64,000 nt of DNA, from positions 124,001-188,000 of the forward strand of contig NZ_CP142435.1 in the NCBI RefSeq assembly GCF_039830095.1, read 5' to 3'. This stretch comes from Dolosigranulum savutiense. Its GTDB lineage: Bacteria; Bacillota; Bacilli; Lactobacillales; Carnobacteriaceae_A. Of this stretch, positions 1 to 64,000 are shown piece by piece (position 1 is the first letter of the stretch; each line of letters begins with the position of its first letter). A program made the position numbers and the translations under genes. The notes below the pieces were generated by a model, which saw only the letters and a program-made list of their open reading frames with translations, made no database searches and was not told the DNA's origin.

Positions 1-1519
1 GATCACGTAAAATGGTCCGCGCAAAACTAATTAACTGCTTTTCGCCTGTAGAGAAGGACGCTCCCCGCTCAATAACCTTCGACTGATACCCATCCTCTAA
101 GTTATCAATAATCTTGTCAGCATTAACGAACTCAGCAGCTTTGCGCACTTCTTGATCGGTAAAGTCTCCATACATCGTAATATTATCGCGTACATTACCA
201 TAGAACATGAAGCTATCTTGAAGTACTAAGCCCATTTTTTCGCGCAAGTCACTATCTTTAATCTCTTTAATCGACTGGTCATCAATTTTAATGCTTCCTC
301 GATTAAATTCATAGAAGCGCATCAACAAATTAATAATTGAACTCTTCCCAGAACCGGTCTGCCCAACTAGAGCGATTGTTTCGCCTGCTTCGGCTGTAAT
401 ATTGATATTTTTTAAGACATCATTCTCGCCATCGTAAGAGAAAGTTAAGTTAGTAATTTCTATTTTTCCAGCGGTCACTTCACCAGTTGCGCCTGGATTG
501 GCATGTGGAGCTAAGTCATCTTTGTCAATTAAGTGAATGACTCGCGAACCGGAAACAATCCCATTTTGGAAGATACTTAAACTGTTCATAATCTCGCCGA
601 TTGGGTTGAAGAATTGCTTGGCATATTGTGTAAAGGCATAGAGCACCCCTACGTTAACCGCTATCCCACTCAAGTATTCTTGTCCGAACATGAGTAAAAT
701 AATCACTAACACGACCACTTCAATGAAGCTAATCGCTGGCATCAGTAAGACGGCATCCATCTTAAACATCTTAATACGAGCATCAACATATTCTTGATTG
801 ACATCATCAAATTCTTCTTTTTTACGATCTGTCTGATTGAAATGTTGAATAGTCATCATTCCGGTAATTGACTCCGCAAGCTCTGTATTCACCTTGGACA
901 ATGCTTCCCGCATTCTTCCATAAATAACCGTACTTTTTTTCTGATAGATGTACATTAAGATAATCACTACCGGTAAGAAAGCCATAAAGATAAGCGCGAG
1001 TTTCACATCCAACGTAAACATCGCAATGGCAATCGATATCGCGTTAAACAAGCCATTCGCTACTTGCATAAAGACATTCCAGAATTCCTTGATAGTCTCC
1101 GTATCATTGGTCACACGAGAGACAATCGATCCATTCGGGGTTTGGTCGAAGTAGCGCATCTCCAAGTGAATGACATGTTCATAAATTGAACGGCGTAAGT
1201 TGGCCACCGTTTGTTCTGAGGCATTCTTGAAAAGATAATCCTTAATATAAGTCAATGCGAGTTTCGCTATCGTCAATCCCGCATAAAATAATAAGACCCG
1301 TATAAGTATCCCAACTTCGAACACATCATTCACTAAATATTGGTCAATATAGCGCTGAACAATAATGGGTAAATATGCATTAATTCCGGATACAACCGCC
1401 ATCGCTATCAATGATAACGTAAAAACCTTCCAATAAGGCTGAGCGAATTGCAACAATCGCATCATAATCGAGAGGTTCTCCTTGAGCGAAAATGAAATCT
1501 GATAATCCTTACGCTCCAT
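1..1519 (-). CDS. ABC exporter half-transporter, BmrD/YheH-like (3' end outside window)
   Basis: Type I ABC exporter subunit: an N-terminal membrane domain followed by a nucleotide-binding domain. Reading begins at ATG 1519 (Met-Glu-Arg-Lys-Asp-Tyr), after a GAAGGAGG site inside the upstream gene. It stays open to the left edge, where the ABC signature reads FSTGEKQLISFART, so Walker B and the C-terminus lie outside. The start overlaps the end of the upstream ABC gene by 11 bp, so the two are translationally coupled. The FSTGE signature beside a partner with a degenerate Walker B is the pattern of the BmrC/BmrD heterodimeric multidrug exporters; the drug-export role is inference from the family. 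Confidence 0.9.
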   Translation of the reverse strand, partial: MERKDYQISFSLKENLSIMMRLLQFAQPYWKVFTLSLIAMAVVSGINAYLPIIVQRYIDQYLVNDVFEVGILIRVLLFYAGLTIAKLALTYIKDYLFKNASEQTVANLRRSIYEHVIHLEMRYFDQTPNGSIVSRVTNDTETIKEFWNVFMQVANGLFNAISIAIAMFTLDVKLALIFMAFLPVVIILMYIYQKKSTVIYGRMREALSKVNTELAESITGMMTIQHFNQTDRKKEEFDDVNQEYVDARIKMFKMDAVLLMPAISFIEVVVLVIILLMFGQEYLSGIAVNVGVLYAFTQYAKQFFNPIGEIMNSLSIFQNGIVSGSRVIHLIDKDDLAPHANPGATGEVTAGKIEITNLTFSYDGENDVLKNINITAEAGETIALVGQTGSGKSSIINLLMRFYEFNRGSIKIDDQSIKEIKDSDLREKMGLVLQDSFMFYGNVRDNITMYGDFTDQEVRKAAEFVNADKIIDNLEDGYQSKVIERGASFSTGEKQLISFARTILRD

Positions 1520-3272
1520 ATTGATCCCCTCCTTCTACTTTTTCTTCTAGTTGTTGTTTTTGATACATCTTACTGTACCATTCATTTGATCCGATTAAAT
1601 CATCATGTGTCCCTTTACCGATCACACGACCTTGTTCCATCACTAAGATCAAGTCCGCATCCATCACCGAACTAATCTTATGCGAGGCAATAATTGTCGT
1701 ACGGTTTTGGCGCAATTCTCTAAAGTTGGCCAAAATTTTATGCTCCGTCTGTGCATCTACCGCCGAGAGTGAATCATCTAAGAAGAGATAGTCTGGTTCC
1801 ACAGCGAGTGCACGTGCAATCGAAATTCGTTGCTTCTGTCCACCCGAGAGAGCTACTCCTTTTTCTCCTACTTGCGTATCAAATTGTTCAGGGAAGCCAA
1901 TGATATCTTCATATACATCGGACAATTTGGCAAATTCAGCTACTTGGTCCAAAGACAAGGACGGATTACCGAAGCGAATATTCTCCGCAATCGAATGCGA
2001 GAATAAGAAAGGCTCTTGTGCCACATAACCAATAGCTTTTGCTACACTATCAACCGCGTAATCTTTAATATCAATCCCGCCGTACGTAATCTGACCCTTA
2101 TAATGATCATAATCACGCATCAGCAACTTAAAGATCGTACTCTTACCGGAACCAGTCTTACCGACCAATCCTAGCGTCTGCCCAGCCTTCAGTTCAAATT
2201 GGACATCTTCTAACAACACCGCTTCATCATCTTCATATTGAAATGACCGAACATCGAAGTGAATATCACCCTTAATTGGCTCTCTGACAGGATTTTTAGC
2301 TTCTTTAATATTAGATTTATTATTAAGTAACTCTTGAATACGATCATAACTCACATTTCCACGCTCAAGTGTATTAGCTAAGAAGCCAACTGCCAACAGC
2401 GGCCAAGTCATCATCGCTAAGTAACTAAAATAAGAAACTAGATTCCCAATTGTAATCCGACCATTATAAATAAAGTATGTCCCAAAAATTAAGGCTAACA
2501 AATACGATAAACTCGTAATGGAATCAATCGCTGGTCGATAGAGTGAGTCAATTTTAAATACTTGTTTATTCATCTCCACAACATGTTCGATATCTTCAGA
2601 ATAACTCGCATAGTCATCCTGCTCTTCACCAAATGCCTTAATCACTCGAATCCCAGAGACACTCTCCTGAACATGATCATTCACGCGTGAGAAAGATTCC
2701 AACGACTTGCGGAATCTGGTGTTAATGACCTTTCCAAGCTTTCGTGAGATAACAATCAGTAATGGGAACGGCACAATCGTCAGTAAGGTTAACTGCCAAT
2801 CAATAAAGACAAACATACTGAACAGCGTCGTCGCACTCACGACAATCGAATCTGTCAATGTCAAAATTCCGCCCCCTGCCACGAATTTAAGTGATGCTAA
2901 ATCATTCGTCGCATGCGCCATCAAGTCTCCTGTCCGATGCTCATGAAAAAACTCACTATCCATCTTCGTAAAATGATCGAATAACTTATTACGCATAATC
3001 GCTTCTAACATGGTTGAATTGGTAAATATTAAAGCCCGCCACGCATAACGTAAAGCGTACATCAACACACCCAATCCAAAAATAATTCCAATTTGTAAAT
3101 AAATATCGCTAGCTACCAATGTTCGCTCCGCCAAGGCATCAATCAAATTTCCGATAATAATTGGCGTTACCACACTGGCTAGCGAAACAACGAGTAAACA
3201 CACTACCGCTAAGCCATATGTTTTCGCTCGGAGCTTAAAAAACCAATCTAATTTTTTGAAAATATCAAACAT
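1509..3272 (-). CDS. ABC exporter half-transporter, BmrC/YheI-like
   Basis: 587-residue type I ABC half-exporter. Six membrane segments occupy about residues 15-310 and the ATPase domain about 335-580. Walker A is near residues 371-379, the Q-loop is YVAQE near 416-420 and the signature LSGGQ near 475-479. Walker B reads LFLDD (about 496-500), so the usual catalytic glutamate is aspartate. That marks the non-canonical subunit of a heterodimer such as BmrC/BmrD, with the partner encoded by the overlapping downstream gene. The start has a GAGGAAGAGG-type ribosome site just upstream. The likely role is efflux of hydrophobic compounds; the substrate cannot be read from sequence. Confidence 0.92.
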   Translation of the reverse strand: MFDIFKKLDWFFKLRAKTYGLAVVCLLVVSLASVVTPIIIGNLIDALAERTLVASDIYLQIGIIFGLGVLMYALRYAWRALIFTNSTMLEAIMRNKLFDHFTKMDSEFFHEHRTGDLMAHATNDLASLKFVAGGGILTLTDSIVVSATTLFSMFVFIDWQLTLLTIVPFPLLIVISRKLGKVINTRFRKSLESFSRVNDHVQESVSGIRVIKAFGEEQDDYASYSEDIEHVVEMNKQVFKIDSLYRPAIDSITSLSYLLALIFGTYFIYNGRITIGNLVSYFSYLAMMTWPLLAVGFLANTLERGNVSYDRIQELLNNKSNIKEAKNPVREPIKGDIHFDVRSFQYEDDEAVLLEDVQFELKAGQTLGLVGKTGSGKSTIFKLLMRDYDHYKGQITYGGIDIKDYAVDSVAKAIGYVAQEPFLFSHSIAENIRFGNPSLSLDQVAEFAKLSDVYEDIIGFPEQFDTQVGEKGVALSGGQKQRISIARALAVEPDYLFLDDSLSAVDAQTEHKILANFRELRQNRTTIIASHKISSVMDADLILVMEQGRVIGKGTHDDLIGSNEWYSKMYQKQQLEEKVEGGDQYGA

Positions 3273-3420
3273 CTAATCCTCTTCCTTATTCTCTTTTGCC
3301 ACTACCACATTGTATCACAAGTATCCATCAATCAATTAGATAAAATCTAAGTAAAACAAGTAATTAGACCATCTTTATTTTTTTATAAAAAAATAAAGTC
3401 ATTCACTCACCTAAAACAAT

Positions 3421-3855
3421 CTATTCAGCTACATAAAATTCTTTTGCCGTAAGCAATTCTAATTCTTCTAAATCAGTTAGCGAGGTATCTGCTAATAAGC
3501 GCACTTTTATCCCTAATTGATCGCCCGCTGTCTGAGCCACTGCAATGTCGCTCGCTTCTGCAGTCAGTTGGCTATATATGAACTGCAAAATCTGCTCGTG
3601 TCGTTGAATATAGTAAATATCACTGGTCTTATTATATATTACATGAACTCCAGGACCTTCAGCTTTTTTATGAAAAGATTGACGGGTTATCCGAAATTTC
3701 TCCTCATAAAAGTCCAAAAATTGTTGTGGAGTCAGCGCTTGTGTATCATGTAAAAATGGAGCATATTCATCATAATGATCCAAATCTTCAATATGAACAA
3801 GTGCTCCCCAAATACCAACAATCAAAAATAGTAATAAAAATAATACAATTCCCAT
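3421..3855 (-). CDS. Small single-pass membrane-anchored protein, unknown function
   Basis: About 144 residues. I chose the second in-frame ATG because it lies 7 nt after an AAAGGAG site, whereas the ATG two codons earlier almost touches that site. Residues 2-20 form one hydrophobic segment (GIVLFLLLFLIVGIWG), probably a signal anchor, followed by a roughly 120-residue soluble domain that would face outward. I recognise no family. It stands alone between the ABC exporter pair and brnQ, all on the same strand, with a gap of more than 140 bp on each side. Confidence 0.6.
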   Translation of the reverse strand: MGIVLFLLLFLIVGIWGALVHIEDLDHYDEYAPFLHDTQALTPQQFLDFYEEKFRITRQSFHKKAEGPGVHVIYNKTSDIYYIQRHEQILQFIYSQLTAEASDIAVAQTAGDQLGIKVRLLADTSLTDLEELELLTAKEFYVAE

Positions 3856-4014
3856 TCTCATACTCCTTTACTTATCACTCATCTTATAACATATAGGACT
3901 CACTGAGTCGTGATATTTTTTCACTTACTTTTTTTCAGCTCCTTCTATTTTATCAAGGAATCGGTAGGGATGCTAGTGTTTTTTTTAAGATAATCTCATC
4001 TATCTTTAATGGCA

Positions 4015-4059
4015 TTAAAATAAGCAGCGCTCAGTTTTAGCTGGCCGCTACTTATTTTA
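4015..4059 (-). terminator. Intrinsic terminator of brnQ
   Basis: Hairpin on the minus strand just after the brnQ stop: AAAATAAG(T)AGCG pairs with CGCT(G)CTTATTTT, so the 3' arm itself supplies the T-rich tail. One mismatch lies in the stem. Confidence 0.7.
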
Positions 4060-4063
4060 AGCT

Positions 4064-5458
4064 TTATTCTGCTGTAGAGTGGTGACGATCTACCCGCTTC
4101 AAGCGCGGTCTCATAGTCATATAGAGTACATATGAAAGTACGAAGCCGATAACAGCTGGCACAACCCAACCCATTCCATATGCCATAAATGGAACCACCC
4201 GATCACTTGCATTGAAGAATGGTTGCAATGTCGCTGTGTAATTTTCCAAAGAAGCCACTGTTCCTAAAGCTGCACGAATTCCATCCAATAAGCTAATCGG
4301 TAAGACGAATAAAATCGTTCCAATGTAGACAATCGGACTATCATTGAATAAGCGTGATAACAGTGCAACAAAAATTAACGTAATGGCTAGTGGGTATAAA
4401 AACATCAAGACTGGTACCGCGAACGCAATAACATTTGTTAACCCGATGTTGGCTAATCCACCTGCTAGTAGACTGACTAAAACAACCCAAGTCTTGTAAC
4501 TAAAGCTGTTCGGAAACATCTCAACGAATGATTCTGAAATCGCAACCGTCAACCCAACTGATGTCTTCACACAAGCTAAGATAACCATCAATGCCAGCAA
4601 AATATTTCCGGCTCCACCGAAGTAATGACGATTCACCGCACCGAGCGCCAATCCACCATTCTCGAACATTCCTAACGTACTGACACTACTCGCTCCGACA
4701 AATGCCATTGCCCAGTAAATAATCGCCATTAACAAGAGTGACACTGCGCCTGCTTTTGTCAATGAAATCGCCATTGCTTTAGGTTCGCTCACACCTAATT
4801 GTTTAATTGTATTAATTACAACAACCCCAAAAGCTAACGATGCCAACGCATCCATTGTATTATATCCTTCTAAAAATCCAGTAAAGAATGGTTGTTCGAT
4901 ATATTTATCAACGGCCATCGTACTGGTCGCTTCCCCCATTGGATTGAAGACTGCCGTCATAAATAAAATAGCTAATACAACTAAAAAGGCTGGTGTTAAC
5001 CATTTTCCAACATAGGTTAATACTTTTGTTGGATTAAGTGACATAAATAAAGACACGGCAAAAAATAAAATAGAAAAAATAGCTAAGCCCAATGTTTCAG
5101 CTGAATCGGGAACGAACGGTGTCATTGAAATTTCAAACGGAACCGTTGCTAATCGCGGAATCGCAAATAAAGGACCAATTGTCATATAAAGTGCGACGGT
5201 AAAGATATACCCAAAAATAGGATGAACTTTACTTGCCATTTCGAAGACACTCTCTTTCCGACTAACACCGAGCGCCACAATTCCTAAAAACGGCACAATA
5301 ACCCCCGTAATAATAAATCCTAATGTAGCCTGACTGAAATTAGCTCCCGCATTCTGTCCCATAAAAATCGGAAAAATTAAATTTCCAGCTCCAAAAAACA
5401 TCCCAAATAACATCACACCAATCGTGATATAATGCTTCGTGCTTAATTTTTGTTCCAT
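4064..5458 (-). CDS. brnQ: Branched-chain amino acid transport system II carrier protein
   Basis: 464-residue integral membrane symporter of the LIVCS/BrnQ family, with about 12 hydrophobic segments. The family hallmark MLFGMFFGAGNLIFPIFMG begins near residue 17. It imports leucine, isoleucine and valine with Na+ or H+. The start is preceded by AGAGGAGTGATTTT. The gene is monocistronic, between its own promoter, leader peptide and attenuator (5515-5746) and a terminator at 4015-4059. The leader strongly suggests that expression is tuned by charging of isoleucine and valine tRNAs, which fits the transport substrate. Confidence 0.96.
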   Translation of the reverse strand: MEQKLSTKHYITIGVMLFGMFFGAGNLIFPIFMGQNAGANFSQATLGFIITGVIVPFLGIVALGVSRKESVFEMASKVHPIFGYIFTVALYMTIGPLFAIPRLATVPFEISMTPFVPDSAETLGLAIFSILFFAVSLFMSLNPTKVLTYVGKWLTPAFLVVLAILFMTAVFNPMGEATSTMAVDKYIEQPFFTGFLEGYNTMDALASLAFGVVVINTIKQLGVSEPKAMAISLTKAGAVSLLLMAIIYWAMAFVGASSVSTLGMFENGGLALGAVNRHYFGGAGNILLALMVILACVKTSVGLTVAISESFVEMFPNSFSYKTWVVLVSLLAGGLANIGLTNVIAFAVPVLMFLYPLAITLIFVALLSRLFNDSPIVYIGTILFVLPISLLDGIRAALGTVASLENYTATLQPFFNASDRVVPFMAYGMGWVVPAVIGFVLSYVLYMTMRPRLKRVDRHHSTAE

Positions 5459-5514
5459 AAAATCACTCCTCTATATAATTAAGATAATTAAATCATCAAC
5501 ACTATCCAAATTGC

Positions 5515-5620
5515 AGAAAAGGCCCCCCATCCTTGATAAAATGGGAGGCCTTTAGTCCCATCCATCTCTCAGTACGAATAGGACTAAAACAACTTGAGAA
5601 AAATCTAAGTGTGTTAGTCC
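5515..5620 (-). promoter_or_regulatory. brnQ attenuator: competing hairpins and intrinsic terminator
   Basis: Minus-strand order after the leader-peptide stop: segment 1 GGACTAA (5614-5620), segment 2 TTAGTCC (5581-5587), segment 3 GGACTAA (5552-5558), then a terminator with arms GGCCTCCCAT and ATGGGGGGCC (5521-5550) followed by TTTT. Segment 2 can pair with either 1 or 3. GATGGG, which overlaps segment 3 (5555-5560), can also pair with CCCATT of the terminator arm. Inferred model: a ribosome stalled on the Ile/Val codons leaves segment 1 free, 1:2 forms and segment 3 disrupts the terminator. A ribosome at the stop codon covers segment 1, 2:3 forms and the terminator folds. Confidence 0.75.
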
Positions 5621-5624
5621 GATA

Positions 5625-5663
5625 TTAAATGACAATAATAATAGCTTTCATCTGAGTTTGCAT
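5625..5663 (-). CDS. brnQ leader peptide, 12 residues, rich in branched-chain codons
   Basis: The ORF encodes MQTQMKAIIIVI and stops. ATG is at 5663-5661, TAA at 5627-5625, with an AAAGGAAAG ribosome site at 5670-5678 (6-nt spacing). The last five codons are ATT ATT ATT GTC ATT, that is Ile-Ile-Ile-Val-Ile. It lies after a good promoter (5718-5746) and directly before competing hairpins and an intrinsic terminator upstream of brnQ. This is the layout of ribosome-mediated attenuator leaders. The ORF and codon run are seen directly; the regulatory role is inferred. Confidence 0.8.
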   Translation of the reverse strand: MQTQMKAIIIVI

Positions 5664-5677
5664 GGGAATCTTTCCTT

Positions 5678-5692
5678 TGTTTTCTGAATTTT
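5678..5692 (-). promoter_or_regulatory. Candidate CodY box in brnQ leader
   Basis: Minus-strand AAAATTCAGAAAACA matches 11 of 15 positions of the CodY consensus AATTTTCWGAAAATT, including the central TTCAGAAAA. It lies between the promoter and the leader-peptide ribosome site, a place where bound CodY would block transcription. CodY senses branched-chain amino acids in Firmicutes, so the biology fits. In AT-rich DNA a match at this level can be chance. Confidence 0.35.
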
Positions 5693-5717
5693 ATTGATTT
5701 AATCTAATATGTCATTT

Positions 5718-5746
5718 ATTTTAACTGGATTTTATCCAAAATGCAA
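5718..5746 (-). promoter_or_regulatory. brnQ promoter
   Basis: Minus strand: -35 TTGCAT (5741-5746), 17-bp spacer, -10 TAAAAT (5718-5723). A short dyad TGGAT-AAA-ATCCA sits inside the spacer. The promoter begins about 20 bp after the dnaI stop codon. Confidence 0.7.
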
Positions 5747-5763
5747 GCACAATTTTTATTTTT

Positions 5764-6690
5764 TTACGAATGGCGTTTGTTTTTTCCTTTAAGCTCTATT
5801 TCTTCCGCTAAATATTTGATGCGCTCCATTATACGGCGGGCCTTCATCGGTTCGTGCGCTCCATTACTAGCCGTCGATAAGTGCTCATCTTGCAATTGCT
5901 GCATGCTTAAGTTGGACGTGAAGAACGTTGGCAAATGATATTGCATCCGATGCTGGAGAATAATCCCTAAAATATCATCGCGAATCCACGTCGATAAAGA
6001 TTCGGCCCCAATATCATCCAACATCAACACTTCAACTGATTTGAAGTAATCTACCTTTTGATTGACCGAATTATCTCGAATTGATTCCTTCATATCGGTA
6101 CAAAACGATGGATAATAAACTAACGCTACAGTGTGACCTTTCTTCGTTAAAGCCTTCGCTATCGCTCCTAACAAAAATGTCTTCCCCACACCGAATGCAC
6201 CGTGTAAGTATAGTGCCTTCTGATAGTCCTCACGCTTCGGATTATATTGAGTGATGAAATCCGTGGCTTTCACGATTGCTTCTTCGCGTTGTTGCGTAAG
6301 CTCTAATGTATCAAAGGAAGCCTCACGCACATCAGACTGCATATAAAATAAGTTCAAGCGCTTCTTCTCAGACACTTGTTTTTGGCGCTGTTGTTCTTCC
6401 TTAGTTGGCACGTATTCAATCTCAATCTGCTTATTATGCCGCACTAAGATTGGATAATGACCCAATACTAAGCCACGCTCATTGTGCTGAAATTTTTTCT
6501 TCTCATTCACAAATTCGTATAATATGGCTGAACTACGACGGATAGCATCGTCAGACAAATCTTGATGTTCGTTCAAAAAGGTTTTCACATCCGGATCGGT
6601 GAAAACTTCTTCGCGCAAGATTGCTTCAAACTGTTCTTGCATCTTATTATCTTTATCATAATTTTTTAATAAATCACGCATGCTCTCCAT
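5764..6690 (-). CDS. dnaI: Primosomal helicase-loader ATPase DnaI
   Basis: 308-residue AAA+ protein that loads the replicative helicase DnaC at oriC and at restarted forks. Walker A GAFGVGKT is near residues 164-171 and Walker B LMLDD near 222-226. The N-terminal half (1-130) is the helicase-binding region. In Bacillus that region carries a zinc site with cysteines; here the only cysteine in the protein is near residue 197, so the zinc site appears lost. The start ATG overlaps the TAA of dnaB (TAATG) and has AGAGGAG upstream. The dnaB-dnaI pairing is the classic Firmicutes primosome operon. Confidence 0.93.
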   Translation of the reverse strand: MESMRDLLKNYDKDNKMQEQFEAILREEVFTDPDVKTFLNEHQDLSDDAIRRSSAILYEFVNEKKKFQHNERGLVLGHYPILVRHNKQIEIEYVPTKEEQQRQKQVSEKKRLNLFYMQSDVREASFDTLELTQQREEAIVKATDFITQYNPKREDYQKALYLHGAFGVGKTFLLGAIAKALTKKGHTVALVYYPSFCTDMKESIRDNSVNQKVDYFKSVEVLMLDDIGAESLSTWIRDDILGIILQHRMQYHLPTFFTSNLSMQQLQDEHLSTASNGAHEPMKARRIMERIKYLAEEIELKGKNKRHS

Positions 6691-8084
6691 TATGATTCTC
6701 CTCTAGTTAAGTGGCTAATTTGTTGTAGTTTTTGGCGCATTTCGGCTTCTTTCTCTGGGCTAAGGCGTTCTTCTTCTGCAATTGGATTACTCACCCAGTC
6801 CGGTAGCGATTCGCGCTTGGGTGAGGATCCTTTGTACGACCGTGATTTAGTCGTTCTTGACTTGTTCGACTGATTCTGCTGACGATACAGATCATAAATT
6901 AATTTCAACGCTTCTTCCGGTGTTTGAATACCTTTTTGGGCCCAATCATTGGCAATTTTGAGCGCATAATTTTTCTCTAACGTTGGATTATCCTTAATAA
7001 TTAAGATATAACTGAGTAAGATATTAATAACTGGTGCTGGCAAATGCGATTGGCTCACTAATTCCTTGATGGTCCATTTCTCTGTTGAGGTAACGAAGCC
7101 GTGTCGTTGCTGCTTAATAGACTGTAAGTAATCAAGCGGTGAATACGCATAGGCGACTTGGATCGACTCGATTGTCTCTGGCGAAAATCCTTGCTTAGCC
7201 AACGCTTCATCTGTCGGACCAGCACCATCGCTCTCAGTTGCTTGAGTGACTGCTTGGGATTTTTGGGTTAACTGATTTGAACGGTTTAATTGTTGGATTT
7301 TGCGATTAAGGTTTCGCTCAAGAGTAACCGCATCCACATTCCCCGTCTCAACGTCCGCTGTTTCCAAAATAATTTGTTGCATTTGTTGCTCATCGATACC
7401 ATACGTCACATGATAGATCGCGATAAGTTGGCGAATTTCACTCGTAATCGATTGCACCTTTACAAAATGTTGGCTTAATCCCTGCTTGAAAAACTGCCAG
7501 TCAAAATCGCTCTCAGCTTCCACTTGATCCTTAACAGCTGGTTGCTTGGGCGAATGAATGGGCCCTTGGGACACCACTTGGCCGTTATAATGATAAACAT
7601 CTAAAAATGACTTTGTAATATTCCGAAACTGATCCGATATCTCATGACCTTGTAATAACGTATGCTTCAACATATCATAATGGGATTCCCCGATTTGTTG
7701 GAATAATAACGTCCGCAGAATTGGATCACTAAAAAATTCAGATGCTGATAAAGGAGGATGCACTTGATAAATATATTCATGTTGCTGTTGTTTGTGCTGA
7801 TATAAACTTAATAAGCCCAATGCTTCTAACTGACTACGCGCATTAAAAAATGCTTCAATGCCCATATTATTCTCGCTTAATAACCGCGACAGCAAAATCT
7901 CAGATGATGCTTTGGGTGAATAATAAAGCACAGATTTTAACGATAAATACAACGAGACAGCCTGTCCACTCATCAAGGGCTTATACAGTGTACTGATTAG
8001 ATAAGTATCTGCCTCTGTAATCGGTTGACTTAACTGGATCATCAGCTGATCTTTCGGATCAATATGTTGCCACGGATAACTCAT
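6690..8084 (-). CDS. dnaB: Replication initiation and membrane attachment protein DnaB
   Basis: 464 residues, the Firmicutes primosome component DnaB (not the helicase). It has the MSYPWQHIDPKDQLMI-type N-terminus and two DnaB/DnaD-like domains; the second (about residues 290-395) contains a QGIQTPEEALKLIYDLY segment near 380. A basic, Ser-rich linker near 400-430 precedes the tail. It acts with DnaD and DnaI to recruit helicase. The start follows GAGGAGGGG. It lies 15 bp after nrdR and is coupled to dnaI by a 1-bp stop/start overlap. Confidence 0.92.
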   Translation of the reverse strand: MSYPWQHIDPKDQLMIQLSQPITEADTYLISTLYKPLMSGQAVSLYLSLKSVLYYSPKASSEILLSRLLSENNMGIEAFFNARSQLEALGLLSLYQHKQQQHEYIYQVHPPLSASEFFSDPILRTLLFQQIGESHYDMLKHTLLQGHEISDQFRNITKSFLDVYHYNGQVVSQGPIHSPKQPAVKDQVEAESDFDWQFFKQGLSQHFVKVQSITSEIRQLIAIYHVTYGIDEQQMQQIILETADVETGNVDAVTLERNLNRKIQQLNRSNQLTQKSQAVTQATESDGAGPTDEALAKQGFSPETIESIQVAYAYSPLDYLQSIKQQRHGFVTSTEKWTIKELVSQSHLPAPVINILLSYILIIKDNPTLEKNYALKIANDWAQKGIQTPEEALKLIYDLYRQQNQSNKSRTTKSRSYKGSSPKRESLPDWVSNPIAEEERLSPEKEAEMRQKLQQISHLTRGES

Positions 8085-8099
8085 CTAACCCCTCCTCCA

Positions 8100-8558
8100 T
8101 TACTTCTTCTTCTCTTCAAAAGCTTTCATCTCTTCCATAAAGACCCCAATATCCTTAAACTCACGATACACACTCGCAAAACGAATATAAGCGACATCAT
8201 CAATATGAGCTAGCTGATCCATCACATATTTACCGATCTCGGTCGAATCCACTTCACTCTTGCCATCATCACGAATTTGGCGCTCTACTTGAGACACCAC
8301 GGACTCCTGTACTTCAGCCGGAATAGGACGCTTCTCACACGCTCGCCGAATCCCACGCAATAATTTCTCACGACTAAACTCTTCGCGGTTCCCATTCTTC
8401 TTCACAACTAAGATTGCTGACTGTTCTGTCCGCTCGAACGTTGTAAAACGCGTACCACACTGTTCACACTCACGGCGCCGTCTAATCGACTTCCCATCAT
8501 CAGACGGTCGACTGTCAATGACCTTACTCCCATAATTTTTACATGTTGGACACTGCAT
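8100..8558 (-). CDS. nrdR: Transcriptional repressor NrdR
   Basis: About 152 residues. NrdR represses ribonucleotide reductase genes when its ATP-cone senses dATP. The zinc ribbon CPTC...CEQC occupies residues 3-34 and an ATP-cone domain ([21 protein letters not shown]) begins near residue 49. I chose the ATG that gives MQCPTC, as in the family. An ATG eight codons further upstream would add an atypical extension. It lies in the coaE-nrdR-dnaB-dnaI order common in Firmicutes. Confidence 0.95.
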
Positions 8559-8642
8559 GATGCCACTCCTCCTCATATACACCCTTTATTATACCACACT
8601 CTTGGCCATCAAATAGCGCCTCTTCTACCTAAAAATGATTAG

Positions 8643-9254
8643 CTAGCCATTAATACCCAACTCAGATCTTGTCTGCAACCACTCAATGACTTGCTGGGTG
8701 GTTTGAGCGTGACTCCCGGAATTATCAATCACATAGTCCGCTCGGCAACGTTTTTCCTCAATTGAAAGTTGTGCCTGAATTCGCGATTCCGCATCTATTC
8801 GGGAGAGTTCATCGCGCGCCATCAATCGCTCTAACTGGACAGATTCTGGCGTATAGACAACCATCACTTCATCCACTTTCTCACTAAAGTTTGTCTCAAA
8901 CAGCAACGGTATATCTAACATAATTAGCATATCTCCTCGTTGCTCCAACCGGGCAATTTCTCGGTCCATCTCAGCTGCAATCAACGGATGGAGTAACTCA
9001 TTCAACTGTTGCCGTTGTCCTTTATCTCCAAAGATAATTTTGCCTAGTGCTTGACGGTCTAGCTCTCCAGTGTCTAAAATGACGTGAGGTCCAAAGTGCT
9101 CTTTAATTAAAGCTAAGCCCGGTTCTCCTGGCTGGACAACTCGACGTGATAAGTCATCGGCATCAATAACTGGAATCCCCTGTGCTCGTAAGTAGTTCGT
9201 AACGGTTGATTTCCCTGTTGCAATGCCTCCAGTTAGTCCTACAATCGTTGTCAT
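8643..9254 (-). CDS. coaE: Dephospho-CoA kinase
   Basis: 203 residues. It phosphorylates dephospho-CoA in the last step of coenzyme A synthesis. The P-loop GGIATGKST lies near residues 8-16, followed by the DADDLSRRVVQPGEPGL substrate-binding stretch. The start is the ATG overlapping the mutM TAA (TAATG), which gives MTTIVGLTGGIATGKS. A longer frame reading into mutM is not supported by homology. The mutM-coaE coupling is usual in lactic acid bacteria. Confidence 0.95.
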   Translation of the reverse strand: MTTIVGLTGGIATGKSTVTNYLRAQGIPVIDADDLSRRVVQPGEPGLALIKEHFGPHVILDTGELDRQALGKIIFGDKGQRQQLNELLHPLIAAEMDREIARLEQRGDMLIMLDIPLLFETNFSEKVDEVMVVYTPESVQLERLMARDELSRIDAESRIQAQLSIEEKRCRADYVIDNSGSHAQTTQQVIEWLQTRSELGING

Positions 9255-10087
9255 TAAGCGCCTCGCTTTCGTTGACAATTCGGACAAAAATGCGTTCCTC
9301 GCCCACACACTTTAGTCTTCTCAATGATTGTGCCGCATCGTGAACAATGCTCACCATCCTTGCCGTATACCTGATGATACGCCTGATAATGACCGGCTTC
9401 TCCGAACATATTAGCATAACTGCGAATCGTTGAACCTCCAGCCTTAATTGCTGCTTGCATAATAGAGATGATCGAATAATACAACTGCTGAATCTCCTCA
9501 TCAGTGATCTCAGCTGCTGACATCTCAGGATGAACATAGGCATCAAATAAAATTTCATCCGCATAGATATTCCCAATGCCTGCCACCATACGTTGATCTA
9601 AGAGAATATTTTTGATCGCAGTTGTTCGGCCACTTAGATACTCTTTTATGACGTGAGGGCTGAATGTTGCTTGCGTTGGCTCAGGTCCTAATTTTGTAAG
9701 GGACGGATGCTGGAACTCTTGACCGATCTCCAGCAACTCCATTCGCCCAAACTTGCGCACATCATGATAACGCAACTCTTCCTGCTTATCCAGTTCCAGG
9801 ATAACATGTGTATGCTTGTGCAGCGGCTGCTCCTTATCACACAAAAAATACTTTCCTTCCATCCGCAAATGAGACAAAAGCACATGTGTATCAAAATAGA
9901 TTAACAAAAATTTTCCGCGTCGATCTATTCGCTGACATACTTGACCAATAAGTAATTGTTTAAATGCCTCTATATCATCATGCCGAATGATCTTAGACCA
10001 CATCACCTCAATAGCTGTTACGCGCTTCCCCACAATACTTTGATCTAATCCTCGCTTCACCGCTTCAACTTCTGGTAATTCTGGCAT
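9254..10087 (-). CDS. mutM: Formamidopyrimidine-DNA glycosylase (Fpg/MutM)
   Basis: 277 residues. It removes 8-oxoguanine and ring-opened purines and cleaves the abasic site. The N-terminus MPELPEVEAVKRGL supplies the catalytic Pro2 and Glu3. The helix-two-turn-helix is near residues 150-220 and the C-terminal zinc finger reads CSRCG...CPNC (about 247-271). The start follows GAGGAGGATATAG. It lies 38 bp after polA and overlaps coaE by 1 bp, forming a DNA repair/replication cluster. Confidence 0.96.
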   Translation of the reverse strand: MPELPEVEAVKRGLDQSIVGKRVTAIEVMWSKIIRHDDIEAFKQLLIGQVCQRIDRRGKFLLIYFDTHVLLSHLRMEGKYFLCDKEQPLHKHTHVILELDKQEELRYHDVRKFGRMELLEIGQEFQHPSLTKLGPEPTQATFSPHVIKEYLSGRTTAIKNILLDQRMVAGIGNIYADEILFDAYVHPEMSAAEITDEEIQQLYYSIISIMQAAIKAGGSTIRSYANMFGEAGHYQAYHQVYGKDGEHCSRCGTIIEKTKVCGRGTHFCPNCQRKRGA

Positions 10088-10125
10088 CTATATCCTCCTC
10101 TTCATCATCTCAGTTACCCTTATGC

Positions 10126-12786
10126 TTACTTCGCTTCATACCAATTGTCGCCAGAACTGCTAGCAACTTGTAGCGGGACATCCAGTTCAACCACATGTTC
10201 CATGACATCACTAACTAATGCTTCTAATTCAGCCAGTTCTGATTCCGGTGCTTCAAAAATTAATTCATCATGAACTTGCAAGAGCATCGTCGCTTTCAGG
10301 TCTGATGCTTTCAGTCGTTTTTGCATCTCAACCATAGCCACTTTAATAATATCAGCTGCACTTCCTTGAATAGGCGTATTCATCGCTGTTCGCTCCGCAA
10401 ATGACCGCACATTGAAATTTCTCGAATTAATATCTGGTAAATAACGACGACGGTGGTACAGAGTTTCTACGTAACCTTTGTCCTTCGCTTCACGGATTGA
10501 TTGATCGATATATTCCTTCACATTCGGGAAGCGACTAAAGTACGTATCAATATACTCGCGCGCTTCTTTTCGCGTAATACCTAAGTTCTCCGATAGACCA
10601 TAATCACTAATCCCGTAGACAATTCCGAAGTTAACCGCTTTGGCATCACGACGTTGATTTGCTGTCACTTCTGCCGGTGAATCTAGATCGAAGACTTTCA
10701 TCGCAGTTGTCGTATGGACATCTTGATCATTCAGATACGTCTCAATTAAAGCTTCATCTTCCGACATATGGGCAAGAATACGCAATTCAATCTGAGAATA
10801 ATCTGCTCCGAAGATCTTCCATCCAGCTTCTCTTGGAACAAACGCTTGGCGGATCTTCCGCCCCATCTCAGAACGCACCGGAATATTTTGCAGATTCGGA
10901 TCAACTGAGCTTAAACGACCTGTCCGAGCCACCGTTTGACCATAACGCGTATGAATTTTGCCATCTGCTTCGATCACATCCAACAAGCCTTCCACATAGG
11001 TTGACTGGAGTTTCGCAATGGTCCGGTACTCCAGAATCAGCTCAGCAATGGGCGCATAGGATGTCATCTTTTCCAGGACATCTTGCGCAGTAGAGTAACC
11101 CGTCTTCGTCTTACGAATCGGCTCATAGTTCAACTTATCTTCACTGAACAGTACATCACTCAATTGTTTCGGAGAATTAATATTGAATGATTCGCCTGCT
11201 TCTGCATAAATCTTAGCTTCAATCTCTTCTAATACGTCAGCGAATTCTTCCTTCATTATCTCCAAACGATTCGCATCTGTCGTAATACCTTGAATCTCCA
11301 TCTCACCTAAGACATGGGCAAGAGGTAATTCAATTTCTTCGAACAGGGCTAACTGATCATTATCCGCCAATTCCACTGTTAGCTGCTCTGCTAAGGCATC
11401 AATTGCAGCTACTTTACGAGCTACATGCTCATACATGACTGTTTTATCATCAGGAATACTTACTTTTTTCCCTTTACCGTAGACCGCTTCATCTTCTAAG
11501 ACATCCACATATCCATGCTTGTTGGCAATAGCCGCCACATCACCGCCACTAGAATTCTCAGCAGTCAATACATACGATGCCAGCGACAAATCAAAAGTAA
11601 TATTAACAATCTCCAATTCACGTTGCTTCAAGGATACCATTAATGCTTTCGCATCGTACGCATACTTCCGGGCTGACTCATCTTCTAGCCAATCTTGGAA
11701 AGCCTTGGAAGCTAACAACGTCTCTGGCTCAGCTACATAGACTTTCTTCTCATTAGTCCAGCTCGCAATAATATAAGGTGCCGTATGGTAATTCTCCTCG
11801 AACATTTCGAAATACAATGTTCCGCTCTGTCCGAACATTGCTTCCGTTACTTCTTCGACCCATTCATATTCAACCGCTTCTGCTTCATCTTGTAATTCTT
11901 CGAAGTACACATCCGTATCTAACTTTTCTAAATGACTATTGAAGTCCATTTCCTTATAGAAGCCAATCAACGCCTCCATATTTTTCCCCGAATAAGCTAA
12001 TGACTCCGGTGAAATCTCAATAGGTGCATCAGTAATAATAGTGGCCAATTGCTTGCTAAGTAGCGCCGTTTCTTTCTCAGCGATTAAATATTCCTTGCGC
12101 TTAGAGGCATTCATCTCATCAATGCGTTCATACAATTCTTCTACTGTATGGAACTTCTTCAACAACTTAAGTGCCGTCTTATCTCCAATCTGTGTTACAC
12201 CTGGAATATTATCCGAAGAATCCCCCGATAATCCCTTCAAATCGGTAATTTGTTCTGGGGCAATCCCCATCTCTTCCATCATTGATTCCGGCGTATACGA
12301 CTTCAACTGCGTAATCCCCTTCTTCGTAATATCAACCCGGGTCTGATCACTGGCCAGTTGCGTCAAATCCTTATCCCCCGTAATAATGACGACTTCGAAT
12401 TCATCTGATACTTGGGTGCTCAAGGTTCCGATAATATCATCCGCTTCATAATCCGGCAATTGATACGTCTGTAGACCATACGCAGCAATTAATTCCTTCA
12501 AATAAGGTATCTGCTCAGACAATTCGGCCGGCATACTCTCACGACCGCCCTTATAATCATCAAATAACTCATGCCGAAAAGTAGTCTTCCCCGCATCGAA
12601 GGCCACTAATGCATGTGTTGGTTGTTCTTTTTCCATCACCGCTTCTAACATATTATGAAACCCATAGAGCGCATTCGTATGTAGCCCATTCTTATTCTTC
12701 ATCCGGTGCAACTGACTATGCATCGCATAGAACGCCCGGAACGCAATACTATATCCATCAATTAATAACAATTTCTTCTTTGACAT
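10126..12786 (-). CDS. polA: DNA polymerase I
   Basis: 886 residues: an N-terminal 5'-3' exonuclease (about 1-300), a middle 3'-5' exonuclease-like domain (about 310-470) and a C-terminal polymerase. Polymerase motifs seen are DYSQIELRILAHMSEDEALI (motif A), RRDAKAVNFGIVYGISDYGL (finger helix) and LLQVHDELIFEAP (motif C). The middle domain lacks the acidic DxE proofreading motif (it begins GTLYFEMFEENYH), so proofreading is probably absent, as in Bacillus PolA. The start follows GGGGAGTTAATCG. It does gap filling and Okazaki primer removal. Confidence 0.96.
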   Translation of the reverse strand: MSKKKLLLIDGYSIAFRAFYAMHSQLHRMKNKNGLHTNALYGFHNMLEAVMEKEQPTHALVAFDAGKTTFRHELFDDYKGGRESMPAELSEQIPYLKELIAAYGLQTYQLPDYEADDIIGTLSTQVSDEFEVVIITGDKDLTQLASDQTRVDITKKGITQLKSYTPESMMEEMGIAPEQITDLKGLSGDSSDNIPGVTQIGDKTALKLLKKFHTVEELYERIDEMNASKRKEYLIAEKETALLSKQLATIITDAPIEISPESLAYSGKNMEALIGFYKEMDFNSHLEKLDTDVYFEELQDEAEAVEYEWVEEVTEAMFGQSGTLYFEMFEENYHTAPYIIASWTNEKKVYVAEPETLLASKAFQDWLEDESARKYAYDAKALMVSLKQRELEIVNITFDLSLASYVLTAENSSGGDVAAIANKHGYVDVLEDEAVYGKGKKVSIPDDKTVMYEHVARKVAAIDALAEQLTVELADNDQLALFEEIELPLAHVLGEMEIQGITTDANRLEIMKEEFADVLEEIEAKIYAEAGESFNINSPKQLSDVLFSEDKLNYEPIRKTKTGYSTAQDVLEKMTSYAPIAELILEYRTIAKLQSTYVEGLLDVIEADGKIHTRYGQTVARTGRLSSVDPNLQNIPVRSEMGRKIRQAFVPREAGWKIFGADYSQIELRILAHMSEDEALIETYLNDQDVHTTTAMKVFDLDSPAEVTANQRRDAKAVNFGIVYGISDYGLSENLGITRKEAREYIDTYFSRFPNVKEYIDQSIREAKDKGYVETLYHRRRYLPDINSRNFNVRSFAERTAMNTPIQGSAADIIKVAMVEMQKRLKASDLKATMLLQVHDELIFEAPESELAELEALVSDVMEHVVELDVPLQVASSSGDNWYEAK

Positions 12787-12895
12787 CGATTAACTCCCCT
12801 ATATTATCTCATCTTCCCTATCGTCAATTCCTATTTTACCAAAAGAACACGCTCGTATAAACCCTAGTGATTGACTCATTTTTATTAGCTCATTT

Positions 12896-12941
12896 AAAAA
12901 GTCAAATTCCACCGTCTGCCCGCCGTAGAACTTGACTTTTT
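12896..12941 (-). terminator. Bidirectional intrinsic terminator upstream of polA
   Basis: AAAAAGTCAA and TTGACTTTTT form a perfect 10-bp arm pair, with further TTC/GAA pairing inside, and have A and T runs on both sides. It separates the island genes (higher coordinates, minus strand) from polA. Confidence 0.65.
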
Positions 12942-13072
12942 ATTGGTCTATAATCTTTTCAAAAGATATGGCAACTTAGGAAGAAATTGAATACATGCGA
13001 GGGATGAGCTTGTAGCCCTATCTAATGTATGACCGCATCACAATATGACTAAAACAATCCCTGAAAATGATG

Positions 13073-13116
13073 TGACCCCAAAAAATTAGAATGATTCACT
13101 CTAACATTTGGGGTCA
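13073..13116. repeat. 44-bp palindrome resembling two fused IS3-family ends
   Basis: TGACCCCAAA at 13073 and TTTGGGGTCA ending at 13116 are perfect 10-bp arms. An inner TTAGA...TCTAA pair flanks a 9-bp centre. The outer sequence TGACCCCAAAAAATTAGA resembles terminal inverted repeats of IS150-group IS3 elements as I remember them. There is no transposase and no T-run, so a relic of two facing IS ends is likelier than a terminator. Confidence 0.4.
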
Positions 13117-13143
13117 GTACATAATTGCTGAGACTTTATCTAT

Positions 13144-13323
13144 TTAATCATCATAATACCCTTGCTGTTTCAAGTGATTGCGCCAGACGAAAAAGAAAAT
13201 CACGCACAACATTGCCCCAATCGGTGGAACAACATTAATGCTGTGCATTGTAATATAGCGATTCACTGTCAGATAAACTAATATACCTGCTAAGACTAGC
13301 AGACTATACGGTGCATATTTCAT
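13144..13323 (-). CDS. Small membrane protein (59 aa), paralogue of the gene at 20007-20177
   Basis: 59 residues starting MKYAPYSLLVLAG. Two hydrophobic segments (about 6-22 and 33-50) precede a FFVWRN motif and a charged tail. I chose the second of two adjacent ATGs because GGAGGAG lies 8 nt before it and the paralogue begins MKYLPYTLLV; the ATG at 13326 is possible. A 19-bp regulon box lies about 60 bp upstream, so it probably belongs to the kinase/regulator-controlled set. The family is unknown to me; an immunity or accessory peptide role is speculation. Confidence 0.65.
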   Translation of the reverse strand: MKYAPYSLLVLAGILVYLTVNRYITMHSINVVPPIGAMLCVIFFFVWRNHLKQQGYYDD

Positions 13324-13354
13324 CATAATCTCCTCCATTACCTAATCTACCCCC

Positions 13355-13400
13355 AGTTTACTCCCCCAATTCAGCGCAATGCATGAGTAAATCAAGCAAT
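13355..13400 (-). promoter_or_regulatory. Regulon box a with -10, upstream of the 59-aa membrane protein
   Basis: Plus-strand CATGAGTAAATCAAGCAAT (13382-13400), one of five near-identical 19-mers in the island. On the minus strand a weaker -10 (TAAACT, 13355-13360) follows at 21 bp, instead of 20 bp as in boxes b, c and e. Confidence 0.65.
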
Positions 13401-13454
13401 CATTCAAAGCGCAAGATCCGTATACCCCAAAAGTCATCTTTCTCCCGCCACTGA

Positions 13455-14054
13455 TCACTTCAAATAACCTAACTCCCGGGCTTTCTGGATCGCTTCAATC
13501 GTGGAGTTCACTTCTAGCTTGTCCATAATGCTCTGCATATGATTGGTCAGCGTGCGCTCAGAAATATACATTTCTTCAGCAATTATTTTCCTCTTCCTCC
13601 CAGTTGCGATAGCCCCTAACAACTCTCGCTCGCGTGGTGTCAACTCATCAATAAACCAATTCTCCGTTGTAAAATGACGCCCACCATCTTTCACATGCTT
13701 GAGTAGGCTCAATAAATCTTCGGTACCAATATTTTTATTGACAAATCCACTTAATTCCAATTTATGCGCCTGATATTCATAGACCGGCAAATCAAAACCA
13801 GTCAACATCAAAATGGGCAAATCTACCGCTACAGCACGCACCCGTTCTGCCAACTCGAACCCATCTTCACTGAATCCCTTATCTAAATTAATATCCAACA
13901 CCAACACATCATACACTGTCAACTCGCTTAGATCATCAGGCAACTCCCCTTCACTATTAATCATATCCACTTGCACATCACTTGTTGTCTGATCTAGCAC
14001 TAATGCCAAACTTTGCGAAAATAACTTATGATCATCAATTAACAAAATCTTCAA
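13455..14054 (-). CDS. NarL/LuxR-type response regulator
   Basis: 199 residues. The receiver domain spans about 1-120, with DD at 7-8, phospho-acceptor Asp54 (LVLDINL) and Thr/Lys switch residues in MLTGFD and FVNKN. The C-terminal LuxR helix-turn-helix runs from about 137 (LTPRERELLGAIATG) to 199. The gene overlaps the end of the histidine kinase gene by 20 bp, so they are a coupled two-component pair. It is the obvious candidate to bind the five 19-bp boxes in the island, one of which lies upstream of this operon, implying positive feedback. Confidence 0.92.
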   Translation of the reverse strand: MKILLIDDHKLFSQSLALVLDQTTSDVQVDMINSEGELPDDLSELTVYDVLVLDINLDKGFSEDGFELAERVRAVAVDLPILMLTGFDLPVYEYQAHKLELSGFVNKNIGTEDLLSLLKHVKDGGRHFTTENWFIDELTPRERELLGAIATGRKRKIIAEEMYISERTLTNHMQSIMDKLEVNSTIEAIQKARELGYLK

Positions 14055-15519
14055 TTATCTCGCCTCCCATCACACTGAACTCAACCCGCATCCGCAACCC
14101 CCGTGGACGATTCGCCTCTATATACAGTTGGCCACCAATTGCTTCCACTTGCTCTTGGATCACGTACAATCCATGACCAATCTTAAGATGCGATCCCTTC
14201 TTAAAGCACCCATCATCTTCCACCAACACAATTATCAACTCATCGTACGCTGCCACATGAATATCCAACTGACTCGCTCCTGCATGTTTATAAACATTAT
14301 GAATCAACTCCCTGAGCCACCGATAAACCAACACATCATACGGCTCTGGTAAAGTCAAATTCCGATTCATCGAAAAAGATGTCGACACAGATTGATTCGG
14401 ATATGTCTGCTCTAGTGACCGCACAAGCAGACGATAGTTCTCTTGCAAAGTTAAGTGCTTGGATAATTGTGGACTATACTGATTCATCTGCTGGCGCAAT
14501 TGATCATTTAAAGCTGACAGTTGCTCCCGCAAGAACGCTTGTGTCTTCTCAGACGGCTCCAACGTTGTCATCTTGATCAATACATTAATATCTTGCAAAA
14601 CATCATCGTGTAAATAATTGGAGAAATCTTGTTTTAGAGCCTCTTCCCGTTTAATTAACCTGACAGCATTCACTTGATGATTGCCAAATATGTCAGTTAA
14701 TGTCAATATATACATAATACTTACGATAATATATAATATAAATAACACTAAACTTAGATTTAACCCTAAAATAAGCACAAAAATATAAATATAGAGTAAA
14801 GTACAGAATATTAAGCTCAACCATTTTGATGCCTGACCTACAACAGCTTTATGATTAAAGCCAGCAATTAGCATAAGAAGTGTTGAAGCAACAGCCATAA
14901 AAAATAACCATACCTGAGTAAATAACTGACTAGACAACACCGCCAATATAACTAGTCCGAGTAGTGGAATTAATTGCAACGAAAACGCCGCGACGAGTAC
15001 CCAATAACCTGTGTGTTTATTTTTAGTATACACACGGTGATTAATTCGCTGTTTGATTGCCAAAATGGTTGAAAACAGCACATAAACAATATAAGCAATG
15101 AACAAAATATTGGCATAATCCGTCCATAAACCGATACCAACAACTAAGCCAATCCCTAAGCGTCTTACCAATAAACGATTATCAACATATTGCGTTAGTA
15201 AACTAGCGATACATTGGCATAATAAATTCAACAACATCATTAATAACACGTATCTGATCACGAGAGGCAGTTGAATAGTTGTCATTAATGAGATTGATTG
15301 CACCTGTGCGAGTCGGAATGTCCAGACAATCAGTCGGGCAATCTGCGTACGCACGCCTATAATCGTCATCATCATATAATCAAAAAGTAATAATAACAAC
15401 CATAAACTCATCATAAGAGGGAGATAAGCCACTCCCTTATAGCCTAAAAACAAATACACAGCTAATACTGAAAATACAATGTGGTAAATAACATCTATTT
15501 TGGTTGTCCACTTTTCCAC
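14035..15519 (-). CDS. Polytopic sensor histidine kinase (HisKA_3 type)
   Basis: 494 residues. Residues 1-275 are almost entirely membrane, roughly eight or nine segments. A HisKA_3 dimerisation helix follows with phospho-acceptor His near 304 (FSNYLHDDVLQDINVLIKM), then an HATPase domain with an N-box in RELIHNVYKHAG and a G-box near KIGHGLYVIQEQVEAIGG. A large membrane sensor with a NarL-type partner recalls ComP/ComA quorum sensing, so the ligand may be a peptide; this is inference. It starts 4 bp after the permease stop at 15524, as last-but-one gene of the ABC operon. Confidence 0.92.
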   Translation of the reverse strand: MEKWTTKIDVIYHIVFSVLAVYLFLGYKGVAYLPLMMSLWLLLLLFDYMMMTIIGVRTQIARLIVWTFRLAQVQSISLMTTIQLPLVIRYVLLMMLLNLLCQCIASLLTQYVDNRLLVRRLGIGLVVGIGLWTDYANILFIAYIVYVLFSTILAIKQRINHRVYTKNKHTGYWVLVAAFSLQLIPLLGLVILAVLSSQLFTQVWLFFMAVASTLLMLIAGFNHKAVVGQASKWLSLIFCTLLYIYIFVLILGLNLSLVLFILYIIVSIMYILTLTDIFGNHQVNAVRLIKREEALKQDFSNYLHDDVLQDINVLIKMTTLEPSEKTQAFLREQLSALNDQLRQQMNQYSPQLSKHLTLQENYRLLVRSLEQTYPNQSVSTSFSMNRNLTLPEPYDVLVYRWLRELIHNVYKHAGASQLDIHVAAYDELIIVLVEDDGCFKKGSHLKIGHGLYVIQEQVEAIGGQLYIEANRPRGLRMRVEFSVMGGEIIEDFVN

Positions 15520-15523
15520 ATGA

Positions 15524-16222
15524 TTACGCCCTTTTTGTCTTTTTATAATAGCTTACATACGCATACACGGCGAAACTGACCGCACAAAGTCCTATAATAA
15601 CAGCATAATGATACCAATTAAACCCACTATGTCCCGCACTGTAGTACATATATAAATACGGATTAACTAACCACATATCTTGCCCAAATGGGGCAAAAGC
15701 TAACATCACACCCGCAACGGCAATAATCACAGGTAAAAAGTCATTCATTGTTATTCTGTAGATAATAAAACTGATATTAACGAGTGACACAATGCTGATG
15801 ACGGACAAACCACTGTATATCACAACAGACCAAATTCCTTCACTCGTTAGCCCACCTCTAAAGAACATAAAGACAAACGGTATCATCACATAACTTAAAT
15901 ACAGCAAGGGTAACGCGATAAGAAAGAACTTCCACGTCGATTGAGATAATTTCTGGGGTTTCACCCCTTTTAACACAAAATTTTGCATGCCCTTATGTTC
16001 TGTAGCCGCATAAATCGATAACGTAATAAATACGGGTGCTAGTGCTGGGAAGATAATCCCACTGAACCATTCTAAACTTGCAATATAAAATACATCTGTT
16101 GCTAACTCTTGTACGCTTAGTGCCATAAAAGTTTGAAGTCCAACAACCAGCAACATAAATAAACATAACGCAACAACACTAATTCTTCGTTTGAATTTTA
16201 ATAATTCCAGTTTTAAGAACAT
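15524..16222 (-). CDS. ABC-2 type permease, lantibiotic-immunity (LanG-like)
   Basis: 232 residues with six hydrophobic segments and no ATPase motifs: the layout of ABC-2 permeases in LanFEG self-immunity exporters. AGGAGG lies 8 nt before the ATG. It follows the first permease by 12 bp and precedes the histidine kinase by 4 bp, making one operon ATPase-permease-permease-kinase-regulator. It is less similar to the other three permeases of the island than they are to each other. It probably pairs with the permease at 16235-16960 and the ATPase at 16944-17852 to expel a membrane-active peptide. Confidence 0.82.
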   Translation of the reverse strand: MFLKLELLKFKRRISVVALCLFMLLVVGLQTFMALSVQELATDVFYIASLEWFSGIIFPALAPVFITLSIYAATEHKGMQNFVLKGVKPQKLSQSTWKFFLIALPLLYLSYVMIPFVFMFFRGGLTSEGIWSVVIYSGLSVISIVSLVNISFIIYRITMNDFLPVIIAVAGVMLAFAPFGQDMWLVNPYLYMYYSAGHSGFNWYHYAVIIGLCAVSFAVYAYVSYYKKTKRA

Positions 16223-16234
16223 TTGCTCAGCCTC

Positions 16235-16960
16235 CTATAATTTAAATTGTTTAACAACAAGTGACATCATGCTAGATGCAACGATGATGTTTAATGCAAC
16301 GACACTTACAAATCCCGTGACGCTAAACTCGTCTAATCCCGCTAAATATCCTGGAGTCAATAACCGTATCACATATCTAAACAAATCTGTTGATGGTAAA
16401 ATCACAAGCATTATAAGGAATCCAACTGCACAGGCAATAGCCGTTGTGCCATTTTTAATTAAGTAGTGACACGCTATCTGTGCTGTATATAGCACAAGTG
16501 ATAAAAACATAATCGATACTAGCATCAATAGGCTAAAGGATATCTCAATTTGAAGGTTGAAATATGTCGATTGCACCAACAAAAACATTGAATAAAACAA
16601 TACCTGATAACTAAGATAATATAAGGTAGATACGATATACTTGGCCCATAATACTTTTGATTTACTACCTGTTCCTAATAGTAACATCTCCCATGTGTTA
16701 TTCTGATACTCGACTGATATTATATAGTATCCTATCACAGCACCTATACTGAAAATAAAAATAATTGAGTTGCTGAGAAATATCGCATTGTTTGTTTGAA
16801 AAACTGTTTGAATATAACTCCCCTGTATCGATACAGTATCTGTTGTTTTAATCATGATTGTTGTGAGAAAAACTTGTAGTAATCCCATAATTCCTAATAT
16901 TAAATACAAGATCGGTTGAGTGCCATGTGTCTTAAATTCATGTTTAATGAGTGTCCACAT
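16235..16960 (-). CDS. ABC-2 permease, lantibiotic-immunity type (LanE-like), paralogue 1
   Basis: 241 residues and six membrane segments. Shared motifs with the permeases at 18983 and 20199 include an N-terminal LIKHEFKTHG, then GYYIISVEYQNNTWEMLLLG, KVLWAKYIVS, YTAQIACHYLI and a C-terminal KQFKL. I chose the ATG that gives MWTLIKHEF, 9 nt after GGAG and in line with the paralogues; an ATG three codons earlier exists. The gene overlaps the ATPase gene by 17 bp, so it is coupled. Probably one half of a bacteriocin-immunity exporter. Confidence 0.85.
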   Translation of the reverse strand: MWTLIKHEFKTHGTQPILYLILGIMGLLQVFLTTIMIKTTDTVSIQGSYIQTVFQTNNAIFLSNSIIFIFSIGAVIGYYIISVEYQNNTWEMLLLGTGSKSKVLWAKYIVSTLYYLSYQVLFYSMFLLVQSTYFNLQIEISFSLLMLVSIMFLSLVLYTAQIACHYLIKNGTTAIACAVGFLIMLVILPSTDLFRYVIRLLTPGYLAGLDEFSVTGFVSVVALNIIVASSMMSLVVKQFKL

Positions 16961-17852
16961 GTCCGTCATCTCCGTCCGTTAAGTCTAAGAAAATCCGCTC
17001 TAAGTTCTTGTTCGGTGTGATTTCAAATATAGCAATATCACGATCTAACAATGCTTTAACTACTTCAGGAATACGTTGCTTAGACGACTTGATTTGAAAT
17101 TTATGTTCCTTATTGGTAAATGAAATGCCTTCTTCGCTAAGCACTGTCTTGGCTTGATCGATGTCGTCTATCTCCAATAAGTAAGAACTTTCGCCACTTG
17201 CATATAATTCATCAAGCTCTCCTTCAAAAATCAATTTACCATTTTGGATAATGCCAATCATATCAGCAATCGACTCCAACTCTGAAATATTATGACTCGA
17301 GATAAAAATTGTCTTGCCTTGTTCTTTCGACAATGAATACAGTAATTCTCGAATCTCCACAATACCTTTGGGGTCAAGTCCATTCGTTGGCTCATCTAAA
17401 ATCAAGATATCCGGATCATTCAAGAAGGAGAACGCTAATCCCAGTCGTTGTTTCATTCCAAATGAGTACTCAGCAATCGTTTTATTCTTTGCATCGGTCA
17501 AGCCAACGATTTCCAGTACGCGATCAATCTCATCTTTGGGTTCTTCTAAGACATCTTGGATAATTGCTAAGTTTTCATACGCCGTTAGATTCTTGTAATA
17601 CGTCGGCGTACTGATAAAGGCACCAAACGCTTTTGCCTTATTCTCTAGCTGGTTCAATTCCTTTCCATCAAATGTGACTGTGCCACTGCTTGCAGGTGTC
17701 AATCCGGTTAAAATCTTCATCGCCGTCGTTTTCCCCGCACCATTCGCTCCGATAAACCCATAAATCTTGCCTTCTGGAATGGTAATGTTAATATCTTGCA
17801 AGACCTGTTTACGTCCGTATGTTTTGTTGACATTGTTAAACTTGATATTCAT
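16944..17852 (-). CDS. ABC transporter ATPase, LanF/BcrA-like
   Basis: 302 residues. Walker A GANGAGKTT is near 35-43, the signature YSFGMKQRL near 130 and Walker B ILILDEPTNGLD near 148-160. The C-terminal 80 residues are the extension seen in BcrA/LanF proteins. At the Q-loop, where ABC ATPases carry Gln and LanF proteins often Glu, the sequence reads FISTPTYY, so the residue is Ser (about 81). I chose the ATG 9 nt after AGGAG; two earlier in-frame ATGs touch the site. It energises export through the downstream permeases. It overlaps the tail of the broken ABC gene. Confidence 0.88.
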   Translation of the reverse strand: MNIKFNNVNKTYGRKQVLQDINITIPEGKIYGFIGANGAGKTTAMKILTGLTPASSGTVTFDGKELNQLENKAKAFGAFISTPTYYKNLTAYENLAIIQDVLEEPKDEIDRVLEIVGLTDAKNKTIAEYSFGMKQRLGLAFSFLNDPDILILDEPTNGLDPKGIVEIRELLYSLSKEQGKTIFISSHNISELESIADMIGIIQNGKLIFEGELDELYASGESSYLLEIDDIDQAKTVLSEEGISFTNKEHKFQIKSSKQRIPEVVKALLDRDIAIFEITPNKNLERIFLDLTDGDDGHVDTH

Positions 17853-18934
17853 GTTCATCATCTCCTAGATTTAGTACTTTATCAGCTTGTTGTATATACT
17901 TCTCATCATGTGTAATAATAATTTTGGTTGCATTTAGCTCATCAATCATACTGAAAATTTTTCGTGCTAGTCTATCATCAAGATTACTTGTTGGTTCATC
18001 TACAATAATTATTTTGTACTTCCCAAGAAACAGTCGCAATAAGCCTAAGCGTTGTTTTTGACCTTGCGAAAAATTAAGCCGTCTTCCAATATGAGTTGAT
18101 TTGATAGATCGCTTTCTTTACCTAATGTATCTAACTCCATATCAGCTGTTATGTCAATTAATTGTTCAACATCATAATGATCTAAGTATAATTTTAAATT
18201 ATCTTTCAAAGTCCCTTTAAACAATTTCGTTGGTTGGGTAATATAGCACACATCTTCTTTTAAATTCAAATCATATTCCTTTGTGTTCACACCTCCTATC
18301 ATAACCTCACCTTTTTCGTACTGTTTATTTAACCCTAATAATAAATCAATTAAGGTCGTTTTTCCACTGCCTGATTCACCACAAATAACTAATTTTTCTC
18401 CATGGTTCAATCTGAAACTTCTATCGTTTATAATAGGATCTGCTGTATTTTCGTATTGAAAGGTTAAGTCTTTTACCTTTATTGAACCGTCTTTCAATCT
18501 CTTAGTTGCATACGTTTGATGATTATTTTTTGTCATTTCATTTAATCGTTTCATATGCGGAGCTACTCTCGATACAGTCAATATAGTTGATAACACAGAC
18601 ATCGCTGGGGAATAGAGAATCATTCCCGTTGTCATTAACAATGATATGTTACTGCGATCGTTAGGGAATATAAGGATAAGCCCCATTCCCAAAACCGATA
18701 ATATCAATGAAAAGAACGTACTGGTCATTTGTTGTACAGTATTTGATTTTGCCTCTATCTTTGACCTGTCATAAGAAACATCAAGATAATCTTTCAAACT
18801 ATGAGTTACTTTCTTCGTATATGTTCCGCCAATTCCTGAATTGATGAAGTAATTATGCGATATGATCCCATCTGATAATACCGTTCGAAAATCCGAAAAT
18901 TTATAACTTTTTGTGTGATTTTCAATGATTCTGT
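17836..18934 (-). pseudogene. Broken ABC peptide exporter (5'-truncated, frameshifted)
   Basis: Reading from about 18934, one frame gives the end of a type I membrane domain, then an ATPase with Walker A CGESGSGKTT and the segment YITQPTKLFKGTLKDNLKL, stopping at 18045. The other frame resumes at the signature (NFSQGQKQRLGLLRLF), Walker B KIIIVDEPTSNLD and the terminal His-loop, ending at 17836. A single frameshift just before the signature joins the two. The N-terminus and most membrane helices are missing, and no start codon or ribosome site is present. It directly follows regulon box b. It was probably the exporter of the peptide made by this locus. Confidence 0.82.
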
Positions 18935-18938
18935 ATAT

Positions 18939-18983
18939 ATTTTATAGTGACTTTTCAAAAAAATCATGAGTAAAAAAGGTAAT
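18939..18983 (-). promoter_or_regulatory. Regulon box b with -10, promoter of the ABC/kinase/regulator operon
   Basis: Plus-strand CATGAGTAAAAAAGGTAAT (18965-18983). On the minus strand it is followed by exactly 20 bp and then -10 TAAAAT (18939-18944). The box overlaps the last base of the stop codon of the upstream permease gene. It would drive the broken exporter, ATPase, two permeases, kinase and regulator, so the regulator probably activates itself. Confidence 0.75.
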
Positions 18984-19693
18984 TATAAATGGAATCTTTT
19001 AACTACAATAGATATTAAGATGATTGAAAAAATAATATTTTGAATAATTAACCGCATATACTCTAAATTATTAAATTGATCTATATGATTCAAATAAAAT
19101 CCGGATGACAATGGCAAAACATAAATTAGCCATGATTCTAAAACCATTCCAACAATTCCAATAAATACCATCACTATAGAAATTGATATTTGAGTATTGG
19201 GTATTAAAAAATGCATACTCAATTGTGCTGTGAACAGAAATAGTCCTAATAGAGTAGTGCTAATAGGGATCAACCAAACAAAAAAAAGGTCAACTTGACG
19301 CTGCCAATAAAATGCAGATAACCCTAGAAATATTCCCCAAACGCAAATATTATATGCTATCCAATAGAACAAGCATACCACATACTTTGTCCATAAGATT
19401 TTTGACTTGTTTTTTATGCCTAAAAAATACATCTCCCAAGTTCTTTGTTCGAACTCGCTTGAAATGAAATAATAACCCAAAACTCCCGCGATTATCGGCG
19501 TAAATATCGTAGCTACTAGAGAATAGATGATGCTGTTGTCCTGAAATATCGTTTTAGCTAGTGCTCCTCCCCCTTCTGCTCCAAATAACGATCTCGCAAG
19601 AAACACTTGCATTATGCCAACGACTAGTAGAACAATATACAATAATTTATTTTGCCCGTGTGTATTGAATTCTTTTTTTAGTAGTGTTTTCAT
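18983..19693 (-). CDS. ABC-2 permease, lantibiotic-immunity type, paralogue 2
   Basis: 236 residues and six membrane segments. It shares LLKKEFNTHG, LGYYFISSEFEQRTWEMYFLG, KILWTKYVV, FTAQLSMHFLI and a C-terminal KRFHL with the permeases at 16235 and 20199. GGGGAAGG lies 8 nt before the ATG. It is transcribed alone from regulon box c and would have to borrow the ATPase encoded at 16944-17852. The region is visibly more AT-rich than the housekeeping genes around the island. Confidence 0.82.
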   Translation of the reverse strand: MKTLLKKEFNTHGQNKLLYIVLLVVGIMQVFLARSLFGAEGGGALAKTIFQDNSIIYSLVATIFTPIIAGVLGYYFISSEFEQRTWEMYFLGIKNKSKILWTKYVVCLFYWIAYNICVWGIFLGLSAFYWQRQVDLFFVWLIPISTTLLGLFLFTAQLSMHFLIPNTQISISIVMVFIGIVGMVLESWLIYVLPLSSGFYLNHIDQFNNLEYMRLIIQNIIFSIILISIVVKRFHL

Positions 19694-19734
19694 TTTTTTA
19701 ATCCTTCCCCGTGCATCTCTTTTGTTACAACTGT

Positions 19735-19779
19735 ATTCTATCTCACAAATTGATCAATCACATGAGTAAAATTGGCAAT
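19735..19779 (-). promoter_or_regulatory. Regulon box c with -10, promoter of permease paralogue 2
   Basis: Plus-strand CATGAGTAAAATTGGCAAT (19761-19779), then exactly 20 bp on the minus strand to -10 TAGAAT (19735-19740). The predicted leader to the permease ATG at 19693 is about 35 nt. Confidence 0.75.
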
Positions 19780-19910
19780 ATTAGATTTTCTACTTGGTAT
19801 ATGTATTTTTCGTTGAAAATGACTAATCATATATCGCATGAGATACTCTTCAAAAATTCCCTTGTCATTCTAATGGGGAAGCATAAATTAATAGTAACGT
19901 ATCAATCAAT

Positions 19911-19958
19911 TAAAAATGCTGATAAAGTAAGACAACTGTTAGCCCTCTTTATCAGCAT
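19911..19958 (-). terminator. Terminator of the permease-3 / 56-aa gene transcript
   Basis: Minus strand: ATGCTGATAAAG pairs with CTTTATCAGCAT (12 bp), followed by TTTTT. It lies 49 bp after the 56-aa gene. Confidence 0.75.
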
Positions 19959-20006
19959 AAATATTTATCTCTACTTATAACCTCAATGTGAATAAACAAG
20001 GTATGA

Positions 20007-20177
20007 TTAATTTTCTCTCTTTTTTTGATAGTTGCGCCACACAAAAAATCCAGTAATACATGCAATAATGATTATTGGATCATCTAAATTAAGAGATCTC
20101 GAAGCTATTATTTTTTGTACAAAACTATATAAAAAAACGGCTGCGACTACCAACAATGTATACGGTAAATATTTCAT
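20007..20177 (-). CDS. Small membrane protein (56 aa), paralogue of the gene at 13144-13323
   Basis: 56 residues starting MKYLPYTLLVVAAVFLY and ending KKREN. Two hydrophobic segments are present and the second ends in FFVWRNY. GGAGGG lies 9 nt before the ATG. The N-terminal MKY-PY-LLV-A pattern and the FFVWRN motif are shared with the 59-aa protein at 13144, so these are paralogues of one unnamed family. It sits 21 bp after permease 3 and ends before a terminator, so the two genes are probably cotranscribed. Function unknown; an immunity accessory is a guess. Confidence 0.7.
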   Translation of the reverse strand: MKYLPYTLLVVAAVFLYSFVQKIIASRSLNLDDPIIIIACITGFFVWRNYQKKREN

Positions 20178-20198
20178 TTAATCATCCCTCCTATTCAT

Positions 20199-20942
20199 TT
20201 ACAATTTGAACTTATAAATAGCCACTGATAACATCCCCGAAGCAACAAGTAAGTTGACCACCACGCCCCCTATAAAATTTACGACATTAAATGTATCAAA
20301 CATCCCAATGTATGTTGGTGTCAACATAAGTATTTTTTCTACAAAAATATTGCTTGTCCCTTCTGGCATAAGTAAAAATAACATGGTAAATACCACAGCA
20401 CATACAGTTGCTACTACCCCATTATTAATGAAATAATGAAGCACTATTTGAGCAGTAAAAAGAACAACCTGAAAAAACAACACCGTAAAAAAACCCAGTA
20501 CCATAAAGTTTACATCTAGCTGTTGTTTAAAATATATTACCTGAATAATTGAAAATACACCATAGATAACTAACTGCTGAATCCAGAAAATGATGAGACT
20601 CACAATATATTTACTCATCAACACTTTCTTTTTATCTTTGATGCCTAATAATAAAAATTCCCAGGTGTTACTAATGTATTCAACCGAAATGATATAATAT
20701 CCAATAACAGCGGCTGATACGGGTATCAACATTGTACTATATGCAAAAAACAAAACATTATAGAATCGAAAGAAGGTTGCTATAAATGGATTATTGGGTA
20801 ATTGATCAAATTTAAATATTTTTAAAATAGCCGTAATTAAAAGAACCTGAATTAATCCAACTACACCTAAAAATAAAAACAATCCATATTTTTTTGCACG
20901 TGTCCTAAATTCATTTTTAATTAGTGGATACATAAATTTCAT
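20199..20942 (-). CDS. ABC-2 permease, lantibiotic-immunity type, paralogue 3
   Basis: 247 residues and six membrane segments. Family motifs are LIKNEFRTR, IGYYIISVEYISNTWEFLLLG, KKVLMSKYIVS, FTAQIVLHYFI and a C-terminal YKFKL. The start is uncertain: ATG 20942 sits 5 nt after GGAAG, while ATG 20933 matches the paralogues better. Upstream in the same transcript is the peptide relic at 20981-21088; downstream is the 56-aa membrane protein. Like paralogue 2 it has no ATPase gene beside it. Confidence 0.82.
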   Translation of the reverse strand: MKFMYPLIKNEFRTRAKKYGLFLFLGVVGLIQVLLITAILKIFKFDQLPNNPFIATFFRFYNVLFFAYSTMLIPVSAAVIGYYIISVEYISNTWEFLLLGIKDKKKVLMSKYIVSLIIFWIQQLVIYGVFSIIQVIYFKQQLDVNFMVLGFFTVLFFQVVLFTAQIVLHYFINNGVVATVCAVVFTMLFLLMPEGTSNIFVEKILMLTPTYIGMFDTFNVVNFIGGVVVNLLVASGMLSVAIYKFKL

Positions 20943-20980
20943 CTTCTTCCAGTTATTTTTAATTTATCTAGCATAAAAAT

Positions 20981-21088
20981 TTAAAATATTTTAACTAGCC
21001 CAGGTCCCTTCCCACCGATTAATACCTCAAGTTCTGTATCAGAGACAACTTGGACTAACTGTTGACGTTTTTCTTGAATGTTATCTAA
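20981..21088 (-). pseudogene. Double-glycine leader peptide gene, start codon apparently lost
   Basis: The frame reads (L)DNIQEKRQQLVQVVSDTE, then LEVLIGG, then KGPGLVKIF and stop. This is the shape of a bacteriocin or pheromone precursor: a charged leader, hydrophobic residues at the usual positions, Gly-Gly, then a 9-residue product. An AAGAAGGAAAG site lies at the right distance, but the codon where a start belongs (21086-21088) is TTA, one base from TTG; no ATG, GTG or TTG exists in frame. A consensus promoter (21113-21140) precedes it. Either the gene was silenced by one mutation or it uses a non-standard start. Too short to be sure it was ever a gene. Confidence 0.45.
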
Positions 21089-21112
21089 AGCTTTCCTTCT
21101 TTATTAAATACT

Positions 21113-21177
21113 ATTATACTCCTAATTTTATTATTCACAAGAAAAAGCACGCTAAATTGTGAATTTTTTTGTGAATA
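21113..21177 (-). promoter_or_regulatory. Promoter with repeated TTCACAA elements before the peptide relic
   Basis: Minus strand: -35 TTGTGA (21135-21140), 16-bp spacer, -10 TATAAT (21113-21118). The element TTCACAA occurs twice in direct orientation 12 bp apart (21157-21163 and 21169-21175) and once inverted over the -35. TATTCACAA (21169-21177) and TTGTGAATA (21132-21140) are perfect inverted 9-mers. The spaced repeats look like a regulator binding array distinct from the 19-bp box. Confidence 0.5.
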
Positions 21178-21225
21178 AAAAATGCTTTACGCCGCCTGTA
21201 CTTTTGTTGATACTGTCAACAGTCT

Positions 21226-21244
21226 CATGAGTAAATTAAGCAAT
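21226..21244 (-). promoter_or_regulatory. Regulon box d, upstream of the peptide relic and permease 3
   Basis: Plus-strand CATGAGTAAATTAAGCAAT, differing from box a at one position. Unlike boxes b, c and e no good -10 lies 20 bp downstream on the minus strand (AAAAGT is there). It is either decayed or acts from a distance on the promoter at 21113-21140. Confidence 0.6.
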
Positions 21245-21276
21245 GCTATTTTAAAAATTAATGTCCAAACATGACT

Positions 21277-21318
21277 TTAATCATAGAACTTTTTTACACT
21301 ATTCAGAAACTTAGTCAT
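21277..21318 (-). other. 13-codon ORF with strong ribosome site, possible antitoxin relic
   Basis: The ORF MTKFLNSVKKFYD begins after AAGAAGGAGATAAGT. The 21 bp at 21332-21352 match 19 of 21 bases of the palindrome upstream of the toxin-antitoxin pair at 32405-32895. This looks like the promoter and first codons of a toxin-antitoxin-type gene whose remainder was deleted. It could instead be a genuine mini-peptide gene. Confidence 0.3.
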
Positions 21319-21405
21319 ACTTATCTCCTTCTTGTATTACATTGTACGACATTTTTCCAAGGGAAATCTAATATTTTCTTTTATAGATAATTCACTGCTG
21401 ATCGC

Positions 21406-21699
21406 TTAAAACAACGCCTGCACAATATTAGAGACCACCATCATCAGCGGAAATGACAGAATCAGTGTACCATTCAAGATCCCGTACAAGACAGATTTGT
21501 CCATGATAGAGCTAATTACTCCTACAATCCCAATAATGGGCAATAGAAATATCGTTGCTAGTCCGACTGGCTTTAATTCTCCCATCACTTTACCTAACAC
21601 ACTCACCATCTGAAAACTATCTTCCGGCAGTATGACTGCAACTATGAACACAACAATCCCTAACCAAAAACATATCTTAGGTAACTGTTTAACTTTCAT
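21406..21699 (-). CDS. Small polytopic membrane protein (97 aa), partner of the PLA2-like gene
   Basis: 97 residues with three hydrophobic segments (about 10-25, 45-65 and 70-92), starting MKVKQLPKICFWLG. GGGGTG lies before the ATG. It lies 67 bp downstream of the phospholipase A2-like gene with no promoter or terminator visible between them, so it is probably in the same transcript, driven by regulon box e. Not recognised as a named family. A small hydrophobic protein after a small potential effector suggests an immunity role, which is speculative. Confidence 0.6.
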   Translation of the reverse strand: MKVKQLPKICFWLGIVVFIVAVILPEDSFQMVSVLGKVMGELKPVGLATIFLLPIIGIVGVISSIMDKSVLYGILNGTLILSFPLMMVVSNIVQALF

Positions 21700-21766
21700 A
21701 TTAACACCCCACTAAACCAACACTAGAGAAATACTGTTTAATCGCCCAAGCAACAGTCGCTATTTT

Positions 21767-22054
21767 TCAACTCATTTTATCTTCATTAGCTTCTATGTGA
21801 TTCACTAATGCTCTGTTGCATTCACAATTATCTCCAATAGCTAAACTCCAATTGTAACACTGATCATGAGCTTTACAACCTTGGTCTAAAATATCCGTTG
21901 CTGGCTTAGAAGAATCTTTCCCACCATGCCAAGGTCCACAGTAATTTCCCCATATTGGAAGACCAAATCTTCTAAATTCATTATTCGTATAATCTATACT
22001 GATTGTTTCTAAGAGCATTCCTTGTTCAATTACTTGTTGTGATTCCTGATTCAT
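21767..22054 (-). CDS. Phospholipase A2-fold mini protein (95 aa)
   Basis: 95 residues from the ATG 9 nt after AAGGAG; ATGs further upstream lie across the promoter. The core carries the PLA2 signature: calcium loop YCGPWHGG (residues 38-45), then a helix DILDQGCKAHDQCY with the His63-Asp64 pair, and five cysteines (39, 60, 66, 77, 79). The loop has Trp where classic enzymes have Gly (YCGxG), and the domain is short, so activity is uncertain. There is no signal peptide. Box e lies 66 bp upstream. It may hydrolyse phospholipids as a bacteriocin-like effector; the fold call is good, the role is inference. Confidence 0.72.
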   Translation of the reverse strand: MNQESQQVIEQGMLLETISIDYTNNEFRRFGLPIWGNYCGPWHGGKDSSKPATDILDQGCKAHDQCYNWSLAIGDNCECNRALVNHIEANEDKMS

Positions 22055-22094
22055 ATGAAACATCTCCTTATTTGTAGGGCTACTATCTAGCCTT

Positions 22095-22139
22095 ATTTTA
22101 TCATATTGTCCGTCGAAACCCATGAGTATTTCAGGCAAT
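22095..22139 (-). promoter_or_regulatory. Regulon box e with -10, promoter of the PLA2-like operon
   Basis: Plus-strand CATGAGTATTTCAGGCAAT (22121-22139), then exactly 20 bp on the minus strand to -10 TAAAAT (22095-22100). The leader to the ATG at 22054 is about 34 nt. Confidence 0.75.
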
Positions 22140-22242
22140 CGCTGCTCATTTCATCTTGTTTTACCGATAAGTCTAGCCCGGGCAACTTGACTTATATGAG
22201 TTTAGTTTCGTATGTTATAATGAATGTGAAGGAGATGATGAC

Positions 22243-22596
22243 ATGGGACGACACAAGATTTTTGATATGGCGGTGAGTACGGTGTATCCGCATTATGTCA
22301 ACAAGGCTGAGAAGAAGGGCAAGACTGCTGAGCAAGTGGATGAGTTGATGTGTTGGCTAACAGGCTACAGCCAAGATGAGTTGCATGAACAGTTGGAGGC
22401 TAATGTATCATTCGAAAAATTCTTCGACCAAGCGCCTAAGTTACATCCAAATCGTACATTAATCAAAGGAGTTATCTGTGGGAAACGTGTTGAAGATATC
22501 GAAGATCCGCTAATGCAAAATATTCGCTACTTGGACAAATTAATAGATGAACTTGCTCGGGGTAAAAAATTTGAAAATATCAAACGTACTCAATGA
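22243..22596 (+). CDS. DUF2200 family protein
   Basis: 117 residues matching the DUF2200 pattern: [20 protein letters not shown] near the N-terminus, then [26 protein letters not shown], and the highly conserved [20 protein letters not shown]. Function unknown; it is a soluble, helical cytoplasmic protein. GAAGGAGATGATGAC precedes the ATG. It is transcribed divergently from the island and shares a terminator with cls, so it marks the edge of the accessory island. Confidence 0.9.
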
Positions 22597-22633
22597 TACC
22601 ATCAACAGGGAGTCATCCTTGTTTATACATACT

Positions 22634-22677
22634 AAAAACTCCGTACTCATCGAAATAGACGATGCTACGGAGTTTTA
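22634..22677. terminator. Bidirectional terminator between DUF2200 gene and cls
   Basis: AAAACTCCGTA pairs with TACGGAGTTTT, with an inner CATCG/CGATG stem. A-rich and T-rich flanks serve both converging genes. Confidence 0.8.
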
Positions 22678-22684
22678 TTATACC

Positions 22685-24139
22685 TTATAAGATAGGACTG
22701 AATAAGCGAGCGAATTGTTGCTTGAACCGTTCCCAGAATGAATAGTTAGCAATAATATCGGGTGTTAATTCATAGGCGTGTTGTAAATCATTCATGTATT
22801 GAGCATGATAAGCTTGAGCTAGTTTTTCACTATACATGAAGGTATTAACTTCGAAATTCAACTTGAAGCTACGGATATCGAAATTAGCTGTTCCGATACT
22901 TAGCATCTCGTCATCCACAATGACAGTCTTCGCATGCAAGAAGCCTCCATCATAAATATGCACATGAGCACCATACTCAACTAATTGCTCGGCATAACTC
23001 AACGTTGCCCGATAAATAAATGGATGATCTGGTTTGTTTGGAATCATGACATGAACCTCTACCCCTGACTTAGAGGCGATATCAATCGTCTCTAACACAG
23101 CATCATCCGGCACTAAGTAAGGGGTCTGAATATAAACAGATTTACGCGCTAAGCTGATCATCTTAATGAAGCCTTTTTTGATCTGTTGTTCGGTGCTGTC
23201 CGGACCGCTAGAGACAATTTGCAAATCAACATCACCTGTTGTCTCTTGAATAGGAAAATACTGGTTATCGTAAGGAACTTGTTGTGCCTCATCAGCTGAT
23301 GCATTCCAATCGGTTAGAAAGCGGGTCTGCAATGGGAGTACCCCATTCCCGACAATCCGGACATGCGTGTCACGCCAATAACCCATTTCCGGATATTCTC
23401 CTAAGTAATCATCCCCGACATTGAAGCCTCCTGTGTAGCCAATCTTTCCATCAATTACAACTATTTTGCGGTGATTACGATAGTTCAAGCGCATATTTAA
23501 AATATGCATCCGTTCACCGAATGATGGACAGGCTTGCCCACCGAATGATTTTAATTTCTTAAAAAATGATCGCGTCATCCACCGAGTACCCACCGGATCG
23601 TATAGAACACGCACTTCGACACCTTGATTAGCCTTCTCTTCCAGCGCATCCACAATGGCACGACCAATCTTATCCCCTCGAAAAATATAATAAACGAGAT
23701 GAATATGGTGCTTGGCTTGCTTAATATCTTCCAGTAACTGATCGAACTTTTCCTTACCATCCGAATAAATATCAACTTCGTTATCACGTGTTAGTGCTGC
23801 ATTATCCAATCCTTGGAACAGAGAAACCATTTCTTTTTTATTATTAGAAAATACTTCATCCCCTGCTTCATGTTGATGTTCGTATCGTTCGGTTAAGGTG
23901 TCTTTCAGTTCGCGTAATCCAATCTGATCCTGTTGCTTAATATCGTAAATATCTTTATCACTCATTCCTCGACCAAAGAACAAATAAGCAATAAATCCAA
24001 TCCCCGGCAGCATAATAAGGGCTAAAAGCCATGCCCAAATCGAGGCTATATCACGGGTCTTGTCACGAAAAATTGTAAAGATAGCTAAGGTCGAGTTGAT
24101 GATTATAAACCACCAAAAAATAGTTGAGATATATGACAT
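22685..24139 (-). CDS. cls: Cardiolipin synthase
   Basis: 484 residues. It joins two phosphatidylglycerol molecules to make cardiolipin at the membrane. Two N-terminal membrane segments (about 4-22 and 33-55) are followed by two phospholipase D HKD motifs: NHRKIVVIDGKIGYTGG near residues 222-238 and HAKTVIVDDEMLSIGTANFD near 402-421. AAAAGGAG precedes the ATG. It is a standard-length bacterial Cls with its own terminator, upstream of the accessory island on the same strand. Confidence 0.95.
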   Translation of the reverse strand: MSYISTIFWWFIIINSTLAIFTIFRDKTRDIASIWAWLLALIMLPGIGFIAYLFFGRGMSDKDIYDIKQQDQIGLRELKDTLTERYEHQHEAGDEVFSNNKKEMVSLFQGLDNAALTRDNEVDIYSDGKEKFDQLLEDIKQAKHHIHLVYYIFRGDKIGRAIVDALEEKANQGVEVRVLYDPVGTRWMTRSFFKKLKSFGGQACPSFGERMHILNMRLNYRNHRKIVVIDGKIGYTGGFNVGDDYLGEYPEMGYWRDTHVRIVGNGVLPLQTRFLTDWNASADEAQQVPYDNQYFPIQETTGDVDLQIVSSGPDSTEQQIKKGFIKMISLARKSVYIQTPYLVPDDAVLETIDIASKSGVEVHVMIPNKPDHPFIYRATLSYAEQLVEYGAHVHIYDGGFLHAKTVIVDDEMLSIGTANFDIRSFKLNFEVNTFMYSEKLAQAYHAQYMNDLQHAYELTPDIIANYSFWERFKQQFARLFSPIL

Positions 24140-24233
24140 ATTAATCTCCTTTTTTATGTAGATAAGAGCAGAGCTAACTTAGAAGCTCCGCTCTCCCTTT
24201 GACTATATTTTATAGGATACAAACAGTCCTCAA

Positions 24234-25916
24234 TTATTTATCATACCAGCGTCTTTGGTTCACTTCCATAATAACCGGTAAGATAATTGGGCGCCGTTTT
24301 GTTTCTTTAAAGAGGTAATCGCTCAATTCATTGCGAATCTCTGACTTAATCGAACCCCAATCGAAATCGTTATGCTTCAAGTTTTGTTGAATCACTTTTT
24401 CCACAATTGTAGTCGATTCATTAATAAGGTCATAATTAGCTTTCACAAAGACAAAGCCTCGTGTGACAATATGTGGCTTAGCAACAATCTTTTGTTTGCG
24501 GCGGTCAATCGTTACGACAGCCACGAAGATTCCGTCGTTAGACAGTAGGCGACGATCACGTAAGACAATATTGCCCACATCGCCAATACCAATACCGTCA
24601 ACTAAGGTATTATCCGCTGGAACCGTTCCAGTACTATGCATTTTGCCTTTTTTGTACTCCACGACATCCCCATTGCTTAAGGTGAAAATATGTTCGTGTG
24701 GAATACCTGTCTCATGAGCTAAGCGCGCATGAGCTGCTAATACGCGGTACTCACCTTGGACGGGAATAAAGTATTCTGGGTGAAGTAAGTTCATCATCAA
24801 TTGCAGATCATTCGGTGTCGCATGCCCACTCGCCTTAATTTGGTTAGCTAATTTGACCACTTCGCCTCCCGAACGATAAATCAAGTTCTCACATTCAGCT
24901 ACTTCCACTTCCATCGCTACTGATGGGTTTGTCGCGATAAAGACAGTATCTTCATTGCGAATACCAATGTTAGGATGTTGATTAGTCGCCATCTCACGTA
25001 AAGCTTTAATCGGTTCTCCACTTGAGCCAGTTTCCAAGATAACAGTCTCATCATCGTGGAACTTCTCCAAGTCCGATATAGATTGTAAGATGTCTTTTTT
25101 CGGCAATGTTAGTTTTCCTAAGTCAATAGCTACATTAATAATATCTTGGGATTTCGAGCTAGAGATAAAGACTTTACGATTCGTCGCGTGGGCTGCATTA
25201 ATGATTTGCTGGATGCGCAGTAAGTTACTCTGGACAGCTGCTACAATAATACGAGACGGCGCATCTTGGAAAATCTCTGTCACAACGCTTTGAACGCGCT
25301 TATCTGGTGCATTCTCTTCAAGACTTTCCGCTCCCAGCGATGAACTGAGCAGCGCTAGAACGCGTTCTTTCCCAATATCTGAAATATGGTTTAAGTTCGT
25401 ACGGTACGGACCATCTGCACTCTGATCAAACTTAAAGTTCCCCGTATAAACAACATGTCCTTCTGATGTTTCAATAGAGATTCCCATTGCATCAGGAATC
25501 GTGTGCGTTACTTGGAAGAAATGCACCTTCACCTCACCGAAGTCAATCGCCAGACTGGAATCTACAACATGATAATCAGAGAAGTTCCCTTTTCCAATTA
25601 CTGATTCAACTTGTAAGCGAGCCAGCTCAATCGTCAGCTCAGACCCGAACACGGGTACATTGAATTCATCGATAAAGTACGGAAGCGCTCCTATCGCATC
25701 CTCATGACCGTGTGATAAAAATACGCCGGCAATACGGTCTTTGTTTTGCTTTAAATAAGTGAAATCAGGAATTACGGCATCGATCCCATATAATTCACCT
25801 TCTGGGAACATCAATCCACAGTCTAATACAAATATTTGGGCATCCACCTCCACCACATACAAACTTTTACTATTTTCGCGAACCCCACCTAAGGGGATAA
25901 TTTTAACATTTGACAC
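24234..25916 (-). CDS. rnjB: Ribonuclease J2
   Basis: 560 residues. Metallo-beta-lactamase/beta-CASP ribonuclease of RNA maturation and decay, usually in complex with RNase J1. The metal motif reads HGHEDA (residues 69-74), whereas active J1 has HxHxDH; the missing final His points to J2, which has weak activity. The beta-CASP domain includes the SGHATPNDLQLMMNLLHPEY motif and the C-terminal dimerisation domain follows. Start is GTG with AAAGGAG upstream. It diverges from birA. Confidence 0.9.
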   Translation of the reverse strand: MSNVKIIPLGGVRENSKSLYVVEVDAQIFVLDCGLMFPEGELYGIDAVIPDFTYLKQNKDRIAGVFLSHGHEDAIGALPYFIDEFNVPVFGSELTIELARLQVESVIGKGNFSDYHVVDSSLAIDFGEVKVHFFQVTHTIPDAMGISIETSEGHVVYTGNFKFDQSADGPYRTNLNHISDIGKERVLALLSSSLGAESLEENAPDKRVQSVVTEIFQDAPSRIIVAAVQSNLLRIQQIINAAHATNRKVFISSSKSQDIINVAIDLGKLTLPKKDILQSISDLEKFHDDETVILETGSSGEPIKALREMATNQHPNIGIRNEDTVFIATNPSVAMEVEVAECENLIYRSGGEVVKLANQIKASGHATPNDLQLMMNLLHPEYFIPVQGEYRVLAAHARLAHETGIPHEHIFTLSNGDVVEYKKGKMHSTGTVPADNTLVDGIGIGDVGNIVLRDRRLLSNDGIFVAVVTIDRRKQKIVAKPHIVTRGFVFVKANYDLINESTTIVEKVIQQNLKHNDFDWGSIKSEIRNELSDYLFKETKRRPIILPVIMEVNQRRWYDK

Positions 25917-25964
25917 AATAATTCTCCTTTATTTGATCTACTTTTATCTATATTCTCATATTCA

Positions 25965-25993
25965 TTGACTACAGTTCATTTCGTCCTTATAAT
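25965..25993 (+). promoter_or_regulatory. birA promoter
   Basis: -35 TTGACT (25965-25970), 17-bp spacer, -10 TATAAT (25988-25993). Confidence 0.75.
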
Positions 25994-26037
25994 TATAGCA
26001 TAGACTGACTAATTTTCATAATTTAGAAGGAGTTCTT

Positions 26038-27024
26038 ATGCATTCTCATCTTATTTTTCAATTAAATAAACATTTTCCAAACCCACTACCAGTAGATGTG
26101 CTGAGCCAACAATTAGATCGATCGACTACTGAAATTACCGAAGCGGTGGAAGAATTGCGAGCGCTAGGTCTCGTCATTTACTCATACAATAGCGGCTTGC
26201 AATTAGCTTCGCCCCTCTATTCTCTACCTGGGATTAAACCCTATCTTGACACAAAAATCTTTGGTACTCAGGATAATTTATACCTCTTCGAAACTATCGA
26301 CTCTACTCATACATATGTTAGCCATAACTTATCGACCATCGATCATGGCAGTGTCCTCTTAGCATACAGTCAGACAGCTGGGCGTGGACGTCGAGGACGA
26401 AAATGGTCCAGTCCTATTGGTAAAAGTCTCTCTCTCAGTATTGTATTGAAGGAGTTCTCTGATCAGATGAAACCGACTCTCTTAACGCAACTAACGGCTG
26501 CTGCTCTGCAACAAGCCTTGGCGGAAGTCGGTCTACCTATAGCGATAAAATGGCCAAATGATTTACTCATTAATCGTCGAAAAGTAGCGGGCGTTTTAAC
26601 TGAAGCAATGTTTGAACGCCAAGTTTTACAAGCTATCACAATCGGTATTGGGATTAACCTGAATCAGTCTCAGTCAGACTTCCCCACTGAAATTCATCCG
26701 AAAGCAACATCCCTTGCTTTAGAAACGGAGTCCCCTTTTTTTGCAGATAAATTAATTGCACAGTTTTTGAAGCTTTTTGAACAATTTTACCAAGACTACC
26801 AGCAGTCCCTCGATCCAGAACCTTTTTTATCTATTTGTCGACAAGAATCAGCGGTGATAGGCGAAATTGTCACTGTTGTTCAGGGAGATAAGCGCCGAGA
26901 TGTTGAAGTACTAGGCATTGAAGGAACCGGAGAGCTTCTCGTACGCGATCTCTCTTCCCAAGAAAAGATGACATTGATCAGTTCTGAAGTATCCTTGCGC
27001 AATCCCGATGGTAGCTATATATAA
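26038..27024 (+). CDS. birA: Biotin operon repressor / biotin-protein ligase
   Basis: 328 residues. The N-terminal helix-turn-helix (about 18-65, VLSQQLDRSTTEITEAVEEL) makes this the bifunctional form that also represses biotin genes. The ligase domain includes the biotinyl-AMP loop GRGRRGRKWSSP (about 118-129), then KWPNDLLINRRKVAGVL and the C-terminal SH3-like domain. AGAAGGAG precedes the ATG. It attaches biotin to acetyl-CoA or pyruvate carboxylase. No biotin operator is visible upstream of birA itself. Confidence 0.95.
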   Translation: MHSHLIFQLNKHFPNPLPVDVLSQQLDRSTTEITEAVEELRALGLVIYSYNSGLQLASPLYSLPGIKPYLDTKIFGTQDNLYLFETIDSTHTYVSHNLSTIDHGSVLLAYSQTAGRGRRGRKWSSPIGKSLSLSIVLKEFSDQMKPTLLTQLTAAALQQALAEVGLPIAIKWPNDLLINRRKVAGVLTEAMFERQVLQAITIGIGINLNQSQSDFPTEIHPKATSLALETESPFFADKLIAQFLKLFEQFYQDYQQSLDPEPFLSICRQESAVIGEIVTVVQGDKRRDVEVLGIEGTGELLVRDLSSQEKMTLISSEVSLRNPDGSYI

Positions 27025-27068
27025 CTTTTAACCCCTGATTGATGACTATCTAAGAAAGGATGATTCAG

Positions 27069-28328
27069 ATGAAACAACCCTTAGCTTATCGCATGCGACC
27101 CGAATCTATTGATGAAGTTGTCGGACAGCAACATCTTGTCGGTGAAGGTAAAATAATTTGGCGAATGGTGGAAGCCAAGCGTCTAAGCTCGATGATTCTC
27201 TATGGTCCCCCAGGTATTGGTAAAACCAGCATCGCCAGTGCCATTGCAGGTTCGACCAAATATGCCTTCCGAATGCTAAACGCAGCCACTGACTCCAAAT
27301 CTGACTTAAATGTGGTCGTAGAAGAAGCCAAAATGAGTGGGACTGTTATCTTACTTCTTGATGAAATCCACCGCTTAAATAAACCAAAACAAGATTTTCT
27401 CCTACCACACTTGGAGAGTGGACGTATTATTATGATTGGAGCAACAACGGAAAATCCATACTTATCGATTCACCCGGCTATTCGAAGTCGAAGTCAGATT
27501 TTTGAACTCAATCCTTTACAAGAAGCTGATATTATCTCAGCGCTAAACCGTGCGCTAGATGATGACACGAATGGATTAGGCCATTTAGAGCTGACAGTTG
27601 ACGACGCAGCACTTAGACACTTTGCCCGTGCAACGAACGGTGACTTAAGAAGTAGCTTGAATGCCTTAGAATTGGCGGCTGAATCAACTGCTCCCGAAGA
27701 TGGAACGATTCATATTACCTTGCCAATCGCTGAAGAATGTATTGGTCGCCAGGCACTCACCCATGATAAGGATGGAGACGCTCACTATGATGTTATCTCC
27801 GCCTTCCAAAAATCAATTCGTGGCAGTGATGTGGATGCATCGCTCCATTATTTAGCTCGGTTAATGGTTGCTGGTGAGCTAGAAGTAGCCTGTCGCCGCT
27901 TAATGGTGACAGCTTATGAAGATATTGGCTTAGCTAATCCAGCTGGTGCTGCTCGAGCAGTGACTGCTGTTCAAGCAGCTCTCCGCCTAGGCTTACCTGA
28001 AGCTCGGATTCCACTAGCCAATGCCGTCGTCGAACTCGCCCTCTCTCCTAAATCTAATACAGCTTATAAAGCACTGGATCAAGCTATTAGTGATATTAGA
28101 GAAGGAAAAGCCGGTGAAGTTCCCAAGCACTTAAAAGATACTCATTATTCAGGAGCCGATTCACTCGGACGCGGCCAAGGATACAAATATCCTCATAACT
28201 ATGATAATGCGTGGGTTAAGCAAGATTATTTACCTGATCGCCTTGCTAAAGCACAATATTACATGCCAAAAACAAATAGCAAATTCGAGTCAGCCATTGC
28301 TAGACAATTTGAGAAATTTAATAACTAG
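27069..28328 (+). CDS. rarA: Replication-associated recombination protein RarA (MgsA)
   Basis: 419 residues. AAA+ clamp-loader-like ATPase acting at stalled forks. Walker A GPPGIGKTS is near residue 48, Walker B LLLDEIHR near 97, and the MgsA C-terminal tetramerisation domain includes YEDIGLANP. I chose the ATG that gives MKQPLAYRMRP; an ATG three codons earlier is part of the AAAGGATG ribosome site. 6S RNA lies downstream, a synteny also known from Bacillus. Confidence 0.95.
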   Translation: MKQPLAYRMRPESIDEVVGQQHLVGEGKIIWRMVEAKRLSSMILYGPPGIGKTSIASAIAGSTKYAFRMLNAATDSKSDLNVVVEEAKMSGTVILLLDEIHRLNKPKQDFLLPHLESGRIIMIGATTENPYLSIHPAIRSRSQIFELNPLQEADIISALNRALDDDTNGLGHLELTVDDAALRHFARATNGDLRSSLNALELAAESTAPEDGTIHITLPIAEECIGRQALTHDKDGDAHYDVISAFQKSIRGSDVDASLHYLARLMVAGELEVACRRLMVTAYEDIGLANPAGAARAVTAVQAALRLGLPEARIPLANAVVELALSPKSNTAYKALDQAISDIREGKAGEVPKHLKDTHYSGADSLGRGQGYKYPHNYDNAWVKQDYLPDRLAKAQYYMPKTNSKFESAIARQFEKFNN

Positions 28329-28425
28329 AACGAGTCACCCTAGTTTAGCTCCTTATTTAAGACTTGACTCCAATAGCATGTTCGATCAATTTTCCTCTTG
28401 ATTTTGGAAGAATTCGTGAGAGCGA

Positions 28426-28454
28426 TTGACATTCACTCGTTAACATGCTAATAT
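28426..28454 (+). promoter_or_regulatory. 6S RNA promoter
   Basis: -35 TTGACA (28426-28431), 17-bp spacer, -10 TAATAT (28449-28454), predicted start near 28461. The best promoter match noticed in the window. Confidence 0.85.
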
Positions 28455-28459
28455 ATAAG

Positions 28460-28645
28460 TGAGGTATCTGAGGTGTTCGAGTTGTCTATTTAACGAGTTG
28501 ACCGAACATTTATACATTGGGATTCGAAAGCTCATGTTCATGACAAGCCTTTTCACTTGGACGTCAGATGCGTGAGTGGAGAAGCCCACCTGCAAATAGC
28601 GGGTACAACCTTTCAGACAACGGATCGGCACCAGTGGATACCTCA
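28460..28645 (+). ncRNA. ssrS: 6S RNA
   Basis: About 186 nt between a consensus promoter and a terminator with no ORF. The 5' end TGAGGTATC pairs perfectly with GATACCTCA at the 3' end (28637-28645), giving the closing stem of a long rod. Length, terminal stem and position directly after rarA match Firmicutes 6S RNA, which mimics an open promoter and sequesters sigma-A RNA polymerase. A 68-codon antisense ORF in the region is not a gene. A covariance-model search would settle the call. Confidence 0.8.
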
Positions 28646-28657
28646 TACATAAAAAAT

Positions 28658-28690
28658 GGTCACTGATTATCTTAAATCAGTGGCTTTTTA
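28658..28690 (+). terminator. 6S RNA terminator
   Basis: CACTGATT (28661-28668) pairs with AATCAGTG (28675-28682), followed by GCTTTTTATT. Confidence 0.8.
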
Positions 28691-28761
28691 TTAGTATCTT
28701 TTGTGTAACCGGTTTATCTTTGGTATACTATAACTAACCATTAAGCGAAAGGATGATTACT

Positions 28762-29229
28762 ATGTTGCAAGAATACCAACGAATACTCGTCGCAGTTGAT
28801 GGGTCTGAGAGTGCTAACCGTGCATTGCGAAAAGCTGTGGCTGTCGCCAAACGTAATGATGCCACGTTATTTATTACCCACGTGATTGATACACGCGCCT
28901 TCCAACCCTATGAAGCCTTCGACGCTAGCGTCTCTAAATCTGCTAAATCCGAAGCTAATTCAACCTTGAATGCCTGTAAGCTATATGCCGAAAATCATGG
29001 ATTAACCGATGTTCGATTACTCTTAGAACACGGCTCGCCGAAGAAGTTGATCGCCCGTGACTTGCCCAATAGTTATGATATTGATTTAATTATGCTTGGC
29101 GCAACTGGACTAAATACTGTTGAGCGCTTCTTCATCGGCTCCGTCTCCGAAAATGTCGTTCGTTCCGCTCTCTGTGACGTTCTTGTCGTTCGAACTGATA
29201 CGGAGAATAATTATGATGTTAGCCTCTAA
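28762..29229 (+). CDS. Universal stress protein (UspA family)
   Basis: 155 residues with the Usp fold. It begins with YQRILVAVDGSESANRAL and ends with the ATP-binding glycine motif GATGLNTVERFFIGSVSENVV (G-2x-G-9x-G-S type), so it is probably a nucleotide-binding member. The ATG chosen lies 9 nt after GAAAGGA; the in-frame ATG three codons upstream is part of that site. It is monocistronic between 6S RNA and a terminator. Specific role unknown. Confidence 0.9.
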   Translation: MLQEYQRILVAVDGSESANRALRKAVAVAKRNDATLFITHVIDTRAFQPYEAFDASVSKSAKSEANSTLNACKLYAENHGLTDVRLLLEHGSPKKLIARDLPNSYDIDLIMLGATGLNTVERFFIGSVSENVVRSALCDVLVVRTDTENNYDVSL

Positions 29230-29256
29230 TAATTACCTATAACCGAATAATTTAAG

Positions 29257-29300
29257 CAGCTAGCTGTCTCTCTCTTAGAGATAGCTAACTGTTTTTTTAT
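29257..29300 (+). terminator. Terminator of the universal stress protein gene
   Basis: CAGCTAGCTGTCTCT pairs with AGAGATAGCTAACTG with two mismatches, followed by seven T. Confidence 0.7.
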
Positions 29301-29384
29301 GAGGACATCCAGATCATAGCACCTTAAAGTGGATATTGTCACAGGCTTAGTGTACAATAATGAACATACGAAAGGATGATTATT

Positions 29385-31190
29385 GTGAGTTATGCACAAG
29401 TATGGGATTTAGAATCCGTCTTTTCTGGCGGTAGTAACTCCCCCGAATTACAAGAAAACATTGAAGCACTACAAACTGACATCGACTGTTTTGGTGAATT
29501 GGTGAAAAGCTGGAGCCCTGAAGAAGGCACTGTTCATGCCGATGAACTAGCAACTATCTTCAACTTATCTGACAGTATCTCCAATGGCCTATCACAAGGT
29601 TTTACCTTCTCGATGGCGCATCTATCAGCTAAGCAAGATGATCAACACGCACCCATTCATATAAACAAATTAAGTTTACTTGCCACTCAATTCAGCAATT
29701 ATTCAACTGAATTGACGAAAAAAATGGAAATGATCAGCGAGCATGATTGGCAAGCTCTGCTCGAAGATGACCCATTCAAGTCCATTGCTTTTCGCTTAAA
29801 TGAAGAACGCGACCAAGCCAAAGAACTACTCAGCTTAGATCTAGAATCAGCGATCAATCAATTATCAGTTGATGGATTCAATGGTTGGAGCGACATGTAT
29901 GATGATTTAGTCGCTTCTGTGACCGTTAAAATTGAACGCGATGGTGAGCTAAAAGAATACTCTGCCGCCCAAGCTGACAACTTATTAACATCCGCTGAAA
30001 CTCCTGAAGAACGCGCCAAAGTGCTTGAAGCTTGGGAAGCTGCTTGGCAAGAAAAAGCCCCCCTCTTCCAAACTGTCTTAAACCACTTATCCGGCTTCCG
30101 CTTAAATAACTATGAACTTCACGGAAAAGACAGTTACATGGAAAAACCACTCAAGATTAATCGGATGAAAGAAGAAACACTCGACGTTATGTGGGAGACC
30201 ATTGATAAAAACAAAGACCGGATTGTTGATTTCTTGAATAAAAAAGCTGACTTAATGGGCTTAAACCAACTTGGATGGGCCGATGTTGAGGCATCACTCC
30301 CAGTCGAAGGAGCTGATTTAAGTGAATATGCCTACGATGAAGCAGCTGATTTTATTGTTAAAAACTTCCGTCAAGTGAGTCCACAAATGGCTGACCTAGC
30401 TCAACGGGCATTCGATGAAGCTTGGATTGAAGCAGAAGATCGTCCGAACAAACGACCAGGCGGCTATTGTGCCGACTTACCAGAGAGCGGTCAATCACGT
30501 ATTTATATGACGTTCTCAGGTTCAGCTGATAACGTCTCAACACTCGCACATGAACTGGGCCATGCCTTCCATAGTCATGTCCTCCGCGATGAACCACGAT
30601 TAAACCAAGAATATGCAATGAATGTAGCAGAAACGGCATCTACCTTTGCCGAATTAGTCGTCACAGACGCAACCATCCAAGCGGCAAATAGTGATGCTGA
30701 AAAGCTAACGCTCTTAGACCAGAAAAACTCGCGCGCAGCCGTCATGTTTATGAATATTCATGCCCGCTATATTTTTGAACGTAATTTTTATGATCAACGT
30801 CAAAAAGGTATCGTTACAACTGATCAGCTAAACGACTTGATGAAAGCAGCACAGCAAGAAGCTTTCCAAGATGCCTTAAGCTCATATCACCCAACATTCT
30901 GGGCGAGCAAAGGACACTTCTACAGTACGGATGTTCCGTTCTACAACTTCCCGTACACATTTGGTTTCTTATTCAGTCTTGGTATTTATGCCCAAGCTGA
31001 ATCCGATCCAGATAGCTTCGAAGAACGCTACATTAACCTACTGAAAGATACTGCTAGCATGTCAACAGAAGAACTTGCTGCCAAACACTTAGATGTTGAC
31101 TTAACGCAACCTGAGTTCTGGCAATCTGCCATTGATCTTGTATTAAAAGACTTAGATGAATTCGATCAACTTGCTGCTAAATTCGCGTAA
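29385..31190 (+). CDS. M3 family oligoendopeptidase (PepF-like)
   Basis: 601 residues. Zinc metallopeptidase that cuts short cytoplasmic peptides. The HELGHAFH zinc motif is near residue 391 and the downstream glutamate ligand lies in MNVAETASTFAELVV. Start is GTG (Met-Ser-Tyr-Ala-Gln-Val-Trp), 7 nt after AAAGGA; an ATG three codons earlier is within the ribosome site. It probably supplies amino acids from imported oligopeptides, in keeping with the OppA-type protein at 35872. Confidence 0.92.
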   Translation: MSYAQVWDLESVFSGGSNSPELQENIEALQTDIDCFGELVKSWSPEEGTVHADELATIFNLSDSISNGLSQGFTFSMAHLSAKQDDQHAPIHINKLSLLATQFSNYSTELTKKMEMISEHDWQALLEDDPFKSIAFRLNEERDQAKELLSLDLESAINQLSVDGFNGWSDMYDDLVASVTVKIERDGELKEYSAAQADNLLTSAETPEERAKVLEAWEAAWQEKAPLFQTVLNHLSGFRLNNYELHGKDSYMEKPLKINRMKEETLDVMWETIDKNKDRIVDFLNKKADLMGLNQLGWADVEASLPVEGADLSEYAYDEAADFIVKNFRQVSPQMADLAQRAFDEAWIEAEDRPNKRPGGYCADLPESGQSRIYMTFSGSADNVSTLAHELGHAFHSHVLRDEPRLNQEYAMNVAETASTFAELVVTDATIQAANSDAEKLTLLDQKNSRAAVMFMNIHARYIFERNFYDQRQKGIVTTDQLNDLMKAAQQEAFQDALSSYHPTFWASKGHFYSTDVPFYNFPYTFGFLFSLGIYAQAESDPDSFEERYINLLKDTASMSTEELAAKHLDVDLTQPEFWQSAIDLVLKDLDEFDQLAAKFA

Positions 31191-31196
31191 TCTTTC

Positions 31197-31227
31197 CCTC
31201 CCCTGCTCAATGAGTGCAGGGGATTTT
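31197..31227 (+). terminator. Terminator of the M3 peptidase gene
   Basis: CCCCTGC and GCAGGGG arms with a 9-nt loop, followed by ATTTTT. Confidence 0.8.
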
Positions 31228-31325
31228 TACTAGCTCAGAAAGTTGCTTTTAGTCCGAATAATCGGTATAATATAATAGATACACATTGTATATTTGAACT
31301 ATAGAATGTAGGAGGAACAAGTAAT

Positions 31326-32291
31326 ATGTCAGATTATAGAGTGTTGTTGTACTATCAATATGTGAATATCGAAGATCCTGAACGTTTTCGTAAAGAGCAT
31401 AAAGCCCTATGTGATCAGTTAGAATTAAAAGGTCGTATTTTAGTATCCGATGAAGGCTTGAACGGAACGTTATCTGGAACCGTCGAAAATACCCAAAAAT
31501 ATATGGACGCTATGCATGCTGATGAACGGTTTGCTGAGATGCCATTCAAGATTGATGAAGCTGACGAACATGCTTTCAAAAAAATGCACGTTCGTACACG
31601 CCCAGAAATTGTCAGCTTAAACTTAGGCGAAGAAGATGTTGATCCGAACCAAACCACCGGCCAACACCTTGAACCAACTGAATTCCGTGATGCTTTATTA
31701 GATGAAGACACCATTGTTTTGGACGCACGCAATGATTATGAATATGACTTAGGACACTTCCGTGGTGCCATTCGACCAGATATTCGTAACTTCCGTGAAC
31801 TGCCTGACTGGATTCGTGAGAATAAAGAACAATTCATGGAGAAAAAAATGGTCGTCTACTGTACGGGTGGTATCCGTTGTGAAAAATTATCTGGTTGGTT
31901 GCTAAAAGAAGGCTTCGAAGATGTGGCACAACTAAAAGGTGGTATTCACAACTACGGAACCGATGAAGAAACCCAAGGCGAACTTTGGGATGGTAAAATG
32001 TATGTCTTTGATGAACGTATCAGTGTCGATATTAACCGCAAAGAAAAAACCATTATTGGTCGTGACTGGTTTGATGGCGAACCCTGCGAGCGTTACGTCA
32101 ACTGTGCCAACCCATACTGTAACAAACAAATCTTGATGTCTGAAGAAAATGAACATAAATATTTACGCGGTTGCACACATGAATGCCGTATTCATCCAGA
32201 AAACCGCTACGTCAAAGAACACAACTTAAGTACTGAAGAAGTTCAAGAACGCTTAGAAGCAATCGGTGAAAGTTTACCAACCTTTGCTTAA
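31326..32291 (+). CDS. trhO: tRNA uridine-34 hydroxylase, rhodanese family
   Basis: 321 residues: an N-terminal acylphosphatase-like domain, a rhodanese domain with active-site Cys in [17 protein letters not shown] (about 178-194), and a C-terminal cysteine-rich section (CANPYCN, CTHEC). TrhO uses oxygen to make 5-hydroxyuridine at tRNA position 34, a precursor of 5-methoxyuridine in Firmicutes. GTAGGAGGAAC precedes the ATG and a strong terminator follows. The name follows recent family annotation; older ones say YbfQ/YceA. Confidence 0.93.
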
Positions 32292-32301
32292 GTGCCCTCT
32301 T

Positions 32302-32348
32302 CCCTACTAAACGATGAATAATTTCATCATTTAGTAGGGCTTTTTTTG
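32302..32348 (+). terminator. Terminator of trhO
   Basis: CCCTACTAAA-GATGA pairs with TTCATC-TTTAGTAGGG, followed by seven T. Confidence 0.85.
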
Positions 32349-32379
32349 TTCTTAAAGTTGGACTTGATGATGCCCCATT

Positions 32380-32410
32380 AAAAAAGTAGCACCCTTAATG
32401 GATGCTACTT
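32380..32410 (-). terminator. Terminator of the toxin-antitoxin operon, overlapping the toxin stop
   Basis: Minus strand: AAGTAGCA and TGCTACTT arms with an 11-nt loop, followed by TTTTAATGG. The 5' arm overlaps the last codons of the toxin gene. Confidence 0.7.
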
Positions 32411-32671
32411 GTAAATATCTTTTCGATGTCCAACTGCTAATGCTAATATAATTAGTTCTCTATCTCTCACATCACAAATGATACGATAATTCCCTACACG
32501 ATAATGCCATAAGTCTTTATATTCCCCTGTCAGTGCCTGACCATGCTTTCTAGGATTATCTACACCATCCACATTAGCTTTCAACCACCGTATAATCATC
32601 TCAGCTACGGGAGGGTCTAACTTTTTAAGTTGCTTTCTAGCTTTGTTGCTTAACATTAACTGGTAGCTCAT
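32405..32671 (-). CDS. RelE/ParE superfamily toxin
   Basis: 88 residues with the RelE fold: MSYQLMLSNKARKQLKKLDP, then ALTGEYKDLWHYRVGNYRII, then a C-terminal strand ending AVGHRKDIYK, with the basic residues expected for ribosome-dependent mRNA cleavage. It overlaps the antitoxin gene by 4 bp. Most likely it cuts mRNA in the ribosomal A site when the antitoxin is degraded. The catalytic assignment is by family resemblance only. Confidence 0.9.
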   Translation of the reverse strand: MSYQLMLSNKARKQLKKLDPPVAEMIIRWLKANVDGVDNPRKHGQALTGEYKDLWHYRVGNYRIICDVRDRELIILALAVGHRKDIYK

Positions 32672-32895
32672 AAATTAATTCCTAACTCATCTGCCATATC
32701 CTCTAAGGTAAATGTCTGAGGGTCATTCTCATGCTCAGCTAACGCTTTAATCCCCACCTTGTAGTCTAGTTGATCTTCAATCTCTCTAATCAACGCTTGC
32801 TTAAATAATTGTGATACCGGTTGACCTGTCAATGAGGCATATCCATTAATTACTTGCTCTTCTTCTTTATTCAGTCGTACAGATACAATTGCCAT
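32668..32895 (-). CDS. Ribbon-helix-helix antitoxin (RelB/DUF6290-like)
   Basis: 75 residues: an N-terminal ribbon-helix-helix DNA-binding domain (MAIVSVRLNKEEEQVINGYASLTG) and an acidic C-terminal tail that would wrap the toxin. AAGGAGGGGT precedes the ATG. Palindromes at 32911-32931 and 32959-32982 are probable autoregulatory operators; the first contains the -10. It is the first gene of a two-gene addiction module. Confidence 0.9.
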   Translation of the reverse strand: MAIVSVRLNKEEEQVINGYASLTGQPVSQLFKQALIREIEDQLDYKVGIKALAEHENDPQTFTLEDMADELGINL

Positions 32896-32910
32896 TATTT
32901 ACCCCTCCTT

Positions 32911-32982
32911 ATGTATTACATTGTACTACATGCATTCAATAAAAACAACCTATTCTCTATGTATTATATCATTATGATACAT
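32911..32982 (-). promoter_or_regulatory. Toxin-antitoxin promoter and two palindromic operators
   Basis: The 21-bp palindrome at 32911-32931 has ATGTA/TACAT outer and TACA/TGTA inner arms; -10 TACAAT lies inside it and a weak -35 TTGTTT is 17 bp upstream. A second imperfect palindrome with ATGTAT/ATACAT ends is at 32959-32982. A near copy of the first occurs at 21332-21352. Confidence 0.6.
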
Positions 32983-33163
32983 ACGCTTTAGCTTTTTCAA
33001 TTTTAAAAATTAAATACGCTTTATTCAACGTACACTAACCTACGCTAATAAATATTACTATTATTCTCCTAAAACAAAGTCATTCATTCATACAATGACA
33101 TTAAATCTATTAAAAAGTGAATACATCAAACTAAAAAAGAACAAGATCAATTACTTTTAAGTT

Positions 33164-33191
33164 TTGACTTGACGGTTTTTATTGATATAAT
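33164..33191 (+). promoter_or_regulatory. Promoter of the class A PBP gene
   Basis: -35 TTGACT (33164-33169), 16-bp spacer, -10 TATAAT (33186-33191). The remaining bases of 32983-33163 show nothing recognisable. Confidence 0.6.
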
Positions 33192-33229
33192 TAAATGGAT
33201 ATAATAATTTTTGAGTGAGGGATAATATT

Positions 33230-35794
33230 ATGAGTGGCAATCGATATAAAAAATGGACATTCAAACAAATCTTAGAAGAGTTCTATTACTACTTCGATAT
33301 TGTTTACCGAGTTGTAAAATCATTACTATTGATCTTAATCGTCATCATTGCTATCGGTGGAGCCTTCGTGGGTGGAGCCGGTTTAGGTTATTTTGTCTCA
33401 TTAGTAGATGAAGACATTCCAACGGTCGAAAAACTTAGCGAAGAAATTAATGAGTATTCATCAACATCATCAGCATACTATGCAGATGGTACTTTAATCA
33501 GTGAACTGCGATCTGACTTATCGCGAACACCAATTGAATATGAAGATATGTCAGAAAAAGTTGTTCAAGCCATTATCTCTGTTGAGGATGAATATTTTTA
33601 TGAACACCAAGGAATCGTACCAAAAGCAATCTTCCGAGCACTGCTCCAAGACTTATTAGGAGCTTCTCAAAGTACTGGTGGATCAACCTTAACCCAACAA
33701 GTTATCAAACAGCAACTATTAACAAATGAAGTGACGCATGAACGAAAAGTTAATGAAATGTTGCTTGCTCTTCGCTTAGAAAAGCACTTCTCTAAGGAAG
33801 AAATTTTGGAATCGTACTTAAATGTCTCTCCATTTGGTCGCAATAATCGTGGTGAAAACATCGCAGGATTATATGAAGCTGCTCATGGAATTTTTGGAGT
33901 AGAACCAGCAGACTTGAATTTACCACAAGCTGCCTTTATTGCCGGCTTACCTCAAAGTCCAAGCCGTTATACACCATTTACCCAAATTGGCGGCATCAAA
34001 GAAGATATTTCCGATGGGTTAGCCCGAAAAGATAATGTATTATTCAGTATGTATCGTGAAGGTGCTATCTCAGAAGAAGAATATAATGAGGCTGTCGCAT
34101 ATGACTTAGCGGCAGACTTCCTACCACGTGAAGAAATCGAAGAAACAGAAGAAAGACGCTCATATGTTTATGATATTGCTGAAAAAGAAGCTCGGGATGT
34201 GATCATCAACCAACTTGTTGCTCAAAGTGAACATGAAGCTTCTGAAGTAAGTAATAATCAAGACCTCTACAATGAATTTTATGAACGGGCTGATTATTTA
34301 CTACGTTCCGATGGGCTTAAAATCACAACAACTCTTGATAAACAAATCAATGATCGCTTACGTCAAGTTACCAATGATTATGTCGATTCATTAGGTTACG
34401 AACGGGAACTAGGTTGGACCGATGATGATGGGAATTATCATTCGGAGATTTTACCTATCCAAACAGGCTCTACTCTAGTTGAGAATGAGACCGGCCGAAT
34501 ATTAGGGTTTGTCGGTGGCCGTGATTATGAATATGATAATTTCAATATTGCTTTCCAATCCCGTCGTTCAAGTGGATCAACAATTAAACCACTGGCTGTT
34601 TTTGGACCTGCCTTAGCGGAACACATTATTACGCCAGAAACGATTATCCCTGATACACCACACTATGTTCCAAGTGGCCAGTCAACACACGAAGTAACCA
34701 ATGCTGGCGGAGTAGCAACTAATGAATGGCTTTCTGCTCGAAATTGGCTCGCTCGTTCGCAAAACATTCCGACATCGAAAATCTACATGTCCATGCTCAA
34801 TCAAGGTCTCTCAGCAGAACCTTATATGCGACGAATGGGAATTGGTGAATCAGCCATTCCATCTGAAGACTTCGGTAATGCTGCAACAGCTCTTGGTGGT
34901 TTACGTAACGGGATGACTGTCACTGAAATAACGGGTGCCTATGCAGCTATTGCTAATGGCGGTTACTTCAACAAACCACATGTCATCGAAAAAATTGAAA
35001 ATGGCCGTGGTGAAGTTATCTATGAATTCCAACCTGAAAATGAACAAGTTTGGGATGAAGCAACGAACTACTTACTTATTCAAATGTTGAAGGAAGTCGT
35101 TAATAGCTCATACGGAACAGGTAATTACTTGACGGGTCTACTGAACTTTAGTACGAGCAATCTTATGTCTAAAACCGGAACATCCGATCAATATGCCGAT
35201 CTCTGGTTTGTCGGATCTACACCAAAAATTTCATTCGGTAACTGGTTCGGTTATGAAAACCAGAACTTAAAAGTCGGCTTTGACTACGGACAACAGCCAC
35301 ACCATCGTAGTCAAATTATGTGGGCTCGTTATATGAATGCTATTTATGAAATCAGACCCGATCTAGTCGCGCCTGGCGATGAATTTTATTTCCCATCTGA
35401 TCAAATCACCTCAGCAAATATTGTGGCTGAGACAGGAATGCAACCTGGAACTGTTGGACTTCCTAACGGTGGGACTGCTCGTGCTAGCGGTAATATTATT
35501 GCTAGATACTTTAGTGTTCAAAATGTCCCTGGGGTTACAACCTATGACTTTGCGCTAGGAGCAAGCAGTCAAGAACTTGCTAGTTTCTGGAGTCGCGGTA
35601 ACCAACCAGCTGCTAGAGGGAACAATCGAAATAACACTTCAGAACAGCAACCGCAAAGCACACCAGACAATAGCACACAAGACGGTGCAACCAATGCAAA
35701 TGAAAGTGGCCAAACTGAAGGAGGTGGCGGAGGAGCTATCCAAGACTTCTTAAACGGCCTCTTCAACCAAGGAGAAAATAATAATAATCAATAA
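33230..35794 (+). CDS. Class A penicillin-binding protein (transglycosylase/transpeptidase)
   Basis: 854 residues. A short cytoplasmic part and one membrane segment (about 35-60) precede the GT51 glycosyltransferase with SVEDEYFYEHQG, GGSTLTQQVIKQQLL and the RKVNEMLLALRLEKHFSKEE motif. The transpeptidase has SxxK in SSGSTIKPL, SxN in SQN and the KTG box SKTGTSDQY. A low-complexity tail rich in Asn, Gln and Gly ends the protein. The ATG after GTGAGGGATAATATT gives MSGNRYKKW. It polymerises and cross-links peptidoglycan outside the membrane. The family subclass (PBP1a or PBP2a) is not clear. Confidence 0.94.
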   Translation: MSGNRYKKWTFKQILEEFYYYFDIVYRVVKSLLLILIVIIAIGGAFVGGAGLGYFVSLVDEDIPTVEKLSEEINEYSSTSSAYYADGTLISELRSDLSRTPIEYEDMSEKVVQAIISVEDEYFYEHQGIVPKAIFRALLQDLLGASQSTGGSTLTQQVIKQQLLTNEVTHERKVNEMLLALRLEKHFSKEEILESYLNVSPFGRNNRGENIAGLYEAAHGIFGVEPADLNLPQAAFIAGLPQSPSRYTPFTQIGGIKEDISDGLARKDNVLFSMYREGAISEEEYNEAVAYDLAADFLPREEIEETEERRSYVYDIAEKEARDVIINQLVAQSEHEASEVSNNQDLYNEFYERADYLLRSDGLKITTTLDKQINDRLRQVTNDYVDSLGYERELGWTDDDGNYHSEILPIQTGSTLVENETGRILGFVGGRDYEYDNFNIAFQSRRSSGSTIKPLAVFGPALAEHIITPETIIPDTPHYVPSGQSTHEVTNAGGVATNEWLSARNWLARSQNIPTSKIYMSMLNQGLSAEPYMRRMGIGESAIPSEDFGNAATALGGLRNGMTVTEITGAYAAIANGGYFNKPHVIEKIENGRGEVIYEFQPENEQVWDEATNYLLIQMLKEVVNSSYGTGNYLTGLLNFSTSNLMSKTGTSDQYADLWFVGSTPKISFGNWFGYENQNLKVGFDYGQQPHHRSQIMWARYMNAIYEIRPDLVAPGDEFYFPSDQITSANIVAETGMQPGTVGLPNGGTARASGNIIARYFSVQNVPGVTTYDFALGASSQELASFWSRGNQPAARGNNRNNTSEQQPQSTPDNSTQDGATNANESGQTEGGGGGAIQDFLNGLFNQGENNNNQ

Positions 35795-35809
35795 ATATAC
35801 GCACATAAG

Positions 35810-35855
35810 ACCCCAGTCTACCAACCAATATATTGGTTGGTAGACTGGGGTTTAT
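35810..35855. terminator. 42-bp perfect palindrome, bidirectional terminator
   Basis: The arms ACCCCAGTCTACCAACCAAT and their exact complement meet with no unpaired centre (35810-35851), flanked by A- and T-rich tracts. It lies between the converging PBP and OppA-type genes. Confidence 0.8.
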
Positions 35856-35871
35856 TATTTATATTTCCCTT

Positions 35872-37728
35872 TTAAGGAGCAGGAGAATCTTCTGACATCG
35901 GTTTGTCTGCTAATAATTGAATTTGGTGTAAGCCAAATATTTCATGGTCTTTAGCTGTACCAGGTTTAGACCCATGTACGAAGGCCGATACCCGATTATT
36001 AACGATTGAGAGACTTGTAGTCCATAGTGCTGGAATTTCCGGTACTTCCTCGATACGGAAAGCTTGCCATTCTTTGAAGGCCTCTGTTCGGAAAGCATCA
36101 TCAAAGGCTTCATCTGATTGAATCTTATCGAGAAGTGCCGTATGTTCTTCACTTGCATAACGTGGGTAATTGAACGCTGAATTCGGTGCATGGAAATCGT
36201 GTGGTGTCGGATCATGACCAATATTCCATCCTGCTGAATAGACATCAATTCCCTCAGCATCTTGTTCCAGATCATCGAATAACGCATTAATTTCTTTTAA
36301 GCTATATTCAACATTTAAGCCAATACTTGCCCAAGCTTGTTGATAGTATAGTGCAATCTCTTCAGCAATATCTGGCCCCGCTCCAGTGGTAAAGTGAATA
36401 GTTAATGGATTGCCATCCTTATCTAATCGGTAATCTTCCCCTTCTGGCCATTCATAACCTGCTTCATCTAGGAGCTGATTAGCCTTATCTGGATCATGTG
36501 GATAGCCTTCCAACTCATCATTAAAGTATTTATCAAATGTTGGTGGAATATGTGAGGTTGCTCGATGTCGCAGACCGCTGTAGAATTGTTCAGATAACGT
36601 CTCCAGATCTAAGGCATACGCCATAGCTTGACGTAGATTTTTGTCCGACATTTTTGCCTCTGGATCATATTCAACTTGCCCCTCTTCACTATTCCACTTC
36701 CCAAGCTTAAAGCCAATATATGAATAGTTAGCATTTAAATGACCCACTAGTTGATACCCAGGAATACCGTCTTTATAGTTTTCAAACTTATCAGTTGGTA
36801 AGCCAGTAATCCAGTCGTACTCTGCATTGTGTAAACTTGAAATAACACTTGATGTTGGTACACGTTTTAAGATAATACTATCAATTTTAGGAGCTCCTAA
36901 GTGATAATCTACGAATGCTTCATATTCAACTGCGGTATCGGAAATATTTTTCACTTTAAATGGTCCAAATCCAATTGGTTTTACACGTACTTCATCAGCC
37001 TGTTCTAATTCCCCTACTGGAATATCTTCAAGATAGTGCCGTGGAATTGGTGACTGCCAAATTCCACCTCCCGATGAGTACATATTAGGCTTAAACTCGT
37101 GATATTTAATCGTTACACTCATCTCATCTTCGGATAATGTCATTCCTTCGATTGTATCCGTTTCGCCATTACGATATTCTTCCATTCCAACGACATTTTT
37201 CATGGTATCACCATAACGTACCCCCGTATAGTCTGGATGTCCAATAACTTCATATGCAAATACTAAATCATCTGCTGTTAATGGCTCACCATCGTGCCAT
37301 TTAACTCCCTCTTTCACCGTAATGGTCACTTCATTTGCATCTTCATTGTATTCAATATCAGCAGCTGCACCATATTCTTCTCCACCGACAAGTTTATAGT
37401 CTTCATCACCGGTTAAGAATGTCCCTTCAATCGGTCCCATTAATGCGGCATCCGTATCAATAGTCCATAGTACCGGATTAAGTATGCCTGTCCAAGCTGA
37501 ATCAGCGATCAACCCAATATTAAGTGTTCCGCCTTCAATCGGATCTCCTTCATTAATGACATGATCCCCATATCCTAATGAATAATCTCCTGTATCAATC
37601 GGTTGATTGCCTACCTCTATAGTTTCCTCCGGCGTAGTTCCAGTATCTCCATTTCCCCCACAAGCAACTAATACAATCGACATTAGGGCTGCTGTTGCTA
37701 ATAGATTATATTTTTTCTTCCAGAACAT
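35872..37728 (-). CDS. Oligopeptide ABC transporter substrate-binding lipoprotein (OppA-like)
   Basis: 618 residues. The lipoprotein signal MFWKKKYNLLATAALMSI ends in the lipobox LVAC, with Cys near residue 22. The SBP family 5 fold follows (for example EGVKWHDGEPLTADDLVFAYE). The oligopeptide is captured outside and passed to a permease not encoded nearby, so it is an orphan receptor. AAGGAGGAAATATA precedes the ATG. The upstream region holds a candidate cre site and an unusual hairpin, and the gene lies directly after ccpA on the same strand. Confidence 0.93.
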   Translation of the reverse strand: MFWKKKYNLLATAALMSIVLVACGGNGDTGTTPEETIEVGNQPIDTGDYSLGYGDHVINEGDPIEGGTLNIGLIADSAWTGILNPVLWTIDTDAALMGPIEGTFLTGDEDYKLVGGEEYGAAADIEYNEDANEVTITVKEGVKWHDGEPLTADDLVFAYEVIGHPDYTGVRYGDTMKNVVGMEEYRNGETDTIEGMTLSEDEMSVTIKYHEFKPNMYSSGGGIWQSPIPRHYLEDIPVGELEQADEVRVKPIGFGPFKVKNISDTAVEYEAFVDYHLGAPKIDSIILKRVPTSSVISSLHNAEYDWITGLPTDKFENYKDGIPGYQLVGHLNANYSYIGFKLGKWNSEEGQVEYDPEAKMSDKNLRQAMAYALDLETLSEQFYSGLRHRATSHIPPTFDKYFNDELEGYPHDPDKANQLLDEAGYEWPEGEDYRLDKDGNPLTIHFTTGAGPDIAEEIALYYQQAWASIGLNVEYSLKEINALFDDLEQDAEGIDVYSAGWNIGHDPTPHDFHAPNSAFNYPRYASEEHTALLDKIQSDEAFDDAFRTEAFKEWQAFRIEEVPEIPALWTTSLSIVNNRVSAFVHGSKPGTAKDHEIFGLHQIQLLADKPMSEDSPAP

Positions 37729-37880
37729 TATATTTCCTCCTTAAGCCTGTCCTTTCTCCCAACAGCTACTGCGCTCTCAGTTGCAAATCACCACTTTTCT
37801 CTGTTTGATTATTTCAATGTTAAACTTTGAGCATTTCAAGCGAAAAAATACACCAACGAAAGTAATGCTATCCCTATATT

Positions 37881-37894
37881 TTTAACCGCTTACA
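37881..37894 (-). promoter_or_regulatory. Candidate cre (CcpA) site upstream of the OppA-like gene
   Basis: Minus-strand TGTAAGCGGTTAAA differs from TGWNANCGNTNWCA at one position. A weaker second candidate, TGCAAGCGTTTTAT, is at 38008-38021 (plus strand). Both lie between ccpA and the OppA-like gene. Confidence 0.5.
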
Positions 37895-37940
37895 TTTTAT
37901 GAAACAAATAAGCTGAATCATTTATCTATAGTTATAATAA

Positions 37941-37990
37941 ATAACATTGGAAAACGTTTATCTCCACCTCCTTCTTTTCTCCAATGTTAT
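37941..37990 (-). promoter_or_regulatory. Inverted repeat with a Shine-Dalgarno sequence in its loop
   Basis: ATAACATTGGA (37941-37951) and TCCAATGTTAT (37980-37990) are perfect 11-bp arms around 28 nt. On the minus strand the loop contains AAGGAGGTG (37965-37973), a full-strength ribosome site with no start codon at normal distance. The nearest ATG lies in the 3' arm and opens a 9-codon ORF (MLFIITIDK). It could be a ccpA terminator, a translational regulator or an RNA with an exposed anti-16S loop. Confidence 0.45.
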
Positions 37991-38037
37991 CATTTATAAT
38001 ATATTTTTGCAAGCGTTTTATCCGTTTTATCTACTGT

Positions 38038-39042
38038 TTATTTTGTCGTTCCTTTATTATCAATATGATATGGTAAAACAACATGCTTATCACTAATATC
38101 GTCTTCTTTGTTCATTAATTTTGTCAATAAACGCATTGCTACGGCACCGATATCATATAACGGTTGAACTACAGTTGATAATTCTGGACGAGAAAGTTTA
38201 GCTAATTTTGAGTTGTTCGATGTAACAATTTCAAAATCTTCTGGTACTTTAAGTCCGTTATTAATCGCAACATTCAAAAACCCAATAGCTAATTCATCGT
38301 CAGAAAAAATGGCTGCCGTAGCGTCCAGATCAGCTAATTGATCATAGACAGCTTGACCATTTTTGTATGAGTTTGCTTCTTGAATCACATAATCTTCATT
38401 ATAACTTAAGCCGTTTTCTTCTAAGGCTTCGCGGTAAGCTGCTAGACGCAAGGCATCATTGACATTTGAATCGTCTGATTTGTATACGAAGGCAATATTT
38501 TTATTCCCATTTTTAACAAGCAAGTCCACACTTTGCTTCAATGCTTTTCCGTAATCAATGTTGACACTTGCTAACTCCTTCTGTGGGTCAACCGTTCCAG
38601 CTAAAACAACCGGTGTGCGAGATCGTTCAAATTCATCTCTCAGTTCATCGGTAATTTTTGTTCCCATGTAAATAACACCGTCTACTTGCTTCGCCAACAA
38701 AGTGTTTAGAACTTTTAGCTCTTTTTGTTCATTCTCATCGGAGTTCGCTAAAATGATGTTATATTTGTACATAGTTGCGATATCATCAATTCCTCGTGCT
38801 AATGCAGAGTAGTATAAGTTGGTGACATCTGGAATAAGTACCCCTACTGTCGTTGTTTTCTTACTTGCTAATCCTCGTGCGACTGCATTTGGACGGTAAT
38901 TCAGTTCATCGATCACCGCAAAAACTTTCTTTCGAGTGGATGGTTTAACGTTAGGGTTGCCATTCACAACTCGTGAGACAGTGGCCATTGATACACCAGC
39001 TTCACGTGCAACATCATAAATTGTTACTGTTTGTTTTTCCAT
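38038..39042 (-). CDS. ccpA: Catabolite control protein A
   Basis: 334 residues. LacI-family regulator with N-terminal helix-turn-helix TIYDVAREAGVSMATVSRVV, hinge YRPNAVARGLASKKTTTVGV, and a periplasmic-binding-like domain that interacts with HPr-Ser46-P. Divergence from pepQ is the conserved arrangement in lactic acid bacteria and supports CcpA over other LacI members. A cre-like palindrome (39094-39107) lies in the shared promoter region, suggesting autoregulation. Confidence 0.95.
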   Translation of the reverse strand: MEKQTVTIYDVAREAGVSMATVSRVVNGNPNVKPSTRKKVFAVIDELNYRPNAVARGLASKKTTTVGVLIPDVTNLYYSALARGIDDIATMYKYNIILANSDENEQKELKVLNTLLAKQVDGVIYMGTKITDELRDEFERSRTPVVLAGTVDPQKELASVNIDYGKALKQSVDLLVKNGNKNIAFVYKSDDSNVNDALRLAAYREALEENGLSYNEDYVIQEANSYKNGQAVYDQLADLDATAAIFSDDELAIGFLNVAINNGLKVPEDFEIVTSNNSKLAKLSRPELSTVVQPLYDIGAVAMRLLTKLMNKEDDISDKHVVLPYHIDNKGTTK

Positions 39043-39093
39043 AAAACATTCCTCAATTCTATAAATTATTTACAATCCTAATTTAGCAGATAA

Positions 39094-39107
39094 TGAAAGA
39101 GATTTCA
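39094..39107. promoter_or_regulatory. cre-like palindrome between ccpA and pepQ
   Basis: TGAAAGAGATTTCA has perfect TGAAA/TTTCA arms but lacks the central CG of a canonical cre. It is placed for CcpA autoregulation or control of pepQ. Confidence 0.4.
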
Positions 39108-39215
39108 ACACATTTCGCTTAAAAATGAAAAAATTTTCAGAAATCGCTTTAGCCTGCTTCACTTCCTTTACTTATTCATGATACAATATATTTAATAAGA
39201 AAGTGAGTTGATAAA

Positions 39216-40313
39216 ATGACCCCATTAGAAACATTACAAGACTATTTATTAACCGAACAAATCGATCTAGCAATTATTAATAATCCTGCTTCAATTGCCT
39301 ATTTTACAGGCTTTATAAGTGAACCCCATGAACGAATTTTACTCTTATTCGTAACACCAGCTGAGGTCTATCTGTTCACTCCTATGTTAGATAAAGCTGA
39401 GGCCGAGGTTGCCAGCGGATTGAGCGTATATGGATATGAAGATGCAGATAATCCTTGGCAAATAATTGATAAAACAATTTTGTCTTCCTTAGCCTCGCTT
39501 AATTCTGTTGCTATCCAAGAAGATTCACTAACCGTTGCATGGCTGCATGCCTTAACCCCGTTCCTCAATCATGCAAGTTTAACTGACATCAGTGACACAT
39601 TAGACCAGATCAAACGCTTAAAAACATCGGAAGAAATTCAAAAATTACATGAATCTGGTCAACTGGCTGATGAAGCAATTAAGGTCGGTATTGAGAGCCT
39701 ACGAGTGGGTATTAGCGAAGAAGAAGTCGTTGCGATCATTGAATTCGAGATGAAAAAACGTGGTGTATCAAAAATGAGCTTCCCAACAATAGTCTTATTC
39801 GGTGATCATGCCGCCAGCCCCCACGGTACCCCTGGCAAGCGTCAACTTCAACCTAATGAGCTAGTCTTATTTGATTTAGGTGTTATCTACAATGGATATG
39901 CCAGTGATATGACACGAACGGTTTGTTTCGGCGATGTATCAGACAAAATCAAATCTATCTATCAAATTGTTTTAGAGGCGCAAGAAACTGCTCAGAAGTC
40001 AGCCTCACCTGGCATGACAGCGCACGAATTAGATCAGATCGCACGCGATATTATTGAAAAAGCCGGTTATGGTGAATATTTCATGCATCGCCTCGGTCAT
40101 GGCATCGGTCAAAGTGTCCACGAATATCCCAACATTCGGCCTGGCAATGATTTACCATTAGATGAGGATATGTGCTTCTCCATTGAACCAGGGATCTATA
40201 TTCCTGATTACGTCGGGATTCGGATAGAAGACTGTGTACACTTAACTGACCATGGCACTGAATCTTTCACCCATCATCCTAAAGAACTTCAAATAATTCC
40301 TATCAATAACTAA
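39216..40313 (+). CDS. pepQ: Xaa-Pro dipeptidase (M24 family)
   Basis: 365 residues. The N-terminal creatinase-like domain (1-130) is followed by a pita-bread metallopeptidase with two-metal ligands in FDLGVIYNGYASDMTRTV, the HRLGHGIGQSVHEYP motif and EPGIYIPDYVGIRIED. It cleaves dipeptides with C-terminal proline in the cytoplasm. It is divergent from ccpA, as in other lactic acid bacteria, and complements the peptide-uptake and M3 peptidase genes of the window. Confidence 0.94.
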   Translation: MTPLETLQDYLLTEQIDLAIINNPASIAYFTGFISEPHERILLLFVTPAEVYLFTPMLDKAEAEVASGLSVYGYEDADNPWQIIDKTILSSLASLNSVAIQEDSLTVAWLHALTPFLNHASLTDISDTLDQIKRLKTSEEIQKLHESGQLADEAIKVGIESLRVGISEEEVVAIIEFEMKKRGVSKMSFPTIVLFGDHAASPHGTPGKRQLQPNELVLFDLGVIYNGYASDMTRTVCFGDVSDKIKSIYQIVLEAQETAQKSASPGMTAHELDQIARDIIEKAGYGEYFMHRLGHGIGQSVHEYPNIRPGNDLPLDEDMCFSIEPGIYIPDYVGIRIEDCVHLTDHGTESFTHHPKELQIIPINN

Positions 40314-40344
40314 TTAACATGTGTCTACTTTACTCACTCAACCC

Positions 40345-40389
40345 AAAAGCTCTCAGCCGGTGCAATAGGCACTTAACTGAGAGCTTTTA
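40345..40389. terminator. Bidirectional terminator between pepQ and the YtxH-like gene
   Basis: AAAAGCTCTCAG and CTGAGAGCTTTT are perfect 12-bp arms separating convergent genes. Confidence 0.85.
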
Positions 40390-40405
40390 TAACATCTAAC
40401 TTGAT

Positions 40406-40753
40406 TTATTTTTTAACAGAATCTTTCAAGTTTTCTGCTGTGTCTTTAACAGAGTCTTTAACCTCATTGAAGTTTTTTTCTGCTTTTTTCGCACCTTTTT
40501 CAACACTATCTTTTGCTTTGTCGAATGAATCTTGTGCTTTGTCTGCAGCTTTTTGACCTGCTTCTTCTGCTTGGTCTTTTAATTTTTCGCCTTGTTTTTT
40601 AGCTTCTTGTGCCAAGTCATCTGCTTGGTTAGCGATGTCGCCACGTAATTCTTCTCCTGATTTAGGTGCGAATAAGAGAGCTGTCACTCCTGCAACAACG
40701 CCTCCCACTAATGTTCCTGCTAGAAATCCTGATGCAAAATCTTTTTCGCTCAT
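40406..40753 (-). CDS. YtxH domain-containing protein
   Basis: 115 residues. One glycine-rich membrane segment (FLAGTLVGGVVAGVTALLFAP, then KSGEELR) is followed by a long Lys/Ala/Glu amphipathic helix of apolipoprotein type. This is the YtxH/general-stress-protein pattern. I chose the ATG after GAAAGGATGTTTCAA, giving MSEKDFASGF. It is paired with the DUF948 gene upstream, as in Bacillus ytxG-ytxH. Probably an envelope-stress protein; the mechanism is unknown. Confidence 0.9.
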   Translation of the reverse strand: MSEKDFASGFLAGTLVGGVVAGVTALLFAPKSGEELRGDIANQADDLAQEAKKQGEKLKDQAEEAGQKAADKAQDSFDKAKDSVEKGAKKAEKNFNEVKDSVKDTAENLKDSVKK

Positions 40754-40783
40754 TTGAAACATCCTTTCCTAATTATTTAGTAT

Positions 40784-41137
40784 TTATCTTCTTGTATTCT
40801 TTCCTGCTATACTTTTTGTTAGACGGACTGTTTTTTCGTTCAAGCCAGATACTGACTCTCCTAAGTCGCCAACCGCTTTGAATAATGGATCAGTTGAACC
40901 GAGCTTGTTATTTACATCATCGAGTGTTGTGTTTGTTTTATTCAACAATCCTTCCACTTCGATTAATAAATGATCAGCATCTTTTGTAATTGTATTTAGA
41001 CTTGTATTTACCTCTTCGATTGTTGTATTCAATTCTGTTACAACACCCGTCACTTTCAACAGTAAATAGCATAATACAAAAGCAATTAGTGCAAACGCCA
41101 CTGCTGCAATTAAAGCAGCAATTTCTCCTCCTGTCAT
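40784..41137 (-). CDS. DUF948 domain-containing protein (YtxG-like)
   Basis: 117 residues: an N-terminal membrane segment (about 5-28), then a coiled-coil of heptads rich in Thr, Asn and Leu (ELNTTIEEVNTSLNTITKDA) and a basic tail ending GKNTRR. GAGAGGGATACGT precedes the ATG. It sits 30 bp upstream of the YtxH-like gene in one operon. General-stress type envelope protein by family context. Confidence 0.9.
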   Translation of the reverse strand: MTGGEIAALIAAVAFALIAFVLCYLLLKVTGVVTELNTTIEEVNTSLNTITKDADHLLIEVEGLLNKTNTTLDDVNNKLGSTDPLFKAVGDLGESVSGLNEKTVRLTKSIAGKNTRR

Positions 41138-41378
41138 ACGTATCCCTCTCTCTCTAATTCATCTACCATAAGAATACCATTATATCAGCCTAAACACAAA
41201 TATTTTAGGTCATTTTTACTATAATTTTTAAATTTATTTGTTTAAATTCCATTCGTTGAAAATTCGACTGCTCATCTGACATTCTCTAACATCTATGATA
41301 TAATGTGATAGCATTTATCGTTGTGTGCTAGCAATGGAGCGATAAACCATATAATTCAAAATAGAAGGAGTGATATAG

Positions 41379-42266
41379 ATGAACGGAAATTCATCTGAAA
41401 CATTAGAAGGGAATATTCAAGAACAGACGAATATTTTAATTGAGTATTGGAATAATATTGATTGGCAACATATTTTCTTCTCAACCGTCATCGGTATTAT
41501 CCAAATCATTATTGTTTTGATCTTATATCTTATTGCTAAAAAAGTTGGGAACCGTATTATTAAAGGCAGCTTTAACCGGCAAAAAGCACGTGCCGACAAT
41601 CCTGTGCGGGTCAATACTGTCGAGCGCATTATTGTCAACATTTATAATGCCGTACTGGTGTTCTTAGCAATGTTTAGTGTATTAGAAATTATTGGTGTTC
41701 CAGTTGGGTCACTTATTGCCGGAGCCGGAGTGATTGGTTTGGCTTTCTCACTAGGGGCACAAGATTTTGTCTCTGATATTGTTAATGGCTTCATGATTAT
41801 GATGGAAGGTCAAATCGATATTGGTGACCAAGTCGTTATCGATGGAACTTGGGGAACCGTTGCTGATACGAACCTAAAAACAACCCAAATAAAAGGGTTT
41901 GATGGCTCTATCTACTACATTCCTAACCGAAAAATTGACATGATTTGTAATCGGTCCAAAGGTAATATGCGGGCTGATGTGCATATTAGACTCTTCCCGG
42001 ATACAGATACGGAAAAAGTTCGGTCAATTATTCGCCAAGTGAATAAAGAAAAATTCCCAGATTATCCAACCATTGTGGGAGAACCCAATATTATTGTTCA
42101 CCCAATGGAAAATGGACAAGCCTCTTTACGGGTTGATATCTTTACAGAACCTGGCCATGAATGGGATATTCAATGGGACTTCTTCGAATATTACATCTCT
42201 CGACTTTCACAAGAAGGCATTAAACTTCCAGCCAATACGTTGGACATAACTCCTCGTGCAAAATAA
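41379..42266 (+). CDS. Small-conductance mechanosensitive channel (MscS family)
   Basis: 295 residues. Three membrane segments occupy about 30-145; the pore helix lies in GSLIAGAGVIGLAFSLGAQD, with the Gly/Ala packing of MscS TM3. The beta domain contains IDIGDQVVIDGTWGTVADTN, followed by a C-terminal vestibule. It opens under membrane tension to release osmolytes on hypo-osmotic shock. GAAGGAG precedes the ATG. The leader (about 41311-41355) has a weak TTTATCG/CGATAAA hairpin of unknown meaning. Confidence 0.93.
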   Translation: MNGNSSETLEGNIQEQTNILIEYWNNIDWQHIFFSTVIGIIQIIIVLILYLIAKKVGNRIIKGSFNRQKARADNPVRVNTVERIIVNIYNAVLVFLAMFSVLEIIGVPVGSLIAGAGVIGLAFSLGAQDFVSDIVNGFMIMMEGQIDIGDQVVIDGTWGTVADTNLKTTQIKGFDGSIYYIPNRKIDMICNRSKGNMRADVHIRLFPDTDTEKVRSIIRQVNKEKFPDYPTIVGEPNIIVHPMENGQASLRVDIFTEPGHEWDIQWDFFEYYISRLSQEGIKLPANTLDITPRAK

Positions 42267-42270
42267 ATTT

Positions 42271-42320
42271 CAACCTTCATTCTATTCTAGTAATAACTGC
42301 TAGATAGAATGAAGGTTTTT
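42271..42320 (+). terminator. Terminator of the MscS gene
   Basis: AACCTTCATTCTAT-CTAG pairs with CTAG-ATAGAATGAAGGTT with one bulge, followed by TTTTTGTT. Confidence 0.75.
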
Positions 42321-42504
42321 GTTATTTAAAATAACTTATTTGATATAAATCGGCTATTAGCCCGGGCAGATTATTATGACAATAATTTCCCGATTATAAT
42401 CCTATTATTTTCGATAGATATATATTAGTGTATTATCAATAGATGCTGCCACTAACCGCTTTAATTACGCTATTTAACACTAGAATACTTCTAATAGTGC
42501 CTAA
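42321..42504. other. Gene-free AT-rich stretch
   Basis: Between two convergent terminators. Contains AGCCCGGGCA and a small CACTA/TAGTG dyad; I see no gene or recognisable site. Confidence 0.5.
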
Positions 42505-42541
42505 CAAAAAAAGATAGCCTCAAGGAATGAAACTATCTTCT
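42505..42541 (-). terminator. Terminator of the CNNM/HlyC gene
   Basis: Minus strand: AAGATAG and CTATCTT arms with a 15-nt loop, followed by TTTTTGTT. Confidence 0.7.
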
Positions 42542-42563
42542 CTAGTATGATGATTAATAAATA

Positions 42564-43838
42564 CTACACTTCTGTTGAGTGCACGCGTTTGACTTGAACT
42601 TTATTCACTCGTCGCTGTTTTACGCCGGTTGCTTTGAACGCATAATGATCGTAAATAAACGTGTCGCCTTCTTCCGGTACCCGCTCAAGTTGTTCAATCA
42701 TAAACCCACTCACAGTGCTTGAAATCCAGTCATCAGAAGGAATAATCCCTAACAACTCACATAACTTATGTAAGGAATAGGTTCCTTTCACTTGATAAAG
42801 CTGACCTTCTTCCACAATTGTAATCTCATCTTCAATAATATCGGTCTCATCCCATATTTCACCAACTAACTCTTCTAAGGTGTCTTCCATGGTGACGATT
42901 CCTAACATACCACCGTGTTCATCTACTACAACTGCCATATGCCGCTTCTTCCGTTGCATCATCTGTAGTAAATCAAACACTTTCATCACTGGAGGGACAA
43001 AGTCAACTTCTGAAATTAAGTGGACAATAGATGGTACGCGAAGTTTCCCTTTAGCTTTTGCTCGCTGATAACGATGGAAATCCTTTTGGTGTAATATGCC
43101 CACTGTATGATCAATTGATTCTTCATACACAATTAGTCGGGAATGGGAGGTTTTCTCGAATGCCTCTTCCATCTCTTCATCAGTCGCATCAATATCGACC
43201 CCATTCACATCAACGCGTGGAGTTAGAATGGTTCCTACTTCGACATCATCGAATTCGATGGCCGCTTTTACTAAGGAGTGCTCTTCAGCCTCAATACTCC
43301 CCTCTGAACGCGCTTCGTCAACAAATGACAACAACTCCGCTTCACTAATAGAATTAACCTTCTCAATCGGGACGAGACGATTAATCATATCTTGCCATAA
43401 AGTTGCCAGCCATATTAATGGTTTAAATAGAACAATAACAACACTTAAAATAGAGGCCCCAAACATCGCAATCTGTTTGGACAATAATTTAGCAATTAGC
43501 TTAGGTGTTACTTCAGCTAAGAATAATAGTAATATTGTCGTCACAATAGTTGAGACCATCGCCCCGTAATCGGGCATTAATCGAACAAAAAATAATGTCG
43601 CAATCGCTGAGCAGGCAATATTTGCAATATTATTGCCAATCAAGATAGCGGTAAGTAACGCATTGTAGTCCTGTTTTAGCTGTAAAGATTTTTCAGCTTT
43701 TTTATTGCCATTTTTCGCTTCTGTCTTTAATTTTACTTCACTGACGGAAGTAAAAGCTGTTTCGCTTGCTGCAAAAAAAGCAGACATGAGAACGAAGATA
43801 ACAAATAAAATCAAACTACTTATTTGACTAGAGTCCAT
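42564..43838 (-). CDS. CNNM / hemolysin-C family transporter (CBS domains)
   Basis: 424 residues from the ATG giving MDSSQISSLILFV; an ATG 12 codons upstream is possible but would add a charged extension before the first helix. The DUF21 membrane domain has four segments (1-170), followed by a CBS pair (about 195-320) and the CorC_HlyC domain (about 335-415). Relatives move Mg2+ or Co2+; the word hemolysin in the family name is historical. It lies upstream of the terminator at 42505-42541. Confidence 0.92.
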   Translation of the reverse strand: MDSSQISSLILFVIFVLMSAFFAASETAFTSVSEVKLKTEAKNGNKKAEKSLQLKQDYNALLTAILIGNNIANIACSAIATLFFVRLMPDYGAMVSTIVTTILLLFLAEVTPKLIAKLLSKQIAMFGASILSVVIVLFKPLIWLATLWQDMINRLVPIEKVNSISEAELLSFVDEARSEGSIEAEEHSLVKAAIEFDDVEVGTILTPRVDVNGVDIDATDEEMEEAFEKTSHSRLIVYEESIDHTVGILHQKDFHRYQRAKAKGKLRVPSIVHLISEVDFVPPVMKVFDLLQMMQRKKRHMAVVVDEHGGMLGIVTMEDTLEELVGEIWDETDIIEDEITIVEEGQLYQVKGTYSLHKLCELLGIIPSDDWISSTVSGFMIEQLERVPEEGDTFIYDHYAFKATGVKQRRVNKVQVKRVHSTEV

Positions 43839-43947
43839 TCTTGGACAACTCTCCCTCTGTTCATAATCTACCATTCATTATACCAGATTGCCTCTTCTAA
43901 TCCTAATTTAAATCAATGTTTTTCTTAAATTAGAAACTATTCACTTA

Positions 43948-44736
43948 TTATAATGCAACAGCCAGCAATAATTGAACGGCATACATCCCAACATGTGCCA
44001 TCATATGACATAAGATCGCTGATTCTAGTGTGAAACGCCAATAAAAATATCCTGTCATCATCCCAGCCACCCCATTTAATAAAAGGAGACGTAACCATAC
44101 AAAAGGAGTCATCTCGAATAATTGGAGCGTCATCGGTAAGTGTCCTAAAGCAAAAACAATCGCTACGATACTAATAGCTAACCAATAATGCCATGACTTA
44201 AGGCGACTACTTGAGCGAGACAGGAAATATATAATAGTCGTCATTAACCCAAAGCGCAACATAATTTCCTCAATCACGCCTCCATAGAACACACCTGCTA
44301 ATAAGGACTGTACAGAAGGCATCATTTCTGTTAATTTCGGGATAAATGCACTAAAAAATAAATCAGCTAACCCAATTCCTATCCCTAGTTCCAGCCCAAG
44401 CAGCAGAACACTGCTAAGGCTATCCTTGAATAGCGCCCATGCATAGGCTGACCGCTCATAGATAACAGCATGCAAGCCTACTTTTTGAAAGAAGAATTGC
44501 CCCCCTAATAATGCAATGAGTGCTAGTACTAATGGCTGAATAAGTGATAATAACGCATACTGTACTGCCGAAAAACGCGAATACCCAGTTTGGTTAATTT
44601 GTTCTTCAAGAGTTATCACTAATGCTGGGAAGTACGCCAGTAAACTGCCAATAATCATTAAAGCATAGTAGCCAAAACCTTGCCATTTTTGTCGTTTAGT
44701 TAACGGTGTGCCGTATTGTAATTCATCTTGCTTCAT
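43948..44736 (-). CDS. CPBP family intramembrane metalloprotease
   Basis: 262 residues and about seven membrane segments. The motifs are EEIMLRFG (EExxxR, near residue 136), FALGHLPM and HMMAHVGMY, which together form the metal site of the CAAX/bacteriocin-processing family. Members near bacteriocin loci give immunity, but this one lies 22 kb from the island next to housekeeping genes, so a general role is likelier. It sits 41 bp after the YeiH-like gene on the same strand. Confidence 0.87.
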   Translation of the reverse strand: MKQDELQYGTPLTKRQKWQGFGYYALMIIGSLLAYFPALVITLEEQINQTGYSRFSAVQYALLSLIQPLVLALIALLGGQFFFQKVGLHAVIYERSAYAWALFKDSLSSVLLLGLELGIGIGLADLFFSAFIPKLTEMMPSVQSLLAGVFYGGVIEEIMLRFGLMTTIIYFLSRSSSRLKSWHYWLAISIVAIVFALGHLPMTLQLFEMTPFVWLRLLLLNGVAGMMTGYFYWRFTLESAILCHMMAHVGMYAVQLLLAVAL

Positions 44737-44776
44737 TGATCTAACGACTCCTTTTGATCTAAAATTTTAGTCCTGT

Positions 44777-45754
44777 TTAAACAATAAGTCCTAAAATAAC
44801 AACAATCGCAACCACAATAACTACTACCGATAATATAAGAGCATGCAAGAACGGCTTAGCTCCTACTGTTCGAATCGTATTGAGATTGGTCTTCAATCCT
44901 ACACCAGCTAATGCAGTAACCATTAAAAATTTCCGCAAGTCATTGAGCGGCGCTCCCCAGCTCTCTGGAATCCACCCTGCCGTATTGATTAAGGCCAAGC
45001 CTACAAATAAAACAATAAACCATGGAAAAACTCGTCCTAATGTCTCTTGCCAACTATCCCCTTCGCGTGATTGCAGTGCGCCATACGTCAACACAACCGG
45101 AATAATCCCTAACGTACGGGTCAATTTTACCGTAGTAGCAATCGCTCCTGCTCCAGCTGAAAAAGCAAAACTTGCCGCCACAACACTGGATGTATCGTTA
45201 ATCGCGGTTCCTGACCAGAATCCCATTGTTTGATCAGAAAAACCCAACAATTGTCCCACGAGTGGGAAGAGAATAATTAAGACCATATCGAATAAAAAAA
45301 CAGTAGAAATTGCGTAAGTTGTCTCCTCTTCTTCCGCTTCTATGACGGGTGATAACGCACTAATTGCTGACCCACCACAAATCGCCACACCTGCTGATAA
45401 AAGTGCAGTCAGTTCGCGCCTTGTCCCGAACAACTTCCCTAATAATTTCCCAGCGATAAAAGCTGTCCCAATTGTAAAAGCCAGCAAAATGAGCGCTTGT
45501 ACCCCTACTTCTGCAATGAGCGCCATATTCATCGACGCCCCGAGCAAAATAATAAAAACTTTCAATAAACGCTTGGCTGCAAACTGTACACCTGGTTTTA
45601 CTTGCTCCGGTAATGTCCATAGATTGCCTACAAGCATCCCAATGAAAAGAGCGACTACAGTAGCCCCAATAAAATCAACCGGTAACACTGCCACTAGTCC
45701 CATTGAAAGCCCTGCAATTACCATTGTCACTATTAATCCACTTATTATTGCCAT
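44777..45754 (-). CDS. YeiH/UPF0324 family putative sulfate exporter
   Basis: 325 residues with ten or so hydrophobic segments. Family motifs include LLGASMNMALIAEVG, AGVAICGGSAISALSPVIEA and AINDTSSVVAASF. I chose the ATG 8 nt after AAGGA, giving MAIISGLIV. Relatives in Gram-negatives export sulfite-derived or organosulfonate sulfate; the substrate here is not known. The complementary strand has long open frames, but they are shadows. Confidence 0.9.
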   Translation of the reverse strand: MAIISGLIVTMVIAGLSMGLVAVLPVDFIGATVVALFIGMLVGNLWTLPEQVKPGVQFAAKRLLKVFIILLGASMNMALIAEVGVQALILLAFTIGTAFIAGKLLGKLFGTRRELTALLSAGVAICGGSAISALSPVIEAEEEETTYAISTVFLFDMVLIILFPLVGQLLGFSDQTMGFWSGTAINDTSSVVAASFAFSAGAGAIATTVKLTRTLGIIPVVLTYGALQSREGDSWQETLGRVFPWFIVLFVGLALINTAGWIPESWGAPLNDLRKFLMVTALAGVGLKTNLNTIRTVGAKPFLHALILSVVVIVVAIVVILGLIV

Positions 45755-45896
45755 CAAACCCATCCTTAATCTTTTTTATCATTACTATTTTAACATAATA
45801 AATTAATCATATAACACTTTTTTTCAAGAGTCAATTTAGAAAAACAACAATCTATGGTATGATAAAGAAAAGTTTAGTAGGAGAGGATTATTCAAT

Positions 45897-47330
45897 ATGC
45901 GAAAGAAATCATTTTTTAAAACACTAGGTGCTGTACTTATCCTAATTCCAGTGGTTGTCGGAAGTTATCATGTTTTCAAATCATCACCAGAGTCTGTCTC
46001 ATATGAAAGTGATGTCTATCAGACGGATTCAGCAAAATTCATCTATGACTTAACCTATGAAACAGCGGACGGTACGATTCAAAACGACCAAGCAATCTTA
46101 GACCATATGTATGCTATTATTGATGAAGCAGAGTCCTTCTTACTGATGGATCTATTCCTCTTTAACGATGACTATGATCGTACATCACAGAAATTTCCTT
46201 CTGTGTCACATGACTTGGCCGACCGCTTAATTCAAAAAAAGCAAAATAATCCGGAGATGGATATTTTGTTAGTGACCGATCCGATCAATAGCTTCTATCG
46301 AACCTACACTCCAGATCATTTTCAAGCAATGGAAGCAGCGGGAATCCAGATTGTTCAGACTAATTTGAAGCCTTTACGCGACTCCAACCCATTGTACTCC
46401 AGTCTGTACCGCTCATATTTGCAGTGGTTTACTCCATCAACGGCTAGCTATATGAAGAATGTTTTGCGTCCACAAGGTCCTGATGTCAATATCGGCTCTT
46501 ATATTGAAATGCTAAACTTCAAGGCCAACCACCGGAAGACCGTTATGAGTGAAAAAACAGCTTTAATCGCTTCATGGAATCCGCATGATGGAAGTGGTTA
46601 TCATTCTAACATTGCCTTCACCGTTCAAGGGGATGTGCTGAATGATTTACATTACAGTGACAGTTCTGTTGCACGTTGGTCTGGCGTTGAAGATCAATAT
46701 ATTCCAGATGCATCCGCAATTGAGTCTGAAACAGCTTCGGATGGCACTTACCAAGTTCAACTTGTTACCGAACAAAAGATTAAAGACCACTTACTGAACA
46801 CCATTCAATCCGCCCAATCCGGTGATCACTTAAAAGCCGGATTATTTTACCTGTCGGACCGCGATATTATTGCTGAGTTGAAAGCAGCCAGCCAGCGTGG
46901 AGTCAATATTCAACTCATCTTAGATATTAACCGCGATGCATTCGGAGCTAAAAAGATTGGTATTCCCAATAAACCTGTTGCTGCGAAATTAATTGATGAG
47001 GAAAATATTGATATTCGTTGGTACGAAACACACGGTGAACAGTATCATGCGAAGTTCCTTGTTCATGAGGGGCAAGAAAATATGACCATTATCGGTGGTT
47101 CAGCCAACTTTACCCGACGCAATCTGGAAGACTACAACTTAGAAACCGATCTAAAAGTTGTCGGTTCGCATGATTCAGATGTGATGCAAGAGGTGACTGC
47201 TTATTATGACCGTATTTGGCACAATGAAGATGGACAATATACAGTTGATTACGTCGTCCACGCAGAAGATAGTTGGTGGAAAAATATGATCTACTACATC
47301 CAAGAAACATTTGGGACTTCGACATTCTAA
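45897..47330 (+). CDS. Membrane-anchored phospholipase D-like protein
   Basis: 477 residues. An N-terminal signal anchor (about 8-25) precedes two PLD half-sites: NHRKTVMSEKTALIASWNPH (about 211-230) and YHAKFLV...GSANFTRRNLED (about 385-410). The His and Lys of both HxK motifs are present, so catalysis is plausible. It is not a cardiolipin synthase: the membrane topology differs from the gene at 22685. Substrate unknown, probably extracellular lipid or phosphodiester. TAGGAGAGG precedes the ATG. Confidence 0.87.
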   Translation: MRKKSFFKTLGAVLILIPVVVGSYHVFKSSPESVSYESDVYQTDSAKFIYDLTYETADGTIQNDQAILDHMYAIIDEAESFLLMDLFLFNDDYDRTSQKFPSVSHDLADRLIQKKQNNPEMDILLVTDPINSFYRTYTPDHFQAMEAAGIQIVQTNLKPLRDSNPLYSSLYRSYLQWFTPSTASYMKNVLRPQGPDVNIGSYIEMLNFKANHRKTVMSEKTALIASWNPHDGSGYHSNIAFTVQGDVLNDLHYSDSSVARWSGVEDQYIPDASAIESETASDGTYQVQLVTEQKIKDHLLNTIQSAQSGDHLKAGLFYLSDRDIIAELKAASQRGVNIQLILDINRDAFGAKKIGIPNKPVAAKLIDEENIDIRWYETHGEQYHAKFLVHEGQENMTIIGGSANFTRRNLEDYNLETDLKVVGSHDSDVMQEVTAYYDRIWHNEDGQYTVDYVVHAEDSWWKNMIYYIQETFGTSTF

Positions 47331-47346
47331 TCTATTATAATTCATG

Positions 47347-47395
47347 AAAAAACAGCTAAGAATTCCAGAACACAGATCTTCTAGCTGTTTTTTGT
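47347..47395 (+). terminator. Terminator of the phospholipase D-like gene
   Basis: AAAAAACAGCT and AGCTGTTTTTT perfect arms with a smaller internal pairing. Confidence 0.75.
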
Positions 47396-47525
47396 CTTAT
47401 TTATTAGCTTCGTTTTTGCTCGTCATTCGCTTACTTAAGAATTGTCTTATTCCCAATAGTAGCCCTGATTGTTAACAGATAGATAGCGTACAGATTAAAA
47501 TAAATCGATAAAACGTTTTAAACAC

Positions 47526-47554
47526 TTGATAACTACACAAATGTTTAGTATAAT
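47526..47554 (+). promoter_or_regulatory. Promoter and candidate operator of the mini HTH gene
   Basis: -35 TTGATA (47526-47531), 17-bp spacer, -10 TATAAT (47549-47554). The spacer carries ACTACACAAATGTTTAGTAT, which recurs in altered form at 47784-47806. Confidence 0.65.
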
Positions 47555-47584
47555 GTACGTAAAGAGTTAAGGAAGGGACTAAAC

Positions 47585-47773
47585 ATGATCATCAACACAG
47601 ACCAAATCGAAAAATTAATTCAAGACAAATCAATCACTGGATATAGTATTCATAAAGCAACCGGCATCAGCCAGACTGCTATCTCACGACTTAGACAAAA
47701 CCCTGAACGTATTGACAACATCACATTAGATACTGCTAAACAACTACAAAAATTCATTGATAAAAATGACTAA
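47585..47773 (+). CDS. Small helix-turn-helix protein (62 aa)
   Basis: 62 residues. The middle (about 18-45, SIHKATGISQTAISRLRQNPE) looks like the helix-turn-helix of small phage-type or Xre-like repressors, and the rest is just enough to complete the fold. GAAGGGACTAAAC precedes the ATG and a good promoter lies 30 bp upstream. The promoter sequence is repeated just after the gene, as expected for an autoregulated switch or a tandem-duplication scar. It stands alone, without phage genes nearby. Confidence 0.7.
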   Translation: MIINTDQIEKLIQDKSITGYSIHKATGISQTAISRLRQNPERIDNITLDTAKQLQKFIDKND

Positions 47774-47783
47774 AAAGTATCTA

Positions 47784-47806
47784 GATACTACACAAATATT
47801 CAGTAT
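47784..47806 (+). repeat. Second copy of the mini HTH promoter/operator sequence
   Basis: CTACACAAATATTCAGTAT repeats the upstream motif with two substitutions, and the next 25 bp also resemble the leader. In this copy ATACT/AGTAT arms form a dyad. No ORF follows. Confidence 0.55.
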
Positions 47807-47868
47807 GGTATAGTTAAAGTTCAAGAAAATAAACTAATAATACCTATTCTTTTCATTTTTTATCCACC

Positions 47869-47916
47869 AAAAAAGCTTGTCTCTCTCAGTCGGGTCAACT
47901 GAGAAAGACAAGCTTC
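47869..47916 (-). terminator. Terminator of the nth operon
   Basis: Minus strand: AAGCTTGTCT and AGACAAGCTT arms with inner CTCAGT/ACTGAG, followed by TTTTGG. Confidence 0.85.
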
Positions 47917-47929
47917 ATTAGAGCATTTT

Positions 47930-48574
47930 CTACATTGTTTCAACTATATCATATACTTTGCGGACACATTCATCATGATCATGATCCCGTGCTGGACATT
48001 GATAGCGTCCGAAGAAGATCAGCCAGTGATGTGCTTGACTCCATAAGTCTTTCGGTAATTTTTCCATTAAGCAATTTTCAACTTGACGAATACTAGCATC
48101 TTCCGGTGCAATATTGAACTTCTTACTAATTCGGTTAACATGCGTATCGACTGCGATCGCTGGTTCGGCAAAAGCCACACTCATCACTACATTAGCTGTT
48201 TTACGCCCGACACCCGCTAATGATTGCAATTCCTTGCGCGTCTGAGGTACTTCTCCGCCAAAGCGCTCAACAATATCGGTCGCACAACTCTTAATAAATT
48301 TTGCTTTATTGCGGTAAAGTCCAATCGTTTTAATTTTTTCCATAATATCATCGAGATCGGCTTGCATCAAATCTTCTGGCGTTGGGTATGCTGCGAATAA
48401 ATCCGGCGTTACTTTATTCACCCCGACATCGGTTGTCTGTGCACTTAAGATAACCGCAATTAATAATTGAAACGGACTGTCATGGTTTAGTTCAGCCTTT
48501 GCTTCCGGGAACAATTCTCCCATCGCTCGAATGACTTTCGTTGCTTCTTCGCTGGTTAGTAAATTGTCTGTCAT
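47930..48574 (-). CDS. nth: Endonuclease III (DNA glycosylase/AP lyase)
   Basis: 214 residues. It removes oxidised pyrimidines. The helix-hairpin-helix LAGVGRKTANVV carries catalytic Lys125 and AVDTHVNRISKK supplies Asp143. The usual C-terminal iron-sulfur loop needs four cysteines (C-x6-C-x2-C-x5-C). Here the tail reads CPARDHDHDEC, so only Cys193 and Cys203 remain and a 4Fe-4S cluster cannot be built in the normal way. It follows dnaD by 1 bp. Confidence 0.95.
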   Translation of the reverse strand: MTDNLLTSEEATKVIRAMGELFPEAKAELNHDSPFQLLIAVILSAQTTDVGVNKVTPDLFAAYPTPEDLMQADLDDIMEKIKTIGLYRNKAKFIKSCATDIVERFGGEVPQTRKELQSLAGVGRKTANVVMSVAFAEPAIAVDTHVNRISKKFNIAPEDASIRQVENCLMEKLPKDLWSQAHHWLIFFGRYQCPARDHDHDECVRKVYDIVETM

Positions 48575-48575
48575 C

Positions 48576-49307
48576 TTATTCTCCTCTCTCGCCTTGTCTC
48601 ACATCGCGTAACCAATCATGCAACGGCACATCCTTCATCGGCTTCTTCCGTTGCGTCTGACTGATCTCTGAATTATTACTTTTAGATTGGCGAAACTTCT
48701 TCGATTCTGCCAATACTTGTGCTTTTGTCGTAATATTTTTTTTCTCCCAGCTAAGCAAAATCCGGTCAATATACTTCAGACTATACACCTGATTCAGCAC
48801 CGCTTCCTTTAGAGCCATCTGAATCAACTCCGGTGCATAATGATCATCGTCTAGCCACATATTAAGGGTATCCAACTCAATCGGCGACAATGATCGGCCG
48901 AATTCCTGTTCAAACAAGGAGTAAAGATCTTGCAGTTTGATCGCTTGTTCTTGTTCAGTTGCTTGCCCGTGCTCTTTTTGCAAACAATGCCATAATTTTT
49001 CATATAACACATCGAAGTTTAGTTGATCCTCAGATTTTCCAGCACTATTCTGTAAGGTATTAATGGTCAATGCTTGCTTATTGATCAAAGATTGAATTGC
49101 TTCAAACAATTCATCACGACTACAATCCATCTGCTGGGCAATCGTCTGAAAATTAGGAAAACCTTCCTGTTGATTAGCTGCTTGTAATTGTAGTAAAACA
49201 ACCAGTTCCCGCTCATTCAAGCCAATCTGACGATAATACTTCAATAAAATATTGGGAATGGTTAACTGTCCTTGGTGTAGCCAATCTTGCATCATCTCCC
49301 AAGTCAC
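48576..49307 (-). CDS. dnaD: DNA replication protein DnaD
   Basis: 243 residues. The N-terminal winged-helix domain (TIPNILLKYYRQIGLNERELV) is followed by a DnaD C-terminal domain (about 130-215, FGRSLSPIELDTLNMWLDD) with the conserved Tyr-rich helix. It initiates primosome assembly together with the DnaB and DnaI encoded at 5764-8084. I chose GTG 49307, 10 nt after AAAGGAG; the open frame continues upstream into asnS without a plausible start. It lies between asnS and nth, the standard Firmicutes order. Confidence 0.93.
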   Translation of the reverse strand: MTWEMMQDWLHQGQLTIPNILLKYYRQIGLNERELVVLLQLQAANQQEGFPNFQTIAQQMDCSRDELFEAIQSLINKQALTINTLQNSAGKSEDQLNFDVLYEKLWHCLQKEHGQATEQEQAIKLQDLYSLFEQEFGRSLSPIELDTLNMWLDDDHYAPELIQMALKEAVLNQVYSLKYIDRILLSWEKKNITTKAQVLAESKKFRQSKSNNSEISQTQRKKPMKDVPLHDWLRDVRQGERGE

Positions 49308-49328
49308 GTGCAATCCTCTCCTTTCAAC

Positions 49329-49356
49329 ATAAAAACTGCTGAAAAGACAGCAGTTT
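49329..49356 (-). terminator. Terminator between asnS and dnaD
   Basis: AAAAACTGCTG and CAGCAGTTTTT are perfect 11-bp arms with a 6-nt loop. It lies only about 20 bp before the dnaD start, so read-through or a separate promoter must serve dnaD. Confidence 0.85.
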
Positions 49357-49389
49357 TTGATAGTGTTCATGTATCGTTTACAATTTATA

Positions 49390-50685
49390 TTATGGGTAAA
49401 TTCGGTTGAGTAAACGTGGGAATGGAATGGCTTCTCGAATATGTTCGGTTCCAGCAATCCAAGTTACTGTACGCTCTAACCCTAAACCAAAACCAGAATG
49501 TGGAACTGAGCCGTAACGGCGTAAATCTAAATACCATTCATATTCTTCGGTCCCTAGACCAAAGTTCTCAATGCCTTCCAATAATTTCTCATAATCATCT
49601 TCACGTTGCGATCCACCAATAATTTCCCCGTATCCTTCTGGTGCAATCATATCCGCACAAATGACAACATCTTCACGTTCAGGATGTTGCTTCATATAGA
49701 AGGCTTTAATCGCTTTTGGATAATTGGTAATGAAGATCGGTGTTTCGTATTGTTCAGCTAAGAATGTCTCTTCAGGCGAACCAAAGTCAACGCCCCACTC
49801 AACATCAAACTCATTATTTTGTAAGATTTCAATAGCTTCATCGTAGCTAACTCGTGGATAAGGTAGTTGCGTATATTTTTTCAACTGTTCTTTGTCTCGG
49901 TCCAAGACATCGAGGGCATAGTCACAGTTATCCAATACTGATTGAACTAAGTGGGCTACATAACGTTCTTGGATATTTAGCGATTCCTCATGTTCAACGA
50001 AGGCCATCTCTGGTTCAATCATCCAGAATTCAATCAAGTGGCGACGTGTTTTTGATTTCTCAGCACGGAAGGTCGGCCCGAATGTGTACACTTTCCCTAA
50101 AGCCATCGCTCCCGCTTCACCATACAACTGACCAGTCTGTGCTAAATACGCATCCTCATCAAAGTATTCGGTATGGAATAAATCAGTCGTGTTCTCCCCT
50201 GCATTCCCCACTAGAATAGGTGAATCCATCTGTATGAATCCTTCGCGTTGATAAAATTCATGTGTTGCTCGGATAATTTCATTACGGATTAACATAATCG
50301 CATGTTGTTTAGACGAACGTAACCATAAGTGGCGGTGGTCCATCAAGAAATCTGTCCCATGATCTTTTGGTGTAATCGGGTAATCGTCGGATTGACCAAC
50401 AACTTCAATATCTTCGACTTGAATTTCATAGCCAAATTTCGAACGGGAATCTTCCGAAATTTCACCTGTTACCCAAATGGCTGTTTCTTGATTTAAGCTC
50501 GTCGCAAGATCGAATAACTCCTCTGAAACCTTACTTTTTACAATAACTGCTTGAAAAAAAGCTGAGCCATCGCGCAAACTTAAGAACGCAATTTTTCCGC
50601 TTGAGCGCTTATTAGCAACCCAAGCACCTATTTTAACTTTTTCACCTACATAATCTGCTGCATTAATAATTCGAATATTTTTCAC
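49390..50685 (-). CDS. asnS: Asparaginyl-tRNA synthetase
   Basis: 431 residues. Class II synthetase with an N-terminal OB-fold anticodon-binding domain (1-110) and a catalytic core: motif 2 in [21 protein letters not shown] and motif 3 in [15 protein letters not shown]. The core lacks the large insertion of bacterial AspS, which supports AsnRS. Start is GTG after AAAGGAGCTTACGA. No T-box motif is visible in the 27 bp before it, so it is probably cotranscribed with the upstream tseB-like gene. Confidence 0.95.
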
Positions 50686-50712
50686 TCGTAAGCTCCTTTA
50701 CTGTTCATTTCA

Positions 50713-51192
50713 TTATAATCCATCAATTGTTCTTAGCCAAGCACCGGTTTCCAGCGAGGCGATATAATAGCCTAATGAGCCATTGCTTTTTTTGTAAGTG
50801 ACTTCCCAGATAGGAATATTTTGTTTGATAATTCCCATACGATAATTCAAAATTTTGGCAGGGGCAACATCTTCTATCATCTGTGCGGTAACTGCTTCTT
50901 GAGAGACAGTATCTGCTTGATCTAACACCATAATAGCTCCATCACTCTGTCTGATCAGCACAATAATAGATGATTGATCGTCATTTTGACCGGTCACCGT
51001 CAGATATGAACCTTCTGAGTCGGTGTACCAGTAGAATGCCTCTTGCTTAACTAAATTAGCATGTTTCTGCGCAAAGTTAGTGGCTTCTACTTTGGCTTGG
51101 TAGTAAGGGCCCGCTGCACGATTAAACATCAAAATCATAAAAATAATGATAGCTGTCAATATAAAATTTAAACTGATTAATAATTTTTTCAC
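50713..51192 (-). CDS. TseB/YpmB-like DUF5590 protein
   Basis: 159 residues: one N-terminal membrane segment (LLISLNFILTAIIIFMILM) and two PepSY-like repeats outside. In Bacillus this protein affects PBP2A and cell elongation. It occupies the conserved place between dinG and asnS. Start is GTG after GGGAGGTTGTGCA. Assignment rests on synteny and topology more than on signature residues. Confidence 0.8.
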   Translation of the reverse strand: MKKLLISLNFILTAIIIFMILMFNRAAGPYYQAKVEATNFAQKHANLVKQEAFYWYTDSEGSYLTVTGQNDDQSSIIVLIRQSDGAIMVLDQADTVSQEAVTAQMIEDVAPAKILNYRMGIIKQNIPIWEVTYKKSNGSLGYYIASLETGAWLRTIDGL

Positions 51193-51263
51193 TGCACAAC
51201 CTCCCTACCCATGCATAACAATAGCGACTTGATTATACCAAAAAACAGGTCTAAAATAAACGG

Positions 51264-54038
51264 TTAACAATCATCTGTTGACAAAAACTCATTCACCCAG
51301 TGGCTTATATCGGTCATGGGAATGGATTGATATTGCTTTCCATAAGGCAATGATTCTTGGAATAGTTTACTATAATTCGCTTCTTTAAAGCGGTCATCCA
51401 AAATAATAAAGACTCCTTTATCAGCCTCGGATCGAATCAATCGACCGAATGCTTGCTTGGTCTTCACAATAGCTCGTGGTAAAACATCTTCCATAAATAT
51501 ATTTTGACCCGCTTGCTTCAGTCGCTCGTGCTCTTGTTGTACTAGTGGCATATCCGGTGAATCAAATGGTAAACGTGTCAAAATTACAACTTCTAACTGA
51601 TCCCCCGGCAAATCAATCCCTTCAAAAAAGCTGTCTGCCCCTAATAAAATAGCCCGATCAGATTGCTTAAATCGTTTTAATACTTTGGCCTGTGATCCCG
51701 AAATATTTTGAGCTAATATTCGATATTGATTCGGTAATTCATTGCTCATCAATTGTTCATAGACAGATTGTAACAAGTCCAAAGAATGAAATAATATTAA
51801 CGTTTTCCTGTTCAATTGTTGCATAATGGTGCGAATACATTCACTCATATACCGTGCTAAATATTTATGCGATAATTTTTTAATGGGTTTAATATCAGAC
51901 GGGACAATTATTTGAGCTTGTGTCTGGAATTGATACGGACTGGACAACTCTACGTACGGTAAGTCATCAAGACCTAATTGCTGTTTAAAGAATTGAACAG
52001 AATGATTGACCGATAACGTACTACTTATATATAACACATGATTGATTTCATGAAGTCGTTGCAAGGTTTCTTGTTGCTGTTTGCGACTTAATGTTTTCAG
52101 TTGTATCGTTTGCTCTGGCGCTTCACTATAAAAAGACATCCAACTCATTTGTTCCTCTTTTATTTGTTGAAAAATAAACTCAAACGTATCCCCAAAGTGA
52201 TGTAATGCCGTCTTAGCCGATGCTAAATCAGCTAAAATATAATGGTCTGCTGCTTGTAACTGTGACTGATTGCCAGCTACTTGATATATGTGATCCAAGT
52301 AATAATGGAGCGCATGAATGAGTTTCAACACTCGATTGGACTGAGAGAATACCTGACTAGATAAGTCCGCTTGATCAATTGCCACCTCTTGCCAGCCAAT
52401 ATCAGATACATCACGTGTAGGTAAGTAGGCATGAAATTCAGTCATTAAATGATGCCACTCTTCAGCCATTAGTGACTTATAAGACTGAATAGTCTCTAGC
52501 AAATACGGTGGAACAAATCCACGGTCCACTAACTGAGCTAATCCCTGAAACACACTCCCCTCCAACGTAATGTGTCCCAATTCCTTCATCAATCCATTAA
52601 ACATTGACTTAGAAATTTGATCAGTAGATACCTGTCGCAGGGCTGGCAATAAATGGTGCGCTTCATCAAAAATGATTCGATCTGCCGATTGAAAAAGCGG
52701 AAAATCATGTAAATGTGTGAGTAAATAGGCGTGGTTGACAATCATTAAATCAGCATACTGCGCTCGGTCCAACATTCGCTGGTAAAAGTCAACCGTGTGA
52801 TCAGCGGTCTGACTGACACGAATAGTTTCCCAAAATGTATGCTGCTGATGCTGGCTAATGCCCAATTCATCCAAGTCACCCGTTTCTGTCTCCGTCAACC
52901 ATACTAATACTTGCATACAAATAAAAGCTTCCACCTCACCGGGTTGGACCGAATGATTTAATTGATAAATAAAGCGATCCAATGATAAATAATGACGTTT
53001 GCCTTTAATTAACACTGCTTGGAGCGGCCGATCCATCTGCTCAGATAATAAAGGAATGGCTTCTGTCAATAATTGATGTTGCAGAACGGTCGTATACGTA
53101 CTAATAATAACAGGTTGTCCTTGTTCAGCCACAATGACACTTGGGAATAGATAACCAATTGACTTCCCTAAGCCAGATGGAGCTTCAATCGCTAACTGAC
53201 TCTGGCCTTCCAACTGACTTAACTGTTCATAGACAAGATCCATCAACTGCCCTTGATGTGGCCGTAGTGTAAATGACTGCTTAAAGTATGCTTGCTTAGC
53301 AGCGGTCGTCTCTGGGTAAGCTTCTACCAACAACGATCGACTCTGCAGCTGACTCTGTGGTTCTTTAATCACCACGCCATTGTACACCATCAAGCCATCC
53401 GTTAATGGGCCTACCTCTCCAGCAACCTCTCTCTCACGCTGGAACAATCGGGCTGATTGATACGGTAAGCCGCTTCCTAACTGAGCTAACTGCTGTAACG
53501 TCACGGCCGGTAATTGTTCTACCTTTTGTATCAATTGACGTAATAAAAACACGGTCGCTCGCGCATCATATAACGCATCATGCGGCGTATCCAGATCATA
53601 ACCCAACCATTCCGTTAATTCTTGCAAATTATAATAGTTCGCATTGGGGAATAAAATCTGAGACAGCACGACTGTATCGATTGCTGGAATTTCGAGTGCA
53701 GGCAGTCCCACTGTTTGGAATTGTTCATTCAAAAACTCAAAATCAAATGCGACATTATGTGCCACAAATATAGTTTCTTGCAACAGTTCATGAATAATCG
53801 GCGCAATTTCTTCAAATAACGGTGCATAATCCACATCTTGTTGCGTAATACCTGTTAACTCCTGAATCCGAGCGGGCACTTGCTTGAGTGGATTTACCAA
53901 GGTGTTGAACTCTTCTAATACATGGCCGTCTTGGAAGAGAATGCACGCAAATTGAATCATGCCTTCATCTGAATGCAAACTCCCCGATGTCGCTTCGATA
54001 TCTACAATGGCATATATTGGTGACTCATTCATCAGCAC
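51264..54038 (-). CDS. dinG: DinG family helicase with N-terminal DnaQ-like exonuclease
   Basis: 924 residues. An N-terminal 3'-5' exonuclease (1-170) has DIEATSG, HNVAFDFEFLN and DALYDARAT. The superfamily 2 helicase has Walker A APSGLGKSIG (near 287), DEAHH (near 456) and a C-terminal LGADSFFEGIDLPGD motif with QAFGRLIRSEADKG. No four-cysteine iron-sulfur domain is present, unlike E. coli DinG and like the Bacillus form, which acts mainly as a nuclease. Start is GTG, 7 nt after GGAGG. Confidence 0.93.
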   Translation of the reverse strand: MLMNESPIYAIVDIEATSGSLHSDEGMIQFACILFQDGHVLEEFNTLVNPLKQVPARIQELTGITQQDVDYAPLFEEIAPIIHELLQETIFVAHNVAFDFEFLNEQFQTVGLPALEIPAIDTVVLSQILFPNANYYNLQELTEWLGYDLDTPHDALYDARATVFLLRQLIQKVEQLPAVTLQQLAQLGSGLPYQSARLFQREREVAGEVGPLTDGLMVYNGVVIKEPQSQLQSRSLLVEAYPETTAAKQAYFKQSFTLRPHQGQLMDLVYEQLSQLEGQSQLAIEAPSGLGKSIGYLFPSVIVAEQGQPVIISTYTTVLQHQLLTEAIPLLSEQMDRPLQAVLIKGKRHYLSLDRFIYQLNHSVQPGEVEAFICMQVLVWLTETETGDLDELGISQHQQHTFWETIRVSQTADHTVDFYQRMLDRAQYADLMIVNHAYLLTHLHDFPLFQSADRIIFDEAHHLLPALRQVSTDQISKSMFNGLMKELGHITLEGSVFQGLAQLVDRGFVPPYLLETIQSYKSLMAEEWHHLMTEFHAYLPTRDVSDIGWQEVAIDQADLSSQVFSQSNRVLKLIHALHYYLDHIYQVAGNQSQLQAADHYILADLASAKTALHHFGDTFEFIFQQIKEEQMSWMSFYSEAPEQTIQLKTLSRKQQQETLQRLHEINHVLYISSTLSVNHSVQFFKQQLGLDDLPYVELSSPYQFQTQAQIIVPSDIKPIKKLSHKYLARYMSECIRTIMQQLNRKTLILFHSLDLLQSVYEQLMSNELPNQYRILAQNISGSQAKVLKRFKQSDRAILLGADSFFEGIDLPGDQLEVVILTRLPFDSPDMPLVQQEHERLKQAGQNIFMEDVLPRAIVKTKQAFGRLIRSEADKGVFIILDDRFKEANYSKLFQESLPYGKQYQSIPMTDISHWVNEFLSTDDC

Positions 54039-54078
54039 GCACTCTCCTCCTACTCAGATTAGTTTGACTCAATAATTT

Positions 54079-55302
54079 TTATAGTAACTGTTCAGTGACA
54101 TAGGTACGCAATAGGGTTGGATCATTGTCTAAGCGATCATAGATGACTTCTTCAACTAACTGAGACAACACTTGCCCTAGCCACGGTCCAGGCTTTCGAT
54201 CGGTCAACATCATAATGTCCGATCCAGATAGTGCCAGTTCTTGTTGGGATTTAATTTGTAAAGATTGATGTATAGCAGTCGCCTCATCTGGATGCCCACT
54301 CCCATCAATTAACGTAAGTAAATATTCTACATCCCTTGCCAATTCAGCTCCTAGTTGATAAATATCAAATGGATCCATCTTTTCTGTTGCTTGTCGCTTT
54401 TGAACTCCAGATACGATGGCTTCGACAGCAGCGATTACTTGATTCGATGATTTCCACTGACGTAAAAACTGCCTAATATCAACACAATAATGAGTCGGCA
54501 TTAAGAAATTCATATAATAGACCAACAAACTCCATGCTTGGCGTTCATTTTCGAGATACCCCTTATTGTTACTTAAATACATTAGCGCTAGCTTATTGCT
54601 CGCCAACTCAGGACAATATTCGAATAATTTTGTCTTCAGCATGCTCTTCAATCCTTTAGAACGCGACTGAGAACATATTAACTTAACGAATTCAATATGG
54701 ATCCGCTCTACTGCAATGTGTTGTAATAATGAAGCATTCTCTTTGATTGCTAGTTCAGTTGAAGCTTCAATATTAAAACCCAACTGTGCTGAGAAGCGAA
54801 CTGCTCGCATCATCCGCAAGGCATCTTCATTAAAGCGCTCATCTGCTTTACCAACAGCTCGAATAATCCCTTCTTCTAAATCAGCCTGTCCATCATAATA
54901 ATCATAAATCATACCGGTTTCGTCTACTGCCATTGCATTGATGGTAAAATCACGTCGCTGCAAATCTTCTCGCAAAGAACGAACGAATTCAACCGAGTCT
55001 GGTCGGCGAAAATCTTGATAGGTAGACTCTGTTCGGAAGGTGGTAATTTCATAGGCTTCCCCCTCCACCATAACCATAACTGTACCGTGATCAATTCCCA
55101 CATCTACCGTCCGCGGAAATATTTCTTTTATCTCTTCTGGCAAGGCACTCGTGGCAATATCAATATCATTCACTTCTAATCCTAACAAAGCATCCCGCAC
55201 ACTACCTCCGACAAAATAGGCCTCATAGCCATGATCCGTCAGCTGCCTTAACACGGGCAGTGCTTGTTTAAACATTGGCGTAAATGTCAATTTATCCGTC
55301 AC
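54079..55302 (-). CDS. cca: CCA-adding tRNA nucleotidyltransferase
   Basis: About 407 residues. It adds or repairs the CCA end of tRNA. The head has GGSVRDALLG and the metal-binding DIDIATSALPEE, followed by RRDFTINAMAVDE, then neck and body helices with LRMMRAVRFSAQLGF. Start is uncertain: I chose GTG 55302, which gives the usual short lead before FKQALPVL; ATG 55275 is an alternative. It overlaps the mazG-like gene by 11 bp. Confidence 0.92.
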   Translation of the reverse strand: MTDKLTFTPMFKQALPVLRQLTDHGYEAYFVGGSVRDALLGLEVNDIDIATSALPEEIKEIFPRTVDVGIDHGTVMVMVEGEAYEITTFRTESTYQDFRRPDSVEFVRSLREDLQRRDFTINAMAVDETGMIYDYYDGQADLEEGIIRAVGKADERFNEDALRMMRAVRFSAQLGFNIEASTELAIKENASLLQHIAVERIHIEFVKLICSQSRSKGLKSMLKTKLFEYCPELASNKLALMYLSNNKGYLENERQAWSLLVYYMNFLMPTHYCVDIRQFLRQWKSSNQVIAAVEAIVSGVQKRQATEKMDPFDIYQLGAELARDVEYLLTLIDGSGHPDEATAIHQSLQIKSQQELALSGSDIMMLTDRKPGPWLGQVLSQLVEEVIYDRLDNDPTLLRTYVTEQLL

Positions 55303-55648
55303 CAAGAGCGTCACCGGTCCCTTCTTGTTCATCCACACGTTCGAATCGATGATGATCACGTACATCAAATTTTGTCATAACTTGATCAAATGCTTCTTCC
55401 AAGTCAACCTCCAACGAATTAGCCATCGTAATTAGCACAAATAAGACATCGCCCAATTCTTCAGCAATTGCTTTTTCCGTTTCCGATGATTTTTTCTGTT
55501 TTTCACCATACTGATGATTAATCTCGCGGGCTAGCTCACCGGTCTCTTCAGTCAAGCGTGCCATCATTGCAAGTGGACTAAAATATCCGATCTTAAATTG
55601 ACGAATATATTCATCAACACGCGCTTGCATATCTTTCATCTCTGTCAT
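55292..55648 (-). CDS. MazG-like nucleotide pyrophosphohydrolase (YpjD-like)
   Basis: 118 residues. The single MazG domain carries metal-binding residues in TEETGELAREINHQYG (EExxE) and AEELGDVLFVLITMAN (ExxD). Such proteins hydrolyse aberrant nucleoside triphosphates; the exact substrate is unknown. AAGGTGAGAAG precedes the ATG. It sits between reoY and cca, as in other Firmicutes. Confidence 0.9.
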   Translation of the reverse strand: MTEMKDMQARVDEYIRQFKIGYFSPLAMMARLTEETGELAREINHQYGEKQKKSSETEKAIAEELGDVLFVLITMANSLEVDLEEAFDQVMTKFDVRDHHRFERVDEQEGTGDALGDG

Positions 55649-55657
55649 CTTCTCACC

Positions 55658-56218
55658 TTACTTCAATATTTCTTGCTTACGCTCAATTGCTGCGAGTTCT
55701 TCCGTCAACAAGTGGAAGTCTCCTTTATTCTTCCTCTCCAGACTCGCATCAATCTGCTCTAACAATTCTTGACGACGATGGGCTAATTGAAGCATCAACA
55801 CTGCATGCTTAGCACTAGCAGCCGTCTCTACTGCAATCCGATCATTCCACCGTGCGTACGGATTATCCTCTAACACCTTCACATACAGTGGTGTCAAAAA
55901 AGCATCGGGAAAGTTCAATTCGATATATAACTTTTCCGTCCAATTCATCCGCATCTCATGGAAAGCTTTCTCTGGATCTTGAACCGCATGTCCTTCCTTA
56001 TATAATCGAAAAGCGGGCGCACTCATTCCTGCTACAGTAATCATCATTCCTCGCGGTGTCTTATCTACCCACTGAACAAAAGAAGTCTTATCAAGTATCA
56101 ACTCATGACTGAACAAATACTCCAGGATCCAAAGTGATTCCCGACGCTTCAATTGATACGTCTTCAAAAACCACTTCAAAAACTGCTGCTTGTCTTCTAA
56201 ATTAGTCGATTGGCTCAT
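55658..56218 (-). CDS. reoY: ReoY family proteolytic adaptor (UPF0302/YpiB)
   Basis: 186 residues: N-terminal UPF0302 domain (FLKWFLKTYQLKRRESLWIL) and a short C-terminal IDEAL-like region. In Listeria, ReoY helps ClpCP degrade MurA and so tunes peptidoglycan synthesis. The clpP gene is 4 kb away and the TPR gene upstream (ReoY partner in several genomes) is 15 bp away, which fits that pathway. Function is by family analogy. Confidence 0.87.
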   Translation of the reverse strand: MSQSTNLEDKQQFLKWFLKTYQLKRRESLWILEYLFSHELILDKTSFVQWVDKTPRGMMITVAGMSAPAFRLYKEGHAVQDPEKAFHEMRMNWTEKLYIELNFPDAFLTPLYVKVLEDNPYARWNDRIAVETAASAKHAVLMLQLAHRRQELLEQIDASLERKNKGDFHLLTEELAAIERKQEILK

Positions 56219-56233
56219 TTATTATCGCCCTCT

Positions 56234-57496
56234 TTATACATCATCTAATCGTTGAAGTAACTGTGTCATCTCGGGATCATGCGGATGAATATCGAGATAG
56301 CGAACAACCACTTCTCGCAATCGCTCACGCTGACCATCCTCTTGTAAAAAAGTTGCATAATCAAGTAAAAATTCGTCCGTCTCCGCAAAGAAATCATAAG
56401 CTTGACTGAACGCTTCTCGGGCCTGTTCAAACTGTTCTAATTCATTGTAGGCATTCCCCAGTAGCCAATAAATCTGCGGATCCGTATCAAAGTTGCTTAG
56501 AGCATCTTCTAAAATAGCTACCGCACCAACATAATCCTCACTGTACATTAAAAAGTTCGCATACTCTAAAATCATTGTTTCGCTATTGGGATTTAGCTGA
56601 TAAGCTTGTTGGAAGTAATCTCTTGCTTGAGTGAACTGATCTTGTTTAATCGCCACTTTTGCGCCAACTAAATAAAGGGAGTGATTGGTCTGATCAAGTG
56701 CTAGACCGCGCTCAATCACCTGAGCTGCTTCATCTAAGCGATGTTCTGCTAGCAGAGCTTCTACCAAGTATGGATAGACCGATGTGTACCCATGATCTAA
56801 CGAAATAACTCGTTGGAAACTCTCAATCGCTCGAGTGAATTCCTCTTGCTGGAAGTAGGTCAAACCTAGATTGAAGATTGTATCTATATCTTCATCATCT
56901 TGGGTTGCTTCATTCAAATATGGCGTAGCTTCTTCAAAGTCTCCACTGGCACTATAAGCTGAACCTAGACGCGCTTTAATCGAGACACCACCCATATCAC
57001 TATATCCCTGCTCTAACAAGTGTGAATACCACCGCGTTGCCTGAGTATATTTCCCCATTGAATAATACAGTTCACCTAAGGCTAGGTGAATAATGGGTTC
57101 TTCTGGCATCATTTTCTTCGCTTCCAACAACTTAGATTCACTGACTTCAGGCAACCCTTGTGTTTGGTAATAATCAGCGGCTACCAATAATGACTGGATA
57201 TACGCTGCAGACGTTGGTTCGATTTGATCCAGCAACTCAATGGCTTGCAAATCCTGGCCTTCTTCGATCGCAATTTCTGCTAAGTTCACTTTAATCTCAT
57301 CGTCTTGCGGATGACGTAATTGCAACTGATGTAATACTGTTTTTGTCTCTTGAAGAAACCCTAATTGGAACAAACTATCCGCTAATAAATAAATATCCTC
57401 ATCAGCATCGTTCGCTACTGCTTGCTTAAGTAATTCACTAATATTTGCAAGATCACCAGATTGAATGTGATGAATCAATTCCTGTGAATAAGACAC
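56234..57496 (-). CDS. Tetratricopeptide repeat protein (YpiA-like)
   Basis: 420 residues built almost wholly of about 11 TPR units (for example ALGELYYSMGKYTQATRWYS and YWLLGNAYNELEQFEQAREA). No signal peptide, so cytoplasmic. Start is GTG after AAGGAGGAATTTAC. In related genomes this protein, like ReoY, influences MurA degradation; the shared operon with reoY supports such a partnership but does not prove it. Confidence 0.88.
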   Translation of the reverse strand: MSYSQELIHHIQSGDLANISELLKQAVANDADEDIYLLADSLFQLGFLQETKTVLHQLQLRHPQDDEIKVNLAEIAIEEGQDLQAIELLDQIEPTSAAYIQSLLVAADYYQTQGLPEVSESKLLEAKKMMPEEPIIHLALGELYYSMGKYTQATRWYSHLLEQGYSDMGGVSIKARLGSAYSASGDFEEATPYLNEATQDDEDIDTIFNLGLTYFQQEEFTRAIESFQRVISLDHGYTSVYPYLVEALLAEHRLDEAAQVIERGLALDQTNHSLYLVGAKVAIKQDQFTQARDYFQQAYQLNPNSETMILEYANFLMYSEDYVGAVAILEDALSNFDTDPQIYWLLGNAYNELEQFEQAREAFSQAYDFFAETDEFLLDYATFLQEDGQRERLREVVVRYLDIHPHDPEMTQLLQRLDDV

Positions 57497-57620
57497 GTAA
57501 ATTCCTCCTTAAATACAGACGTCTCTTCTATTATACTGTAAATCTCCAACCGCAATCAACCATGGCCGTCTTTAATACCACACTATGTACCAAGGCAGTT
57601 TAACTGCCTTGTATCTTACA

Positions 57621-59546
57621 CTAAACTTTTGAAATTTCGACCTCATCTATGAACGAATCAACCGATTGGGCGCTGGAATCATCTGCCCCATATGCACGAA
57701 CATTAATCGTCTCACTGTCAATCTCATTATCTCCCACAATAATTTGGTAAGGGATTTTCATTGTTTGGGCATCACGAATTTTGTACCCCATTTTTTCATT
57801 ACGGGTATCGATTTCAACTCGCATACCAGCTTGTTGCAGTTGGTTTTTCACTTGTTCAGCATACTCCATATGCGCCTCTAAACTAACAGGAATAATGCGC
57901 GCTTGAACCGGTGCTAGCCAGGTTGGGAAAGCCCCTTTGTACTCTTCAATCAAGTAAGCAATGAAGCGTTCCATCGTTGAGACCACGCCACGGTGAATGA
58001 CAACAGGACGGTGGATGTCTTGACCATCCTCACCCACATAAGTTAGATCAAATTTTTCTGGCAGTAAGAAGTCCAGTTGAACAGTTGATAGTGTCTCTTC
58101 CAGACCGATTGCTGTTTTCACTTGAACGTCTAATTTTGGACCATAGAAGGCTGCTTCTCCAATTGCTTCATAATAATCGACGCCCATCTCGTCAAGAGTC
58201 TCACGCAACATACTTTCAGCTTTTTTCCACATCTCATCATCATCGAAGTATTTCTCTTTATTCTCTGGATCGCGCAAGCTGAGCCGGAAACGATAATCTG
58301 TAATGCTAAAATCTTTGTAAACTTCCAAGATTAAGTTAATGACGCGACGGAATTCTGCTTTAATTTGATCTGGACGAACGAAGACGTGCGCATCATTCAA
58401 TGTCATCTCACGCACACGTTGCAATCCACTTAAGGCTCCAGATTTTTCGTAACGGTGCATCTGCCCTAACTCGGCAATACGGAGCGGCAGATCACGGTAA
58501 CTCCGCGTTTCTTTGCCAAAAATTTTCATATGGTGTGGACAGTTCATTGGACGCAAAACAAGTAATTCGCCATCACCCATATCCATTGGTGGGAACATAT
58601 CATCTTGATAGTGATCCCAGTGACCAGACTGTTGGTACAACTTCGCATCCGCCATAATCGGTGTGTAGACATGTTCATAACCTAAGCTAACTTCTTTATC
58701 TACAATATAACGCTCAATTACACGGCGAATCGTCGCTCCTTTAGGTAACCAAAACGGCAAACCGCTTCCGATTTCTGGATCCACCATGAACAAGTCCAGT
58801 TCTTTTCCTAACTTACGGTGGTCACGTTCTTTTGCTTCCTCACGTAGGCGTAAAAACTCATCCAAATCTGCTTGGTTGAAGAAAGCTGTCCCGTACACGC
58901 GTTGCATCATCTTATTATCCGAATTCCCCCGCCAATACGCTCCAGCCAATGATAATAGCTTGAAGACCTTAATATCGCTTGTTAATGGCAAGTGAATTCC
59001 TCGACAAAGATCGACAAAATCGCCTTGTTTATAAATAGAAATCACTTCATCATCTGGCAAGTCTTGAATTAATTCAACTTTATATGGATCATTCTTGAAT
59101 AATTCCAGCGCCTCTTCACGTGAAAGTTCATCGCGGACAATCGGTAAACTTTCGCTCGTAATTTTTTTCATCTCTTTTTCGATTGCTTCTAAATCATCTT
59201 CTGAAATAGTCTCTTCTGTATCCGTATCATAGTAAAATCCCGTCTCAATTGCTGGACCCACTCCGAACTTCACCTCTGGGAATAGACGTTTAATTGCTTG
59301 GGCCATTAAGTGAGCGGTTGAATGGCGCAAAATCCCTAACGCATCCTCATGTTTTTCGGTTACAATTTCTAGCTCACCATCTTCATGAAGTGGTCGCGTA
59401 TAATCAACTAATTCACCGTTAAATTTACCCGCAAGTCCTGCTTTTTCCAATGATTTAGCAATACTAGCTGCCACATCCTTGGTTGATGAACCAGCTGGGA
59501 ATTCCTTCACCGATCCATCGGGCAATGTAATCTTAATCTCTGACAT
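57621..59546 (-). CDS. thrS: Threonyl-tRNA synthetase
   Basis: 641 residues. TGS domain (1-62), editing domain with [15 protein letters not shown] near 72, and class II catalytic core with motif 2 [21 protein letters not shown], zinc ligands (Cys in RPMNCPHH, then histidines) and a C-terminal anticodon domain. I chose the ATG after AGGAGGAGTTAAC, giving [12 protein letters not shown]; the in-frame extension lies in the leader. Expression is controlled by the T-box upstream. Confidence 0.97.
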
Positions 59547-59635
59547 GTTAACTCCTCCTATTTTTGACTTCCTATTTGATGCTAATTCCATTTATAATCT
59601 CTCGAATTTCCTGCATAAAAGTTCCGGTCCTCACC

Positions 59636-59875
59636 AAATAAAAAACGCCCATAAACATCTCACCTGAGACATTTATGGGACGATTAACTAATCGCGGTTC
59701 CACCCAACTTTATATGAGCATCATTCTCTCATACAACTTGATATCCTTAACGCGGATGAGACGTGAATCACAATGATTGAATGAGAAGTGGTAATCTGTT
59801 GGTATTTTAGGAAATTTCCAGCTTTCTTTCCCTCTCTGTCAAAATAACTCAACACATCGTATCTTCTCTAAACTA
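59636..59875 (-). promoter_or_regulatory. T-box riboswitch of thrS
   Basis: The minus-strand leader contains the T-box core GGGTGGAACCGCG (59693-59705) and a terminator with CCCATAAATGTCTC and GAGATGTTTATGGG arms followed by CGTTTTTT (59640-59679). A Thr codon ACC stands in the expected stem I region, either at 59801-59803 or 59790-59792. Uncharged tRNA-Thr would pair with the specifier and T-box and stop termination. Confidence 0.92.
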
Positions 59876-59880
59876 TCCCC

Positions 59881-59909
59881 ATTATAGCAAACATTAAACC
59901 GGATAGCAA
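59881..59909 (-). promoter_or_regulatory. thrS promoter
   Basis: Minus strand: -35 TTGCTA (59904-59909), 17-bp spacer, -10 TATAAT (59881-59886). The transcript would start near 59874, just before T-box stem I. Confidence 0.75.
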
Positions 59910-60001
59910 TTTGATTCACTAAATTACTAGATAATTTTTCCTGAATAATTTCCTTCATAACAAGATTCATCTTACACACCATAACAACCAGATGCTTGTA
60001 T

Positions 60002-60040
60002 GTTAAAAAGCCTTGACCATTTCTGGCCAAGACTTTTAAA
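60002..60040 (-). terminator. Terminator of clpP
   Basis: Minus strand: AAAAG-CTTG-CCA pairs with TGG-CAAG-CTTTT through two mismatches, followed by TTAAC. The 120 bp between it and clpP hold no gene. Confidence 0.6.
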
Positions 60041-60194
60041 TTACGTCATAGTGGATTATACTTATCGACGATTGATTAGACGGTTATCACAAGAAATCGA
60101 TAAATACAGTCAACTACAACACAATTCTTCCTCTATCTTAGCAAACTGTCTCTTATTGTCAATATAATTACGTTATAACCTTATTTATGATTGA

Positions 60195-60788
60195 CTAGTC
60201 TAGCTTTTCAGAACTATCCATAATTTCATCGATTAGACCGTATTCCAAGGCTTCCTCAGCGGTCATAAAATTATCACGATCCGTATCTTTTTGAACACGC
60301 TCGAGTGGTTGTCCTGTTTTGTCCGCTAAGATTTTATTCAGACGTTCTCGCGTACGTAAGATATTTTTCGCTGCAATTTCAATCTCAGTTGCTTGACCTT
60401 GCGCGCCCCCAAGAGGTTGGTGAATCATTAACTCTGCATTTGGTAACGCAAATCGCTTCCCTTTTGCACCAGAACTAGACAAGATGGCTCCCATTGATGC
60501 GGACAACCCTAGCACAATAGTCTGGACATCTGCTTTAATGAAGTTCATCGTGTCATAAATTGCCAAACCTGCCGTCACACTACCACCTGGAGAGTTAATA
60601 TACAGATAAATATCTTTTGTCGAGTCTTGGGCATCTAAGAACAATAATTGTGACACAACTGAGTTTGCTGTATTATTATCAATTGCATCCCCAATCATAA
60701 TAATGCGATCTTTTAAAAGGCGTGAATAAATATCATACGCTCGCTCGCCACGAGGTGATTGTTCAATAACTGTTGGTACTAAATTCAT
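60195..60788 (-). CDS. clpP: ATP-dependent Clp protease proteolytic subunit
   Basis: 197 residues, normal length. The catalytic triad is Ser98 (GLSASMGA), His123 (MIHQPLGG) and an aspartate near 172 ([12 protein letters not shown]). Fourteen subunits form the degradation chamber fed by ClpX, ClpC or ClpE. TAGGAGGAATTAATTT precedes the ATG. It is downstream of whiA, as in many lactobacilli. I found no CtsR heptanucleotide repeat in the 90-bp upstream gap. Confidence 0.97.
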
Positions 60789-60880
60789 AAATTAATTCCT
60801 CCTATATAAACCGTATTAATTATAAGTGTACCTGAAAGGTCAAAAAAAGTCAAACTTGTCAACCCTAACTTAAGTAAGAG

Positions 60881-61804
60881 CTATAATTCTTCTGCTATTT
60901 TGTTAATTTTGCGTAATCGATGGTTAACACCACTCTTGGAAATGTCACTTCCGGGGATTAAATCACTTAATTCTTGTAAGGATGCTTCAGGATGGGCTAA
61001 TCTCGCTTCGGCAACAGCTCGTAATTTATCTGGTAAACTGTCGAGACCTTGTAATCGATCAATTCGTTCAATGCTGTCAATTTGTTTACTCGCTGCTGAG
61101 ATTGTTTTGTTTAAATTAGCGGTCTCACAATTAACGAGACGATTGACTGAGTTGCGCATATCGCGTACAATTCGCACATCCTCAAATTTAAACATACTGT
61201 TAGTTGCTCCGATAATGGATAGGAAATCAGCAATTTTTTCGGCTTCCTTCACATACGTAATATAGCCACCGCTCTTACGTTCGTGTGTTCTCGCATTCAA
61301 CTCAAACGCCTGCATCATCTTACAAATATCATCATTATGAGCTTCATAAATCGAATGAATCTCCAAATGATAACGACTAGTGCCAGGACTATTGACTGAA
61401 CCACCTGCTAAAAAAGCCCCACGCAAATAGGATTTCATCTTCTGCTTATTTTCCGTATATTCGGGCGAAATTGATCCCAGATGAAGCATGCCATCCAGAA
61501 TACCCAGCTCATTCAAAATATACTTGGCATCCGAACGAACGCGACAAATGTAAATATTATTTTTCTTCAACTTCATTTTTCGCCGCACAGACAGCTCTGC
61601 ATGAACATCGAACGTCTCCTTAATCAACGAATATATTCGCCGAGCAATCGCTGCATTTTCAGTTTGAACATTGAGTTGCAATTGCTTATCAATAATATTC
61701 ATTGTTCCATTCATTCGAATCAGTGCGGCCAACTCTGCTTTTGCATGCTCTGGATGAACTTCCAGCATCGTTAATTCTTTCTTCACATCACCTGCATAAG
61801 ACAT
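60881..61804 (-). CDS. whiA: DNA-binding protein WhiA
   Basis: 307 residues: N-terminal LAGLIDADG-like domains (about 1-200, including [14 protein letters not shown]) and a C-terminal helix-turn-helix ([22 protein letters not shown]). In Firmicutes it affects chromosome segregation and division; in actinobacteria it is a sporulation regulator. GGAAGGGGTGATGAG precedes the ATG. Part of the rapZ-yvcK-whiA cluster. Confidence 0.96.
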
Positions 61805-61846
61805 CTCATCACCCCTTCCTCACAAATAATTAACTATCCTAATATC

Positions 61847-62878
61847 TTATTGTGTTAAGTTACCACCCATCACACGCCGTCTACCTTGAACATCATTCGC
61901 TGTCTTGAATAACTCACGAGCTACTTTTGGTCCATTATGAAAGACACCTTTATCTGAGAGCGATAAAAAGTCATCTGAAATAACAGTCGGCACTTGATTA
62001 CTCAAGCCTTGAAAATCATGTTTCACTTGATAGAGATATTCGCTATTTTCTTTGCTAACGTGCTCGAATGGAACATGACCATTATTAACCAATGCAATAT
62101 CGATAAAGGGTTGTCCGAGATGACGATGCAACACATCCACATGTTCAGCATCTGTAAAGTCTTCCGTCTCTCCTAATTGTGTCATAATATTACAAATATA
62201 AACGACTTTAGCTGATGTTTCAAGCAAAGCTTTCCCTAAATCAGGAATCATTAAGTTCGGCAAAATGCTGGTAAATAAAGATCCTGGCCCTAATACAACC
62301 ATATCCGCATTCATAATAGCAGAAACAACTTTTCGTCCCGGTTCAACCGGTCCGTGATTATCAGCTCGTGAAACGGCAACGTAATCAATCATCTTCCCAG
62401 CTTGGGCAATCTTAGACTCGCCTGAACCAGTTGTCCCATCCTTATAGCGAGCGTGAAGGACTAGCGGTACTTCAGCTGATGGATAGACCGAACCATCCAC
62501 ATGCATCATTTTGGCCAATAATTGAATCGCTTCGTAAATATTCCCTTTCAATTCCGTAGTAGCTTGAATAATAAAATTACCTATCGCATGACCATCGAAG
62601 CTCTTGTCCTTCGACTTGAAGCGATATTGAAAAATCGCCCGTTGCAATTCTGGAATATCACTCAAAGCGGTTAATACATTGCGTAAGTCGCCCGGTGGTA
62701 CCGAATCAAAAGCTTCGCGCAATTTCCCGCTACTTCCTCCATCATCAGCAACCGTTACAATTCCTGTAAGCTGAGCATTTAATTCTTTTAAACTTTTTAA
62801 GATAACAGGCAAGCCCGTGCCGCCACCGATGACGACAATATTCGGGCGTCTGCTTGTTGGTTTGTTTCCTTGTCTCAT
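61847..62878 (-). CDS. YvcK family gluconeogenesis/cell-wall factor (CofD-like)
   Basis: 343 residues. The CofD-like Rossmann fold starts IVVIGGGTGLPVILKSLKE, followed by DDGGSSGKLREAFDSVPPGDLR and GPGSLFTSILPNLMIP. It binds UDP-sugars and is needed for growth on gluconeogenic carbon and for normal cell shape. Its start overlaps the rapZ stop by 4 bp. The C-terminal GRRRVMGGNLTQ tail is short and basic. Confidence 0.95.
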   Translation of the reverse strand: MRQGNKPTSRRPNIVVIGGGTGLPVILKSLKELNAQLTGIVTVADDGGSSGKLREAFDSVPPGDLRNVLTALSDIPELQRAIFQYRFKSKDKSFDGHAIGNFIIQATTELKGNIYEAIQLLAKMMHVDGSVYPSAEVPLVLHARYKDGTTGSGESKIAQAGKMIDYVAVSRADNHGPVEPGRKVVSAIMNADMVVLGPGSLFTSILPNLMIPDLGKALLETSAKVVYICNIMTQLGETEDFTDAEHVDVLHRHLGQPFIDIALVNNGHVPFEHVSKENSEYLYQVKHDFQGLSNQVPTVISDDFLSLSDKGVFHNGPKVARELFKTANDVQGRRRVMGGNLTQ

Positions 62879-63765
62879 GATCGTACAACTGACTCCTTCG
62901 TCTTGTCCTTATCGCGATGAGAAATATTAACGTTGTATCCATCTGAACGTAACTGCTGCCCTACCCGTTCGACGAGGGCTACAGAACGGTGATGCCCGCC
63001 TGTACAACCAATTGCGATATTGACATTCGATTTTCCTTCACGCTTATAGCCGGGTAAATTCAATGCTAAAAGATGCATGAAACGATTGAAGAACTCTTCA
63101 GTCTCAGCTTGCTGCATGACATAATCATACACCTCTTGATCCACCCCAGTCTTCTCACGTAATTCTGGAATATAATATGGATTAGGCAAGAAACGTACAT
63201 CCATCGCAATATCCGCATCAATCGGTAAGCCGTGTTTGAAGCCAAATGAGACTAATTCAATTCGGAATAAATCCCCATCGTCGCTATCATTAAAGGTATC
63301 TAACAACTTTTCGCGCAATTGACGCGGTGTCAAATCCGTTGTATCAATAACTAACTGTGCTTTGCGCTTAATATTGGCCAGCAGATTCTTTTCTTGCTGG
63401 ATGCCTGCGATCACCCGACCATCTTGTGCTAATGGATGAGAACGTCGGGATTCCTTATAGCGCGACACTAATTCTTCTTCTTTTGCATCTAAGAATAAGA
63501 CCTTTTTTACAATATAAGGGGTTTCTTCAACTTGGCTCACGGCGCCCTCAACTTGCTTGAAAAAATCTTTCATTCTTAAATCCATGACAAGTGCTACTTT
63601 TGAGAAACGACCTGATTGTTGAGTCAGTTCCCAAAAGGTAGGTAACAACTCAGGAGGCATATTATCAATACAATAATAACCCATATCCTCAAAACTCTGA
63701 ATAGCTACCGTCTTACCAGCACCACTCATCCCTGTAATAATAACTACTTCAACTTGATCATTCAC
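62875..63765 (-). CDS. rapZ: RNase adapter protein RapZ (nucleotide-binding)
   Basis: 296 residues. The N-terminal P-loop ITGMSGAGKTVA (near residues 10-21) and the C-terminal domain with GCTGGHHRSVALVERV bind nucleotides and UDP-GlcNAc-type ligands. In E. coli the homologue steers RNase E to GlmZ; the Gram-positive role is less clear. I chose GTG 63765, 8 nt after AAGAAGG, because GTG 63774 abuts the site. It heads the rapZ-yvcK-whiA set. Confidence 0.95.
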   Translation of the reverse strand: MNDQVEVVIITGMSGAGKTVAIQSFEDMGYYCIDNMPPELLPTFWELTQQSGRFSKVALVMDLRMKDFFKQVEGAVSQVEETPYIVKKVLFLDAKEEELVSRYKESRRSHPLAQDGRVIAGIQQEKNLLANIKRKAQLVIDTTDLTPRQLREKLLDTFNDSDDGDLFRIELVSFGFKHGLPIDADIAMDVRFLPNPYYIPELREKTGVDQEVYDYVMQQAETEEFFNRFMHLLALNLPGYKREGKSNVNIAIGCTGGHHRSVALVERVGQQLRSDGYNVNISHRDKDKTKESVVRS

Positions 63766-63799
63766 CGCATTCACCTTCTTTTAAAAAATCTTTGTTGTC

Positions 63800-64000
63800 T
63801 TAGTTTACCAATTTTTCTATATCTTGTTCGATAGCTTCTATTTTTTCTTGGACACCTTTTCTCGCACCGTCCACAGCACCAATATAGAATTTAATTTTGG
63901 GTTCAGTACCTGATGGGCGAGCAGCAATCCAACTACGATCACTTAAGATATATTTTAGAACATTGGATGTTGGCAAGTCAATCTCGCCGGTTTCACCATC
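63800..64000 (-). CDS. Phosphoglucomutase / phospho-sugar mutase, C-terminal fragment (5' end outside window)
   Basis: The last 66 codons of an alpha-D-phosphohexomutase, reading [19 protein letters not shown] and then the C-terminal phosphate-binding loop [15 protein letters not shown]. That loop contacts the phosphate of glucose-1- or glucose-6-phosphate. The gene is open to the right edge and ends 35 bp before the rapZ start. Family is certain; PgcA versus another member cannot be decided from this piece. Confidence 0.9.

Follow-up and report, generated by a model that had tools for sequence, protein, structure and literature searches.

A startless double-glycine frame in Dolosigranulum savutiense as a probable relic of a bovicin HJ50/suicin-type lantibiotic precursor gene

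Bovicin- and suicin-type loci and their decay

Bovicin HJ50 reportedly acts through BovK/BovR to switch on its own operon, an auto-induction for which its disulfide is critical, and the peptides named thermophilin 1277 and macedovicin are given as identical to it (PMC4018250). The suicin 3908 locus of Streptococcus suis is described as comprising suiA, M, T, F, E, G, K, R and I (PMC4320106). Incomplete loci are also on record. S. suis NSUI036 is reported to have the immunity genes and to be missing suiA, suiM and part of suiT, and the account implies that it keeps the remaining cluster genes as well; three strains with partial suicin loci, including NSUI036 for suicin 3908, were susceptible to producers of the matching suicin (PMC5203872). 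In further strains of S. suis, what remains of a sui locus has an interrupted suiM and frame shifts elsewhere (Wang et al. 2014, as cited in PMC4018250 and PMC4320106). In S. gallolyticus BSJ31 (L019/L037), one of the loci that we compared, the promoter and ribosome site of lanA are fused to the end of lanT (L019, 8200-8450), and LanFEG, the kinase, the regulator and the small LanI membrane gene are kept. This is a separate loss of producer genes. These parallel cases indicate that loss of the producer genes with retention of other cluster genes is a known fate of this type of locus.

Seven loci were obtained for comparison, of which three Streptococcus loci, L029 (S. suis SSHP-D), L030 and L031, were tabulated and served as the precursor comparison set, L032-L035 being left out of the table and the genus Dolosigranulum being represented by one genome. 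All three have full-length frames in the order LanA-LanM-LanT-LanF-LanE-LanG-kinase-regulator-LanI, with an ACTCAT box before the precursor and a second box before the small membrane protein LanI. Their LanM is 834-839 and their LanT 688-691 residues long. In the two loci scanned with TIGR03897, LanM matched at E 4.9e-82 and 8.5e-90 (276.1 and 301.8 bits, below the cut-off of 304). The intact precursors are 57-58 residues long, start with ATG and have cores of 33 residues. Apart from the two modified Thr, which read X, the L031 core agrees with bovicin HJ50 (PDB 2M8V, BovA) at each of the 31 unmodified positions, and its mass of 3466.73 equals the published value (PMC4018250, Table 1); the mass of the L029 core, 3379.63, is the suicin value of the same table.

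Loci of this type were also sought more widely. A search of 395 genomes of the order turned up the kinase in two besides our own and the permease alignment in one besides our own, G153, where a kinase 34% identical adjoins the permease. Used as a query, the G153 kinase gave matches at E <=1e-20 in 9 of the 284 genomes of its genus, itself included; L029, L030 and L031 are among these matches, and one of the matching genomes, G428, was left out of the locus comparison. The wider scan covered 30 (L036-L065) of 80 named loci, and two of the genomes omitted above, G427 and G146, are included in it as L047 and L048. The exact box occurred in two of the 30 (L036 and L037) and precursor-like frames at E <=1 in three (L036, L041 and L045), those of the Paenibacillus loci L041 and L045 reaching a best E of about 3e-5 and resembling a different lantibiotic. 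A precursor profile that includes the window frame also picked out a precursor frame in G183 (E 1.8e-36, contig of 7 kb) and, besides this genome and our own, gave weak matches in four genomes (E 0.003-0.01). In the 27 genomes of the family, the permease had weak partial matches (E ~1e-4) in three besides our own. The LanE-like permease had no match in plasmids, and its alignment in genome contigs gave 57 pattern matches, none of which was confirmed.

The window, by which we mean the whole stretch of 64,000 nucleotides of D. savutiense DNA that was analysed, carries LanFEG, a multi-membrane-span kinase and a LuxR-type regulator in bovicin-cluster order. Before these genes, as lanA is in the relatives, lies a frame (20981..21088, minus strand) that we read, with a probability of about 0.92, as a pseudogene in which a class II lantibiotic precursor of the bovicin HJ50/suicin type retains its leader and, of its core, no more than the first nine residues.

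Genes and boxes retained in the window

All cluster genes are on the minus strand and were assigned by comparison with the relatives. In the direction of reading, a LanE-like immunity permease (copy 2, 20199..20942) begins 38 nt past the stop codon of the relic and is followed by a LanI-like small membrane protein (copy 2, 20007..20177; single-comparison E 3e-7 and 4e-5), a further LanE-like immunity permease (copy 3, 18983..19693), a LanT exporter relic (17845..18911), a LanF-like ATPase (16944..17861; 64% identity to the S. gallolyticus copy), LanE-like permease copy 1 (16235..16969), a LanG-like permease (15524..16222), a BovK/SuiK-like histidine kinase (14035..15519), a BovR/SuiR-like LuxR-type response regulator (13455..14054; 51-53% identity to three relatives) and LanI-like small membrane protein copy 1 (13144..13323), which has the same post-regulator position as in the relatives. 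The three LanE-like copies, set against one LanF and one LanG, are divergent, the other two being 42% and 28% identical to the copy at 20199; the spacers 5' of the three permeases showed no clear common block when aligned. The S. suis LanF homologue matches TIGR03740 below cut-off. Rfam at gathering thresholds gave no match in window positions 12000-25000.

The earlier note on this DNA had placed a kinase of the peptide-sensing type close to the frame, and the comparison bears this out. The kinase has about seven hydrophobic windows by simple hydropathy, and its best NCBIfam profiles, UhpB and LiaS, are far below cut-off. Double-glycine pheromones of the ComC/BlpC type are partnered by an HPK10 kinase and a LytTR-type regulator. 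A ComC-type pheromone was considered and rejected, as the regulator here has Response_reg and GerE/LuxR domains and is not LytTR-type.

Two parts of the producing apparatus are missing or incomplete. No LanM match was obtained across the window at E 0.01. Of the 691 residues of LanT, 326-685 are left, at 39-60% identity and with a frame break near 18080. The first membrane part is missing, and so is the C39 peptidase, which would be needed for cleavage at GG. Elsewhere the same genome encodes a remote LanM-like protein (25-29% identity). It has a second lanthipeptide-like locus (L120, G000:C1:1684000-1701000) with a LanM-like protein of 914 aa, an exporter of 705 aa whose start, judged by eye, is C39-like, and a Cys-rich putative precursor that contains GG (L120:5561-5776).

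A box matrix was built from nine sites of the relatives, one of which (L031:5769, retained) is probably a chance match, and was run on both strands of the 64 kb. The four best matches all fall in this locus, on the minus strand, and the fifth-ranked match scores 7.6. The best (18964..18982, score 30.7) lies shortly 5' of the truncated exporter, the second (19760..19778, 22.9) 5' of LanE copy 3 with a -10-like TAGAAT about 20 nt downstream, the third (TTGCTTAATTTACTCATGA, 21225..21243, 13.4) 5' of the relic and the fourth (13381..13399, 11.9) 5' of LanI copy 1. The third, a putative BovR-type site, stands 137 nt 5' of the relic's TTA, against about 80 nt 5' of the ATG in the relatives, and has no clear -10 about 20 nt downstream, where L029 and L030 have TATAAT. 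The boxes are putative binding sites of the regulator. Repeat search gave a fifth copy (22121-22139), outside the sixteen best matrix matches, upstream of a phospholipase-A2-like frame.

Other features lie beside the relic on the minus strand. A frame of 13 codons, MTKFLNSVKKFYD (21273-21314), which has a good ribosome site, AGAAGGAG, lies directly before the box at 21225. Between the relic and the phospholipase-like frame, a hydrophobic protein of 97 aa (21406-21699) matches no Pfam or NCBIfam profile and might be another immunity-type membrane protein. The phospholipase-A2-like frame itself (21767-22054; Pfam PF00068, E 4.5e-4, below cut-off) looks broken, the first part being missing and an in-frame TGA preceding the conserved C-terminus. 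Six homologous frames from seven loci, five of 191-212 aa and one of 170 aa, have starts that look like signal peptides by eye, and matches occur in 17 of 395 genomes, our own included.

The kinase, the regulator, LanF, LanG, the three LanE and the two LanI have full-length frames at about 27-64% identity to the relatives; the kinase and the immunity genes are called intact from these reading frames alone. Together with the lost producer parts and the retained boxes, this points to a likely non-producer that possibly still senses. Most likely the locus no longer produces a peptide. It may nevertheless sense bovicin-like lantibiotics of other bacteria, to which the surviving kinase and regulator could respond by raising the immunity genes, the transporter among them. 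One can go further and regard the locus as a stand-alone listening and defence post, in which a non-producer has kept and expanded the sensor, three LanE and two LanI under common boxes. Its purpose would be to detect and resist the bovicin/suicin-type lantibiotics of neighbours, and the dead precursor would mark the site of the lost self-induction. We put this forward tentatively and consider it rather doubtful, and retained immunity in particular is a weakened reading because strains with partial suicin loci stayed susceptible (PMC5203872).

The same susceptibility, observed although these partial loci include immunity genes, favours the rival that survives best, namely that the whole locus is dead and that the kinase, the regulator and the immunity genes are decaying yet still unbroken. 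This rival is compatible with a precursor relic and speaks against sensing, and the broken appearance of the phospholipase-like gene and of LanT agrees with it. Still, all of these genes have stayed full-length despite their divergence from the relatives, and LanE copy 3 retains a box followed by a -10-like sequence. We regard death of the whole locus as a serious possibility, at less than even odds.

The double-glycine frame

Read on the minus strand, the frame consists of TTA (21088-21086), DNIQEKRQQLVQVVSDTELEVLIGG, KGPGLVKIF and TAA (20983-20981), the coding part ending at 20984. Counted from stop to stop, it has 39 codons, with no ATG, GTG or TTG and one each of ATT, ATC and ATA. The earlier note had described a double-glycine precursor frame with TTA where the start codon belongs, preceded by a ribosome site, a promoter and followed by a product of nine residues. 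The frame is real and a ribosome-site-like AAGAAGGAAAG is indeed present 5' of the TTA. As for the promoter, the hexamers TTGTGA-16-TATAAT do occur (21113..21140, minus strand), but such sites are no commoner than chance in positions 20900-21450, with two seen against 2.6 expected from shuffles.

The double-glycine leader, which the note had also described, ends in GG as class II leaders do and is well above chance. A profile made from the L029, L030 and L031 precursors was searched against the 1773 stop-to-stop frames of at least 20 residues in the window; the frame was the top match with E 4.7e-7 and the runner-up had E 0.78. With a precursor profile that includes the relic, E was 3.7e-13, a value which is partly by construction because the relic is within the profile. 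When the letters of the frame were shuffled 3000 times, no shuffle scored as high in the alignment. The leader pattern [DE]xE[LIM]xx[LIVM][LIVAM]G[GA] has one match in the six frames of the window and none in 20 mononucleotide shuffles, a test that is weak because the pattern was composed after the frame had been seen.

In the multiple alignment, the TTA of the relic falls on the ATG of all three relatives, with a two-residue gap within the leader and with the L030 and L031 rows begun at the second of two adjacent ATG codons, and its GG falls on their GG. In the pairwise alignment with L031, the TTA sits one codon before the ATG. The relic leader is 1-2 residues longer than those of the relatives, so that the exact correspondence of TTA and ATG is alignment-dependent. 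After the GG, KGPGLVKIF shares five of nine residues with AGSGLVKTL (L030), four with AGSGFVKTL (L029) and two with ADRGWIKTL (L031). This low agreement, the longer leader and the distant upstream box without a -10 all count against the relic reading. The cores of the relatives then continue with TKDCP and 19 residues that include three further Cys, at the point where the relic frame ends. The bovicin-type core features, that is the TLTKDCP motif of ring A, two dehydratable Thr and four Cys, are absent from the relic core, which contains no Ser, Thr or Cys; lanthionine and disulfide are therefore impossible. With a core that stops after KGPGLVKIF, the frame is a relic and not a member of the bovicin HJ50-like precursors.

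Two other assignments were tried and rejected. Membership of the lacticin 481 family (E 0.05; 13.8 bits against a cut-off of 46) was set aside because the frame is better fitted by the bovicin-type profile and its operon corresponds to bov/sui. Continuation of the core in a shifted frame was set aside because the 38 bases between the stop and the next gene hold no visible TKDCP-like stretch.

The nine residues, which the earlier note took for a complete product the size of a pheromone, are thus better read as a truncated core, those of the relatives being 33 residues long. The rival they suggest is a working, unmodified nine-residue signal that starts at TTA or another non-standard codon, leaves through another GG exporter and drives the kinase. 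Such a signal would profit from a leader complete through GG and from the box upstream, and the second LanM-like protein with its adjacent 705-aa exporter might act in trans. However, the frame lacks a usual start codon, the cognate LanT has lost its peptidase half, and for signalling by the full-length homologue, a ring peptide of 33 residues, the disulfide is described as critical (PMC4018250). In the 27 family genomes the leader found itself at E 6.9e-18 and four other matches only at E 0.32-0.72; a search of plasmids gave no match. With no LanM match in the window and no Ser, Thr or Cys in the core, we consider a nine-residue signal very improbable. Just as hard to credit is a chance open frame that resembles a double-glycine leader, for which the missing start codon and the unremarkable promoter would speak, given the profile E value among 1773 frames, the 3000 shuffles that failed to match its score and its position before the remaining lantibiotic genes, as in the relatives.

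The locus beside known systems

We therefore return to the frame as a precursor pseudogene, an ordinary gene relic of a kind already known and not a new nine-residue signal. Most likely it does nothing itself, and without ring and disulfide it is unable to yield a ligand of the BovK/BovR type. The missing parts were established by comparison with the relatives; as to the manner and order of loss, we infer that a deletion or rearrangement took the rest of the core, LanM and the front half of LanT, and that this removal would have brought the immunity permease gene to within 38 nt of the relic's stop. Since auto-induction is reported for bovicin HJ50 (PMC4018250), the suggestion in the earlier note of a lost autoinducer came close; it is supported in the sense of a dead lantibiotic precursor gene and not supported as to a nine-residue pheromone. 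In all, this analysis disposes of a pheromone candidate that proved false and assigns the locus to the bovicin HJ50/suicin type, here outside Streptococcus and without its peptide but with the sensor and several copies of immunity genes retained. Should the sensor still function, the locus would allow a test of whether bacteria that make no lantibiotic listen in on those that do.

Compared with suicin 3908, as found in the S. suis SSHP-D copy (L029/L036), the window has the same order T-F-E-G-K-R-I, the same type of kinase and regulator, ACTCATG boxes before A and I and a leader frame that ends in LIGG. It differs in being without M, in its truncated T, in its truncated and startless A and in its additional LanE and LanI copies. 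With the bovicin HJ50 locus it shares the leader VSDxELExLIGG, the G and K at equivalent core positions and regulation of the BovK/BovR type, whereas bovicin HJ50 has a 33-residue core with the TLTKDCP ring and a disulfide, and LanM and LanT are full-length in L031. Unlike the decayed suicin-type loci, the window keeps a leader-length stump of A together with extra copies of E and I.
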